From: Cordilura impudica
Taxonomy: Eukaryota > Arthropoda > Insecta > Diptera > Scathophagidae
Length of the DNA stretch: 64,000 bases
Direction: 5' to 3'
Assembly: GCA_963682025.1 (NCBI GenBank)
Contig: OY821521.1
Location: forward strand, 98,020,854-98,084,853
Of the stretch, positions 1-64,000 are shown one piece after another (within the stretch, counting starts at the first letter, position 1; the number at the start of each line of letters is the position of its first letter). Below the pieces are notes generated by a model. That model made no database searches. It was not told the DNA's origin and saw only the letters and a program-made list of their open reading frames with translations. The position numbers and the translations under genes were made by a program.

Positions 1-154
1 CCACTGTTTTGGCTTCAAATGTATTGCCAACTATTCTATTTAAGTACAACTTTTTTATTCATAATAGGTTCAAAAATTATTCAAATTATAAAGATAAAAA
101 ATAATATTATATGCAACATCGATGGCTTAATTTGGAAAGGAAGTAACTTAAGCC

Positions 155-545
155 ATAGGACAAATGCTATTGAAATTGATGAAAATGGGTGCATGTTCAG
201 ACCTAGTCACCATTCAGTTGATCCCTATGATATCGACTTAACTTGCACTGAGATCAAAATTATCAAATAGATCTTAGTGGAATTGGGTTTGTGTGTGTTT
301 ATAACAATTCAATTAAACCTATCAAAAACAAAAATATGGCACAGACTTTTCTCAAAATCGGTTTGTATATTTTGTTGCAAAAAAATAAATCACTTTATCT
401 AATATGGGCAGGATCGGTCCAATTTTCGACGTAGATTTGTTTTATGCTTTTTTACTAAACCGAATTAGTTGGACCTAAGACCAGTTATATAAACGCATGG
501 TATAGGGTATCGTTCTAGACCGACTATGATTTTCTTACTTGTTTT
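155..545 (+). mobile_element. Helentron-like repeat (HINE), copy A, 3' part
   Basis: This is the 3' half of the most abundant repeat in the window. It ends with the family's 3' signature: the subterminal motif TGGTATAGGGTATC, a short palindrome around TCTAGACCGACTA, then TTTTCTTACTTGTTTT. The same end is seen near 1645, 14327 and, inverted, near 17685 and 50357. The layout (subterminal inverted repeats, GTCY microsatellite, 3' palindrome, T-rich end) is that described for DINE-1/Helentron-associated elements. The family assignment is inference. No protein is encoded; short ORFs here are chance. Confidence 0.7.
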
Positions 546-559
546 CTTAAGAAAATTTA

Positions 560-836
560 CTTTCAAATCAAAATTTACCAGTTGTGAATGTCAGTTTTAC
601 CATGTTTTGGCCGTTTTTACCCCCCTAAAAGCTCGAATTAAAACAAATTTTATTTTTCCCCATGTTTGTGTCTCTACATCTCAAATTTCATATACCTAAA
701 TTACTTTGTAAAGAAAATACAAAAAATGTACACTCTTACACTTACGGGCCGTTTTTACCCCCATTTAACATCCGAATTTCCAAAAGATTTCATCTCATTC
801 CATGTTTCTATCTCTAGTGGAATCGACAAAACTATT
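560..836 (+). repeat. Pyrimidine-rich tandem array, left part
   Basis: Degenerate units contain 'ggccgtttttaccccc', then 'atccgaatttccaaaa' and 'atgtttctatctctagtggaatc'. The same units resume at 1648, so the array was split by the HINE at 837-1646. Function unknown; no coding capacity seen. Confidence 0.6.
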
Positions 837-1646
837 TATACCCTATACCACTATGTGGTTTGGGTATAATGACTTTGTGCTGCTGTTTGTAACAACCAAA
901 AATATTTGACCTACACCTATCTTTAATTATACCGATCGAATCAGAATCACTATTTGATTCGATTTAACGATGTCCGTCCGTCCGTCCCTCCGTCCGTCCG
1001 TTTGTGCGTCCATGTAAAGCTTGTAATCAAACTGCAGGTCGCAAATATGAATATATTTTGATGAAATTTGGTATTTAATCTTCCATCGGCCATGGGATGA
1101 AAGCTATTGAAATTGGTGAGAATCGGTCCATGTTCAGACCTAGCCCCCATACAAATGACCCATATGAAATCAACATATATTGCCATAAGATCCAAATTAT
1201 CATACAAATCTTAGTCAAATTGGGTTTGCATGTACATATTACATCCATTAATTAGTAGTCCAAAAATGATCCCTATTGGACAACTCTTAGTCATAGGCCC
1301 CATATAGAGCTGGTTCCCGATCTTCACTTAAATCTATCAAAAAACAAAAATATTGCACTGCTTCTTCTCAAATTTTGTTTGTATATATTTTTGCAAAATA
1401 CAAGAGACTTTACCAAACATGGTCAGGATCGGTCCATTTTTGGGCCTAGTCCCCATATAGATATAGCATCCGATATGAACTTTTTCATCTCTGCAGCCGA
1501 AAAAATTAATAAAAATCCCACTCAAATTTGGTTTATGCTTATTTTCTATATCCAGTTAGTTGGGCCTGAGAGATAGGGTATCTAAGCGCATGGTATAGGG
1601 TATCGTATAGTCGGTGTAGACCGACTATAATTTCTTACTTGTTTTT
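837..1646 (+). mobile_element. Helentron-like repeat (HINE), copy B, near full length
   Basis: It starts with TATACCCTATACCACTATG and ends with TGGTATAGGGTATCG, the hairpin region and TTTCTTACTTGTTTTT. Near the 5' end there is an imperfect hairpin 'gatcgaatcagaatcac...' followed by a (GTCC)n run at about 970-1005, the combination reported for dipteran mini-me and DINE-1 elements. It interrupts a tandem array present on both sides. It is non-coding. Similar copies lie at 13558 and, inverted, at 50357. Confidence 0.75.
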
Positions 1647-1647
1647 A

Positions 1648-2426
1648 TATTCGTTTGTTTAGAAGATACCAAATGTAGACTTTATCCCCATTTTTGCCTT
1701 TTTTCCTCCCTTAGACGTTACAATTACCAATTAGTTCATCCCTGATTAATTCATCCCACGTATTCGGTGAAGTCTGAATACCAAAATTCATATATATATA
1801 GATTAATATGTTAAGAAGATGCAAAAAGGTACCACTTTTACCCTTTTGGGCCGTTTTTACCCCCCTTAACATCCTAAATTCCAAAAGTTTTTCTCTCATC
1901 TGATTGATGTTTCTATCTAGTGGAATCCACAAACTATATTTTATACTTGTTTATTTGGAAGATACCAAATATACAATTTTACCTCTTTTTGGCCGTTTTT
2001 CTCCCCTAGACGTTAAAATTGGCAATAAATTCATTCTGTACTGATACCCACATGTTCGGCGGAGTCTGTATTCCAAAATTCATATATGTATATATATTAA
2101 TATGTTAAGCAGATGCAGGAGATGCACTTTTACACTTTTTGGCATTTTTTCCCTTAAATGGCCGAATTTCGAAAAAAAATTATTCTGGGCCAATATTTGT
2201 TACCCAGATGAGGTCTACAAACCAAATTTCATATTCCTAGATTCGTTTCTTATCATTTTCCCCTTTTTTTGTCCCCCCCCCCCTTATAATAGGAATTTTC
2301 AAAAACCCGTTCTTAGTGTATCTTTATGCCGAGAGGGGAACCTATAGTCCAAATTTCAAGTTCCTGGGTTGAAGGGTTTAGGCTGGACGATGATGGTCGT
2401 TCACGCAATTCTTTTATATATATAGA
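1648..2426 (+). repeat. Pyrimidine-rich tandem array, right part
   Basis: Units of roughly 130-160 bp repeat the blocks 'gccgtttttacccccctt', 'aagataccaaat' and 'ccaaaattcatatatata'. The array ends with 'gggtttaggctggacgatga' and a TA-rich tail, after which the sequence becomes unique. Degenerate repeats like this are common as internal arrays of non-autonomous transposons, but I cannot name the family. Small ORFs within it have no protein-like composition. Confidence 0.55.
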
Positions 2427-2604
2427 TAACACATGTGCAAAACATTAACTGAATACCCTTACATGTCATTTCTTTCAATGTTCTATTATTGCGTTCATTA
2501 AATTATTTCCTAAACAAATTAATATATATAAATATCTCAGAAATTCGTTTACGTTAACTACATAAATAATCGATAGAACAAAAATTATGTTTAAATTTAC
2601 TTAC

Positions 2605-3028
2605 CACATGCCAATACAATAAAATCCACCAATAAACGACAGCATATTTTGCGGGTACCATATAACTCCATTTTGTTTTTAGCACCTGCACCACCACCTC
2701 CAATGCCGGAATTTACAAAAATATTTAAACTTTTCTCGCTTTTATTGTTGTTGTTATTATTATTATTATTGTGATTTGTTAATGACAATGTTGTACTTGT
2801 TGTTGTCGTCGATGACGAAGTTGTTATGCCACTTCCCCGGCCACTGGCAGTGTAACCATTTACACCTACTAGACAGCCACCATTCGCAGTTGCTGCAATT
2901 GCCGTTGTTACACCCACACACAGACCTCCATTAAATGTTGGTGAAGATGGTTCACTGCAGCTACTTTGACTCTCTAGTCGTTTAAGAGGAGTTGTATCGC
3001 AAGCACTGTTCGGTCTTAAACTATTCAT
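2605..3028 (-). CDS. First coding exon of a host gene, probably a multipass membrane protein
   Basis: Reading leftwards from an ATG at 3028, the exon encodes 141 complete codons plus one base and stops at a canonical GTAAGT splice donor (2599-2604 on the plus strand). The peptide begins MNSLRPNSACDTTPLKRLES, has a Ser/Thr/Gly-rich middle and a nine-Asn run coded mostly by AAT/AAC, both typical of fly proteins, and ends in a basic then hydrophobic stretch (KICCRLLVDFIVLAC) that looks like the start of a transmembrane helix. The basic residues followed by a hydrophobic helix recall the N-terminus of wunen-type lipid phosphate phosphatases (PAP2 family), but this is a guess from a short stretch. 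An acceptor-like ACAG at 3486-3489 on the minus strand suggests the exon may run from 3485 and have upstream non-coding exons. The remaining exons would lie beyond the left edge. It stands out from its surroundings by balanced base composition and protein-like order. Confidence 0.65.
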
Positions 3029-4499
3029 TATGAGTCTACTTAAATTTTCAATATTCTGCTGGTAACAAAGCTCCTCTGAAATTTGATTAATGGTTCGTAA
3101 TCTCTAAAGTTTTTCTTTGTTATTGCTTTTCAGTGAAATTCTTAGCACTCTCTTAAGAATATGTTACATCAAGTTGGAGAATTGATATGACGTCAGTTTT
3201 GTGTTCTACAGAGTTCGGTTTCATTCCTTTCAAATTCAATTTACTTCAATGTATCTTAAGTTTATTTTTTCCCATTCACTATCTGGTATTTAGAGTAAGA
3301 GAGGCGTTGCTCTGAAGTATGTTTAATGTTGATGAATTTAATAATACTTAACACATATGCACAATGTACGGGTAGTACGACTGGCGCTTTATTGTTGATC
3401 TTTTCAACTTAAGTGTAGTTTCTTTGTATCTTTTGAATCACATTTGTTGCTTTCTTATGTATTTGACAATAGTGCGATATGCATACCTGTAATTTTAATT
3501 AAGGAGAATTAAGTTATGGTTTAAAATAAGGTGATTGTTATGTGACATCTTTTGATCTAATTACATTTTTATACTTAATAAAAGTTTTCTCTTTGCGGTA
3601 CTTTTATGTCTGCCCAATTTCATTGTCATACTTGGGAATTTATCATTACTAAATGTCATTACCATTTATTGGTAATGATTTTTATTTTTTTTTTTTTTTG
3701 TTTCCACCAAATGTAATGAAATTAGACAACTGCCTCCAGATAAAAACTTATTACAAAAATTTATTTTCTTATAAACAATTAAGCTTTAAATGTATATAAA
3801 GCAAATAAAAGGAAGCAACAAAAAAATAAACAAAAATATTCATGGCTATTCCTGAAATCAATTTCACTGTAACTACGGCGCATAAATTTATTCCCAAATT
3901 CTAGACATACGAGTATGTATGCAAAAATCACGTTCTGAAAAATTTATTATTTTTATCAATTAAGGGCAATAAAACTGAAATTAATTTTTTTTAAAGCCAT
4001 TAGCATTGATAAAAGCAATGGTAATGTCCATAAATTTAATTAGCATTGACATTAATTAAATTTCAATGAAATCGTCAATTAATTCATCCCATTATGTTTC
4101 TTTAACTTAATTTATAATTAAAAACTATTGTTGAAGTTCAATATCGAATTGGAACAACTCAATAAAACAAAATAAAACAACGATATTATAGCGACATCGC
4201 TTCAAAGACTATGTATGGAATTAATATCGTTATGATTTAATATTTTCAAATAAAATTGTTTCCTAATACAATAATATATGATGCGTTACACAATTATAAA
4301 GTCAATCAATTTTTTACTATATATCTAGAAAGACGGACTGCAACGTAAAAATACTTTCTACACTAACTGTGTATCCAGTAAAGGCTACAGAGAGCTAGGG
4401 ACGAACATTTATAGAACCACAGTAACAAAACTGCAAGTATTTCACAATTACAAAGTCAAAGTTGGCACTGTACTCAATGTGTTATCGGTATTTGGAGTT
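3029..4499. other. Upstream side of the host exon; no gene seen
   Basis: Bases 3029-3485 probably hold 5' untranslated sequence of the minus-strand exon. Beyond that the DNA is AT-rich, with homopolymer runs near 3690 and no ORF or repeat that I recognise. A promoter cannot be placed with confidence. Confidence 0.4.
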
Positions 4500-5062
4500 A
4501 TTGAATATCGCAAATTATGGCTTTACACGATCGTAGAGTACCATAAAAAGATTCAAGGCGGAAATTAATCGTAGTCTTCCTGTTGTACAAAATTTTTTAA
4601 AAATCCAAAAATATAGGCTACGAACAAGCGTCCTGATTATACTTTCCGCCGAAATAATGTGGAATTTGGATGTCCGGAAGGAACCATTGCTTTTTACAAA
4701 ACTCAATTTTAGTGGTGGAAGCTTAATAGTGTGTGGGGCATTTTCAGCAGAAGGTTGCTTCGAACATCAAATAACATCTGATCGGATGGAAAGCACAAAC
4801 TACATACAACCCCTCGAGAAAATATTGGTGCCATTTTTAGAGAAAAATGTGACACACAATAGTGTTTTGAACAGGATGACGCTCGAAATCATGTTAGCCA
4901 TCTTGACACAACGAGTTTGTAGATGTAATCGACCATTTGAACCAACTGGAAGTTTAATAACCACCAAAGAATTGACCAAACCACAATTAACAGCCCTGCT
5001 AGAAGTTTGAAAAACCGAATTGAAGATGTTTACAATAAGAGATATATATCCCATTAAATTTG
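4500..5062 (+). pseudogene. Tc1-like transposase relic
   Basis: The stretch 4657-5010 stays open and matches the C-terminal half of Tc1-type transposases in order: FSGGSLIVCGAFSAEG (family: GGGSVMVWGCFS), an intermediate block ending in EKNVTHNS, then LAILTQRVCRCNRPFE (family: LWGxLxRxVYxxxxxF). A shift of frame near 5007 continues the usual C-terminus (SLKNRIEDVYNKRYISH). The DDE core between the second Asp and the Glu motif is deleted: the text jumps from THNSVL to the 'LAILTQRV' block. It is therefore dead. Upstream to about 4500 weak remnants of the N-terminal half occur in changing frames. It is a cut-and-paste transposase of the IS630/Tc1/mariner superfamily that would have acted in the nucleus. 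Terminal repeats were not identified. Confidence 0.7.
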
Positions 5063-5114
5063 ACATTTCTTTACTTTTCGTTTATAAAACTTGAATTTTG
5101 TTAATTAATAAATA

Positions 5115-5172
5115 CTAGCAGATTCCAGCACTCGAAATTCAAGTGGAAATTCTAGGAAATTTTATTTTTTCA
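5115..5172 (-). mobile_element. 3' end of a small non-autonomous Helitron
   Basis: Read on the minus strand it ends in the family's 3' terminus: a hairpin around CTTGAATTTCGAG, then GCTGGAATCTGCTAG followed by T. The CTAG end plus upstream hairpin fits Helitron rules. Full copies lie at 22890, 29505 and 57643. This copy is cut off by the HINE that begins near 5178. Confidence 0.55.
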
Positions 5173-5177
5173 TTTAA

Positions 5178-5690
5178 TAAAGATCTGTGATAACGATCGA
5201 CTCAGAATCATTTTCTGAGTCGATTTTGCGATATCCGACCATCTGGCAGTTTGTCAGTCTGTCTGTTTAGGTGTCAATGTAAACTCATGTCGCAAATATA
5301 AATATCTTTTGATGAAATTTGTATATAAGCTTTTGTCGGCCGTAGTACAAATGGTATTGAAATTGGAGCATATTCAGACCTAATCCCTATACAAGTTACC
5401 CAATGAAATCGACTTAATTTGCCATATAGATACAGATAGATCACTGTCAAATTTGTTTTATGGGTGTTTATTACACCCATTTATTAGTACTCCAAAAATG
5501 AATTCTGCATGAACATTTTTAGTCATAGTCCCCATATAAAGCTGCTTACCGATCTTCACTTAAATCTATCAAAGACAAAAATATTGCATACATTTTTCTA
5601 AAATTTGGTTCATATATATTTATAAGAAAAAAGTGGATTTTAGAAATATGGTCATGATCGGTTCATTTTTCGACCAGGAGTCGAAACGTT
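5178..5690 (+). mobile_element. Helentron-like repeat (HINE), copy C, ends missing
   Basis: It contains the conserved perfect hairpin 'cgactcagaatcattttctgagtcg' region at about 5199-5223, a short GTC-type microsatellite, and the internal blocks shared with copies B and D. Both termini are missing; the right side is broken by an unrelated 200-bp segment at 5691. Confidence 0.65.
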
Positions 5691-5892
5691 GCATTCTTTA
5701 TCGGAAGTTTTCGATCGAGTAAGAGTGATTTTGGTCTGTCACAGATAACGAATTATGGTCCATAGTTAATAGTAAAAGTGAAACGAGGTCTGCTGATTGT
5801 CCGTCTTCTTTAAATAATAAACCAAAATATGGAATTTCGATTGTAGAATGAGACGATTTACCCCCAGGTGCATTGCTCTGCAATGCACTGAT
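5691..5892. other. Unidentified segment between two HINE pieces
   Basis: About 200 bp not belonging to the HINE. The minus strand is open for 61 codons (5698-5883) with fairly protein-like composition, but I recognise no family. It could be a fragment of an older element. Confidence 0.35.
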
Positions 5893-6285
5893 CCGCTATG
5901 CATACCCTATACCACTCTGTGGTCAGATGATATATTTATAAATCATAAATTATTTATATTGCTCATAACAATTATATATCAGAAGTCCAAAAACAAACCC
6001 TTTGGCTTAATTTTATATCATTAAAATTTCAAACAATTACAAAAAGTTTTGTAAATTTCGTTTGTATAAGATTTTGACAAAAAATTTACTACATAAGTTT
6101 GCTCTTAAAAAAATATCATTCGATAAGAATGGGCATCAAATTCATAACAATCCCACTCAAATTTGACTCATGCCTATATTTAATATCCAATTACGACCCC
6201 AATAGTATTTAACTTAAGACATATGTTCTATTCTTATGGTAGTGTAGTGGTAAAGGTAGTTGACCGACTAAACTTGTTAATGACT
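5893..6285 (+). mobile_element. Helentron-like repeat (HINE), copy C2, decayed
   Basis: It starts with the family 5' signature ATACCCTATACCACTCTGTGG and keeps recognisable but diverged internal blocks ('cccactcaaatttgactcatg'-like, 'tagttgaccgactaaacttgtt'). It is an old copy with the microsatellite region deleted. Confidence 0.55.
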
Positions 6286-6342
6286 AAATATTGATATTAC
6301 AGAAAAATAAAATTGATGTAGTGTACATTTTTGATAACTTAA

Positions 6343-6605
6343 TGATTGAGTTAGAAATTAAATCAGATTCAAGATTAGTTTTTACTTTAAATAAAGTAAA
6401 AAACATTGACATATTTGTTTCAAAAATTGATATATATTCTGCATGACAGGTTATACAGCTGTTTCGGGTCAACTCACCAACCCTCTTCAGTAACCAAAAG
6501 TAAAAGATAGTTTGTTTGATAAAAAGTTTAATTCATATACCTTTGTTGTGAAACCAATGCAATGAGAATCCAAGCAAAGAGTTATACTATTAAACCTTCT
6601 CCAAC
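6343..6605 (+). repeat. 300-bp interspersed repeat, copy 1
   Basis: Shares long blocks with 10541-10855 and 11520-11835 in the same orientation, including 'gcatgacgggttatacagct' (here gcatgacaggttatacagct) and 'caatgagaatccaagcaaag'. No coding potential and no clear terminal repeats. Non-autonomous mobile element of unknown class. Confidence 0.65.
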
Positions 6606-6617
6606 AAATATTTTGTA

Positions 6618-6648
<31 letters not shown>

Positions 6649-6839
6649 TTCAGCCACAATAAAGCAAAATAACTATTATATTCTTTAAAAAACTTTGAAT
6701 TAGGAAAAATAAGATATTGATTTTGAAGAGGAAGAGTACAACTTCCATATCGAGTTCTGTTTAAAAAAATAGTTATTTGAATGTGTAGTAAACTCCCAAA
6801 GAGGACACATATATATATATATTTTTTTTATTCTTAATT

Positions 6840-7465
6840 TGAATTTTTGAAAAATAAATAATCTAAGCATAAAAACAAAGTTTTTATTAAAACTCTTTCC
6901 TTCCTTGTGCATATGAGTTTTGACTGTGCGTGAGTTTGCGTGACTATTTTATAATTCTGTGGTCACAAGCATTAACCGCCTAAGTCAAAAATCATGCTTT
7001 TGAGAAAAATAACTTTTTCTATAAATGTAATGGAGTTTCATTACGACTTAGGTCAGTATGTTTTCATTAATAACTTTTTATTAAACAGCGTTAGAGAAAT
7101 GGAGATTTCACATAAATATAAAGCGTTCTTAGTAGAATATGAGAGCATACATAACTCAAATCGTTCTTAAGTCGACTTAGACGGTTATCGCTTGTGACCG
7201 CAGAATTAATCTTTGGTCACAATAAGTCTATGGACAAAGTTTCAGATCGATTGCATGAGAGGAAATGGGGTTTAAATCACTCCGTGACTGTGCGTGACTA
7301 TGCGTTACTGTGCGTGACTACCCCAAAATTAATCTTTAGTCACACCAAGCCCATTGGCCAAGTTGCATATCAATTGGATAAGGGGAATGGGGTTGACCCA
7401 CGACAGACAGATAGACAGACAGACAGAAAGTATGAGTTAAAAGAAAGAGTTTAATAAAAAGACAG
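6840..7465. repeat. Repeat family K, copy 1
   Basis: Inverted termini (GTTTTTATTAAAACTCTTTC at 6877 and the reversed AAAGAAAGAGTTTAATAAAA at 7441) enclose several 12-bp-like units of TGTGCGTGACTA/TGCGTTACTG and a TAGACAGACAGACAG microsatellite near 7408-7426. Two other copies at 51435 and 59030 are in the opposite orientation. Probably a TIR-bearing non-autonomous element. The ORF at 7194-7454 only reflects the repeat. Confidence 0.6.
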
Positions 7466-10239
7466 AAAAGTATAAAAAAGTGTGTTCACTGGTTTAGCAA
7501 TATCTCACGAACTAATCCAACGATTTCAATGAGTCAAAATGGTCGTAAACGTAATGTGAAAGAAATCGCAAAAATACCTAACCGCAAAAACTAGCAGACT
7601 CGATTTTAAAGATGGAGGTATGGTTCCTCGGGCAAATTTTCTTGCAATAACCCATAGAAGACGGAAATCATAGGTATTTGGTCGATCCGCCCTAATTTGT
7701 CACAACAAGACCAAAAACTTATTTTAATGTTATAAAACTTAAAACCAACGTTTTCACCAACGTTTTCACCAGCAAACCTTAGAAAAATTTTTTATTAGCT
7801 TATCAAGTAAATGGATTTGAAATAAGTTTAAAGAATGGCTTTAAAAATTTTCTGTTTTTTCTGTCGACTACAAACACTTGTTACCAACACAAGATCTTAC
7901 TTTCAGAATATAGATTATACATTTTTTGAAAGAAATTTGATGCAAGCAAAAATATTATGGATTACAAGTTTAATAATTTTGATAATAATAAACTTGATTT
8001 TTATTTCGACCTTTTTGTTGTAATTTTTAGATAATAATTAGAGAACTCTAAAAATATTTATACTTTCAACAAATGACCCACGTTCCAACTTAGAATTGGT
8101 AATTTCTATGGTCCACCCATTTTCGACTTGTCATAACATTTCGTTTGCAACCAACATTAATTTGAAATATCTAGATAACGAGATTTTTATGTTCTACGCT
8201 GAAAAGTCTGTTATTTCGTTCGTTTCTCCTCGATATATTGGTCAGAATATTTAAAGAAAATATATGTATTAAAAATACCTTTAAGAGGTATGAAATATAA
8301 ATGCGATCTATCGATAGAGACTGTCCGTCTGTGTGTTAAAATCACCACCGCGTGACATTCTAAAACGTCGAGCAATTTGTTTCAAACAATTTCGTTTAAA
8401 CTCGTTTTTATATCTGCCCTATCTTTTATAATTATTATGTGATAATACATTTTAATGGATTATATAATACGCAAACTTATGTACATTTAAATTGAAAATT
8501 TAATAACTTTCTGTAGATTTTATACATATTTTTATGTAGTTAAATAAATTAAAAAAAAAAACCTTTAAATATAATTATTGATATCCCAAAGGTATTAATT
8601 GAAAAATATGTCACAAGCAAACAAACTAAAACATCGTAATCAATATTTACGAAAAATAATTCTATACTGTTCTGGTGCACATTACTTTCTCATTGAAAAA
8701 ATTTATGACCATTCATTATACACACAGCCATACAAATATTCTGAAATATTTAGATATAATTTGGGAAATATTTATTGAGCTCTACGCAAACACTTCAAGA
8801 GACTTTAGGCAAACATGCAGAAAATTTAAATAAACATAAATAAACAAGAAATAAATATATTAAAAAAACCTCTTCAAGGAAAATAGATGTTTACATTTGT
8901 TAAAGGTAAGTGCTAATGGATGTTTTGTTTATCTAACGGATAATAAAAAAAGTTCTGTTAAATGTTTAAAGCATATGAAAATTGGAGAGACCACGACATA
9001 AATTTACATTCAGATAAAAAAAGAAAATTGAATAAAATTATGGTAGACAGAAAACAAATAGTTTTTTTGTGATACAGTAAGCCTAATATTCGATAAGTTC
9101 GAAAATAAATTTTAAAAAAGTACCTTTTGTTTAAATTTTTTAAAAGTTTCATTTATCCTTTAAGACTTGTTAATATGTTAAGACGATTTCTATTTAAAAT
9201 ATTTGACGATCACTTTTCACTAATATGAAACAACTTAATCTATTAATTTTTCAATAATTTATTTTACAAATTTCTTTCAAACATCTTTTTATTTTCTTTC
9301 TTCACTTTGAAGGATTTACTTGAATTTTTATACACATATTCTTATTAAATCCGAACTATTTTACGTCAAGTATTTATCCGTTCGATTTTACACGTACTAA
9401 CATTTCGTATCCATAAGTTAGTTTAAGCGTTTAAGATGTATCGCATACAAACGTATCTATACAACTGTTTTATACTGATCGTGCTGAAAGTTTGTTTACT
9501 TGTTTATTTTGTCATGCAACATTTGCCGCCAAGATTATCACCAACGTTCCAACATTTGTTGTTCGTTAGCTATATTAATTTCCAAGGGTTGTTTACTGTT
9601 CATGTTGAGATTCATGTTGCGCTTCAAACATATATGTTGAGTTTAACTTATTATGTTTTTTGTGTTTCGTGATTCTATGAAATTTATAAAGAATTCTTAT
9701 CAGATAATATATACAAATGCTTATTTATACTTGAGTTATTATGCAACAAGGAAGGTAAATGTTTTAGGCGTAATATCGTTCAAATGGTAAGAAATGAATT
9801 GTGAGTCTCAAAATTCTAGTATTATATGCACTGAACAAAATTCCATAAATTTAATCATTTTTTAAGATACCATAATATAAAGCTTAACCAATACTAGTCT
9901 TAGAATTAGTTCCAGAATCAGTGTTGCCAACTCTTGCATTAATGAAAGAACCTTGAGCTTATACCATTATAACGGCAAAAAGTAAATCTCCAAAATTTGA
10001 TAAAAATTCATACAATTTTTTAACTTTGATAGAAATTTTAAAAGTCACAAAGCATTACTTTCAAAATGTATGCAAAATTTACGAAAAAATGTCATTAAGG
10101 GTACCTATATGAGCCAAAAAATGATGGTAACTAATGATTTTTACATAGAAAAGTAAAGTTTAAGCATTTTTCTTTTGAAATATTGACTTCGCAACAAAGA
10201 AAATCGTGATTATGGGCCAAGTAATAAGTAAAACTCAAA
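7466..10239. other. AT-rich DNA without recognised genes
   Basis: Nothing coding is supported on either strand. A fragment 'agactgtccgtctgtgtgtt' near 8318 recalls the GTCY microsatellite of the HINE families but lacks the flanking hairpin. Confidence 0.5.
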
Positions 10240-10394
10240 AAATGTCCAGAAAACCCGATTTTTGGGTAAAATTCGACTTTGGCGACCCCTAAACATTTCC
10301 GCAAAATCTGAAAAAAATCACAAAAATACTCCACACTATAAGCTTTCAAAAAATGCTGGGGGACAAATTTTTTTTTTTTTTTTTTTTTGACACC
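10240..10394 (+). repeat. 3' fragment of TIR repeat family W
   Basis: The block 'aaacatttccgcaaaatctg' and the terminus 'gacaccctaatg' correspond to the right end of family W seen at 14438-15128. Only the 3' portion is present and an A/T homopolymer lies before the terminus. Confidence 0.45.
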
Positions 10395-10540
10395 CTAATG
10401 TTTGGTAGATGTCTCAGAAATTGATTCTGAGTCGATCGATATAATAAAAGATGGGTCTAGGTCAAATATTTTTGGTAGTTACAAACAGCAGCACAAAGTC
10501 ATTATACCCAAAACACATAGTGGTATATGGTATAATAAAA
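10395..10540 (-). mobile_element. Helentron-like repeat (HINE), copy G, 5' end only
   Basis: Reversed, it reads from TATACCATATACCACTATGTG through 'aaaaatatttgacctagacc' to the hairpin 'atcgactcagaatcaatttctgag'. The rest is missing. A 300-bp repeat abuts its 5' end. Confidence 0.6.
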
Positions 10541-10855
10541 AATGTTATTTTCAATCTTTATTTTAAGTTAGAAATTAATCAGGATCAAGATCAAATGTTT
10601 TTACTTTAAATAAAGTAAAAAGCATTGGAATATTTGTTTCAAAAATTGATCTATATTCTGCATGACGGGTTATACAGCTGTTTCGGGTCAAGCCACCAAC
10701 CCTCTTCAGTAACCAAAAGTAGTAGATCGGTTGTTTGGTAAAAAGTTAGGTTCATATACCTTCGCTCAAACCAAACCAATGAGAATCCAAGCAAAGAGTT
10801 ATACTATTTAAGCTTTTTTCCAATGTAACAAAGTGTAATATAAAACTTCTTCAGA
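10541..10855 (+). repeat. 300-bp interspersed repeat, copy 2
   Basis: Very similar to 11520-11835 over the whole length ('gttattttcaatctttattt' to 'tttccaatgtaacaaagt'), in direct orientation 980 bp apart. The high similarity of these two copies against the more diverged copy 1 suggests a recent local duplication or recent transposition. Confidence 0.7.
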
Positions 10856-11519
10856 AAACCCGATTATTGGGTAAAATTGGACTTTAGAGACTCCTAAAAA
10901 ATCATAAGTTTCCGTAATTATTAAAATTATTAAATTTCAATAACAACTCTGAACTGTTGTTTATAAAAAGCGAAAAATATATTATACGATACATTTTAGA
11001 ATGGCTGATTTATTTTATGACGATTCGCAGGTTCATTGATTACCGCCAGTGGGCTTATTAATTTAAAAAAAAAAAATTATGTGAGTCCGATCACAGGGGA
11101 GATGTGTAAACATCTGGTTATAAATAAAATGCAGAAAACAGCGACAAAGAGGTTATTACATACCATAATTTTTTCACCAAACAATCATGTCACACCGATT
11201 TGTCTTAATGCTTACATGTTACGCGTAAGATCTTACGCTCACATATTACGCTGTTTTTCTGATTGTATTGTGAATTAGAAATTTACCCCCTGCGCGAATA
11301 GATGTTTACATATCAAAAAATCTCTTTTTTTATTCTCTCAAAAATGTTCACATTTCTTCCAAAGAAGTCATATATAAATGCCTAACGTTTTATTGGACAT
11401 TTCCAGGCATTTTTGCGTGTTCTAGATATCCAATAAAACATTTTAATTTTTATGGGTTTCGTAGGAAGATTTTAAACTTTTTTAGATCAAATGCATATAA
11501 TTTATTATTTTCTGCTTTT

Positions 11520-11835
11520 ACACATACAAAAATAAAAAATGTTATTTTCAATCTTTATTTTAAGTTAGAAATTAAACAGGATCAAGATCAAATGTTTTTA
11601 CTGTAAATAAAGTCAAAAGCATTGGAATATTTGTTTCAAAAATTGATCTATATTCTGCATGACGGGTTATACAGCTATTTCGGGTCAAGCCACCAACCCT
11701 CAGTAGTAGATCGGTTGTTTGGTAAAAGGTTAAGTTCATATACCTTCGCTCAAACCAAACCAATGAGAATCCAAGCAAAGAGTTATACTATTTAAGCTTT
11801 TTTCCAATGTAACAAAGTATAATATAAAACTACTT
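11520..11835 (+). repeat. 300-bp interspersed repeat, copy 3
   Basis: Nearly identical to copy 2 but lacks the short block 'cttcagtaaccaaaa' after 'ccaccaaccct'. Non-coding. Confidence 0.7.
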
Positions 11836-13557
11836 TAAACAAATATTGTTGTAGTTTACAATGTGTTCTCATAATCAACGTCACATACGTACGTTATGAG
11901 TACCATGGACATTGTGAGTACCGAGTTTCATATCGTTAAGAAAACGTTATCTTTGTGTAATAATATGAGCACAGTTGCATAGCAAAAAATTATTTTAAAA
12001 TTATTGGAATCATCAGAAAATAAGCCAAAGCTTAATTGAATATATAATACCCTATTAACATATTTTTTTTATTAATAGAATAATTTTCTTATATAAAATT
12101 CTATTAATACAATGCTATATATAATTACTTAATTTATTTTGTAAATTTAAAAATAAAGTTCAAGAAAAATAAATTTACAAAATCCACGTTGCTTACTGAT
12201 ATAATTGTCATTAAAAATTATTTATTTAATTTTTTATCCATTACTGGGTGAATTAATAAGTCTTTTACTTATCAGAAGATAACTATTGAGCTTTTAAAGA
12301 TATCAAGCTTTGCAACAAATAAAAATATTGCATAAAAGTGGTGTGAAGATATTGGAGTTGGTCAAAATTTCCTTTCTTTTGAGTACCCTCACTTAATATT
12401 TAGAAACAGCTGCAATTTTCTGCTCGAATTTTTATCCTAGGTGCTTTTGAAAGATTTTAAGTTGGAATTGCTAAATTAAAATTGTCCACACAAAAAGGAT
12501 TATCCTCAAAATTTTTATATCGCCTAAAATTTGTTGTTTTTTTTTAATTCACGATATACAAAATTTTGAATGATTCAAACAAGTCTGTTTAAAGTGCTCA
12601 AAGACAAGTTAAACGATAAGAAGGGTGTATTATTTCGAACTGTAGTTTTATGAACGTCCTTTGAGAATGTTATTTTAGAAGGTCCCAATAGCAATAACAT
12701 CTGAACCACAATAGCCTCAACGTTTTAACATTAAGTCACAAAAAAACATTTCAAATTTATTTTCTAAAACGCAATAACTTCTTTAATGTACAAATTCTAA
12801 AGAACATACGACGCACAACATGTTTTAGGATCACTAAATAAGAAAAAAATATAATCGATCAAGCAGAAAATTGTAGAACTATACCTCCATGAAGAAATCA
12901 ACAAAGTATTTTAATACTCTTAATAAACTCAAATCAATCTTTTGTAATTGCAACTATTGCGCAGCAAACTCTAATGGAATCGAACCCATTAACACAATTT
13001 CTATTAAGTGTGTGAACATTTTCAAAGTATAACAATAAAAAAAAAACGACAATGACATCAAAAACAAAACATCTTTAACTCGTATATAAGTATGTATTAG
13101 TTTTGAAAGAGACTTAAGAGTTTGAAAAAAATACTCGTATGCACAACATTGTCATAATCGACTTATATAGCAAGGTTTAGAAAATACACACAACAAACAC
13201 ACAATGTTCTGTCCTAAAGCAGCCAAACAATATTTTTATTTTCATATCAACTATGTTTGTTTCTAAATTTTGAACGGTGCCGAACGCAATCATGACTGTT
13301 TTTCGTTTTAATATTTCGTTAACTACACGAACATTTTTTTATCACGTATTTTTTTTTCGAACACACATAAACCACACAGATTCAAGTGTATCTTTATTTT
13401 TAGTTCGTCTTCTTGCACGTGTACTGCTAAAAAACAGAACATATTTTTGAACGCGTACATCTAACAATTAAAACATTATCCACTCGCGATCGGAAAAAAC
13501 GAAACTAAGTCATAAACAACATAAAGAGTTTCTCTGTTTTCTAATTTATTACTATCT
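11836..13557. other. Low-repeat region, no gene recognised
   Basis: AT-rich sequence with no supported ORF. The segment 13150-13500 is less repetitive than its surroundings (contains cacgtgtactgct and several hexamers resembling untranslated or promoter DNA) and could hold an upstream non-coding exon or control region of the minus-strand host gene; this is only a suggestion. Confidence 0.35.
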
Positions 13558-14327
13558 ATATACCCTATACCACTATGTGGTTTGGGTATAATGACTTTGT
13601 GCTGCTGTTTGTAACAACCAAAAATATTTGACCTAGACCCATCTTTAATTATACCGATCGAATCAGAATCACTTTCTGAGTTGATTTAACAATGTCCGTC
13701 CGTCTGTGTGTCCATGTAAAGCTTGTAATCAAACTGCAGGTCGCAAATATGAATGTATTTTGATGAAATTTGGTATATAAGCTTTTATTGGCCATGGGAT
13801 GAACGCTATTGAAATTGGTGACAATCGGTCCATGTTCAGACCTAGCCCCCATACAAATTACCCATATGAAATCGACATAAATTGCCATAAGATCCAAATT
13901 GTCATATAGATCTTACTCAAATTGGGTTTGTGTGCGTTCATTACATCCACTAATGAGTAGTCCAAAAATGATCCCTTTGACCCCATATAGAGCTGTTTCC
14001 CGATCTTCAGTTAAATCTATTAAAAAACAAAAATATTGCACTGATTCTCCTCAAATTTTGTTTGTACATATTTTTGCAAAATACAAGAGACTTTACCAAA
14101 CATGATCAGGATCGGTCCATTTTTGGACCTAGTCCCTTTACAGATATAGCATCCGATATGAACTTTTTCATATCTGCAGCCAAAAAAATTAATAAAAATC
14201 GCACTCAAATTTGGTTTATGCTTATTTTCTATATCGAAGTAGTTGGACCGAAAGATAGGGTCTCTAAACCATGGTATAGGGTATCATATAGTCGGTCTAG
14301 ACCGACTATAATTTTCTTACTTGTTTT
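13558..14327 (+). mobile_element. Helentron-like repeat (HINE), copy D, full length
   Basis: This is the cleanest reference copy. 5' end TATACCCTATACCACTATG; hairpin 'cgaatcagaatcactttctg'; a reduced GTCC microsatellite at 13694; 3' subterminal TGGTATAGGGTATC; perfect palindrome TAGTCGGTCTAGACCGACTA at about 14289-14308; tail ATTTTCTTACTTGTTTT. The inverted pair ATACCCTATACCA / TGGTATAGGGTAT near the two ends fits the subterminal inverted repeats described for Helentron-associated elements. ORFs at 13649 (-), 13899, 14020 (-) and 14062 are repeat sequence read by chance and recur in other copies. Confidence 0.8.
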
Positions 14328-14437
14328 ATATTATTTTTTTTTATTTTTATTATTATCTTTTTATTTTTTTATAACTGATAATGAATTATTTTAGATTTTA
14401 TTAATAAATTTGCTTGAAACAATTGTTGTCGTTATTA

Positions 14438-15128
14438 TAGGGGTGTTTCAAATTTTCCGAATTTACATTATATATTACAAAAATCCCATTTTTCTCGAAA
14501 TCCGCAAAAATAAAATCATTGTTAAAAAAATCCTAGCCTAGGGATTTACTTCAAAATGCACATAGTTAATCTATTACATGTATGTAACAAATCCTTTAAC
14601 TGCCAGATCCATTTTTTTAAATTTTGTTTAAGAAAATTTTTTTTAACTTGAAAGGAGTTTTTAAAATTTTATCAAAAAAATTTCATATTCTCGGTCTCAA
14701 TGCGCAATAGGTTAACAACGTGGTAATAAAACAATTCTTCATATCTTTAGTCAATGTCTCAAAGTTGAAAAAAACCCATCAAATTTCATGACCTAGTTTT
14801 TTTGGCACAAAAGTGGTCTGGGGTATTTGCTATTTTTTGGCGAGTTTTTATTCGATTTTGAATTTTTATAGCTTCTTGAAAAGGTAATTTAATACTGATC
14901 CCGAATTGTATAACAATTTGTATAGAACGAAATTTTCGTAAAATCTGAAAAAAAAGTCTTATTTTCCCCATATAAACACTATTGAAATTTTCAATCGCGT
15001 TGAGCCACATCTAAATGTTTTTTGATTGGCCTAAAACTTTGTATATATCAATTTTTTGCTATTCGCATATTTCTAGGGGGTGCGACCGAGAGTTTAAACA
15101 CTTTTTTTTATTAAGGGCCACCCTAATG
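14438..15128 (+). repeat. TIR repeat family W, near full length
   Basis: Begins TAGGGGTGTTTCAAATTTTC and ends AAGGGCCACCCTA, giving a short inverted TAGGGTGG-type end. Internal blocks ('tttctcgaaatccgcaaaaa', 'ggcacaaaagtggtctgggg') recur at 23862-24590 in the same orientation. Non-coding; a non-autonomous DNA transposon is the simplest reading. Confidence 0.55.
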
Positions 15129-16685
15129 GACACACATGCAAACTTTAAAATAATTCTGAGTTAATCAGTATAATTAAAGGTGGGTTTTCAGTGCATTTCA
15201 TAATGTAATATCCCAATACTTGAGTTTTATAATTTTTAATTTAAAGGAAATACAAATTGTTAAGTTATCTAAAAATTATTCACAAGACTATTTACTAGAT
15301 ATGGTTTTCATTTTGTTACATTTGGGTATACTTGTAACAGAGTGAAGAAATTATGTTGTGTTGCGCATTTATTGTAACATAAAACTAATAAATTAATATG
15401 TTTAATGTGAAAATCAATTAATGGAAATTGCAAATTAAGCGCAAAAACAAATTTTGAAAAGTACATGCCAAAAATTTAAAAATTGCGAAAACATATTTTA
15501 TTGCATTTTAATTATTGCATTTTCTACGCATATCAGATCCTGGTTTTTAGTAATGTATCAATCAAACTCATAAAATTTGTATACGCTGTTTTATTACCTT
15601 GAGCTACGATCACCAGTAAATGTGAAAAATATTTGCCAACTCTATATTAAATGAAGGTATGTTCATATATGTAAATGTAAAATTAATGTTTAATTGAATA
15701 TATGACTCTTTAGTTGCATTAAGCCAGGGACATGTTTTAGATAAAACTTTATTCGAAAGTTATTTTGGTAAAACTAAATATTTAAATATAAAAGAAAACT
15801 TATAACAATAATAATAATAACTTTTTAGTTATTTTGTTTATAATCAATCTATAGAAGATAAAGTTTCGATTAACTTATATAATATAATTTCATTAAAAAT
15901 ACCAGCAATAATCTATTATTTATATGTTTATGACATCAAAAACTTCTGACTATAAATGTAATTTTGGCAGAGCTTCAGATAATACGCGTACCAGTCATTT
16001 TGACTTAGAAAATGTTTCATGCAAAGTAAGGTGTACGCGCGAAAAAACTAAAACACACAGTTTCACTTGTAAAAGTTTACTTGTTTAAAATTATTTAATT
16101 ATTTTAATAATGTATGCCTTGCAAATATTAACAATATTAAATAAGTATTTTATGTTAAAATGGATTGTGAAGGAAAAATATGTGAAAAAAATTATTCGAA
16201 TTTTCAATAAAAATACAAAACTGGCTTTTGAATAACCACTTATGAGACAACAGTTGCTCGCCAAACGGTTTTCCGGGTTAAAAAAATTAAGGGAAGTGAT
16301 AGAAAAGAGTTCTACAAGAAAAAATCGAATATTGCGGGAAATAGTATTAAAACTTCCAGGTACCGGAATGAAACTTTGAGAAGAATATCGAGGCAAAAAA
16401 AGCGTCTTTAGCACGCTTAAACGTAATTTCATTAAAAAGTATTAATGCTGCATTATGGTCGATGAAATATACACTTGCTAGAAAATGTATCCGTACACCT
16501 AAAATTAAAACTGTCATACTGTGAAAACAAAATAATTAACTAAGCTGAATTATTTTGTTTAAATAAGTTATTGAGCTACTTATTAATTTTTTAAATTTAT
16601 TTAAGGTTTATTGCTTTTATCAAATTTTATGTAAGTAAAAAACGTAAAAAAGGAAAAATCTAAGAAAATTGTTCGTAAAATCAAA
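15129..16685. other. AT-rich DNA; one unidentified open stretch
   Basis: A degenerate HINE hairpin piece may lie at 15150-15190 ('ttctgagttaatcagtataa'). The open frame 16091-16432 (-) and the opposite strand show no family motif that I can name. Otherwise nothing recognised. Confidence 0.35.
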
Positions 16686-17470
16686 ATATTAGTACAATCC
16701 AATATTACTCAACTTAGCAACTTGTAGGATATCCTTTGTACTTTAGAGCCTCTTTGAGGCGATTTAGCATCAAGTTAGCCAACTTCAAATAATCCTATTT
16801 ACATATTTTACCCAACTCTTCTAAAACAATACTTTTGAGGTTATTTTTTGCTGACAAGTTCTGAGTTCCAGTAAATCTCATAATTGTTCTATATGATTAA
16901 GATCGGGTGATTGGGGTTATGCTTTCAATTCAATTTTTGGTATTGTATTTCTTGATCATCATCCACAATTCTTCTGCAATGCGCTTTGTTTTAAAATAAT
17001 TATATATCCAATTTGATCCATTATAGACACAATAAATACCAGTTTAATGACCATGTTGCCCGACAGACAATCCTAAACCACCGTACGTTATCTTCCATTG
17101 ACATCGGAAATGAATGGCTTTCGACAAGCTACACGACCATGGTAGTCAGATTTTTGTTATGCTTTTGCGAACTTTATCTTCATGGATGTCTTTACCGAAG
17201 AATTTTTTATTTTAGAACTAATTTTTAAAGCAGTAGCTTTATGATTTTGTTCTACTGACGCCAAAATAGTTCGCTGTTAACGCTGTGAGTTTGAAGGGGC
17301 AACCATATCGAGGTTTTTGGAAAAATTGAATTGGTGGACTTGTACTTTAGAACTAGGTACTGAACTGTGGAGCAGCATCTACCTATAATCCGAGCTTTTT
17401 CACGAAGCGATTTACCCTCTATTCTAAGCTTAGGATAATTTTTCTCTCGTGAGCAAAATGTAGTTCCAAA
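16686..17470 (-). pseudogene. Tc1-like transposase relic
   Basis: Read on the minus strand from about 17460, a clear N-terminal DNA-binding region is visible: LRIEGKSLREKARIIGRCCS followed by TVQYLVLKYKSTNSI, the paired helix-turn-helix of Tc1 transposases. After a shift, KATALKISSKIKNSSVKTSM and HGRVACRKPFISDVNGR match the next conserved part of the family. Towards 16700 the text LDAKSPQRGSKVQRISYK resembles the usual C-terminus. The catalytic DDE centre is not readable; frameshifts and stops are frequent. This is a dead copy of a cut-and-paste transposon. The plus-strand ORF at 17013-17228 is a shadow of this relic. Confidence 0.65.
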
Positions 17471-17644
17471 AGAAATATAATTAAGTCAAATCAACCTCAT
17501 TGGCACAAGTTTGTGTCCTATTAAAATAAAACCGATTTAACAGACCTATGTCGATGCCTAATTCGTGGGATTCCCATAATTATAAATGTACGAATAATTT
17601 TTCTGGTGCATACAGTTGCCATATTGCGTTTTTTGCACTATAAA

Positions 17645-18542
17645 GGCCTGTATGCAGCTTGCTAAGGAATCAAAAACTCCATATAAAACAAGTAAGAAAA
17701 TTATAGTCGGTCTAGACCGACTATACGATACCCTATACCATGCGTTTAGAAACTCTATCTCTTAGGCCCAACTAACAGGATACAGAAAATAAGCAAAAAC
17801 CAAATTTGAGTGGGATTTTTATTAATTTTTTTGGCTGCAGATATGAAAAAGTTCATATCGGATCATATATCTATATGGGGACTAGGTCCAAAAATGGACC
17901 GATCCTGATCATGTTTGGTAAAGTCTCTTTTATTTTACAAAAATATATACAAACAAAATTTGAGAAGAATCAGTGCAATATTTTTGTTTTTTAATTGATT
18001 TAAGTGAAGATCGGGAAGCACATGGTGGTATAGGGTATAAAAACGCTTCAGAAATGCTTAAGGAATTTTTCTATCAAAAAATTTCTGTTGATAGTCTGCA
18101 GCTTTTTAAAAAAGTAGTATTGGTTTTACTACTTTTTTTGAAGTAAATTAAGTTAGGCGACCCAGGCTTTGAGCAGGAATATCAAATTTTTCGTTCTTTC
18201 TGAACGGAATTTTGACAGGAGAGGTAAGCATAAACAAAATGTAATATGCTAAAAAAAATTAAAAGTTATTTTTCAGTTGCAAACATGGAAAAAAACGAAC
18301 AAATTTCGACAAAGAAAAACAAGAAGCGGATGGGTAATTTTGATACTGAGCTTAAAAAGCGTTTAGCAGGCCAAATAAAGCAGAACCGAAGAATTGATTT
18401 GTTTTCAATTTCATAATTCCTAATAATTGACAGAAAACAGCTGATTGCTAGCGTTGCACTGAAAGGTACTTTTGTGCTTTTTTTTCTTTAAGAAATATAT
18501 GAAAATTTTCTGTTAAGATTCCTTAACAAGCTGCGTACAGCT
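17645..18542. mobile_element. Non-autonomous TIR element carrying a HINE
   Basis: CTGTATGCAGCTTGCTAAGG near 17648 is matched in reverse by CCTTAACAAGCTGCGTACAG near 18523, giving about 24-bp imperfect inverted ends ~890 bp apart. A HINE (17685-18042) is inserted just inside the left end. A short plus-strand ORF at 18286 (MEKNEQISTKKNKKRMGNFD...) is lysine-rich and ends after 42 codons; it may be the remains of a transposase N-terminus. No obvious target-site duplication. Confidence 0.5.
17685..18042 (-). mobile_element. Helentron-like repeat (HINE), copy E, internally deleted
   Basis: Both termini are present in reverse (ACAAGTAAGAAAATTATAGT, palindrome AGTCGGTCTAGACCGACT, GATACCCTATACCA, and finally TGGTATAGGGTATAAAAAC), but the middle with the hairpin and microsatellite is missing, leaving about 358 bp. 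Such a deletion derivative with both ends retained could still be mobilised in trans. Confidence 0.7.
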
Positions 18543-20155
18543 CTTAAACAAAAAAGTTTAAGTAGAAACTTTCCAAGAAAAATTCGAAATGTACCAATGA
18601 TAAGAAGCTCCTAATTCAAAATATTTTATTAAAATTTTTATTAATAATTAAAATTTTCATCTTTAAGAGTACGAATCATTTTGCTAGTAAGTTTACGTGC
18701 TTGATGATTTTCAGAGCTGCCAGAAGTAGATTTTTATGTATGTAGCCGACACTAGAAGGAATATCCGTGAACAATTTAAGACAGTTCGTATATGATACGA
18801 TTCGGGTACGATTGTACATTATAAATCAGCATGAAGTATCTATGCTTTTTTTTTTTGACGTGATATTGAATCAGCTGTTGAATTGTAAAAAAAAAAATAC
18901 AAATCCACCCAACTGCCCAAATCTAGGGTTCATATTCTTGAAAAAAAAGAATAATTAAGAGCACAAAGCATGTCGCCAACAATTCTACACTTTTTGTTCA
19001 GCAAATGTTCTGTGTCCAGCAAAAGGATCACTAAAAGTACTCAAATGGGAGGTATTAAAAATTATAATTTTTAATTCAAATAAGTTATTCTGCAAACTAA
19101 TTTATAATAACATTCCCATCAATTAGTTCTAATATTTATTAAAATCGGTTAATTCATTTAAAAGATATTTCGATTTATTTATGTTACAATTTAAAAAAGA
19201 AACCAATTTTTTCAGAAGGAAAAATTATAAACAGAAGATGCATCCACTCTTTCTGTCAATAAGCTGTTTCGCCAAACTAGTTTTTTCTATGATCTTTTTT
19301 ATCTTATGTAATTTAAATTTAATCAGTCAAGTTTTAAAACATGTTTCCGAAAAATTATCAGTAGCAGTTCCTTTTAAGAGCTTGTCATATTTTGTCATCA
19401 AATCTTTAGGAATAAAGAAAATCATATTGTTGTACTTGAGTTATAAAAAATGGTACGTGAATCCAGGATGCATTTAGACTAATAGTTTTTGGAAAGCTAC
19501 TTCTACTCATACAAATAAACTGAAACTTAATTTGATCCTTAAACTTTTGAATGCACTAACAGAATTTAAAAATATAACTAATGAAAAATGTAACACTTTT
19601 CACTATCTCTCTTTGTGACCCCCGATATCGTGCATATGTATTAATTCGTATTTATTTGAGGAGGTTGGGGAACTGAGGGGCATTAGGACTTGGAGTATGT
19701 AACGAGTAAGATTCCAAATTGGAGGAACAATTTCCAATCGACTGTGGAAGATTCTCAAATCTCAGCAGATGATAATGACTATATGTTGTCATGTAAACCA
19801 CATTGACATTGAGTAATTGGCCACACTAAACATTCCCAGATTTAATGAAAATTTGTAGAACTACCCTGACATTTTGATAGTAATTTTTTATATAATACTA
19901 TGTTCATTATTAATAATTTCTTTTTAAAATAATCTATTTGTAAAAATAGAATATAATGACTAATAAATAAATACCATAATCCCATGTGTAATCCCTTTAA
20001 TGTTTTTGTAGATTATAAAGTGGGACTGGCAAGTAGAGGGGCTAACTTGCACATTTTTGTTCTCGTTATAAAATTTATTTCCTATTTGTTATACAAGTTT
20101 TTCGGCCCCTTTGTTATGATAAGTGTTAGGTTTTGATATATTTTATTTTGGTAAA
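18543..20155. other. AT-rich DNA without recognised genes
   Basis: The open stretch 19181-19477 has an unremarkable, hydrophobic and Lys-rich translation and no family motif; I do not support it as a gene. No repeat of the window's other families was recognised here. Confidence 0.4.
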
Positions 20156-20487
20156 TTTATATATACCACTCCGTAGTCAGAGTATATTGAGTTTGTGCTG
20201 ATATTTGTAACTACCAAAAATATTTGACCTTTTAGTATACCAATCGACTCAGAATCATTTTCTGATTTAGCAATGTCCGTTCGTTCGTCCGTCCGTCATA
20301 CTGTGTGTTTATTTAATGAACTTTTGTATATAAGTTTTCGCCGACCATAGCATAAACAGTATTTAAATTGCAGCATTTTGAGACGTATTAAATTGTTAGA
20401 AGATCCTAATTATTATATAGATGTCGGTCAAGTTAGGTTTCTTAAATCCAATTAATTAGTACTACCGTGTAAGAACATTTTTCTATA
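20156..20487 (+). mobile_element. Helentron-like repeat (HINE), copy F, left half
   Basis: Shows 'ataccactccgtagtcagag', 'aactaccaaaaatatttgac', the hairpin start 'caatcgactcagaatcattt' and a (GTCC/GTTC)n run at 20277-20298. It stops at the Helitron start at 20488 and continues at 22361. Confidence 0.65.
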
Positions 20488-22360
20488 TCTATCTATATAT
20501 ATAAAATTGAATGTGTGTTTGTTTATTTGTTTGTTTGTTTGTTTGTGTGTACCTTATAGGAGACCAAACCTCTGGATCGATCTTCCTGAAATTTTCACAT
20601 AATTTAACTGGGACTCTGGCATGATTAATAGGGTACTTTTTTTTTTGACCACGCCCACTTTTACGCCCACTTTTTTAAAATTATGTAATTGCTCCCATAT
20701 AGTTTTTAACAGATTTACTTCAAATTGTATACACATTATACTCCAGGCGAGGTAGAAATAAACATTTCTTACGCCACGCCCCCTTTCACGCCCCTTTTCA
20801 CGCCAAATTTTGTTTGAAAGTTTTAAACTTTTTTTCTCTGTACAAATTTGTTCCTTCCAACGGATTTTTTTATTTGGTAGTATATTGCTCTTAATACTGT
20901 TAACGTCGCCATATAACTATGAACCACGCCCATTTCACCGCCCCCTTTTTTTTACTTATACCACTAACAATGTTTGCTATACAAAATAATTTTTTTGTAA
21001 TATGTATTTATCTAAAGTTTTATACACTTTTTATCTACAGGTAAGGTAGCCATACATTTTTTTATTACCAAGTCCCCCTTTTTCGCCCCATTTTACCTTA
21101 AATCATAATTAATCTGCTTTCAATCTATCTATATATATAAAAATGAATGTGTGTTTGTTTGTGCTTTATAGGAGGCCAAACCAAAGAACCGATCTTCCTG
21201 AAATTTTCAGAGCGTGTTACTGTGACTCTGGAAGGAATAATATGCTATATAAATTTTTGATTGGACAAAGGGGCGGTGCCACGCCCATATAACCCAAAAT
21301 TTGAAAAAGTCATATCACGGGAATTTTTTTACCTACAGCAGTCATATTTGGTACATATGGTATTAGCATGAATAGAAATACATACAAGAAGAAAAGTGGG
21401 CGGGACCACGCCCCTTTGTAGAAAAATAAAAAATCGTAATATCTTCTAAACTACTGGAAGGATCGTCATGAAATTTTCACAAAAGGATATTTTTGCGAAA
21501 TAATAAGACCTTAGTTATATAAAGTTGTTAGTGGGCAAAGGGGCGTGGCGTATATATAAAAACGTTGATGCATTTGATTGTAACGAATGATCTCCGGAAC
21601 CATAAGAGCTGTCGAGGTAGGATTTCCAGCATAGGTTCGGTTCGAGCTCTTCTGTGTTTTTTTTTAGTTTTAACCCTCTAGCTGGCGTTGGGGTCAAGTT
21701 AAAAACAAAAATTTTTACTTTCAGCGCGATTTGACTGCAATTCAGAATGAACGTATGTTTCGTCATAAGAAATTTTTGTATGTATAAATGGACCCGATAG
21801 GTGGCGCTGGGTAAAGTTATTTCGAATGTTCTTATTTATGGTGTGATTTTAATGAAACTAAGAATGTACATATATGTATGTTAGAAACATTTTTTTATTG
21901 GACCCGGTAGATGGCGCTGTCGTTCGAAAAATAATGAGTTGTCAGGTTTATATAAATTTTAATAAATAAACTCACCAACGTTTTTATATATAAAAATTCT
22001 AACGAAAAAGAAGGAAAAAGCCGCTACATTATTGCATGGTGGTCGCACAGCTCATTCAGCACTCAAATCACCGTTAAACGTACAAAAAAATGAGAATGCC
22101 GTCTGTAATATCAAAAAACATTCCGGTATGGCAAAAGTTCTGCAAAAATGCAGTATTTTTATTTGGGATGAATGTACCATGGCTCACAAACATTGTGATT
22201 TGATTTGATAAAAGATTTGAAAGGCAATAAAAGATTTTTTGGTGAAGCTCTCATTTTATTATCTGGAGATCTTCGTCACACATTTTATATAGGTATATAC
22301 AGATTCTAACTAAAATAAAAATTCATTGAGGGCAAAACAACGTTTGCCGGGTCCAGCTAG
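20488..22360 (+). mobile_element. Helitron with PIF1 helicase remnant, nested in HINE F
   Basis: Two consecutive Helitron 5' ends are present: TCTATCTATATATATAAAA at 20488 and again at 21124, both followed by 'atgtgtgtttgttt' and by the conserved 'aggagaccaaacc / aggaggccaaacc' and 'gatcttcctgaaattttcac' blocks seen in insect Helitrons. The 3' end is textbook: hairpin GGCAAA-ACAACG-TTTGCC (22331-22348), then GGGTCCAG and CTAG (22357-22360), followed by T. The base before the 5' TC is A, matching A|T insertion. The doubled 5' end suggests either an older truncated Helitron (20488-21123) into which a second one inserted, or an internal duplication. The protein part is badly decayed; see 22020-22290. 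Confidence 0.8.
22020..22290 (+). pseudogene. Helitron PIF1-like helicase fragment
   Basis: The plus strand reads AATLLHGGRTAHSALKSPLN, then after an Asn/Lys-rich linker KVLQKCSIFIWDECTMAHK, a stop at 22206-22208, and in another frame GNKRFFGEALILLSGDLRHT. These are the consecutive motifs of the SF1 PIF1-type helicase of Helitron Rep/Hel proteins: the region after Walker A, motif II (Walker B, WDECTM) and motif III (GDLRHT for the usual GDFRQT). Walker A itself and everything upstream, including the HUH Rep domain, is missing. The fragment lies just inside the Helitron 3' end. It is a dead remnant that identifies the parent family. Confidence 0.8.
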
Positions 22361-22567
22361 TTCCTTATATAAAGCTCATTCCCGATCATAAATCTATCAA
22401 AAATACAAAATTATTGCATATATTGTCTCAAATTTGGTTTATATATACATATATATTTTTGCGAAAAATAAGTGACTACCAAATTCGATACTGATTACTC
22501 CATTTTTCGACCTAGTCCCCAGATAAATATATCATCCATTATTAACTTTCTCATATATATAATATAT
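22361..22567 (+). mobile_element. Helentron-like repeat (HINE), copy F, right half
   Basis: Continues the HINE text exactly where the left half stops ('tccttatataaagctcattcccgatc' corresponds to the 'ccccatatagagctgtttcccgatc' region of copy D). It ends near the 'atgaactttttcatat'-type block; the 3' hairpin end is missing. Confidence 0.65.
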
Positions 22568-22574
22568 ACACATA

Positions 22575-22745
22575 TTGGAGTAGTCCTACGTTATATGGGC
22601 ATTTTTCAAATTGCGATTTTGGGGATTGGCGGTTTCCACTTTATTACCTTTTAATATAAAACTAATAAATGTGAAATTTGGGGACAATCGGATAAAGAAA
22701 AGTCACGCCGGAAATCGATTGAAAATTTCAAGACCCACAAATATG
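22575..22745 (-). repeat. Right-end fragment of family W, inverted
   Basis: This 165-bp block is the reverse of 24440-24590 ('ggggacaatcggataaagaaaag' region and 'tttggggattggcggtttcc' region). The two copies form a widely spaced inverted repeat. No coding function; the ORFs here and at 24354 are repeat text. Confidence 0.6.
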
Positions 22746-22889
22746 GATATGATATATAAAATTAATTATATTTATTTTGGTGTATTTAAGGATGATTTAG
22801 TGTGCGATTCAAATTGTTTTCTGTAATTACTTACGACTAGCAATAAATATTGCTTTTTTTTAATTTTATAATTTTATATTAGTTTTATA

Positions 22890-23250
22890 TTAGCAGATTC
22901 CAGCACTCGAAATTCGAGTGCAATTATCCAGTCAAATTTATTTTTCAACTTAGCCATTTCACAAACCAACACATTTTTGGTTTATTATTATTGTGAATGA
23001 AGATAACAAACTTATTACAAACACATTAACAAACTTAATAAACACACACATAGCATATGTGTAATTTTATGTATGTATTAGTAGCAACTTTATATGCAAT
23101 TTACTCAAAATAAAGAAAAAAAAATCTGTAAATCTGGTGAATAGCTAAAAAGAAATACCTTTCGAAAAATATACATTTGCTCAAAATCGGGATAAAACGG
23201 TAGAACAAAACATCGATAACAAAAAACGCCTAGCTTATTAATATTATAGG
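22890..23250 (-). mobile_element. Small non-autonomous Helitron, copy 2
   Basis: On the minus strand it starts (C/T)CTATAATATTAATAAGCTA and ends with the hairpin CTCGAATTTCGAG, then TGCTGGAATCTGCTAA and T. 361 bp. It is closely similar to 29505-29859 and 57643-58009. No ORF. The first base differs from the TC rule (CC here), probably a later mutation. Confidence 0.65.
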
Positions 23251-23861
23251 TTTCATATTCTTTTGAATAAAATGTCTTTTATTAGCTTCGGGTCATTTGT
23301 GGGTCTTTTAATTTTATTTAGAAAAATATAGATAGTTTTTAGACATAAAATAATTTTATAACAAAATTGGTTAAAAGTTGTTTTAATTTATATTCGCGAG
23401 CAATAAGCAGATAATTGCACCAAAGATATATCACAATGGATTATTTAGATCCCAGAAGCACAGAAGGGTTAAATAAATAAAAATTAACCGATTTTTTTTT
23501 CTTAAATTCTAAATAGTGGTTTCATCGAGTTTTATAGAAAAACTCGTTTTCATTAATTTTTATTTAAAAATATCTTAAAATCCAAAGCTGGCCTTGGCAA
23601 ATAATGGGTTTTAGGAACGGAAGTTCTTCACATTTGGTTATTACATTTTAACGTCGCATCTAAAAATTCAGCAGCACTTACAAAATATTTGAATTTTTTG
23701 AATAAATTGTCTTATATTAGTTTGGGGTCATATATGACCCCAATTACAAAAGGGTTAATGGGGTCATATTATTTTTTTCCGAAACCCTAGGCTATGTAGA
23801 TAAAATATAACATTTAAAAGTAGAAAAGTGATGAATTTTTGATACAAAGTATTTAGAAAGA
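23251..23861. other. No gene recognised; AT-rich
   Basis: Contains the twice-repeated phrase 'ggggtcatatatgacccc' (palindromic, near 23725) and 'cttcgggtcatttgtgggtc' (23286). Nothing coding. Confidence 0.35.
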
Positions 23862-24590
23862 ACACATTTACAAAATATTTTACAAAAATCACATTTTTCT
23901 CGAAATCCGCAAAAATAAAATCCTTGGCAAAAAAATTCTGGCGCAGGGGTTTACTTAAAAATTCACACAGTTAATCTGTAACAAGTATTTAACAAAACCT
24001 TAAAGTACCAGATCCATTTTTATAATTTTGTTTAAGAAAATTTTTTAAAACTTGAAAAAGTTTTCAAAATTTTATCAAAAAATTTTCCCATTTTCGGTCT
24101 CAATTCGCAATAGGTTAACAACGTGGCAATAAAAGAATATTTCATATTTCATATCTGCTTATAAGTATAGAAACAAAACAAAATCATGGCTTTAATCAAG
24201 TTCTCAAAGTTGAAAAAATGCTATCAAATTTCATGGCCTAGTTTTCTTTGGCACAAAAGTTGTCTAGGGCATTTGCTATTTCTTGGCAAATTTTTATTCG
24301 ATTTTGAATTCTTATTGCTTTTTGAAAAGATAATTTAATGCTGATCCAGATTCTTATAACAACTTGTCGGAAAACTTAAATCGTAGAACGAAATTTTCGT
24401 AAAATCTCAAAAAAAAAAAGTCATATTTTCTCCATATAAACACACTTGAAATTTTCAATCGATTTCCGGCGAGACTTTTCTTTATCCGATTGTCCCCAAA
24501 CTTAACATTTATTAGTTTTATATTGAAAGGTAACAAACTGGATCCCGCCTATCCCCAAAATCGCATTTTCATTTTTAAGGACCATTCTAA
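23862..24590 (+). repeat. TIR repeat family W, second long copy
   Basis: Same block order as 14438-15128, then extends with 'gattgtccccaaacttaaca' and ends 'ttttaaggaccattctaata'. The right end is diverged. Together with the inverted fragment at 22575 it brackets a non-autonomous Helitron. Confidence 0.55.
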
Positions 24591-24734
24591 TATATATTTA
24601 TATGTATATATATTCGATATTCAGTTTCAATTAACTGAATAATGAAATTTGCAAAACAACTCGTATATGTTATGGCAATATATTATTATTTTAAAAGTAT
24701 TTATAACAAACATTATTTTCGAAATATTTTAACT

Positions 24735-25010
24735 CTCACGGTGGGTTTTAAAAAGTTTTAATTTTTTGGAAGACCACCCGCACATTTTTGATGTATAACG
24801 TTTTGGGATGTGTTTAGAGTAAAAAAATGCGAACCCAAAAATCGCTTAACTTGCACATTTTTTTTTTTTTTTACCATTTGAAATTTTTTTCCATTTTAAG
24901 CATTCCTACTTTCAAATCTGTGTTTTCTTGTTGAGCTCATTTCAAAACCTAAATTGAGTTTTGAAAAATAGATGATGCAATAATGTTAAAAAATAATTGA
25001 GCTTTAAAAA
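24735..25010 (+). repeat. Interspersed repeat Q, copy 1
   Basis: Begins CTCACGGTGGGTTTTAAAAA and shares about 265 bp in reverse with 29880-30145, including 'ttttgggatgtgtttagagt', 'cgcttaacttgcacattttt' and 'tgagctcatttcaaaaccta'. Non-coding. Both copies lie next to other small elements. Confidence 0.6.
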
Positions 25011-25082
25011 AGTACACATGCTATATACACACCTTGCCACTAATATGAAGAATTTTACGAAAAAATTGGACAAAAATTCATC

Positions 25083-26340
25083 GTAATGGGTGATTTTAAA
25101 GTCAAACACCCCTGGTGGGGATCAGGATTAGCAAATCCAAAAGGAAAAGAGGTGTACAAATACGTCTTGAAAAATCGTTACTCTTCTTTAACAACTGGTG
25201 GACCAACATATTGGCCAAGTGTCTTAAGTAGAATACCATATCTTTTGGATTTTGCTATTTTTAATGGTATTCTTAGATCCTTGTGGGATATTTCTGATAA
25301 TGATGATTTAAGTTCTGACTACAGGCCACTAATTGTAACCTATAACAGTATGTTGCAAACTGTCACCAAAAAACACAAAATTTTTAATAAAAACACTGAC
25401 ATACATTTGTTTCAAAATTGTATTGAAAGCAATCTTAACTTAAATATATCTTTAAAAACAGGAAGTGAATTGGAAGATGCTTTTGAATCTTTTACAAACC
25501 TAATACATAAGGCATCATATTTATCTACACCACAATAACACCAACAAATTATTGGGAACTACGTAAGTGTATCTTTTGAAATAAGACTACTAATTGGAAA
25601 CAACAGAGAGTTGTGAGGAATTTACAAAAACACTAAAAGTCTTTCAGATAAATCTAACTTCAATGCAGCAACAAATCATATAAAGAAGATTTTAAAAGAA
25701 TTTAAAAAGGAGAATACAAACGACTTTCTAATATGTCTAGAAGTTACAAGAAATGATGATTACAGCCTTTGGAAAAATACAAAGTATCTAAAGCGTCCCA
25801 TTTAAAGAAATGTACCAATTAAAAGTACAAAAGTACAGTGAGTTTCGAAAACATCTAGAGAAAAAGTTTAATCCATTTTTTTGTCTAGTCAAAAGCAAAT
25901 TGATGAAATTTTAGACTTCCTTGATGTACCCTGTCAAATGTATTTACCAATAAAACAAGTGACCCCGTCCAAAGTAAAAATATCTATAAATAAACAAAAT
26001 GTAACAAAGTCTCAAGGATATGCTAGAGTGTTATGATTGTAGCCTAAAAGGGGTAATATTTTTTTAGAGCAGTATTTAATTCAATTTTAAGGCTCAGCGC
26101 AATGGAAATATAACAAAATCATACTGATCCCAAAACTTAATAAATATGAAAATGAAGTAACATCCTATAGATCAATAAGTTTACTGCTATTACTTGCTAA
26201 AATTATTGAAAATTTTTTGCTAAAAACTGCTTCCCTTACTAGAAAATCAAGAAATAATTCCTGACCATCAGTTTGGTTTCAGACATCAACAAACTCATAA
26301 ATTTTTATACGGCAAGCCGAACATATTTATTTAGGTACTC
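25083..26340 (+). pseudogene. jockey-like LINE relic (endonuclease and RT parts)
   Basis: The open stretch 25086-25538 encodes the end of an APE-type endonuclease: MGDFKVKHPWWGS (family GDFNAKHxxWGS, with the usual Asn changed to Lys), KNRYSSLTTGGPTYWPS, DFAIFNGI (family DFxI) and SSDYRPLIV (family SDHxPV, His changed to Tyr). The same LINE continues downstream in changing frames through WKNTKYLKRP, a KSQGYARVL block and the first RT motifs (IILIPKLNKYENEVTSYRSI, then SLLLLLAKIIENFLLK and a GFRHQQ block) until about 26340, where it stops before the catalytic palm motifs. The 5' end and the 3' half are missing. Loss of endonuclease residues, stops and frameshifts show that it is dead. Confidence 0.75.
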
Positions 26341-27314
26341 TAACGTCTCTATCATTATAGTTCGAAACTAGTTTTATATTTCGTTTCATTTTATCGCAGA
26401 TATTTTTAACGCATTTCTTTTTTTCATGAAGAGAGTAGCTGCATGATGATTAAGTTTTGACATTATATCAAAATTTTTAAAATTTTAAGTGATATCAATG
26501 AATTACAAACGTAGACTAAATAAAAATAAAAAAATAAATAAAAACAAGTAAGATACCCTCCCTAGTATTGATAATAAATGTAAACAAAATATTTGAAAAA
26601 GTAAACAATTTGTTAAACTTAATTTTTGTTTATTTCAAGAGTTGGTCTATAAAGCTCTCTCTCTCATTAGTAATTCGTGGTCCAACGAGGAAACATCGTT
26701 TTCGTTTTTTCTATTATTTCGGATAAAAGAAAACACGTTTCGGTGTTCGCTTTTTGGTCATCGTGGTTGCTGACATAACCTCTCGTTTAATTTAGTTTAA
26801 GTTTTTGCAAATTAATGCCTGTATAGTTTCTTTCAACTGACCAAATAATTCTTCATTGCGGCCGTATAGGTCGGATGGAGTAACAAAATAATAACCAAAA
26901 AAAAAAGGTTCTCTCAAATTTTAAAATATTGCCAAATTTGGAAAATTATTTTTTTTTTTTTACTTATTAAAAGGGAGTTTTCACTATTTGATTTTGTGGT
27001 AACACAATATAACAAAATACAATCCAAAATCTAATCCAGTGATGCCAACTTTTGATTTTGAATTAAATTATTTCATTAAAATATATTTTCATTTATTGAC
27101 TCCAAATACTACTACCTGGAAATTATTATCGAACATAATTTTTTTTGGTTTTACATTGCCTAACATGAAGTCAAATTTTGAAGTCATCACACTGGTTCAA
27201 ATTAGGGAAATAAAATAAATTGTTATCTTTTTTTCTGAATAACTTCAAATTTGCATCAAAAAAAATTATGACATATAATATATAAATAACATTCTCATCA
27301 AATTGCGCTTTATT
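26341..27314. other. No gene recognised
   Basis: AT-rich, with a pyrimidine/purine segment at 26640-26880 of more balanced composition ('tcgtggtccaacgaggaaac') that may be non-coding host DNA. No ORF supported. Confidence 0.35.
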
Positions 27315-27702
27315 TATGTAACAATTTTTATGTTCGCAATTCTTAAATATCATTTGAGGTTCTCTAAACTTCGTAGAATTTAAATTAATGTTTTCTTATC
27401 CTGAAATACTATTAATGTCTCCTGAATCGCAATATATTTTTTTAATTTCAGTTGTAAATATATTTGGTGTTTTCTGAATTTCAATTTGTGTTCAAAGAAT
27501 AAAATTTATATGTAACAATTTTTATGTTCGCAATTCTTAAATATCATTTGAGGTTTTCTAAACTTCGTAGAATTTAAATTAATGTTTTCTTATCCTGAAA
27601 TACTATTAATGTCTCCTGAATCGCAATATATTTTTTTAATTTCAGTTGTAAATATATTTGGTGTTTTCTGAATTTCAATTTGTGTTCAAAGACTAAAATT
27701 TA
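27315..27702. repeat. Tandem duplication of a 194-bp unit
   Basis: Units 27315-27508 and 27509-27702 differ at only a few bases (for example ggttctctaaac versus ggttttctaaac, and caaagaataaa versus caaagactaaa). Both start tatgtaacaatttttatgtt. AT-rich, non-coding. The near identity indicates a recent event. Confidence 0.85.
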
Positions 27703-28129
27703 TATTTTAATAATTCAATTGATGTGTTCTAAATTTCAAGTTATTATTTCTTATTTCTAAAATTCAATTGATATTTTCTAATATATAATTGGAAATCTGA
27801 ATTCCAATTTGTAGAATTGATATTTTCTTAAATTTGAATGGAAAATTTACAAGGTGCAATTTTGTATTTATGTGAATAGTAATGCGTTAGTAATTATACA
27901 CAATTTTAAAAATTATATGTAATCGCAATCAGATATTTTGTAGCTAAAGCAGAAAATAATTTTATATATTACTATGTAGAACTGTTTTGAAAGCAAAATA
28001 CTCATTGCTTCTTCTATACTCAGCTCTGTATATATACTTTTAACATTGTTCTGTTTGATATCTAATTGAAAATGTTGATATTCATGTTAAAATAGAAATA
28101 ACTATTACAAAGCTAATTAGAACGAAAAT
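27703..28129. other. No gene recognised
   Basis: AT-rich sequence with repeated 'aattcaattgatatttt' phrases near 27710-27800, possibly diverged relatives of the 194-bp unit. Nothing coding. Confidence 0.35.
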
Positions 28130-29456
28130 TGTGGCGCCATCTACTGTGGCATAGTCACACTGAGCAAAAAAAAGTGACACTGTTTGTTAATGCAAAATAT
28201 ATGTATTTTCCCTAAAACAAAATATTGCAGAATTTTATATAAATAAAATAATATACCAATTTATTTCTAACATGCGGTTATTATGGATATACATATATAG
28301 AATATATGTATATTATTTTATTATTTAATATATGTACATATGTATGTATATGTAAATACTACACACAAAAAATACAACACCAAAATATAAAAAAGTGAAC
28401 ATCAATGTATTTTATATTACTTTTTTTTAGCTAATAAATATTTTTTTTTTGTGACATAGTTAGGTTGACGTTAGCTCCAGCTATTCATAATGCAAGGTTA
28501 TACGACATATGAATCCCTGCACAACCTATGGCCTCGCAAGTAAGGTTAGGGAGCGCCATTTGATTTCAATTCTTAAAACTATCAAAGCGCACGGTTATGT
28601 AACATAACCAGAAAGCATATGAATTACAGTTAGTCGAGACAGCGTGTTATAAAAATATACAAACAAAAAATAGAACATCAAAAGTTATTTTTGTGTTTTT
28701 CTTTAAATAAATAAATACATAATATTTTTTTCGGTAAATTTACATTGTTTTTTATTAACAACTAGTTAAGCAATATTTGCTTTAAATGTTGGTTAATTTT
28801 TACTCCCTTTATATTAACTCGTAGTGTCTGCTTGTCGAAAAAATTTTGGATGGACTTTTAACCACTTTCCCGTGACCCAATCGATCTGAAATTTTGCAAG
28901 AAGACTCGTGGCGATGACAAAAATGATCTAACAAATTTTTTTAGTGATGCCAAAACAATGGAAACTTTTAAACTTTTCTACCAGAGTTGATAAAAAATGT
29001 ACAGAGGGTTAGTTTTCATTATACAATCACCACAACGACCACAAAAACAACAAGTTCAGATATGACAACAATACAACATTTAGAATAACAACAAGAACAA
29101 TATAGAAACATCATATTTTTACTTTTTTTAATTTTTCAGAGATTTCCCTGGAGCTGTTCCACCGATTTTAATGATGTATGAAACAGAAATCTTCCCCATG
29201 CTCTTGGTCAATCATTCTCACTAAAAATGATCACCCCTAGATGTCCTATTGAGGGCGTGATTGTGACAAGAACAACATAGAAAATCATATTTTTTCATCG
29301 TGATTTCCACAGACGGACATCGCTATATGAACTCCGCTTGTTATAAGGAACACAAATATATATAGATTTTATGAGGTCCAGAATTTTTTTTCTAATTATT
29401 ACAAACGGAATGACAAACTTATATATACCCTCTGCACACTGCGGTGGAGGGTATAA
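28130..29456 (-). mobile_element. Second microsatellite-bearing family (mini-me-like 2), copy 1
   Basis: Reverse-oriented relative of 62283-63130. Its 5' end (minus strand) is TATACCCTCCACCGCAGTGT followed by GCAGAGGGTATATATAAG, itself a hairpin (ATACCCTC/GAGGGTAT). The text 'gaatttttttctaattatta', 'cagacggacatcgctatatg' and, at the far end, 'ggttattatggatatacata' is shared with the other copy. The GTCY microsatellite is reduced here to one unit. Non-coding. Confidence 0.65.
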
Positions 29457-29504
29457 ATATAGCATGTGTGTCTAAATTAACGGTAGTTAGAACGAAGTTA
29501 TATA

Positions 29505-29859
29505 TCTATAATATTAATAGGCTAGGCGATTTCTTGTGACCGATGTTTTGTTCTACCGTTTTATCCCGATTTTTACTAAACGTATATTATTTGAAAGGTA
29601 ATTTTATAGCACTTTTGTAGATTTACAGATTTTAAAATTTTTTCCTTTATTTTGCGTAAATTGTATTTAAAGTTGCTACTAACACATACATAAAATTATA
29701 CATATGCTATGTGTGCTTTATTATATTTGTTAATGTGATTTTAATGAGTTAGTTATCTTCATTCACAATAATAATAAACCATGGTTTGTGATTTGGCTAT
29801 GTTGAAAAATAAAGCTGCCTAGAAATTGCCCTCGAATTTCAAGCGCTGGAATCTGCTAA
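29505..29859 (+). mobile_element. Small non-autonomous Helitron, copy 3
   Basis: A 355-bp element starting TCTATAATATTAATAGGCTA and ending CTCGAATTTCAAG-CGCTGGAATCTGCTAA, preceded by A and followed by T, as required for Helitrons (5' TC, 3' hairpin, CTRR). It contains no ORF. It does not share its ends with the PIF1-bearing Helitron at 20488, so its autonomous partner is not in this window. Confidence 0.7.
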
Positions 29860-29879
29860 TATATATTTATAGTTCAATT

Positions 29880-30145
29880 ATTTTTTAACATTATTGCATA
29901 ATTTTTTTTTTTTCAGAACTGAATTTAGTTCCTGAAATGAGTTCAACAAGAGAACACAGATTTTAATGTAGGAATGCTTAAAATGTAAAAAAAAATTTCA
30001 AATGGTCAAAAAAAAAGTGTAGGTTAAGCGATTTTGGGGTTTGCATTTTTTTACTCTGAACACATCCCAAAACCTTATACATCTAAATTGTCAGTGGTGG
30101 TCTTCCAAAATTTAAATTTTTTAAAACCCACCGTGCTCTTTTTTA
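29880..30145 (-). repeat. Interspersed repeat Q, copy 2
   Basis: Reverse of 24735-25010, ending 'aaaacccaccgtgctc'. Lies 20 bp downstream of a small Helitron. Function unknown. The ORF at 30034 is repeat text. Confidence 0.6.
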
Positions 30146-31620
30146 CATTTGGTTACAATGATATATTTTTGAAGGAAAAATTTTATTTAATATTTATCAA
30201 TCATTTTTTACTATACGGTTCAAAAATGTAAATTTTAATTCACTGAGTTCTTCAGTCATGCCCTTGGAAAACATGGTGTTTTACAAAAGTCTATAGAAAT
30301 CTTATATCCCTAAACCTAACTTTTTTAACATAAATAATCAAAGTATTATTATTATTTTTTTAAGAAATTCTGTACTTGAAGATCGGCCTCAAATGAGAGA
30401 TGGCAAGAAATGTTATTTACTACTTTTGCGTCAATTTAATTTTCTTTTCAGTGTACAATTTTAATGGGTTAAACGAAGGGTGGTTTTTATACATGTGCAA
30501 GAGGAAAATATAATATATATGTATATGCCTTTTGTGCGAATCTAATTATCAGAAAGGGCGTTCCAATGCCTTTTTAACTAATGTTCACATTAATCTTTTA
30601 TTTAATGATAGTTTCTCATAAAAGTTTTACTGTTTTATTGTTTTCTAAGCAGGGATTTTCGCTTTGTTATTGAAACTAGTTTTACATTCGCACTTAAGAT
30701 TACAAGGGATAGAAATTAAACCCAGAATACGATCTTAAAACGAAAAGCTCTTCCTAAAGATTTATAGTTCAAGTATCTTAGAAACATCATCTAAATTTAT
30801 GCAACCTATACGATACTCACATTTAGATATGCATACCCGTACGAGTATATCAAGTAGTCACGTTTGTACTTCATTTTTACTGTTTAGCGTTTCTGGTGTC
30901 GCTGGTATCGATGTACGAGTACGTACTCGCGTATCTAATAAACAAAAAAAACAGACAAATATTATATATTCCGCTATGAGGCAAAACAGATTTTATGCTT
31001 CATTAGATGCGGATGCAAGCAACACCTTTTTGTTTTAATATCTTTTGTTGTTGTTACTCCGTGATGCATTGATCTAGCACATTTTTCGGCATCATACTGC
31101 AGAAATGATGCTTGCATGCATATTTGATGTTTTGTTGTTGGCCATTTGACCGACCATGTTATTGTGTGATGATTGTTATCTGTTGCAAAACACTTTTGCG
31201 CGGCATTTGTCTTGTTTTTCTGTTTTCCTTAGTTACCATGCATTATTCAGTGGTAGTATTATGATGTGTTTGTGTTACATTGTTTTTTTTTTTTTTTTGT
31301 TAAATGTTTATATTTCCCTAGCTATTATTTAATGCGTCCTTGACATAAGCTATCTATCTAAATTATGATCTTGTTAGTATTGGCTTTGATGCTTTACAAT
31401 TTAAGAATCAAAAACAAAAGTCCTTTATTGTTAGCATGTAAAACTACTGTACGATGTATTTTAACTACATACAAAAATAATCATCTGATCTAATAAGAAC
31501 GGTTAAATGTTTTTTTTTTTGCAACTCACTTAAGCTATCATATTATCACCTCTAGATTACAAGGCAATATATTTTTATAATAGATTTACTGTTTCTGAGT
31601 AAATCTGCTCTACGATCTCA
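30146..31620. other. No gene recognised; possibly host non-coding DNA
   Basis: Between 30780 and 31260 the composition is more balanced and no TE family is recognised ('acgagtacgtactcgcgtat', 'ggccatttgaccgaccatgt'). This could be host intergenic or intronic DNA with regulatory sites, but no gene can be supported. Confidence 0.35.
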
Positions 31621-31623
31621 AAG

Positions 31624-32790
31624 GTGCTGAAGAGCATGTGATCGACAGTATGGCTTCCGTAGAAATCGTTCCACGGGAGACCGATCCATTCAGAATTCTG
31701 GCGAAAGTAAAGTGGTTGTTCCAGATATTTCCAAGGCATTCGATCGCGTGTGGCACGCTGCTTTGATATCAAAGCCTATTGCATTTGGGGTCGGTGATGA
31801 CTTCTCTCGATTTATATCGAGTTTTCTCAGAGACCGAACAACACGTGTTGCTATCAATGGGGTCTCATCTAATGAGTTTCAGCTTAATTCAGGGGTACCC
31901 CAAGGTTCCATTCTTTCTCCTTCTATTTTCCTTATCTTTCTGAACGACCTTCTTGGTCAAAGTTTTAATTCTATATACTCTTTCGCAGTTGACAGCAGCA
32001 TTTGTCATTCATTTTCCCTTATTTGTAGGCCAAGCCTCTTGGAGGCTGGGGGCAAAAGGCGGACAATGAATGACACACTCAATCAAGATCTGTTAACAAT
32101 CTCCGAGTGGGGTAAAACGAATAGGGTTATATGTTGTATGTTGAATCATAGGGCCATGGATTCAACAATGTCATCTGTATATATAGATGGTATAGGTATC
32201 AAGGAATCGGATACTCTTGATGTTCTAGGCATGAGAATTTAATGTGATGTTCGTTGGAACGAGCATGTTTTTCAAGTGTCGAAAGAAGCATCCAAGTGTT
32301 TTGGTTTTCTAAAACGATGCAAAAATTACTTCTCTCTTTCTGATCTCCTTAAAATCGGTACCATATATGGGCAGGAGCTTCAAAGTCTATTTTAGTGCTA
32401 CCGGACCGTGTGCAAAGGAGGGCGTTGGCGCTCATCAATTATAGTAGGGTATCCAACTCTATTGACTTATTGTGTAGCAGTGTTCTATAGATACTATGGG
32501 AAATGTTCTTGTGAGATTAGCGAACTTATTTCAAGTGTCCGAGTTTCAGTTCAGTCAACCCACTTCTCTAGTAGATCACATCCGCTTGTAATCTATTGTC
32601 CAGTTGACCGCACAACGCATTACAGAGAACTAGCCGTATGGGGAATAAATTCCCCGCACAGGTATTTCCTGACAGTTATAATCTAATAAAATTAAGTCAA
32701 ATATCCGCAAACACAACTCCCTCGTTCCTCCAATTCACATTCCTTGAGTGTTGGTCAATAATTAAAAAGAAATGTTTCAGGTGTTTCAGA
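31624..32790 (+). pseudogene. LINE reverse transcriptase relic (jockey/CR1-like)
   Basis: Reads DRQYGFRRNRSTGD (RT motif around 31641), then after a deletion VVPDISKAFDRVWHAALI (motif A, catalytic Asp in DISKAF), NSGVPQGSILSPSIFLIFLN (motif B), SFAVDSSICHSF (motif C) and SDTLDVLGMRI. Frameshifted continuation WNEHVFQVSKEASKCFGFLK, then RTTHYRELAVWG and YNLIKLSQISANTTPS follows to about 32790. In motif C the normal F-A-D-D is F-A-V-D: GTT at 31988-31990 replaces the first catalytic Asp codon. Part of the finger region is deleted between STGD and VVPD. It is dead and truncated at its 5' end. The open stretches 31712-32242 and 32408-32686 belong to it. Confidence 0.85.
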
Positions 32791-33732
32791 TTAAGTTAGC
32801 AGGAAAAATTAGCTAAATGACTTGAAAGTTGTAAAGAGTACCATTTATATTATTGTGAATCGTCATGTAGGGACATGTATCCCACAATACAGATATCTAA
32901 AAAAAAGGTGAATTTAGTAAGAAGCCTTTGATTTGGCAAGTGATCCCTAGTTATAGTTTGTCATATGAAATCATTTTAATAACTCCCGAAATTACATAGA
33001 TTATAAAATAAATTTTTAAAATTCGATTCTGTGTCTTAAAGTCAATATTATAAAAAAATATTGGTTACGGTTACCATTCTAACACAGTTGTCGATTCTCA
33101 ACCTTTAAATTACGAATACCATTTAAATTTAAAGTCTGTTTAGTGTATTATATTTATAGTTTCTTATAAAAATAATTATGATTTCTTTATAGAAATTGTT
33201 AACTTCTAGCTGTGAACTATGCGGACTCAAATACATAGCTGAGGTAACTATCCTACAAATTTGTGCCAGAAATAAATATCACAACAGTGGAAAATATTTA
33301 TGTATATAACATCGAAACAAACCGAGTGTTCCATTATTTTCAAAATCAAATATTATAAAAGGTATTCAAAAAATGCGTATATTAATTTTATTGCTATTGT
33401 TAGATTTTATAAGTTTAAAATTCCATTTATAATTCCGATTCGCAAGTAATTAGTTAAATAATAGAATGGATATATTTGTATATATTTGTCAGTTGGAAAT
33501 ATTTTCCTGTCCGTAATATGTCGAGTCGGTCGCACTACTTAGGATTAAAATGTCGTCATAATCTGCAGCAGGTGAGGAATGACGTCCGAAAATGTAAAGA
33601 TTCTCCTATATAATTTCATATATGTATAAAACCAAAAATAGTGACAAATGTTTATACGTAGCAGAACATGGCATGAAAGTACGTATCAGCGATGCATACA
33701 CATTTTTGTTTGGTTGTTGCTTTTCTTGTTTT
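32791..33732. other. No gene recognised
   Basis: AT-rich sequence. Nothing coding or repetitive was identified apart from short TA-rich runs. Confidence 0.35.
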
Positions 33733-34005
33733 TTTTTGGAGCTTTGTTAGATATAAAATTAATAATTTCTCAACATATTACTATGACAGCTAATAAAGCT
33801 CAAGCGTTGGGACAGAAAATTTTGCGATCCAATCATAGCAAAACAATTGTATACATCACTTGTCAGACCGATTTTGGAATACGGTTCTGTTGTTTGGGAT
33901 CCAAATTACGTCGTTCATAGCGATCACATTGACTCTGTTCAATAACAATTTTTACTGTTCTGCTTTTGAAATCTATATCCAAATCCTTCTATTAATCTGC
34001 CGTCG
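33733..34005 (+). pseudogene. LINE ORF2 C-terminal part, left of Transib insertion
   Basis: Encodes GALLDIKLIISQHITMTANK (family: GVLLDxKLxFxxHI), then in another frame LYTSLVRPILEYGSVVWDPN and YVVHSDHIDSVQ, then NPSINLPS. These are conserved blocks downstream of the RT palm in jockey-type LINEs. The text breaks at the Transib left end and resumes in frame at 37643, so this was an already decayed LINE when Transib inserted. Confidence 0.8.
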
Positions 34006-34041
34006 CACAGTGGACCATATTTTGAGAAGGCGGCCAAAAAT
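34006..34041 (+). repeat. Transib left terminal repeat with RSS-like layout
   Basis: CACAGTG at 34006-34012 is identical to the consensus V(D)J recombination-signal heptamer. 23 nt follow, then AAAAAT. About 31 of the first 36 bases are shared with the right end in reverse. Confidence 0.85.
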
Positions 34042-34515
34042 CATTTTTTTTTGTTACCGATTTTAAAGTTATGCTATTCATTTGAAAGTAAATATTAGTA
34101 AGCCTCGGGAGCCAAAAAATTGCGACTCTATCTCAACTATCTCACAGCGAACAGGGTCTTCGAATAATGGGATTTCTCAGTATTTTGCTAAAATTAAAAA
34201 TTTCTTTGTAAATTTTTATTTTTGAATGACTGTAACTTTTTTGATTTAAAAGATTTTGAAGTGAAATAAATTTTGTATAATTTTGTGAGTCATTCCGAAA
34301 TTTAAAAAAAAAAATTTTTTAAAAAAGGTCCAAATTTTCCGAAAATCTCCTACTTAATAGAGCATAACTCCTGCCATTCAAAAGCAGTCAGAAAAAATCC
34401 TGCACTCTGCTATAGTCCGAACCCTCCCCTATACCCCTTTATACACCCACCAATTTCCGCCCGTGTGCACCAGAACAATTTTTTTGACTCAAGGTTAGAT
34501 ATTTTCTGAAAAAAT

Positions 34516-34696
34516 TTATGAATACAAAAGTTATCCACTATGTGGTTAGGATATATTAAGTTTGAGGTGATGTTTGTAACTGCCAAAAATATTGGACCTT
34601 TATCCATCTTTTATTATACGGATCGACTCAAAAACACTTTCTGAGTCGATTAAACGATGTCCGTCCGTCCGTCTGAGTGTTATGAATACAAAAGTT
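34516..34696 (+). mobile_element. HINE fragment flanked by a 17-bp direct repeat inside Transib
   Basis: TTATGAATACAAAAGTT occurs at 34516-34532 and again at 34680-34696. The 147 bp between them is a HINE 5' part ('atccactatgtggttagg', 'aactgccaaaaatattgg', the perfect hairpin 'atcgactcaaaaacactttctg', then GTCCGTCCGTCC). The duplication could be a target-site or template-switch product. It shows that this HINE piece arrived after Transib. Confidence 0.65.
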
Positions 34697-34904
34697 GGTC
34701 GTACCGGTGCACCTCGGTGTATTTTTTTGCGTGCCGGTAGAGTTGTCAGGAGTTGTTGTATACTTATAAAAAAGGGTTGAGATATAATGCGCTTAATTGT
34801 TACAGGTACATTTACATAGGTATCTTTCAAAAACAATAATAGTCTGAATTAGAGTTATATAGTTTAAATACCTGACAAAATGGGAAACAATTTAAATAAC
34901 AGGT

Positions 34905-35146
34905 AAATGGTAAAAAAAAAAACTATTGCGACATAGCCCTTTAAGATATGACCAGGTATGCTTCACCTTTTAAAAGGGATTAGGGTGTGGGTTTTTTATG
35001 CTTCTAAAAGTGGTAATAAAAGACAAAAATTTGTAAATGGTGAAAAAAACTATTGCGACATAGCCCTTTAAGATATGAGCAGGTATGCTTCACCTTTTAA
35101 AAGAGGTTAGGGTGTGGGTTTTTTATGCTTCTAAAAGATAAAAATT
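34905..35146. repeat. Tandem duplication, 129-bp unit, in Transib 5' region
   Basis: Units start at 34905 and 35034 with taaatggt, then 'aactattgcgacatagccct' and 'aggtatgcttcacctttt'. The second unit is slightly shorter. Located between the left end and the transposase start. Confidence 0.8.
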
Positions 35147-35184
35147 TTTATTTTACATAATTGCAAGAAAGAGTATTTATAATA

Positions 35185-36977
35185 ATGTTTCCACAATTAT
35201 TATTCATTACAATTTGTGCAATGGCTAAGTACTGTTACAGAGATCTGGCAGATATTTATTTTCAACTAAATGATGCAGACGATGTAATTTTGCACATAGT
35301 GAGCAACGACTTCTTTAAGAATTGTAACCTAGAAGACATTGAAATGCACAAAGGAAAAATTACTAATTTTGCATCGAATTTGAAAAGACGGTACATTGAA
35401 TGCTCTCATAGCAAGGCAAAGATGTACAAACGTTACCAAGACTGGTTAATAAAGGAACTTATTTTTGAGAGTGCATCTACAACTGCCAACGAAAGTGGAA
35501 AGAAGGGTCGGCAAGCAAAACCAATTGACGGATGTAGTGAAACATCTCGAAGGCGCAAGCTGGAGAATATCAATGAAGAAATTTCTCAAAGTATTATTAA
35601 GGATTTATTTTTGCACCAAATACAACCAACCCAAAATAAAAAAAAATAAAATTGAAACAATTGAAAAAATAGTAGAAGCGAGCCCAAGGCGTTCGCCCTA
35701 TTTTTGGATTTGAAATTGACCAAAAATCAATATAAGGAATTGCGGAAGCGAACCAATGAAAAGAATTGTGGGATTTTTCCAGAGTATCGAGATTTAGTTT
35801 CTGCCAAAAAAGAATGCTTACCTTCACAATCTGCTATTAGTGTCACTTCAACATCAGCAGAAATAAAATTGCAAGATCTCCTTGAACATACTGCAGAACG
35901 AATGGGGATGTGATGGATCCTCTGGTCAGAAACAATACAAGCAATTTAATGCCGAAAATTCATCAGATGCTAATTTATTTATGGTATCTTTCGTTCCATT
36001 GCGCTTAACAAAAAGGTATAGCGTCTTAGAGCCGTCAACTAGTAGAGCAACAGAAATTGATATATGGAAAAATGAAATTCCTTCTTCAACAAAGTATTGC
36101 AGACCAATAAAATATGCATTCAAAAAGGAAACCAACGATGCCATAACTGAAGAAGTTCAAAAAATAAAAGATCAAATTAAGGAACTTCAACCAGTGTCCC
36201 ACAATGATTGATGGAAAAGTTGCACAAGCTTTAACTGGAACAAAGTCAACGCCAAGCTGCATTATATGCCAAAGGACATCATGTCAATTAAGTCAACCCC
36301 CACCAGAAGACATTTGGTCCGTTAGGCGAAACAGTGAGAAAAAACAAAGAAAATGAAGAAAAAGGAAAGAAAAAAAAAACCAAATTCAACAAAAATATCT
36401 ACAGCTAGGCCTCATAATCGGCCAACCAAAACTAGGGGAAGGAAACACAAATGATGGAAATACTACAAGGAGATTTTTTTCCGATCCCGAAACTGCAGCA
36501 TCTATCACAGGTGTAGATCACGAATTAATAAGACGATTCAAAATCATATTACAATTTCTAGCATATAGCAGAAAGATAAATGCAATAAAATTTGGAGAGT
36601 ACGCCAATAAAACAGCTATACTTTATAATGAAAAATACTCTTGGAGATATATACCATCCACAGTTCATAAAATTTTGTACCATGGGGAACAAATAATTCA
36701 AAACAATATGCTACCAATAGGAGATCCATCTGAAGAAGCGCAAGAAAAATGGAACAAAGACTACAGATTCTTTCGCAAGCACAACACAAGGAAAATGTCC
36801 AGATGTTGTACTAATGACGATCTTATCACTATTTTGTTGGGCACTTCAGATCCATATATGTCCAACATTCGTCAAAAATGGAAAACTACCTCTATTGAAT
36901 TGGACGAAGAAGCTAAACAACTTCTAGAAGATGAAAATCAAGGCTATTTAGAAGAAATTTTTACTAAAATTGGTTGA
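35185..36977 (+). pseudogene. Transib transposase (RAG1-core-like), decayed
   Basis: The reading frame is broken into pieces: an N-terminal piece (first ATG at 35185, stop after 35649) with Lys/Arg-rich text; 35704-35913 with LDLKLTKNQYKELRKRTNE and a LQDLLEHTAER block; 35882-36211 with WGCDGSSGQKQYKQF (GAT at 35912-35914, the position of the first catalytic Asp of the Transib/RAG1 core) and FMVSFVPLRL; then MIDGKVAQALTGTKS with a CIICQ zinc-type pair; DPETAASITGVDHELIRRF; and 36675-36977 with HGEQIIQNNMLPIGDPSEEA, QEKWNKDYRFFRKHNTRK and TSDPYMSNIRQ. These blocks in this order are typical of Transib; the last aligns with the RAG1 region that carries the third acidic residue (probable Glu codon 36744-36746, inferred). 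Frameshifts and at least one deletion near 35650-35700 make it non-functional. A Transib transposase would nick and hairpin DNA at the CACARTG ends. Confidence 0.88.
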
Positions 36978-37606
36978 TTTAAAGTATTTTTTCATTACAC
37001 TAACAATAAGTTACACCTTTTTTTATATAGTTAAAAAATTTTCTTGATTTAAAAATTTATATATTTTGTAAATTTACAATAAAAATTGTTATATTTCATA
37101 AATTTACCATAAAAATTGATATAGAAATATTTAAAAAGACAATAAAAAAAAGTTTATCTAAAGCAAAAACATACGAGTTTTTCATTGAAACTTCTCTATC
37201 TTGAACCAATATAAGGTAACTTTTACGTTCGCTGCTTAATAAATTATATTTTAACTCGGGATCTTTCAAAAAAAAAACAACCTTTGGCCCTTGTGCACAT
37301 TAGGACTAAAAAGTTTACGGGGGCCATTTTCTGAAAAAATTAACTTAAAAAATTTTTAAAATGTATTAGTTGTAAAATTAACTGAAAAAATAAGACATTA
37401 TATTAAAAAAAAAACCTTTTTTTACCTTTTAACACTTCACTTTTGTACTAAAATTCAACTACAAATGAAAATGTATTTTAAACCCTCCGTAACTTTTTTT
37501 ATTTTCGGTTGAGAATTACGTTTAATAGCAAAACTTAAAGGCTAAAGTCTCACCTGCCAAACAAAGAAAACGCATATCGAAATTCCAATCCAATCAAAAG
37601 TTACAT

Positions 37607-37642
37607 ATTTTTGACCGCCTTCTCGTCAAATGGTCCATTGTG
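37607..37642 (-). repeat. Transib right terminal repeat
   Basis: Reversed it reads CACAATG, GACCATTTGACGAGAAGG, then CGGTC and AAAAAT, with the same 23-nt spacing as the left end. The heptamer differs from the left by one base (A for G at position 5), matching the Transib consensus CACWATG. Confidence 0.85.
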
Positions 37643-38010
37643 CGTCGTATAGTTCAAGGTTAGCTCAAATCAAATTGCCTTAAAAAGCCGGAGAAAAATG
37701 CTAAGTGTGACATTTCTAATGAAACTAATAAATGGCGACGTATGCTCTGAGTTCGTGCTGAACAATATTGCTTTTAATGTTCCTCAACGTCCGACCTGCT
37801 ACTTCAATCCTTTGCCCATCCAGTATTTCCGCTCAAACTACGCAAATGCAGATGCGTTCAGAAGATTATATGAGAATTTTAATGATCTTAAACGTAATAT
37901 AATTTTGTTTTTAAATACCTAGTTTTAAATACTATTGTACATTTTTGTATACGTATATTATAAAGTTTGAAAGGATTTAATCCATAGACTAAAATAAATT
38001 TAAAAAAATC
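37643..38010 (+). pseudogene. LINE ORF2 C-terminus, right of Transib insertion
   Basis: Resumes the interrupted LINE (SYSSRLAQIKLP), then 37698-37922 encodes LSVTFLMKLINGDVCSEFVL, NNIAFNVPQRPTCYFNPLPI and NYANADAFRRLYENFNDL, the standard C-terminal blocks of jockey-type LINEs, up to a stop at 37920-37922. A likely 3' tail 'aataaatttaaaaaaat' lies at about 37993-38009. Confidence 0.8.
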
Positions 38011-38389
38011 CTCGTTTTTCGAAATTTTAGTCAGTTATTATTCTTTTATTCCAGACCCAGCCAATTATTTGCAAATCTTAACTGCTTCTTTGGTGCTCAC
38101 GTTAACATTGTTGACCAAAGTTACAGCTAGATTTAACAACAATTTAAATTGACTTTTAAAGTTAGTTTTTTAATCGACCTTTAGTCGATTTAGTATGTAA
38201 TTTCTACATACAGGCTTTTAGGGTAATTTGTTTTTAATATAAATAAAAGATTGTTATTTCATTTTTTTGATCCAACGTTTGTTTACCTGGGGATTTGTAG
38301 CTATCGTCATCTGGATTTTCATCAGTATCATCTTCAGATTTTGATGATAAATCAGAATCATCAGAATTTATATTTGGACGTTCTTGTTC

Positions 38390-38640
38390 AGAAAGAGATT
38401 CTCCACATTCGGAATGATACTTTCAGTGTCGGCAATTTGATTAACGCTGGTCTACTCGTATGTGATGGAAAATTTGTGCCGTATTGAAAGGAAAACATTG
38501 CGAATAGAACAGAAGAAATTATTTCTATATTAATTCAGTCTGATCTACGTGGATAATGTATAAATGATCCCAGATAATTGAGCCATATTCAAGTATAGGC
38601 CTTACGAGGGATGGGAACACTGCTGTATTTGACAACCAAT
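38390..38640 (-). pseudogene. LINE C-terminal fragment
   Basis: Minus-strand text: VFPSLVRPILEYGSIIWDHL and YIIHVDQTELI, then SRPALIKLPTLKVSFRMWRI. It corresponds to the same part of the LINE protein as 33800-37720 but is diverged in sequence and in the opposite orientation, so it is a different copy. Stops and frameshifts present. The acidic plus-strand-complement region at 38290-38390 is not explained by it. Confidence 0.65.
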
Positions 38641-40304
38641 TTAATAGCTGATAGTTGCTATTCGTTTAGTTTGGTTTGCCATTTCGACGTGGATAGATTT
38701 ACATGCAAATAGATAGATAGATTTCTTGTAAATTGTTAAAAATTTTTTATCAAAATAATAGTAGTCATAATCATTCATCAGAGCGGCAGTTCGAATAATT
38801 ACGGACAGTTTTTGCACCATGTTTTCTCTTAACGTAAGATGCCAAATAGTGGGCACGGAATCAATCAAACATTCTTAGCAAATGCGGATTTGGAAAATTT
38901 TACGAACGGATCTTGGTTTACGAACTTTTAAGATTCAACTTGTGTAAACGACTATCGTAAGCGCCGCCAATGACCTGAAGCACAAATTGATATTGATTTT
39001 AATTTTCATACCAAATTTTGTTCTTGGTTGAATGGGTACGTAAATAAGCAAAATTGTCGCATTTGAAGTGAAGATAATGCACTAGCTTTTGTCCAAACAC
39101 CATTGTATCTACATAAAATTACTGTTTGGTGCAGCGGAGTCATTGGTCCATATGTCGTCAAAAATTATGATGGGCAGAATGCTACTGTCAACTGTAACAA
39201 GTTTTATTTATTTATTTACTTATTTTTAATTCACTATAATACAAAAAAACACCAAGGTTAATAAACTGTATTCCATATCAATACTCCTGAATAAGGATCT
39301 TAAAATAAAATACAAAGATATAGTCATGTAAAAAGGATATACATAGTAAAATATTACATAAAGAAATTCTATCATACTAGATAATGTTTGACAAAACCCG
39401 AAATGTGATCCGTTCTATGGATGCCGAACACTGTAACAGTACGCTGAAGTCTAGCAAAAATCATTTATGACACACAGATTCGAAAAAATTCTCTATTAAT
39501 GTTATCTTCCTAAACAGTCCTGATTTGCAACGACTTCATTTTTCCCGCACATCAAAAATAAATTGCGCCGTTAAGGTTATGTGAAGCTGTTGGTGCGCAT
39601 TAAATGAATGTTTTAAAGATATCTCAATCGAAATAGAAAAACTGCTTCCAGACTAAAGCAAACACGTATTTTGTCATGTTGTTTCATAGATATTTTTTAC
39701 ATTTTGGTTTGTTTTATTGCAAAAATTTCAACAGTATGACTCTTTCCACTTATTGTCATATTTGGCACAAGTATAGTAACTTTAATTATACTAGTATAAG
39801 TATAAGCACAGCCAGAACGGTGCGGAACGATTTTCCGCTGCTTAAAAAGAAAATACCCAAAACAACAACATTGTTTACATATTGTGTACATTTTTTTTTT
39901 TATAAAGTTTTCTACAAGTTCGTTTTAATTTTTAAACCAATTAAATTCTCTTCTCTTGTTATTAATATCTAGTTGGTGTAATATTATTCATTAAATTTAA
40001 ATTTACTTTGAAATTGCAATCATTCACAAACACATCACAAACTTTTGTTTTTTGTTAACAAAATAAAATAAATTTTATTTCAGAGTAGTGACAATCTGCA
40101 TTTTTTTATCTCAATGAAAAACAACGCAACGTTCTGGTTGTGTTTATACTCTTTCCAAACGTAACCTTTCTTGCAGGATATATTGTAGATTGATTTTATG
40201 AAACAAATGTGGTAATGTTTTTGGCTTAATTAAAGTAAAAGTATGATATTGATGACGCATAGATGGCAATCTTATAAAACATATGATTTAAGTTTCAAAG
40301 TTTT
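38641..40304. other. No gene recognised
   Basis: AT-rich. Open stretches at 38641-38868 (-), 39676-39972 and 39697-39891 (-) have no family motifs. No repeat of the other families was identified. Confidence 0.4.
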
Positions 40305-41010
40305 TTAGCATGGAAATAATTGGTCACCGTTATGTTATTCAATACCTTCATTTGAAAGGTTTCAGTCCAACCAATTCTATAGCCGAGCTAGTTTCTCTTC
40401 GGGGGATGTCTGCTCTTTTAGGACTGTAAAATATTGGGTGGCAATGTTTATACGAGCCCATATATGTAAGCTGCCAAGACGAAATTTGCAACTCCAGAAA
40501 CGATTAATAAAATCCATACAATCGTATAGTTGTTCGTCGGCTGAAAGTGCATTAACTAGCTGAAATGATTTTTACCCACAATAGAACATAAACAGCGTCA
40601 TGGGGATGTTTCAGTAGTGTTTGGTGAACAAAGTCCAGTTTTTGCGTCAATTCGTAACCATGGTTGAGACATAGTTGCATCTTTTTGCACCTGAAACAAA
40701 GGAACAGACAAAACAGCGGACTGAAATGGCAGAATCGTGTCCAAAAAAGGCGAATACAGTTCCATATGCAGTACCATCTTCAAAAAGTAAAAACAATCAA
40801 CGGCAAGTATTATGCGAACGTACTGCAGCGTTTAAGTAATGAAAAAAAGTGTTGTTTTATCAAGACATTGTACCAGTTCACACATCCACTATTGCGATGG
40901 CCAAAATCCATGAAATAAAGTTTGAATTGGTTCATCATTCATCTTATTCTCCAGATTTAGCTCTCTCTTGTTACATAAAGAAAAGTGTTCTGGTACCAAA
41001 TTAGTACAGC
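40305..41010 (+). pseudogene. mariner transposase relic
   Basis: Text in changing frames follows the order of mariner proteins: HRYVIQYLHLKGFSPTNSIA (N-terminal helix-turn-helix), a short hinge ('KIHTIV'-like, RRLKVH), then ETKEQTKQRTEMAESCPKKA (the usual HxYTPExKxQSxxW region), NGKYYANVLQRLSNE, and finally DIVPVHTSTIAMAKIHEIKF followed by ELVHHSSYSPDLALSCY (family: HQDNAPVHTS... PHPPYSPDLAPSDY). In the second catalytic motif QDNAP is QDIVP; in the third the final Asp of PSDY/F is changed (ALSCY). Both changes and many frame breaks make it dead. The hinge to catalytic core region is shortened by a deletion near 40570. No terminal repeats were identified. Confidence 0.8.
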
Positions 41011-41654
41011 AATAAAGCCTAAACTTCAAGTAATGCAGAATTTTTACTTGTGACTTGCATCGCTTATTGCATGTTAAAACTTTAAAACATTGTATGCTCT
41101 ATTCATATGTTAGTTCTACTTTATGAACTCAGTTTTTAACTAATATATTATAAATTACACAATAAGTCTCCCTTGTCAAATTGTCCACATTCTCAGTGTT
41201 TAAATAATTTATTCACTTTACTAAACTTTACTATTCATTAACTAAATAGGCTTAAAATGTTTTCACAACCATGATCAGATCACAATTGCACTAAATAACG
41301 ACAAGAAAATAACACAATTTTGGATTTAATTCATAAATAAAACATAAATAAACTGTATAGAGCTTATAATTTAGCTCCGCCTTTTGCATTTTGACCACCT
41401 CGCTCACTTACGTCCATAGTGGCCACATTTAGTACAAAATACCACTGTGTAGTTTTACAGAAACTTCAGGTTATACAGTTGAAAATTTATTGCTGCCTCA
41501 AACTGACAACGCTAATTCTAGTTGATTATGACGAAGTAAAACACAACATATTTGCTAAAATTTAAATTATAAACATAGGAAAAGTATCAAGGAAAATGAT
41601 TGATTGAAGTTAACTAGTTGAAAAATTATAAGAGAAAGATTTTTTCCACATATA
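41011..41654. other. No gene recognised
   Basis: AT-rich, without supported ORFs. Confidence 0.35.
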
Positions 41655-41995
41655 TAATTGGATGTTGCTGGCTGAGTGTGTCTGTGTATGTGGTAAACAT
41701 TAATTTTAATTTATAGTTACAACAACTTATTTAGTCTAATTAAACGAGTTTTAATTGAAAATAATGTATCGTAATTTTGAAAACAAAATAGTCCAAATAA
41801 CATATCCTAAATCTACAAAACAACAAATTTAAGAAAACCGTCCATTATCGAGTGTGAAGCCATACATAGCATAGAGATTAGTTTGATGGTATTAAATGAT
41901 GTTGGTAACATTATGAAATTTATATCATTTTGTTGAAATCAGCTAATTGAGTAATAATCATTAATCGGAAAGTCTCACCAGCAACATCTAATTAT
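41655..41995. mobile_element. Candidate MITE with 20-bp inverted ends
   Basis: TAATTGGATGTTGCTGGCTG at 41655 is matched in reverse by CTCACCAGCAACATCTAATTA near 41975-41995, about 340 bp apart. No ORF in between. No clear target duplication, so the boundaries are tentative. Confidence 0.4.
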
Positions 41996-43286
41996 CTGAT
42001 ATCATTTGTATGATATCATCATTATTAGGGGTTTACGAAACACAAAATGTAGATTTTTTTGTCTTAAATATCCTAACTAAAATTTCATACAATAAATATT
42101 CCAAGCCATAATGGTAAAATTTGTTTGACTTTTTTTTGAAAATTATTATGTAAATTTATACTTTTACTATTTTTTTTTTAAATTTTTCTCTATTCTTGGC
42201 AATTGTTCTTGCATAACAACCAAGGATGCCAATCAGGATCAAAATTTCCAAGATTCGGGATTTTGGGATATTTTGGAATTTTTCGTTATATCGGGATTGG
42301 GGTTTTCCGTTAATTTTTAAGTATAATTATTTTTTTATTTTATTTTCAATATAAAAAGTCATTATAAAAATATAAAAAAAACGTAACTAAAAAATTAAAT
42401 TTACGTTTCACATGTTGCTCATCTTGTCCTTCGAAATTTTAAATTTCTTATACATGTTGATCTTTCATGACTTTATCGATTCCATTATTTAATTTTGTAG
42501 AATGGAAACATGGAGGATTTCTTCTGAAACCTCATATAAAGATATAAAAATTTGTAATCCTGTTTCACAGAAATCATATCAAATATTTGGATTTTTTTTT
42601 TAAATTTAAGAAAGCAAAATAAACAGTTTTTCTCTTCATTTCTCGAAGTGAGTTTTTAATTTCACTTTGTAAAACTTGGAAATTACTTTGTTAATTTGTG
42701 GTATTACAATAAACTTCAAACAAAAGAATACGAGTGTGTACAATTTTTTTCGCTTGCAAGCTTTAATCGATAGAATAATATTTGAACGCCGCCACAGAAA
42801 CTTTTTCTAATTCTTTAGGAATCCCATGTTATGTAGTAAACTAAAAGAAATAACAGCCAAAGTCTTGGCCTTTTAGAATATCCAAATCGTTACTTGATAT
42901 CAGGTAATTATGAAAACTCCATGCTTATTAGGCATTCAATTTTAATGTACGTATAAGGTTTTATTACTAATTAGCTAATGTTTAACAAATTTAAATTTAT
43001 TTTACTAGTGACCAGAGAATTATAAACCCCCTACGATGGCGGAAACTTTTAAAGTCAATAAGAATGTAAGCTAATGATTTATAGAATTTGTAATCTTATC
43101 GCGTATTAAGCTATTATTTTATTTGTTTTTCAATAAAGAATTAAATTACAATAACTACATGAACACACAGAAAACAGATTCATTGTGGCTACTAAATTTA
43201 TTGCCAACCGAATTGCGATGATGTTAATAACCGTATTTCGCGTTTACTACGATTACAATTCTGTCTCCAACAGTAAATGTACTATA
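41996..43286. other. No gene recognised
   Basis: AT-rich. A run of 'gggattttgggatattttgg'-type phrases at 42255-42305 looks like a decayed simple repeat. A short ATG stretch at 43036 followed by GTAAGC is too short to support as an exon. Confidence 0.35.
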
Positions 43287-44133
43287 CAGGGTTTTCACTC
43301 CATATTCACCCTTTTGCAAATAAAATTGATCTGTTTGTAAATCAAATTCAACTTTTGTTGACAAATCAAATTCACCTTTTGCAAACCAAATTCACATTTT
43401 TGCAAATCAAATTTACCTTTTTTCAAATCAAATTCACCCAATATAATTGTAACAAAGGTTAGAGGACGCAATGTTTCATTAATTGCTGCATTAAATAACT
43501 AGGGAATATTATTTAATGGAATTGTTTGAAAAATTTGAAGAAAATAATATTATGGAAGCGTGGTTAATTGCGGACAACGTAAGTCTCCATAAGACGCAGG
43601 AGAAACGCAATCCGGTTTAACAGACTAGGCACACATTATTTTTCCTACCGCCTTATTCCCCAATGCTCAACACAATCGAAGACGTATTTTCTAAAATAAA
43701 ATGTTGTGCACGTAACATATTAGCTAATCCTGGGAATACATTACATTTAACACAAGTAATTGAACAATCAACTGCAACTGTTATTCCCACAGATTGCAAT
43801 AACTATTACGAACATATGTGTTTGAAATTGCGGTCCTCGGTGGCAGGAGAACCTTTATAAAGTAAATGAGTAAAACATTTTTATATATTTCCAATTTCAA
43901 TTTTTCACATTGTTAAAATAATTTAATTTTGAATTTGTACAAAATAAATGTTTTTGTGTTTATACCATTTATACGTAGTATTTATTCTTGAAGTTTTAAA
44001 GTATTTTTAACAGTATTTTCTATTGGGTGAAAATGATTTGCAAAAAGGTGAATTTGATTCGCAAAAAGGTCAAGTTGATTTGCAAAAAGGTGAATTTGAA
44101 GTGCAAAAGGGTGAATTTGGAGTGCTAACTCTG
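43287..44133 (+). mobile_element. IS630/Tc1-type element with repeat-array ends (DD34E)
   Basis: An 847-bp element with TA on both sides (43285-43286, 44134-44135). The ends match in reverse: CAGGGTTTTCACTCCATATT against CAGAGTTAGCACTCCAAATT, followed on both sides by several copies of 'caaattcaccttttg' (left 43301-43440, right 44023-44120 reversed). The inner part codes for the end of a transposase (see next entry). The TA target and DDE signature place it in the Tc1/mariner/IS630 superfamily; the long iterated ends are unusual. Confidence 0.8.
43458..43859 (+). pseudogene. DD34E transposase, C-terminal part, broken
   Basis: Starts in mid-protein with a 'VRGRNVSLIAALNN' like text, then NNIMEAWLIADNVSLHKTQE (second catalytic Asp, GAC 43573-43575) and after an in-frame TAA (43618-43620) FLPPYSPMLNTIEDVFSKIK (catalytic Glu, GAA 43678-43680). 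34 residues separate the Asp and Glu, hence DD34E. The protein continues to a stop at 43857-43859. The N-terminal DNA-binding domain and first Asp are missing, so the copy depends on a full-length relative. The family is the DDE_3 endonuclease type. Confidence 0.8.
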
Positions 44134-44135
44134 TA

Positions 44136-45317
44136 ACAGATTAAATTACAAATTCGAAACACAGTTGTTTTAATTCAAAACAATTCGAATGGTGTTAAGT
44201 TGACTTTACAAGTGTTATCATTGTTATCGCGCCGTCCGCCTTTTTCATTACCAGGTTAATTTAATCGTTACTATTGGTCTTTTGCAGAAAAATTAGTGTT
44301 GAGGAGGAGTTTAGCCCTGAAAACGATGAAGACAATGATGGGTCTGATGATGATGTTAGCTCGGATGGTGATAATGATGAACTACATATGTCTAAGGCAG
44401 AAGATGAAATGGAACAAAGTTACGTTAGGATGGATTTATGTGCTGTAGATAAAGACTAAGAGGAGCTGGTAGTCACATTTCACTCAAAAGATTGTTGTAA
44501 TAACAAATACTGAACAATTATACTACGAACGTGAGGCTCCATAATCAAAAAAGAGTTGACATAGAAGAAACGTAATGTTCCATTACCGAAAAAAGAGACA
44601 GCATCAAACTAACGAAAGGGGGATGTTAGTGGAGATGTCCTCGAACCAGACGTGGAACAAGATACATCTTTCTCAAGAAAGAAGACGGAGAAAAACACAA
44701 AAACTACTTACTGATATTTGTCTGGCAGATAATAATGTTTTTTGTATCTTTAAAATGATTTTTCATTTTTTTTTTTCGTATTTGTACTCCGATTTCTCTT
44801 CATTTTTAGTAAGCTTTTCCATAAATTATGGCTTTCTGGTTTTCATTAAAGAGCATCTCATACTCTATCCGAATAGGCTAAAAAGTGGAAAATGATTTTT
44901 TAACACCTAGGCCCCCTTTTCATAGAATTTCAAACAATATTGCCAACTTTTACAATATAATAAATAAATAAAGAAAAAAGAGTGATTTTACTTCCCGCGA
45001 ATTTTAGCACAGATTGAGTGTTTTTGCTTCCCGATTGCTTAGGACAGATGGAGAATAAATATAAGATCTATTAAAAATTTCACTACTTATAACACATAAA
45101 AAGTGCATTGATTTATTGATTTATAATTCTTAAAATAATAACATTTTAATTACTAACATTTTAATTAATGAGATCAGTATTTTTTTGCTCCCTCATACTC
45201 GTTGCATACGAAAGCACTTGTCTCTAGCTGCACTTAATGATAAACAATGTGGAAAAACTGAAAACAAAGTAAATTGAAAACACGTAATAATTGTTATTAA
45301 AATATTGAAATTATTTA
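44136..45317 (+). other. Unidentified acidic ORF and AT-rich DNA
   Basis: 44274-44459 is open for an acidic peptide (SVEEEFSPENDEDNDGSDDD...) directly after a splice-acceptor-like 'ggtcttttgcag' (44276-44287). Acidic N-termini like this occur in piggyBac-type and other transposases as well as host nuclear proteins. A basic stretch follows at 44575-44700 (QERRRRKTQKL). No family can be named; it may be an exon of a decayed gene. The rest is AT-rich with a repeated 'cttcccg' phrase near 44990-45035. Confidence 0.3.
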
Positions 45318-47796
45318 TTAACCCTTTCCTATCTGACGGTACTAATAAGTACCACCTTTTGTAACGGTAAATTTAACAAACATGAGATCGCAGCAGCTTA
45401 CGCTCTGCTTCAATATCTATTCTAAAACAATTGAGCTGTCTAACAAAAAAAATTGTCTTGAAAAAAAGTTAAAAATTGCTAATTAGTATCACATTGAACT
45501 TGGAACTTGAAGGTGCATTGTTAAGAAAAAAATTCCCATTTTTCATTGCAATATATATATAGATTTTACAAGGCAAGTTATATTTTTTTTTATACATAAT
45601 AAGTTAGCAACCTGTTGTTAACTGTTTTTATTATGTTAAATGTATTTTATACGTTTTATGTGCATAAAATCTGCAAAAAACAGTTAGGGACTTACAAGTA
45701 CCGACAGTGACTTTAAGCATTTTTTGAGTTCTGTTTTTTTATATGTATATTTTTGCAATGTTTGCTTTTTAGATGGATATTTCTAAAAATATTGAGCTAA
45801 TAGAAGCATTATTGATCGAGGATATCCCAGAATGCGATTCTGCGTCAGATGTGGAATTATCTGATGATGAAAATGACATTCATCAACCCTCAATAAGTAT
45901 CGATGAACTTCTTGATGAAGCAGTACAAGAATCTATTTACACATTGGAAGCTGAAAATAAAGCAGACGATGAACCTCCTGAAGCTGCAACTTCTTCTACG
46001 AGTTTACAATCTTCCAAAACAACCACTGGTAAGTCATCGCAGTCGAACAAAAGAGTTCCAGAACCTGATCGGAAATGGAAAAAACGCGATGTTGAGACAT
46101 ACTTACCAGAATACTCTGAAAACACTTCTGTCGTGGAGGAATGTTTCTGTAAATGCTCTACGCCTACGGATGTATTTTTGGTTATAATTGATACTATTCT
46201 TGATGATGTTGTTTATCAAAGCAATTTGTATGCCATCCAAAATAACAAGACTCTCAACCTCAAGAAAGAAGAGCTTTTGGCTTTTATTGGCATTAACTTT
46301 TTTATGGGCTACAATACTCGTCCTGCTTGGACTGATCACTACTCTTCTGCTCCGGATCTTCACAACCCACTTATAAGTACGACAATACCAAGAGATAGAT
46401 TTGCCGCTATATTGTCAAACTTACACTGTAATGACAATTCTAAAATACAACCCAATTGTAAGGACAAGTTATGTAAGATGAGACCTGTATTAGACAAGCT
46501 AAACCGAAAATTTGATGAGTGTTATCATGGAACCAGAGAATTGAGTGTAGATGAATCTATGATAAAATTTAAGGGTAGGTCTGTACTCAAACAATATCTG
46601 CCCATGAAACCTATAAAAAGAGGGTACAAGCTATGGTGCTTAGCTGATCAGAGAGGTTTTATAAAAAAAATTATTGTATACCAGGGAAAAGACGATAAAA
46701 TCAGCGCAAAGTTTTCTGAATATACTTTAGGGGAAAGAGTAGTATTGGAGTTGACTAAACAAGAATGGGGAGAAGAAAAAGTTATATACTTTGACAATTT
46801 CTTCTCCTCTCTTTCTTTACTCGAAAAGTTAAAAAGTGAAAAAACTTTTGGATGCGGCACAATAAGGTCAAACCGTAAGGGCATTCCCAGTAATATGGTA
46901 ATCGACTCCAAACTAAAAAGAGGAGAGTATGATCACAGATTTTCAGATTTGAATATTGGCTACTGGAAGTGGAAAGATAACAAAATAGTTCATTTTGTTT
47001 CAAATCTTCACGGCAGTGAAGAAACTACCGTTTTACGAAAGCAGAAGAATGGAACCAAGTCTACGGTTAGTTGTCCTAAGTCTGTAAAGGATTATAACGT
47101 ATATATGGGAGGTGTTGACACCGCTGATCGATTGAGAGCTCTCTATTGCGTTGACCGTAAATCGCCTAAATGGTGGCATAGGATATTTTGGGGTGTGCTA
47201 GATATCGCTTTTGTAAATGCTTATATTGTACATGGACTTATAATTGAAAAATCTACAGTCAAAGATTTTAGAAGATCAGTAGCCCAAGGTTTAATGGCTT
47301 TGAAAGATGTGGGTAAGAAAAAACGAACACCAAAAGACAATGTTTCAAGTCCTTGTTCGAACAAAAGGCGCAAAATAGACTTCTCTACATTGAAAGATGT
47401 AAGGCTTGGTAACAGAGGCATTCATTGGGCAGTGTTTGTCGAAAGAAGGGGAAGATGTGAGGTATGTAGCATGAAGAAGGTACAATCCAAGCCTCATTCC
47501 AAGTGCTCTCACTGTGATGTGATTTTATGCCTGAACGAAAAGAAAAACTGTTTTGCTGAATATCACGAGGCAAATAATAAGCGTTTTTTAAATAATGCCT
47601 TTAATTTTTATTTTTTTCATCTGTGACATTAATAGACTGACGGTACTTATAAGTCTAGGTCCTAAAAGTAATACTAAGAATAAAAATAAAAAATTTAAAA
47701 AATCAGTAATTAGTTTCATTTATAATGTGTATTCATAATAATAAAGAAAAATTAATAGTTTTTGACTCTACGTCATAGCCGGTAGGAAAGGGTTAA
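45318..47796 (+). mobile_element. piggyBac-like transposon, structurally complete
   Basis: TTAA at 45318-45321 and 47793-47796 flank a 2471-bp element whose ends match in reverse for 11 of the first 12 bases (CCCTTTCCTATC and CCCTTTCCTACC). Inner inverted motifs are also present: GGGACTTACAAGTACCGACA at 45687 against the reversed TGACGGTACTTATAAGTC at 47638, and a palindrome GGTACTAATAAGTACC right after the left end (45339-45354). TTAA duplication, 3-C start and an uninterrupted transposase are hallmarks of piggyBac. The complete ends and ORF suggest recent insertion and possible activity. Confidence 0.93.
45773..47626 (+). CDS. piggyBac-like transposase, intact
   Basis: 617 codons without interruption. 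Layout: acidic N-terminus (residues 1-65, EDIPECDSASDVELSDDEN), Ser/Thr linker, then the DDE_Tnp_1_7 core. The three catalytic Asp are visible: D260 in LSVDESMIKFKGRS, D341 in VIYFDNFFSSLSLL, D449 in YMGGVDTADRLRALY; their spacing is close to that of Trichoplusia piggyBac. The C-terminus has a Cys-rich zinc-binding domain (CEVCSMKK, HSKCSHCDVILC, NCFAEYH, from residue ~563) used for end binding, preceded by a basic stretch KKKRTPK and NKRRKID that can serve as nuclear signal. It would excise and insert the element at TTAA without footprint. The ATG lies immediately after 'tgtttgctttttag', a good splice acceptor, so an upstream non-coding exon is possible. AATAAA signals follow the stop (47677, 47749). 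Only this protein in the window looks functional. Confidence 0.95.
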   Translation: MDISKNIELIEALLIEDIPECDSASDVELSDDENDIHQPSISIDELLDEAVQESIYTLEAENKADDEPPEAATSSTSLQSSKTTTGKSSQSNKRVPEPDRKWKKRDVETYLPEYSENTSVVEECFCKCSTPTDVFLVIIDTILDDVVYQSNLYAIQNNKTLNLKKEELLAFIGINFFMGYNTRPAWTDHYSSAPDLHNPLISTTIPRDRFAAILSNLHCNDNSKIQPNCKDKLCKMRPVLDKLNRKFDECYHGTRELSVDESMIKFKGRSVLKQYLPMKPIKRGYKLWCLADQRGFIKKIIVYQGKDDKISAKFSEYTLGERVVLELTKQEWGEEKVIYFDNFFSSLSLLEKLKSEKTFGCGTIRSNRKGIPSNMVIDSKLKRGEYDHRFSDLNIGYWKWKDNKIVHFVSNLHGSEETTVLRKQKNGTKSTVSCPKSVKDYNVYMGGVDTADRLRALYCVDRKSPKWWHRIFWGVLDIAFVNAYIVHGLIIEKSTVKDFRRSVAQGLMALKDVGKKKRTPKDNVSSPCSNKRRKIDFSTLKDVRLGNRGIHWAVFVERRGRCEVCSMKKVQSKPHSKCSHCDVILCLNEKKNCFAEYHEANNKRFLNNAFNFYFFHL

Positions 47797-48309
47797 GCTT
47801 TGCTATATTTTTATTCGCAAAACATTGTGAATGCGGATTAGAATTTGTGAAAGCATTTTGTCCCTGCGCATTATCGTGAATGCTACGCTTTCTTAATTTT
47901 TTTAAAATTCTTTGATTAGTTAATCGAATTGAACTGAGGAGCATTAGAATAAGGAAGTCATTTCTTTAAGAAACACAAAATATAAATAATTTAAACAAAC
48001 AATAACTTGAGTGTTATTTTACATCTGTTTTTAGTAGGCAATAAATGTCTCGAACGTCACGCGAAATTTTGGGAAAAAAAACAATTAAATTAAGAAAAAT
48101 TTAAGTTAAAAATCATTGTTTCTAAGGTTTTGAGACATTTATTTTGACTTAGTGTATTTGCAAAATAAATTTCTTTAAAAAAAGCTAAAAAGTAGTAAAT
48201 GCCTTGAACGCTACTTTTATTAATTTTGTAAATTTCTTCCAACTACTTAGGAGTAAAACTACAATATTAACGGTCGCTGATAGATCTCCAAGGTATAGAG
48301 AAAAAATAA
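47797..48309. other. No gene recognised
   Basis: AT-rich flank of the piggyBac element. The minus-strand ORF 48267-48641 is a shadow of the decayed plus-strand sequence to its right. Confidence 0.35.
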
Positions 48310-49330
48310 AGATCGATAATGAGCGTAAGGAAGTATATAAAAGTTAGAAAAAGGATTAGATTTTTATTTTTACTTAGTAATACGACTTTTAATAGAAATG
48401 CGGAAGAATGAAATGAGGTGACTTGCCCAAGAGGGTACTTCAGAGGATACGAGCTAAAGAAAGGTAATACGTTCGTGCTAAAAGAGAGCCCAAAAAGAAA
48501 GAGAAATTTCAAACTAATCATCCCACAAGTAGTATAGCAACTCCAGCATATTACACCCCTGAAAGTATTTCTGGATTCATCAAAACTTTCAAGTAATGAA
48601 AGACAAATGTTACCAAGATCAACCGAACTAAACCAAATCAAAGAGATATAGAAATCGGCTTAGAAGCAGAAATCAAGAACTACAATTAGAAATCTAGCGC
48701 TTAAAACAACAACTTAAAGAAACTAAAGTACAAAGGAGATGTCAAGGCGTAAAGAAACAAATACAAAAGAAGTCGAACAAAATTCTTAGTTGTAATTGCA
48801 AAACTTTCAAAGAAATTTTGGCTCAGTTAAAAGCGAAATATAAAGAATGGAAGTTTACAGTTTGCTCGCTTATGACCTCCAAAGTTTTAAAACGTTACAG
48901 GTTGAAGAAACTGCTGACCATTAAAAAAGAAGTGCAAATGCTGTTACTAACTTCTTTATTTGGGATTAAGCAGGATTTGCGGTGGAAGGAAGGAAACTGT
49001 CACTTATGGAAAAATAAAAAAACAAAAACGATAACATTATGATAGGATGAAATACCAGAATGAAGTATTTAAAAGTGAAAATAGCAGTATCGATTTGTCA
49101 TATGCAACGTTTACGCGACTAAAACACTTTTTTTTTGTAGAAAAAAACCTTCAGTTTCGTATAGAAATACCTGTGCTTGAATAGAACACGCCAACATGGA
49201 TTTAAATGTTTTGAAACTATTTCAACAAAAAGCTGTTTCTGAAAGAAGTGCTGCACGGCTAGTGGAATAAGTTGTGTGCAATTGTGAATCAACTTTATGC
49301 GCTTGGGATGCAATTGTGTAAATAATATCA
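48310..49330 (+). pseudogene. Decayed transposase-like gene of unknown family
   Basis: Plus-strand text in several frames keeps a consistent order: a basic region (RAKERYYVRAKREPKKKEKF), TPAYYTPESISGFIKTFK, a coiled-coil-like part (RNQELQLEIQRLKQQLKETK if stops are ignored), then KFLVVIAKLSKKF, the block TSLFGIKQDLRWKEGNCHLW (open frame 48818-49042), SENSSIDLSYATFTRLKHFF, and near 49170 a C-A-stop-I-E-H-A-N-M-D-L motif followed by spaced Cys. I recall the same succession (basic region, coiled coil, DD-containing block, C-x-C-x-x-H-x-N-M/F) in repetitive uncharacterised insect proteins, but cannot give a family name. Many stops show that it is dead. Confidence 0.4.
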
Positions 49331-50356
49331 ATGGCAGATTGTCAGCGAAGAAAGATTGAATAAATTGAGTTCCTCCTAGGATAAATTTAGGCTTCAGAGA
49401 AATAATCTCTTAGAAAACGATATACAGCGACGTCAACACTGATTCTGAATAAAAGCATCTCCAATGGAGTATACGCATACTTATTATTACAACTGTTAGT
49501 ACTACTAGAATAATATACTTATTTTTATTTTTTTATAAAAGAATAAAGCCGTCTATGTTTTATTTTCAGCTTGGTTTACATTTTTTTAGTTAAGATTAAG
49601 AAAGTATTTTGAATGTCACAAAATGTCTTGAAAACTAGTTCTTTTTTTCAGAATCGTATTTTTTACTTTTTTCTTCTTTTTTTTATTATAGCAACGTCAT
49701 CACTTTATTAAAATCCTTAAAGTGATGCCCTTTCGTGGAAAATTTTCAAAATTTTTAACGTAAAACTTTAAAAGTAACTGATTGCTTTCAGAAAAATATG
49801 AAACCTTAAAACAAACTTTAATTTTTTCATTATTCAAATGATAATTTTTGAAAAATTTTATCTAAATAATTAAAAACACAATTTTTATTTTAAATATCTC
49901 AAATATCTTTACATATAGTGATTTTCGTGTATTTTTGCAGAAATTCTATTATACCTTAAGGGGGCGGGGGGTAAAGTTTTTAAAGCGAAAAAAGGCGTAT
50001 TTCATATTTTTTTTTAAGATATGAATAATGTTGGACTATTTATTTCATATACACGATATAGTATAACTTTTGAGGTATGTCTGAAAAAATTTTCAAGTAA
50101 AAATATTAATAAAAAAGTTCGTGACAGCGAATCTTCGGAGGCGTTGTGGTTTTGCGGTGAACATAATAACTCGCTACCGGATCATGTGAAATAAAAAAAT
50201 CGAAATGCGTTTAAAAGGTGACATGTTTCCCGATGAAATCACGAAGAGTTTTTTATTTTTTTTTTTTTTTTGCCAGCATATTAAAGTGAATAACACGGTT
50301 TTTGCTCTAAAATTTCGGTGAATTTGTTGTTAAAAATGGGAAAGAAAATGGAAACT
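49331..50356. other. No gene recognised
   Basis: AT-rich, homopolymer-rich. A short G-rich run 'gggggcggggggtaaagt' occurs at 49961-49978. No ORF supported. Confidence 0.35.
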
Positions 50357-51168
50357 AAAAACAAGTAAGAAAATTACAGTCGGTCTAGCCCGACTATGCG
50401 ATACCCTATACCATGGTTTAGAGACCATATCTCTTCGGTCCAACTAATTGGATATAGCAAATAAGCATAAACCAAATTTGAGTGGCATTTTTATTAATTT
50501 TTTTCGCTGCAGATATGAAAAAGTTCATATCGGATACTATATTTATATGGGGCTACGTCGAAAAATTGACCGATCCTGACCATATTTGGTAAAGTCACTT
50601 ATACTTTGAAAAAATATATACAAACCAAATTTGAGAAAAATCTGTGCAATATTTTTGTTTTTTGATAGATTTAAGTGAAGATCGGGAAGCAGCTCTATAT
50701 GGGGCCTATGACTAAGAATTTTCCTATAGGGATTGTCTTTGAACTACTGATTAATGGATGTAATAAACAAATACAAACCCAATTTGACTGAGATCTATAT
50801 GATAATTTGGAACTTATGGCAATTTATGTCGATTTCATAGGGGTCATTTGTATGAGGACTAGGACTGAACATGGACCGATTCTCAACAATTTCAATAGCG
50901 TTCATCTCTTGGCTGATGAAGGCTTATGTATCATCATCAAATTATGTTCATATTTGCGACCTGTAGTTTGATTACAAGGTTTACATGAACACACAGACGG
51001 ACGGACAGACGGTCGGACGGACGGACGGACATTGCTATTTCGACTCAAAAAGTGATTCTGAGTCGATCGGTATAATTAAAGATGGGTCTAGGACGAATAT
51101 TTTTGGTTGTTACAAACAGCAGCACAAAGTCATTATACCCAAACCACATAGTGGTATAGGGTATAAAA
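50357..51168 (-). mobile_element. Helentron-like repeat (HINE), copy I, full length
   Basis: Complete inverted copy: ACAAGTAAGAAAATTACAGT, palindrome AGTCGGTCTAGCCCGACT (one mismatch), GATACCCTATACCA at one end; GTGGTATAGGGTATAAAAAC at the other; hairpin 'tcgactcaaaaagtgattctgagtcga' and a (GGAC)n microsatellite at 50997-51031. About 812 bp, close in length to copy B. Confidence 0.8.
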
Positions 51169-51434
51169 ACTGTACGTGGTTACCTTTTGATTTATGTGTA
51201 GAAATAGTGTCTAAGATTTTGAAGTATGATGTTCACGGACTACAAACGTGTTATTTGCGAGAAAATCGATTTAAAGTTTAGTAAAAACTGATATACCTTA
51301 TGAGCCCGGTCGCTGGAAATGCTTTATCTTCTTTAGTCTTGCCGCGATTTACTTGAAATTTTGACACAACGCTCTCAACATGTTTTACATTCAGAAAATA
51401 AGATGCAAAAAAAGGAGTGATTTAAATTTCCTTC

Positions 51435-51915
51435 ATCCGATCGATCTGAAACTTGGAACATACACTTGCTGTGAAAAAAGATTAACTTTGAATTAGTCAC
51501 GCACGGTCACGCATGGTCACGCAAAGTCACGGAGTGATCTAAATGTCATGTACTTGCTGTAAGGAAAGATCAACTTCGACATAGTCACTCACAGTCACGC
51601 ATAGTCACGCACAGTCACGGAGTGATTTAAAACCCATTTCCCCTTATCCGATCGATCTGAAACTTGGTAGATAGACTTGCTGTGAAAAAAAGGTTAACTT
51701 TGCCATAGTCACGCATAGTCACGCAGACACACGGAGAGATTAAAACCCCACTTGCCCTCATCCGATGGATCTGAAACTTTGACCAATGACTTGTTATGGC
51801 CAAAGATTAATTTTAAGATAGTCACACACAGTCACGCACAATCACGGAGATATTCAAAAGAGAAAGAAAGAGTTTTAATAAAAACTTTGTTTTTAGGGGT
51901 TAGATTATTTAGTTT
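51435..51915. repeat. Repeat family K, copy 2, with internal tandem units
   Basis: About four units of 80-115 bp, each with 'ccgatcgatctgaaacttgg', 'gacttgctgtgaaaaaagat' and 'agtcacgcatagtcacgcac', then the family terminus 'gaaagaaagagttttaataa'. Units differ, so the array is not brand new. Non-coding; the ORF at 51752 is repeat text. Confidence 0.65.
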
Positions 51916-52320
51916 CCAAAAATTACATCGGTTGAGTTTATCATTTTATTATATTTTGTTGGAATTTACAATATGATTCATTCTTTCACAATTTGATTCC
52001 TTTAATTTCCTTTCGATTAGAAATTCGAAAACAAATTAAAAATTACATACAGATATTATTTGGAGTATATTAACCAATAACTTTTCTGTTTAAAATTTAT
52101 TGTTATAATATTTAGGGTTGGAGCATAATCTACTGGATTTATATTAGTTGCCTTGTTTGAATAAGTTTAATAATATGGCCAAAATTAAACCGAATTAATT
52201 TTTCTGTTACTCCTTGTAACAAAAAAATTTTAACAGACATCAAATGTAAACAAAAGGAAACTACAGTTTTGATGTTATTTCCATTTAATTGCATCTTACA
52301 AAAAAATACTACTTTTATAG
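51916..52320. other. Flank or 3' region of the following transposon relic
   Basis: AT-rich with no ORF supported; may contain the right end of the minus-strand DD37E relic. Confidence 0.35.
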
Positions 52321-53400
52321 TTCCAATCACATGTTATGAAATTATGGACCATTTCCGGAAATTCTTCCATTAGGTACTTTATACTGGTCTCTGTAAATTT
52401 TTTTGAAACAGATAGTACATCTATGTTTGATATCATCCACATTTTGGGACACCATTACACACTCTTCAATTCCTTTTTCACAAGAGCCCAATATCTCTCT
52501 AATGGCCTAAGCTCCGGACAATTGGAGGATTTATCTCCCTTGGTACAAAATCAAACTTAGTGTTCTTCTACCACTCTAGAGCTTTTTTATCGTTGTGAAA
52601 GGATGCCAAATCGGTCCAAAACTATAAGGACACATTGTGTAGCCTCATGAAAGGAAGGAGTTTTTTCTTTTGACTCCTCTCAATATGAAATTCTGTATTT
52701 ATAGTGCCCGTTGTAACAAATGGATTACTTCCTTTGCCGCAACTGCATATTATTTGCCACACCAGGAACTTTTTTTTTGGAAATTTCGTCTATTTTGTTG
52801 GTCCTAAACTTATTTAGCAACATACAAAATTTGATCCGGAAGCTGTCAAAATTCTGCCATCGCGTACGTTTCATTGTCCAATTTGCAGCAAGAGTATTTT
52901 TTTATGAAACACGATTTCAATTTCCATGCTCGGTTTTTGGCCTCTAAATTTTTACAAATTCCCTGCCTGCAACATTTTTGACTTTTTATGTTTTCAAACA
53001 TGCAATGCCTTTAACTTTTCGCACCAAATAGGCCGAGCACTGAGCAGACCGGGCTGCTTTTTACCGGATGTTTTGGGAAGTATTTTCAATACGGTTATTA
53101 GTGTCTTCGCCTTACAAACATCATGATGACCTTTCTTTCTTCCCGAAACAGGCTTCCTATCAATGGCCAAATTCTCCTTATATTTTCTAATAACATCGGA
53201 ATCAGATTGACATTTGATTCTTTGGCAAATTTTTATAAGAGCAAGTGGGATTTTTTCGAAAATATTTTTGCATGTCTGCGGCATGGCAATAGACACTCAT
53301 TAAACACACTACAAAAAAATGTAGCACGTACTTCTATTTCAACACTCATTTTAATCAAACTAATGATAAATGAACAAGCTTCTCATTAACGTGATCCAAA
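52321..53400 (-). pseudogene. Tc1/mariner-type transposase relic, DD37E
   Basis: Minus strand. 53296-52994 reads KICQRIKCQSDSDVIRKYKE then NLAIDRKPVSGRKKGHHDV, the N-terminal helix-turn-helix region with the GRK/GRP motif. Further on, a DNETYAMAEF block carries the first catalytic Asp (family MDDETYxKxDF), then KSSWCGKYAVAAKE-like text. The last core reads WTDLASFHNDKKALEW, a stop, FDFVPREINPP and, after a one-base shift, NCPELRPLERYWALVKKELK. Counting across the stop, 37 residues lie between the Asp of TDLAS and the Glu of PLERY, which fits the DD37E group known from mosquitoes. It is dead through stops and frameshifts. The plus-strand ORFs at 52336-53389 are shadows. Confidence 0.75.
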
Positions 53401-54715
53401 AAAAATTAAATAATGCTTGCGAAAAAAGCGTGTGCTCAAATTTTTGCGATCCCGCTCCTTAGATATTTTCTTACTAAAAGATTGAAGTTTATAAGGTGGT
53501 TTATAAAGAAATTGTATTGCAAATATTGAATAATTACAACAAAAATGCTTATTTCTACATTTTCTAGTACTACCCGCATTCCAACCAATCCTTTTTCTGT
53601 TTGCATCAAAAAAACGTGAATAGTCCCAGACAAAAAATAACATACAAAGAAATCAAAAGGATCACTTACTAATGAACCGGATGTGGTTAAAAATTGAATC
53701 AACCCAAATGAATTTTACGCAAGCTTACCGAAAGTTGTCTTTAATGGATTCTGGAAAGTTCATTGTAAGTAATGCAGGAGAGTAAATGAAAAAGTGATTT
53801 TACGTTCTTTTTCATAAGTGGAAATATTTTTAATTTTATAGACGCATAAATTAATATTGAGATTTTTGAATTAGCTTGGAACAACTTCCAAACATAAAGA
53901 AAATCTTCACATACTGTTACTTTGGAAACAGTGCGAAAGTATTTCTTGAAGAATGACTCAATTTAAATTTGCTGTCATTATTTTAAACCTGTGTTCCGCT
54001 TAAAGTAAACGATGCAAATATTATCCATGAATAAGTTTCTAATCATCAGAGTATAAAATTCAAATCACTTCTAAGTTTTGTGAGTTCCATATGTACACCT
54101 AAAATTCAATGTGTGAGTTTTTCCGGAGCGTGTAAGATACAGTTACGTGCACACAATTAGTAACGATGCATATATAGCACGTCAAATTCTGTGGTTTTCT
54201 AGAATAGCCGCGTATGTCATAAAATCAAAATGTTCAGGAGAGCCAAAAAACGTTATATTTGAAATTATGGGCTCGATATAAAGTATTTAAGACTTTTTAT
54301 TTAACAGTCCTGTAGATATGGGCAATAAATACTTTATAAAAAATTTTGAGTCAAAACTATTAAGAGGAATAGATCCTAGAGAAGGACGAAAAAAAATATG
54401 TAAATTACACTTAAAGTGTGTGCAGATAAAACAACTTATGTCGACAAAAGGCGTTTTCGTTTGTTAGATTTATAGTCATTTTTCAGACATATTGCAATTA
54501 CTACTGTAATTAATATGCAAATTTTAATTTTGTTTAAATGGTGCGTTTTCTTTGAAAAAGAAAACTACCAGTGCAACTACACATTTAGACATAAGTTGTT
54601 GTTGCTTGAAAAATTGATTTTCAAGAATAATAGTGACAACCAAGCGTACACTTAATTTTTTTTTATTAGTCATCAATTTAATTAACAATATTAAGTTAAT
54701 AAAGAAAATTATATA
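53401..54715. other. No gene recognised
   Basis: AT-rich. Minus-strand open stretches at 53386-53702 probably include 5' sequence of the DD37E element but show no motif. The rest is featureless apart from a 'gacataagttgttgttgctt' phrase near 54590. Confidence 0.35.
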
Positions 54716-57405
54716 GTGGAGCTTCTAGCAACACAAAGCTTATTAACGAAAATACGCCAACTCTGCCTATTCTGTGCCAGACGCCTTACTTGAAGCCACG
54801 TCACCTCCATCTGGGTACATTCACAATCAATGGATCTGCGCCATGTCAACTTTGGGCCACCTCTACTTTGGCTTCCCTCAGGATTCTATTCAAAGCATGA
54901 ACGAGCTATGTCTGTTAGCTCTTTTCGAAGTGTATGGCCCACCCAAGACCACTTTCTACGGCAGACTTCAGTGGCTATTTCCGCAGTGTTACATCTGGAG
55001 AGTAGAGTTGCATTCGCTATTCTTACGGATCAGAAAATTTGTAGTATGCGGCGTAAACATTTATTTACGAAGATTCGGAGTTTTCTGACAATATTATTTA
55101 TCACCTTCCATGTTTCGCAGCTGTAAAGCAGAACAGACTTTACGGTTGTATTAAAAATGCGAATTTTGTGTTGGTCTGATATTCGTGAGGACCGCCAGAC
55201 TTTATCAATGGAGGCAAATGCGTGCCTAGCCTTGTTTATATGATTAAATACATCATCATCTGTTCCACCATCTATCGTGATTATGCTGCCAAGAAAACAA
55301 AATTTGGTTACTTCATCAATTTGTCTTTCCTGGAGCATGATTGGGGATGTGTTGTTGGTTTTAAAGCGTATTAGTTTTGTCATTTTTTCGCATTTTCCTG
55401 AAGTCGAGTTAGCTTGTCTTGCATGTCCGACAGTGTGTGTGACGTCATAGATATCTCAGCTGCATAATCAAGGTTGTGAAGACGTTAGTTCAGCTGCCAT
55501 TGAATTCCATTGGGCGTGTCTTGATTTGTCTGAACCATAACATAATCGAGTACTATCAGAAAAAGAATTGGTGAAATATACATCCCTGTCTTATACCCTT
55601 GTTGATGATAAAGCTGGCACTATCGTGACCTTTAAATCGAACTCTGCATGCTGCGTCACGATAGAGTTCTTTGAATAATGAAATTATTGTTTCCGGTATG
55701 CCAAGATTATGGAGGCAGTACCAAATTGCACATCTGTTGGTTGTATCGAATGCTCTTTTGAAGTCGACGAATAGTAAAAATAGTGGTTAGTTCTATTCGA
55801 CCAATTGCTCGACGATTATTCTTAGTGAATTTTTTTGGTGGACACAGCTTCTGTTGGGCCTAAAACCTGCTTGTTCGTCGCAGGGCTTGTTCGTTGATGG
55901 GGAGAGGTGTTCGAGTATGATAAAAGCCAATATCTTCTGAAAGGTATTGAGCAAAGTTATCAATCTCAAGGTCACCTTTTTTGCGTACGGTTATAATGAC
56001 GCCCTCGTTCCATTCGGACGGTATATTAGTTGACCAGGCATTCTGTACTATGGGCAAACGCGCTTCGGCCATGATTTTTGTTACCTTGTAAAGTTCAGAC
56101 CAGCGGCTTCGTTGTTCTTCAGTTGTCCGTCGATTGAAGTTAATGGTTAACCGTTGTCACTCTTTATATTAGGGGTTGAAAGAACCATTTCCGCACTTAC
56201 CTTCCTGACAGCGTCATAAAACTCTCATGTTACCACGTGCCGCAGCATATTCCATCTCATCTACGATCGTGTCGTAAAGTTGGCGTCGGTCCTTACCATT
56301 TTCTTCACCCGTTTTTCCAAGTTTGTGTAAATTGTTCGTTATTCTTTGCGGCTTGTAATGGAATCCGCTGCTTGAAAAAGCTGTTTTGCTTCTCATATAG
56401 AACGGTGATGTTTGAAATGTTTGTCTGGCACTGCCCAGGCATGCAGCTTTTATATCCGACCAACTGTTAATGTTTTTAGCTTTGAACTTATATTCTCTTC
56501 GAAAGCGTGCACAGTGGATGGCGATGGATGTTTATTTTATTAGATGGTTTCGATTTATGATAGTTACCGAAAGGCTAAAAAAGTTTTTCAAATGCCCGCT
56601 AAAAGTTGGTGGTCACTAAATATGTCGTCTTGACATCAATTAGCGAGCCAAGAATACGCCTGTTAACTATAAAATGGTCGATTTCAATGCGGGTGTTTCC
56701 GTTAGGTGATTGCCATGTACATTTATGGATGTCTCGGTGTATAAATTTCGTACCTCCAATGAACAATTGATGTGTGGGCACAAATCTACCAACCTTTCTC
56801 CATTATCATTGCGTGAAGTCCCAAGTCCAACCTTTGCATTGAAGTCACCAATGACTATTTTGGTGTCACTTTTTCTCGTCGTAAAAACTGTTTATTACGT
56901 CAGTACCATCGGGTTCGGTTGGTACATAACATTGAATGATTGAAACGTTGCGAAATTTAGTGCGAAACCGTGAGACTATTATGCGATCAGATACGGAAGT
57001 GAATTCAATTAGGGATTTCTTGGACGTTGATCTTAATTCTCCATGACCCTTTATGCGCACCTCGCTGAGGCCTAAGATGTCTAAACGGTATCTGTTCATT
57101 TCTTTACAAGCCTGTACTAGCCTAGATGTCGCGGCGAGTGTGCATACGTTCCATGTTGCTATTATAGTCCTGGTGCCTGTGCCGTTTAATCCGTTTCATT
57201 TATTCTGTGTGTTGTTTTTTGATAGATAATGTTTTTACGTTTCGACTTATCAGGCCTGCAAACAACCTCCAGTAATGTTGGAGGACCACGTTGTGGATCG
57301 GTCTTTGCTTCGGTGTTCACCATCAACCGCCGGCATCGTTATCAGTATCAATACATTTAGTGAGCGCCCTCATCGTGACAAGGTTTCAATCCGTCGAGGA
57401 CACTT
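54716..57405 (-). pseudogene. RTE-clade LINE, nearly full length but dead
   Basis: Minus strand, in order: TWNVCTLAATSRLVQACKEM then NRYRLDILGLSEVRIKGHGE (start of APE endonuclease, ~57160-57030), SFLKSDTKIVIGDFNAKVGL-type region, KCTWQSPNGNTRIEIDHFIV (endonuclease, ~56720), PSEWNEGVIITVRKKGD and LLNTFQKILAFIILEHLSPS with DEQAGFRPNRSCVHQ (RT), FKRAFDTTNR and ISPILFLIVLDYV, LDYAAEISMTSHTLSDM, FCFLGSIITIDGGTDDDVFN, KSVLLYSCETWKVINNIVRK and VNKCLRRILQI, then RSRGGPKLTWRRS. This is the standard RTE architecture. RT motif C should be YADD; here it is YAAE (55455-55460), so both catalytic Asp are lost. Stops and frameshifts occur throughout. The 5' UTR reaches to about 57405 and the 3' end is near 54716. 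It copies itself by target-primed reverse transcription when intact. Confidence 0.88.
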
Positions 57406-57600
57406 AATAACTAATTAATATTTTGTACTTTTTTGTTTTAAAAATGTATATTTAGTTTTCAATTTATCAGTATTTGGTAGCAAATCCTTTACTTAAAAGG
57501 ACCGCTGCACATCTCCGGGATATTGAAGGCACTAGATCCTCACAGAAATGCTAATCCACGACTTTTGCATTTCTATAAAATTTGTAATTTTTAAAACTCC

Positions 57601-58156
57601 AAAACATTCCTTTTTCCTTTTTGTCATTAGATTACATATGTACTAGCAGATTCCAGCGCTCGAAATTCGAGTGCAATTTCTAGGTAGCTTTATTTTTCAA
57701 CTTAGCCAATTCACAAACCAACACTTTTATGGTTTATTATTATTGTGAATGAAGATAAAAAACTCATTAACAAACACATTAACAAATTTAATAAAACACA
57801 CATAGCATATGTATAATTTTATATATGTGTTAGTAGCAACTTTAAATTCAATTTACTCAAAATAAAGGAAAAAATTTAAAAATCTGTAATTCTACAAAAC
57901 GGCGAAAAATAAATACCTTTCAAATGATATACCTTTGTTCAAAATCGGGATAAAATGGTAGAGCCAAACACCGGTCACAAGAAATCGCCTAGCCTATTAA
58001 TATTATAGATATAGAATAAATGAAATTTTGTCTGGCACTAGCTGGATTTAATATTTAAGTTTTAGTTTTAAGATTTGAAGAACTTATTGTTAGTTCACAA
58101 ACCTATGTGAAGATTCAATATATAAAGATGAGTTACCAAAAAAAAAACATTCCTTT
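57601..58156. mobile_element. Insertion in the Tc1 relic, flanked by 13-bp repeats
   Basis: AAAACATTCCTTT occurs at 57601-57613 and 58144-58156. Between them are 530 bp, of which 57643-58009 is a small Helitron. The remaining 30 bp on the left and 134 bp on the right are unidentified and could be the outer element carrying the Helitron. Such long direct repeats fit LINE- or SINE-type target duplications. Confidence 0.6.
57643..58009 (-). mobile_element. Small non-autonomous Helitron, copy 4
   Basis: Minus strand, 367 bp: starts TCTATAATATTAATAGGCTA after A, ends with the perfect hairpin CTCGAATTTCGAG, CGCTGGAATCTG and CTAG, followed by T. This is the best-preserved copy of its family. Non-coding. 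Confidence 0.75.
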
Positions 58157-58745
58157 ATTACCTGCCAGAGGTTCTCAATCGAATTTAGATCCGCACTACA
58201 GTAACCATATTGTCCGTTAACTACATCTTAGTATGACCAGTAGTATGATTTGGATCATTATCTGGTTGAAAGATAAAATTCACTGGTAAGTTTTCATCGA
58301 CATATGTAATAAGATAAGTAATAATATGTCTATATATTGAAATCTATCCAACCGGCCCCCTAGGGTTAAACTAAGCTCGCACCGGACGCCTAACGTATGA
58401 TCTGCCAGATCTGCAGAAAGTTTAGTTTCTAAACGAAATCGAAAAAACAGAATGTAATTTGCTAGTAAATATAAACATTGGACCCTCCAGGATTGGAAAA
58501 AGGTGTTATTTACTGGTGACCATACTCTATTTATTTTAGTTTCAGCTATTCTCAAACGACGTTTCACTGTATCACCGAAAACAGCTATTGAAACCTGCCT
58601 TGCTGATTTATGCGGACATTTTGTAGACTCGCGAATAATCATTCTGTCTTTCTTGTCAGTCGTTATACGAGTTTTACTTTTTAGAGGCACATTTTTTGGT
58701 GTTGAATGCTTTCGAAAATGAAAACCATCGTTTTTAAACATTTTA

Positions 58746-59029
58746 TAATTTTTGCGATTTCAAAATTAATTCGTTATTTTTAGAGCACAGGATTTTTTCA
58801 TATTATTTTATTTTTTGTTTTAAAAGTTTATTAAAACGAATTAATTGTCTGCAACAAATTGTTAGCAGTTCAATACACTCAATACACTAAACTGCTCTTA
58901 TTGACTGACAACACAGATCGTTCATAATTATATGCACACTTCATTTACGCAAAAGCTTCCACTGAAATTTGTTTGTGCTCTAGACAACAAGAAAATAACT
59001 GTTTTCCTAAACTTCTTTTTTGGTTACAG
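58746..59029. other. No gene recognised
   Basis: Probably includes the end of the Tc1 relic. Shares no clear block with other repeats here. Confidence 0.3.
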
Positions 59030-59455
59030 CGAAGAATAATAAAGTATATTTTGAAACTCTTTCTTTTAACTCATATTCTCTGTCTGTCTGTCTGTCTGTC
59101 TGTCTGCCATGGGGCAACCCCATTCACCCTCATCCAATTGATCTGAAACTTGGCCCATAGTCTTGTTGTGACTAAAGATTAATTTTGGGCTAGTCACGTA
59201 CAGTCACGCATAATACAGACAGTCACGGAGTGCTTTAAAACCAATTTCCCCTTATCCGATCGATCTGAAACTTGGTCGATAGACTTGCCTTGAAAAAGAT
59301 TAAATTTGATGTGGGCACGCACAGTCACGGAGAGTTGTGACCAAAGATTAATTTTAAAATAGTCACGCACAGTCACGGAGAGATTCAAAACTCATATGCG
59401 TAGGGAAAGAAAGAGTTTTAATAAAAACTTTCTTTTTATGGGTTAGATTATTTAA
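59030..59455. repeat. Repeat family K, copy 3
   Basis: Inverted ends (GAAACTCTTTCTTTTAACTC at 59051 and AAAGAAAGAGTTTTAATAAA near 59405), a (CTGT)n run at 59081-59105, and units with 'gatctgaaacttggcccata' and 'agtcacgcacagtcacggag'. Same orientation as copy 2. The ORF at 59194 (-) is repeat text. Confidence 0.65.
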
Positions 59456-60103
59456 ATTTTAATATAAATTCTGGATTAAATATAAATAAAATGACATCGC
59501 TCCTAATTATCTGCTCGTAACTGTATTTAGGAAATTATTCTAACACATCGTATTATCAATAATTAAAATGGTAAAAGAGATTGTGAATTAAAACAAATTT
59601 GTTTTATTGACTTTTATTCCTTTAAAAATAAACACCTCCAACATTTATGTCAAAAATCAAATTTGAAGTTTAGGTGTTCTGTCAATTATAAATATATGAT
59701 TCATATTTAAAATCAAATTGAAATACATATTGTTAAGTACATGGGTGCGTTTAATTTTCTCAACATAATTCTTTTCAAGTGTCACTTTTTACACTTATGA
59801 TATTTGCATACAGTTTTTACATTCGCAAAAAATTGCAGTTATACGGCCTGAAGATATTCAAAAAAAAAAAAACGTATCCCAAACATATATTCACATAAAC
59901 TCCTGCGGATTCAAATACTGATACTGAATTAATAATGCTACCAGTTACAAGAAAACATTAACAACTTCTCTTGTAAAATTATAGCATTTCCTATGATTGT
60001 ACTATGAACGAATATTCAAATTAATTCCATCTACTACAATCTAAGAGCAACAACAACAATAATCTATTATGAACAAATAAATAAATAAAATAAAACAAAT
60101 AAG
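59456..60103. other. No gene recognised
   Basis: AT-rich; nothing supported. Confidence 0.35.
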
Positions 60104-60470
60104 AAATTTACAATCAGTTTACGCAGGTTATACGATATCCTACACCACGAGTTTTGCATCCATTAAGGAAAGATCACAGACAATATCCTAAACAAAGTTT
60201 GAGTGTGTCTTTCATGTATATATTAGCTGGAGACATATGAAGCTTCATATCGGATGTGATTGTAAGTATCTAATATGGGAACTTAATTTAAAAATAGTTT
60301 GATCATGACCTTCTATATGTAAGTGAGATCGCAACAAAAAACAAACTGATATTGATGTTTGTAAAAAAAGAAATGAAAATCGCTAGACTGCTATATATAG
60401 GGTCTTAGGACGAAAAAATTTACTAAATAATCTTATCATCTGCATAGAGACAAATTATAAACTACATTGA
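60104..60470 (-). mobile_element. Helentron-like repeat (HINE), copy J, decayed
   Basis: Reversed copy starting ACAAATAAGAAATTTACAAT with a diverged GATATCCTACACCA and internal blocks resembling 'catatcggatgtgattg' and 'gtttgatcatgaccttct'. Hairpin and microsatellite are missing. It is the most diverged HINE in the window. Confidence 0.5.
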
Positions 60471-60574
60471 TACAGTGACTGGAGGGCGCACGACTTGGAA
60501 CTGATTTTGGTCTTAGTCATGTACTTTTTTTTTAACTGTTTATTCAAACTGTTGTTTTCAGGCAACTTAAGGCG

Positions 60575-62282
60575 CACAGTGGACCATTTGACGAGAAGGC
60601 GGTCAAAAATCTATAACTTTTGATTGGATTGGAATTTTGATATGAGATTTTTTGTTTGGTAGGTGAGACTTTAGCCTTTAAGTTTTGCTATAAAACGTAA
60701 TTCTCACCGAAAATAAAAAAAGTTACGGAGGGTTTAAAATACATTTTCATTTGTAGTTGAATTTTAGTACAAAAGTGAAGTGTTAAAAGGTAAAAAAGGG
60801 TTTTTTTTTAATATAATGTCTTATTTTTTCAGTTAATTTTATAACTAATACTTTTTAACAATTTTCTAAGTTAATTTTTTCAGAAAATGCCAAACTTTGG
60901 CCCCCGTAAACTTTTTAGTCCTAATGTGCACAAGGGCCAAAGGTTGTTTTTTTTTAAAGATCCCGAGTTAAAATATAATTTATTAAGCAAAGCAGCGAAC
61001 GTAAAAGTTACCTTATATTGGTTCCAGATAGAGAAGTTTCATTGAAAAACACGTATGTTTTTGCTTTAGTTAAATTTTTTTTTATTGTCTTTTTAAATAT
61101 TTCTATATCAATTTTTATGGTAAATTTATGAAATATAACAATTTTTATTGTAAATTTACAAAATATATAAATTTTTAAATCAAGAAAATTTTTTAACCAT
61201 ATAAAAAAAAGTGTAACTTATTGTTAGTGTAATGAAAAAGTACTTTAAATCAACCAATTTTAGTAAAAATTTCTTCTAAATAGCCTTGATTTTAATCTTC
61301 TAGAAGTTGTTTAGCTTCTTCGTCTAATTCAATAGAGGTAGTTTTCCATTTTTGACGAATGTTGACATATATGGATCTGAAGTGCACAACAAAATAGTGA
61401 TAAGATCTTCATTAGTACAACATCTGGACATTTTCCTTGTGTTGTGCTCGCGAAGGAATCTGTAGTCTTTGTTCCTTTTTTCTTGCGCTTCTTCAGATAG
61501 ATCTCCAATTGGTAGCATATTGTTTTGAATTATTTGTTCCCCATGGTACAAAATTTTATGAACTGTGGATGGCATATATCTCCAAGAATATTTTTCATTA
61601 TAAATTATAGCTGTTTTATTGGCGTACTCTCCAATTTTTTTTGCATTTATATTTCTGCTGCATGCTAGCACTTGTAATATGATTTTGAATATTCTTATTA
61701 ATTCATGATCTACACCTGTGATAGCTGCTGCAGTTTCCGGATCGGAAAAAATCTCCTTGCAGTATTTCCATCATTTGTGTTTCCTTCCCCTTGTTTTGGT
61801 TGGTCGATTACGAGGCCTAGCTGTAGATATTTTTGTTGAATTTGTTTTTTTTTTTGCTTTCTTTTTTCTTAATTTTCTTTGTTTTTTCTCACTGTTTCGC
61901 CTAACGGACCAAATTCCATATCATAACCCAATGATCAGTACCAAGCGTATTTAGCAATCGTTCTGCAGTATGTTCAAGGAGATCTTGCAATTTTATTTCT
62001 GCTGATGTTGAAGTGACACTAATAGCAGATTGTGAAGGTAAGCATTCTTTTTTGGCAGAAACTAAATCTCGATACTCTGGAAAAATCCCACAATTCCTTT
62101 CATTGGTTCGCTTCCGCAATTCCTTATATTGATTTTTGGTCAATTTCAAATCCAAAAATAGGGCGAACGCTTCTTCAGGCGGAAATTTCTTTTCTTCTAT
62201 TGGTGTAGGAATGCTTTTCAAAATCCTCTTTGTGTGCCTTGGGCTCGCTTCTACTATTTTTCAATTATTTCAATTTTATTTT
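60575..62282 (-). mobile_element. Transib DNA transposon, copy 2, 5'-truncated
   Basis: The element's 3' end lies at 60575 (CACAGTGGACCATTTGACGA on the plus strand, preceded by AGGCG, a plausible GC-rich target sequence). The heptamer is CACAGTG and the A-rich AAAAAT block again follows after 23 nt. Reading leftwards in the gene sense, it carries about 665 bp of non-coding 3' sequence, then the C-terminal part of the transposase. The 5' half is cut off at about 62282, where the mini-me-like 2 repeat begins. Compared with copy 1 it has kept a piece near 62150-62230 that copy 1 lost, but lacks the region from about 35912 to 36310 of copy 1. Confidence 0.85.
61255..62255 (-). pseudogene. Transib transposase fragment, copy 2
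   Basis: Minus strand: 62221-61901 encodes KSIPTPIEEKKFPPEEAFAL, LKLTKNQYKELRKRTNERNC and LQDLLEHTAERLLNTLG, then jumps by an internal deletion to the VRRNSEKK-like basic stretch. 61671-61324 encodes IGEYANKTAIIYNEKYSWRY, HKILYHGEQIIQNNMLPIGD, SEEAQEKRNKDYRFLREHNT and ILLCTSDPYMS, followed by a frame change. The first catalytic Asp block (WGCDGSSG in copy 1) and the MIDGK/CIICQ block are deleted. It closely resembles copy 1, so both derive from the same family; it is inactive. Confidence 0.85.
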
Positions 62283-63130
62283 TATACCCTCCACTCCAGT
62301 GTGCAGAGGGTATATATAAGTTTGTCATTCCGTTTGTAATAATTAGAAAAAAAATTCTGGACCCCATAATATATATATATTTGTGATCCTTATAACAAGC
62401 GAAGTTGATATAACGATGTCCGTCTGTCCGTCTGTCCGTCTGTCCGGCTGTCCGTCTGTCCGTCTGTCCGTCTGTCCGTCTGTGGAAATCACGATGACGG
62501 CTTCAATCGGATAGCTAGGGTGCTCCTTGGTATAAAAAATGATTCACTAACATCCTGAGAAGTTTGCTATTTAAAATCGTCCAAATCGGTTAATCTGGTC
62601 CCGAGAATTGAGCGAAGAATTAAAAAGTCATGAGAAAATATGATTTGAATATGTGTTCTTGTGATAACGCCCTCAATAGGGCAGATAGGGCGCTTGTTTT
62701 TAGTGAGAATGATTCACTAACATCTTGAAAAGGTTCCTGTTTTTAAATCATGACAATAGGTTTCATAGGTGTCGAGAAATCACTGAAAAGGTAAAAAAAA
62801 ATATGACGTTTTCCTATATTGTTTTCCTAAATTTTGTATTTTGTCATAGCTGTGCATGTTGTTTTTGTGGTCGTTGTGTTAATAATATAAAAATTCATCA
62901 ATATCAATATTTTTTGGTGTAATATTTAAGTTAATTAATTAATAAAAGAAACTATATAAAATCAATATCAATATTCTGCGATTTTTATAACATCACAAAA
63001 TGTTACAAATTGATACATACTACTGTTGCCAACATCAAAATACTATAAATAATATTCATATATTCTGTATATGTATATCCATAATAAGCGCATATTAAAA
63101 TAAATCGGTATTTTATTTTATTTTTACAAA
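62283..63130 (+). mobile_element. Second microsatellite-bearing family (mini-me-like 2), copy 2
   Basis: 5' hairpin end ATACCCTCCACTCCAGTGTG-CAGAGGGTATATATAAG; 'aattagaaaaaaaattctgg'; (GTCCGTCT)n microsatellite at about 62419-62480 with about fifteen GTCY repeats; then two diverged internal repeats with 'gaatgattcactaacatc' (62535, 62707); and a right part shared in reverse with 28225-28330. Its insertion truncates Transib copy 2. Non-coding; the ORF at 62725 is chance. Confidence 0.7.
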
Positions 63131-63372
63131 ATTCTGAAATTTTTAGAGTTGAAAAAATAGTATGGTTTTAAGAGTTGTATTTTTAGTACATGTATAAACC
63201 CTGCATACTTGCTTTCAAAAGTAGTAGGTAGGTAGGTAAGCCATAAAATATTTATTTACCCTGTAAAAAAAATTGTTGTTTAGAAAAATACTATTTTTTG
63301 TCAGATGTTAAAAAAAGATGTTAATTAAAATAAATTTTTAAACTTTGTTATTTAATGTCGGGACGGAGGCAA
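63131..63372. other. No gene recognised
   Basis: AT-rich with a short 'gtaggtaggtaggtaag' repeat at 63223-63240. Confidence 0.35.
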
Positions 63373-63640
63373 ACGCCATTCCAAAAATTTTGTTTCAACA
63401 GTTATCCACATTAAGAATAACCGCGGAGCTCAGCTCAATCAATGTGCAATGATCGAGCCTTGCCCTGGGAAACATGCGTTTATGCTTTTCTTAACACAAA
63501 CGCCATTCCCAACTACCAAAAATTTTTGACACGAGCTATTCACATTATGAATAGTCGCGGAGCTCAACTCAATCATAGTGCAATGATGAAGCTTCGCCCT
63601 GGGAAACATATATTCATGCTTTTCTTAGCACAAACCGAAC
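63373..63640. repeat. Two tandem units of about 130 bp
   Basis: Units start at 63373 and 63500 with acgccattcc and share 'gcggagctcarctcaatcaw', 'gtgcaatgatsraGCyt' and 'gccctgggaaacat...atgcttttctta.cacaaa'. They are about 80% alike and far more GC-balanced than their surroundings. An ORF (63442-63657) crosses both units, but the units repeat out of frame (period 127), so coding is unlikely. Confidence 0.65.
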
Positions 63641-64000
63641 TTCTTATGGCACATTAAAAATAAACTAATTGAGAAGTACAATTCATCATTACGGTGTATT
63701 ATAATACTATTTTCTTATTTTACTAGTAGCTAGTAAACAAAGTGACCGTGTCATTGTGAACGAAATAGAATTGAAATTGTATGCAGATTTGTTTTACTTA
63801 AAAAACCTGTTTCTACAGATAGTGAATAAAATCCCAGTAAGCATTTTATGCAATAAATGATCATGTAGAGTCTTTTTGACTCATATGTGCTATTAAAACA
63901 GTTATAAATGCGCCCTTTTGCTGATCACAAAATATTCTTTTGTTGGGATTAAATATTACCTTACCCGCGAATCTTCTTGAGAGTCCTTTTTATCCGCTTT
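63641..64000. other. No gene recognised
   Basis: AT-rich right edge of the window; nothing supported. Confidence 0.3.

Follow-up and report, generated by a model that had tools for sequence, protein, structure and literature searches.

The locus raises the question of whether a Transib element in the fly Cordilura impudica belongs to a lineage in which one end stably carries the exact heptamer of the vertebrate recombination signal sequence (RSS) and the other end does not. The element occupies positions 34006 to 37642 of the 64,000-nucleotide stretch of contig OY821521.1 that was analyzed (the window). Its letters were as reported in the initial annotation, with CACAGTG at 34006, CACAATG read inward from 37642, and CGTCG on both sides. 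Taken together, the evidence was best explained, at a probability of roughly 0.94, by the insertion of a cut-and-paste transposon from an abundant Transib (RAG1-related DDE) family, now broken, into a non-LTR retrotransposon that predates it; the family carries CACAGTG at both ends, the CACAATG at the right end is sporadic, and CACAGTG is also found in other Transib families of this genome that are deeply diverged.

Terminal inverted repeats starting with CAC were present in the window element and in the family copies. The left repeat (34006 to 34041, plus strand, 36 nt) contains its heptamer CACAGTG at 34006 to 34012, and the right repeat (37607 to 37642, minus strand) contains CACAATG, a private change from the family CACAGTG. 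The two copies of the target-site duplication CGTCG were read directly from the sequence at 34001 to 34005 and 37643 to 37647, and the arms with the duplication included formed an inverted repeat that was 83% complementary over 41 nt. Internally, the plus strand contained a stretch (34532 to 34676) common to other repeats in the window (831 to 1651, 13551 to 14332, and 50356 to 51167) and a 95-nt direct repeat in two copies, 127 nt apart (34916 to 35137), which has more units in some family members (L003 and L008). The window also held a second copy of the same family, overlooked in the initial annotation, at 60575 to 62283 on the minus strand; its left part is missing, its right end is CACAGTG, and its flank is AGGCG (60570 to 60574).

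When the flanks of the window element were joined with a single CGTCG, a single frame ran uninterrupted through the junction for 23 codons, which supports the element limits; the junction in the window rests on the duplication and this short reading frame. Upstream, positions 31631 to 32242 matched a reverse transcriptase in Pfam, and a degraded non-LTR retrotransposon is therefore the apparent target; the pieces flanking the element had no Pfam match of their own. Across the family, 5-bp duplications were identical in 10 of 17 two-ended copies, differed by one letter in 5, and were worse in 2. Right flanks were exactly CGNCG in 27 of 39 cases, bearing out the CGNCG-like target that had been proposed; CGNCG is given as the preferred Transib target site in part of PMC4735498 and in a table of PMC5704228. 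Two copies, L079 and L080, had the same flanks and probably stem from a single insertion that was later duplicated.

The family state of the heptamer was read from other copies in the 1.49-Gb genome, for which the best 40 of 352 candidates from a first DNA search were scored. Left ends, the window's own included, were CACAGTG in 29 of 30 cases and CACTGTG in 1. Right ends, with the window's own excluded, were CACAGTG in 36 of 39 cases, with CACAATG, CCCAGTG, and CGCAGTG found once each; the right-end sampling worked against this result, because the query itself carried CACAATG. Both samples consisted of best-scoring matches, which favors well-kept ends. That such samples flatter the ends was indicated by the copies picked by their left end, in which 6 of 17 right-end heptamers were changed; these six differed from copy to copy, and CACAATG was found only in the window's own. 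Of the 20 fetched copies, 16 yielded such a right end (17 of 21 when the window's is counted), and none was found within about 6 kb for L031, L035, L042, and L050. Mutated letters in the 17 right ends amounted to 10 of 119 in the heptamer versus 7 of 390 at positions 8 to 30, and no conclusion on excess heptamer mutation was drawn, as the end-picking script demanded a nearly intact middle.

Exact matches to an end pattern with CACAGTG (28 positions, 5 of them free) occurred 4,134 times genome-wide (2,108 + 2,026), a count of exact ends and not of elements, and a reversed-pattern control gave 0, which places the pattern far above chance. Ends with CACAATG numbered 50 (25 + 25), the window's included, and the window's CACAATG is thus a sporadic private mutation. 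By eye, the 50 were sorted into 21 left-type, 21 right-type, and 8 TTCAC-type ends, a spread which argues that the change occurred at many separate sites. The end consensus over genomic copies, which the initial annotation had proposed as a check, therefore established CACAGTG as the ancestral family heptamer at both ends.

At positions 14 to 18 of the inverted repeat (34019 to 34023, plus strand, in the window), left ends read ATTTT and right ends TTGAC; among the first 100 CACAGTG ends listed, which all lie on contig C1, there were 37 of the former and 50 of the latter, and the same 100 included 22 convergent pairs, all of a left and a right end, 2.5 to 8.9 kb apart. The left and right repeats agreed at positions 1 to 13 and 19 to 36 except 29, and differed at 14, 16, 17, and 18. 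Two shared outer blocks around a differing middle suggest bipartite recognition, with two contact blocks for the transposase. The TTCAC subfamily was mostly 82 to 85% identical to the right part of the window copy (four copies; one 53-nt piece, 91%), and the heptamer of these four is CACAGTG by construction, since they were drawn from CACAGTG rows. Of the 100 listed CACAGTG ends, 6 were of the TTCAC type, as were 8 of the 50 with CACAATG, so that, by extrapolation, this subfamily would also be mainly CACAGTG if the listed share holds genome-wide.

In a protein search of the same genome with a distant Transib (P0012), covering the best 81 of 40,004 first-look candidates, many of the 81 places had open frames of about 700 amino acids without stops; with the window family included, the genome holds at least six Transib families. 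Sixteen elements of other families were examined, 6 of them returned loci and 10 more selected because their match spans differed; the ends of 12, in five families designated B to F, could be resolved (all but L096, L099, L108/L109, and L116/L117). The end finder needed CAC (CA in one run) and at least 4 of 5 duplication letters, and F1 was read by motif; CAC at these ends is thus conditioned by the finder, and heptamer positions 4 to 7 were free. Under the same duplication condition, matching 5-bp duplications were found in 11 of the 12 elements, the exception being F1 (GCGCG versus CGGCG). Family B (L094, L095, and L118) had CACAGTG at both ends; family C (L097, L098, and L114) had CACAGTG at the left and CACACAG at the right; family D (two copies) had CACAGAG at the left and CACAGTG at the right; and families E and F (two copies each) had CACATTG at the left and CACAGTG at the right. 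Genome-wide counts beyond the window family cover B and D only and, with heptamer positions 5 and 6 unconstrained, gave CACAGTG at 33 of 33 family B ends and, in family D, CACAGTG at 24 of 25 right ends (CACATTG at 1) and CACAGAG at 23 of 28 left ends (CACATTG at 5).

Over the six families, the window family (A) included, CACAGTG was found at 8 of 12 family ends; CACA (positions 1 to 4, CAC by condition) and GG (positions 7 and 8) were invariant, and positions 5 and 6 varied. Rarity of the exact heptamer, which the initial annotation had presented as a useful natural variant, was not supported, since all five other resolved families have it at one or both ends. The transposases of A, B, and C were 43 to 45% identical, and CACAGTG is widespread among these Transibs and probably old. 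A one-sided heptamer pattern was observed in four of the six families (C to F), with genome-wide support only for D. It may be, tentatively, that CACAGTG is ancestral in a broad insect Transib set and that another heptamer (CACACAG, CACAGAG, or CACATTG) became fixed at one end only, separately in several lineages, giving stable unequal pairs; the pairs in C, E, and F come from three, two, and two copies, respectively, and on balance we find this proposal doubtful. If it were true, the pairing of unequal RSS partners would have an evolutionary forerunner in Transib pairs that predates any 12/23 rule.

The resemblance to the RSS was also examined beyond the heptamer. Literally, exactly 23 nt separate the heptamer from AAAAAT at both ends of the window element, as the initial annotation had stated, and this part of the claim stood. 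In the RSS sense, the 23-nt spacer did not: the nonamer consensus given in a passage of PMC8289069 is ACAAAAACC, the A-run of which starts at its third base, and when ACAAAAACC was slid along the left end and the family majority right end, the best spacer was 21, with 7 of 9 letters matching at both, versus only 4 of 9 at spacer 23 (raw match scores). In the window, the best nonamer-like stretch, CCAAAAATC, lies at 34034 to 34042 on the plus strand, 21 nt after the heptamer, with 7 of 9 letters matching ACAAAAACC, and the window's own right end reads TCAAAAATA at spacer 21 (6 of 9, by eye). A vertebrate-type 23-RSS spacer, with 23 nt to ACAAAAACC, was found at neither family end; the vertebrate-type heptamer was present at the left end and at both ends of the family, and not at the window's own right end. 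Transib spacers are described as symmetric, 20 to 22 nt in many elements, in a figure legend of PMC8355894, and the apparent 21/21 arrangement agrees with this description.

Homology of the whole signal, in which heptamer, spacer, and A-rich block would together be homologous to the vertebrate RSS, is in our view unlikely. Families A and B, at about 44% protein identity, share CACAGTG and a YCAAAA-type block, with best spacers of 21 (7 of 9) in A and 23 (6 of 9) in B, and the right end of family C matched 7 of 9 at spacer 11. Against this, best spacings in families C to F were 10, 11, 12, 24, and 28, with 5 to 7 of 9 letters matching, which indicates that spacing is not fixed among the Transibs of one genome; the sequence starting at position 30-31 was instead GATTAA at 7 of 8 ends in these families; and runs of A arise often in DNA as AT-rich as this (26.8 to 34.7% GC in 4-kb bins).

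The proposal from which the question arose, a Transib lineage with the exact RSS heptamer at one end and CACAATG at the other as a stable trait, is highly improbable. The two ends of the single window copy do differ in this way, but the right ends sampled from the family (36 of 39) and the genome-wide ends (4,134 versus 50) were CACAGTG, as was the right end of the second copy in the window. The claimed asymmetry therefore fails for the window family, both ends of which carry CACAGTG, and was rejected on the counts; a one-sided pattern, in other letters, belongs to families C to F.

Assignment of the broken copy to Transib, as initially claimed, was upheld by its transposase gene, which is in pieces on the plus strand. 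An N-terminal piece with a GRxAK basic motif (35161 to 35649) had no PDB match of its own and may resemble the nonamer-binding region of RAG1. A small piece at 35704 to 35913 is followed by one with the first catalytic D, in WGCDGSSGQ (35882 to 36211), which matched the transposase of HzTransib from Helicoverpa zea (PDB 6pqn; E = 5.7e-15), and by one with the second catalytic D, in MIDGKV (36204 to 36356), without a PDB match of its own, after which part of the region is absent relative to a sister copy. The C-terminal piece, with the catalytic E in SEEAQEKWNKD (36357 to 36977; PDB search query, 36393 to 36977), matched 6pqn over about 160 amino acids (157.5 bits, E = 2.6e-45). The first D and the E aligned with the 6pqn chain, and the second D was placed by the MIDGKV motif common to relatives; the frames are broken throughout. 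The catalytic residues of HzTransib are given as D126, D225, and E436 in a section of PMC6941560, from which the 6pqn chain numbering appears to be offset by 17. The E at the catalytic column was invariant in all 13 aligned proteins and is kept in the window piece. With an open stretch of a sister copy as the query, 283 homologues scored at E ≤ 1e-5 (120 listed). In the 21 copies scanned (the window's and 20 fetched ones), the transposase frame was open for at most 337 amino acids, and none of them therefore looks intact.

A RAGL (RAG-like) transposon, with a nearer kinship to RAG1/ProtoRAG than to Transib, would be in keeping with the weak hit of the C-terminal piece to RAG1 in Pfam (E = 0.0016, short of the curated cutoff), but its likelihood is negligible given 157.5 bits for HzTransib versus 20.3 bits (E = 0.0031) for the best RAG1 chain; the scanned pieces also yielded no RAG2-type match in Pfam.

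The element, a broken Transib copy, is in the same superfamily as HzTransib (6pqn and related entries), which it resembles in size (3,518 bp in HzTransib) and in its 5-bp duplication (reported as GCTCG), both described in part of PMC1852546. HzTransib differs in being a studied, active element, and according to a passage of PMC6941560 its cleavage leaves a hairpin on the flank and a blunt signal end. By analogy with HzTransib and RAG, an intact transposase of the window family would bind both inverted repeats, nick at the 5' (outer) edge of CACAGTG, and form hairpins on the flanks, and the blunt ends would then be joined to a staggered cut, 5 bp wide, in a CGNCG target. Drosophila and Anopheles Transibs, as covered in parts of the reviews PMC8355894 and PMC6941560, likewise have CAC-type ends and 5-bp duplications; they are of a different family, and the 12/23 asymmetry reported in a few of them is absent here (21/21). 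The best named homologue among the matches listed was EVAR_71786_1 (P0004) of Eumeta japonica, a 202-amino-acid moth protein with 87% identity over 65% of the query, which grouped as sister to the window family in a rapidly built tree of 60 proteins (SH-aLRT, 96); of horizontal transfer there is only a hint. In a piggyBac search, the four best named relatives were from Lepidoptera, which is no guide to the host. Profile scans of the viral_contigs and genome_contigs collections with alignment A1 returned no relatives, and a limited literature search found no table of Transib end sequences. The vertebrate RSS heptamer, CACAGTG, is exactly the family state here; in contrast to the vertebrate RSS and RAG1, the family has no 12/23 pair and no exact nonamer, its sequence match to RAG1 is weak (best E = 0.0031), and no RAG2-like partner was seen in the pieces scanned.

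One mutated copy thus mimicked a natural asymmetry of RSS heptamers, and the counts correct that reading. The exact RSS heptamer is normal for the window family and common in the other resolved Transib families of this genome. Heptamers identical to the RSS and CGNCG targets were already known from Transibs (in passages of PMC8355894, PMC6941560, and PMC4735498), the first two describing some Transib ends with both heptamers and nonamers identical to those of the RSS, and the CACAGTG counts are in line with the accepted origin of RSS heptamers from ends of the Transib type. With at least six families in one genome, some with long open transposase frames, the ends vary in their heptamer, in spacing, and in the distal block, and they form a natural series on what a RAG-type recombinase needs of its DNA ends.

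A second copy of the window's Transib family was found at 60570-62283 on the minus strand; it is without the left part, and its right end carries CACAGTG. Loci L090 to L093 of the 1.49-Gb genome containing the window form a subfamily marked by TTCAC in the middle of the terminal inverted repeat and were mostly 82 to 85% identical to the window copy in the right part compared. The transposase of this family shares 87% identity over 200 amino acids with a protein (P0004) from the moth Eumeta japonica, a similarity consistent with possible horizontal transfer.

Inside the Transib at 34006-37642, positions 34532-34676 are common to other repeats in the window (about 831-1651, 13551-14332, and 50356-51167), and a direct repeat with 127-nt spacing lies at 34916-35137, with extra units in family copies L003 and L008. 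What looks like a degraded non-LTR retrotransposon lies at 31631-32242 and in the flanks of 34001-37647, and it seems to have been interrupted by the Transib. An open 617-amino-acid frame at 45773-47626 on the plus strand was annotated as a piggyBac transposase (DDE_Tnp_1_7, E = 4.1e-83). It was 68% identical to its best relatives, the four best named being from Lepidoptera, and is possibly a recent arrival.

At least five Transib families besides the window's (e.g., at L094, L097, L098, and L100 to L123) were present in the genome. Family B (L094, L095, and L118/L119) has CACAGTG at both ends and, in L094, a terminal repeat identical at 36/36 positions; aligned to the nonamer, its ends show a CCAAAA block after a spacer of 23 (score, 6/9). 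L096 and L108/L109 represent an additional lineage, its protein 65% identical to that of family C, for which ends were sought and not found. Among the protein search matches listed, many loci of these other families retained open frames of ~700 amino acids, and copies L097 to L099 were 99% identical; because of these open frames and near-identical copies, recent activity of the other Transib families is likely.
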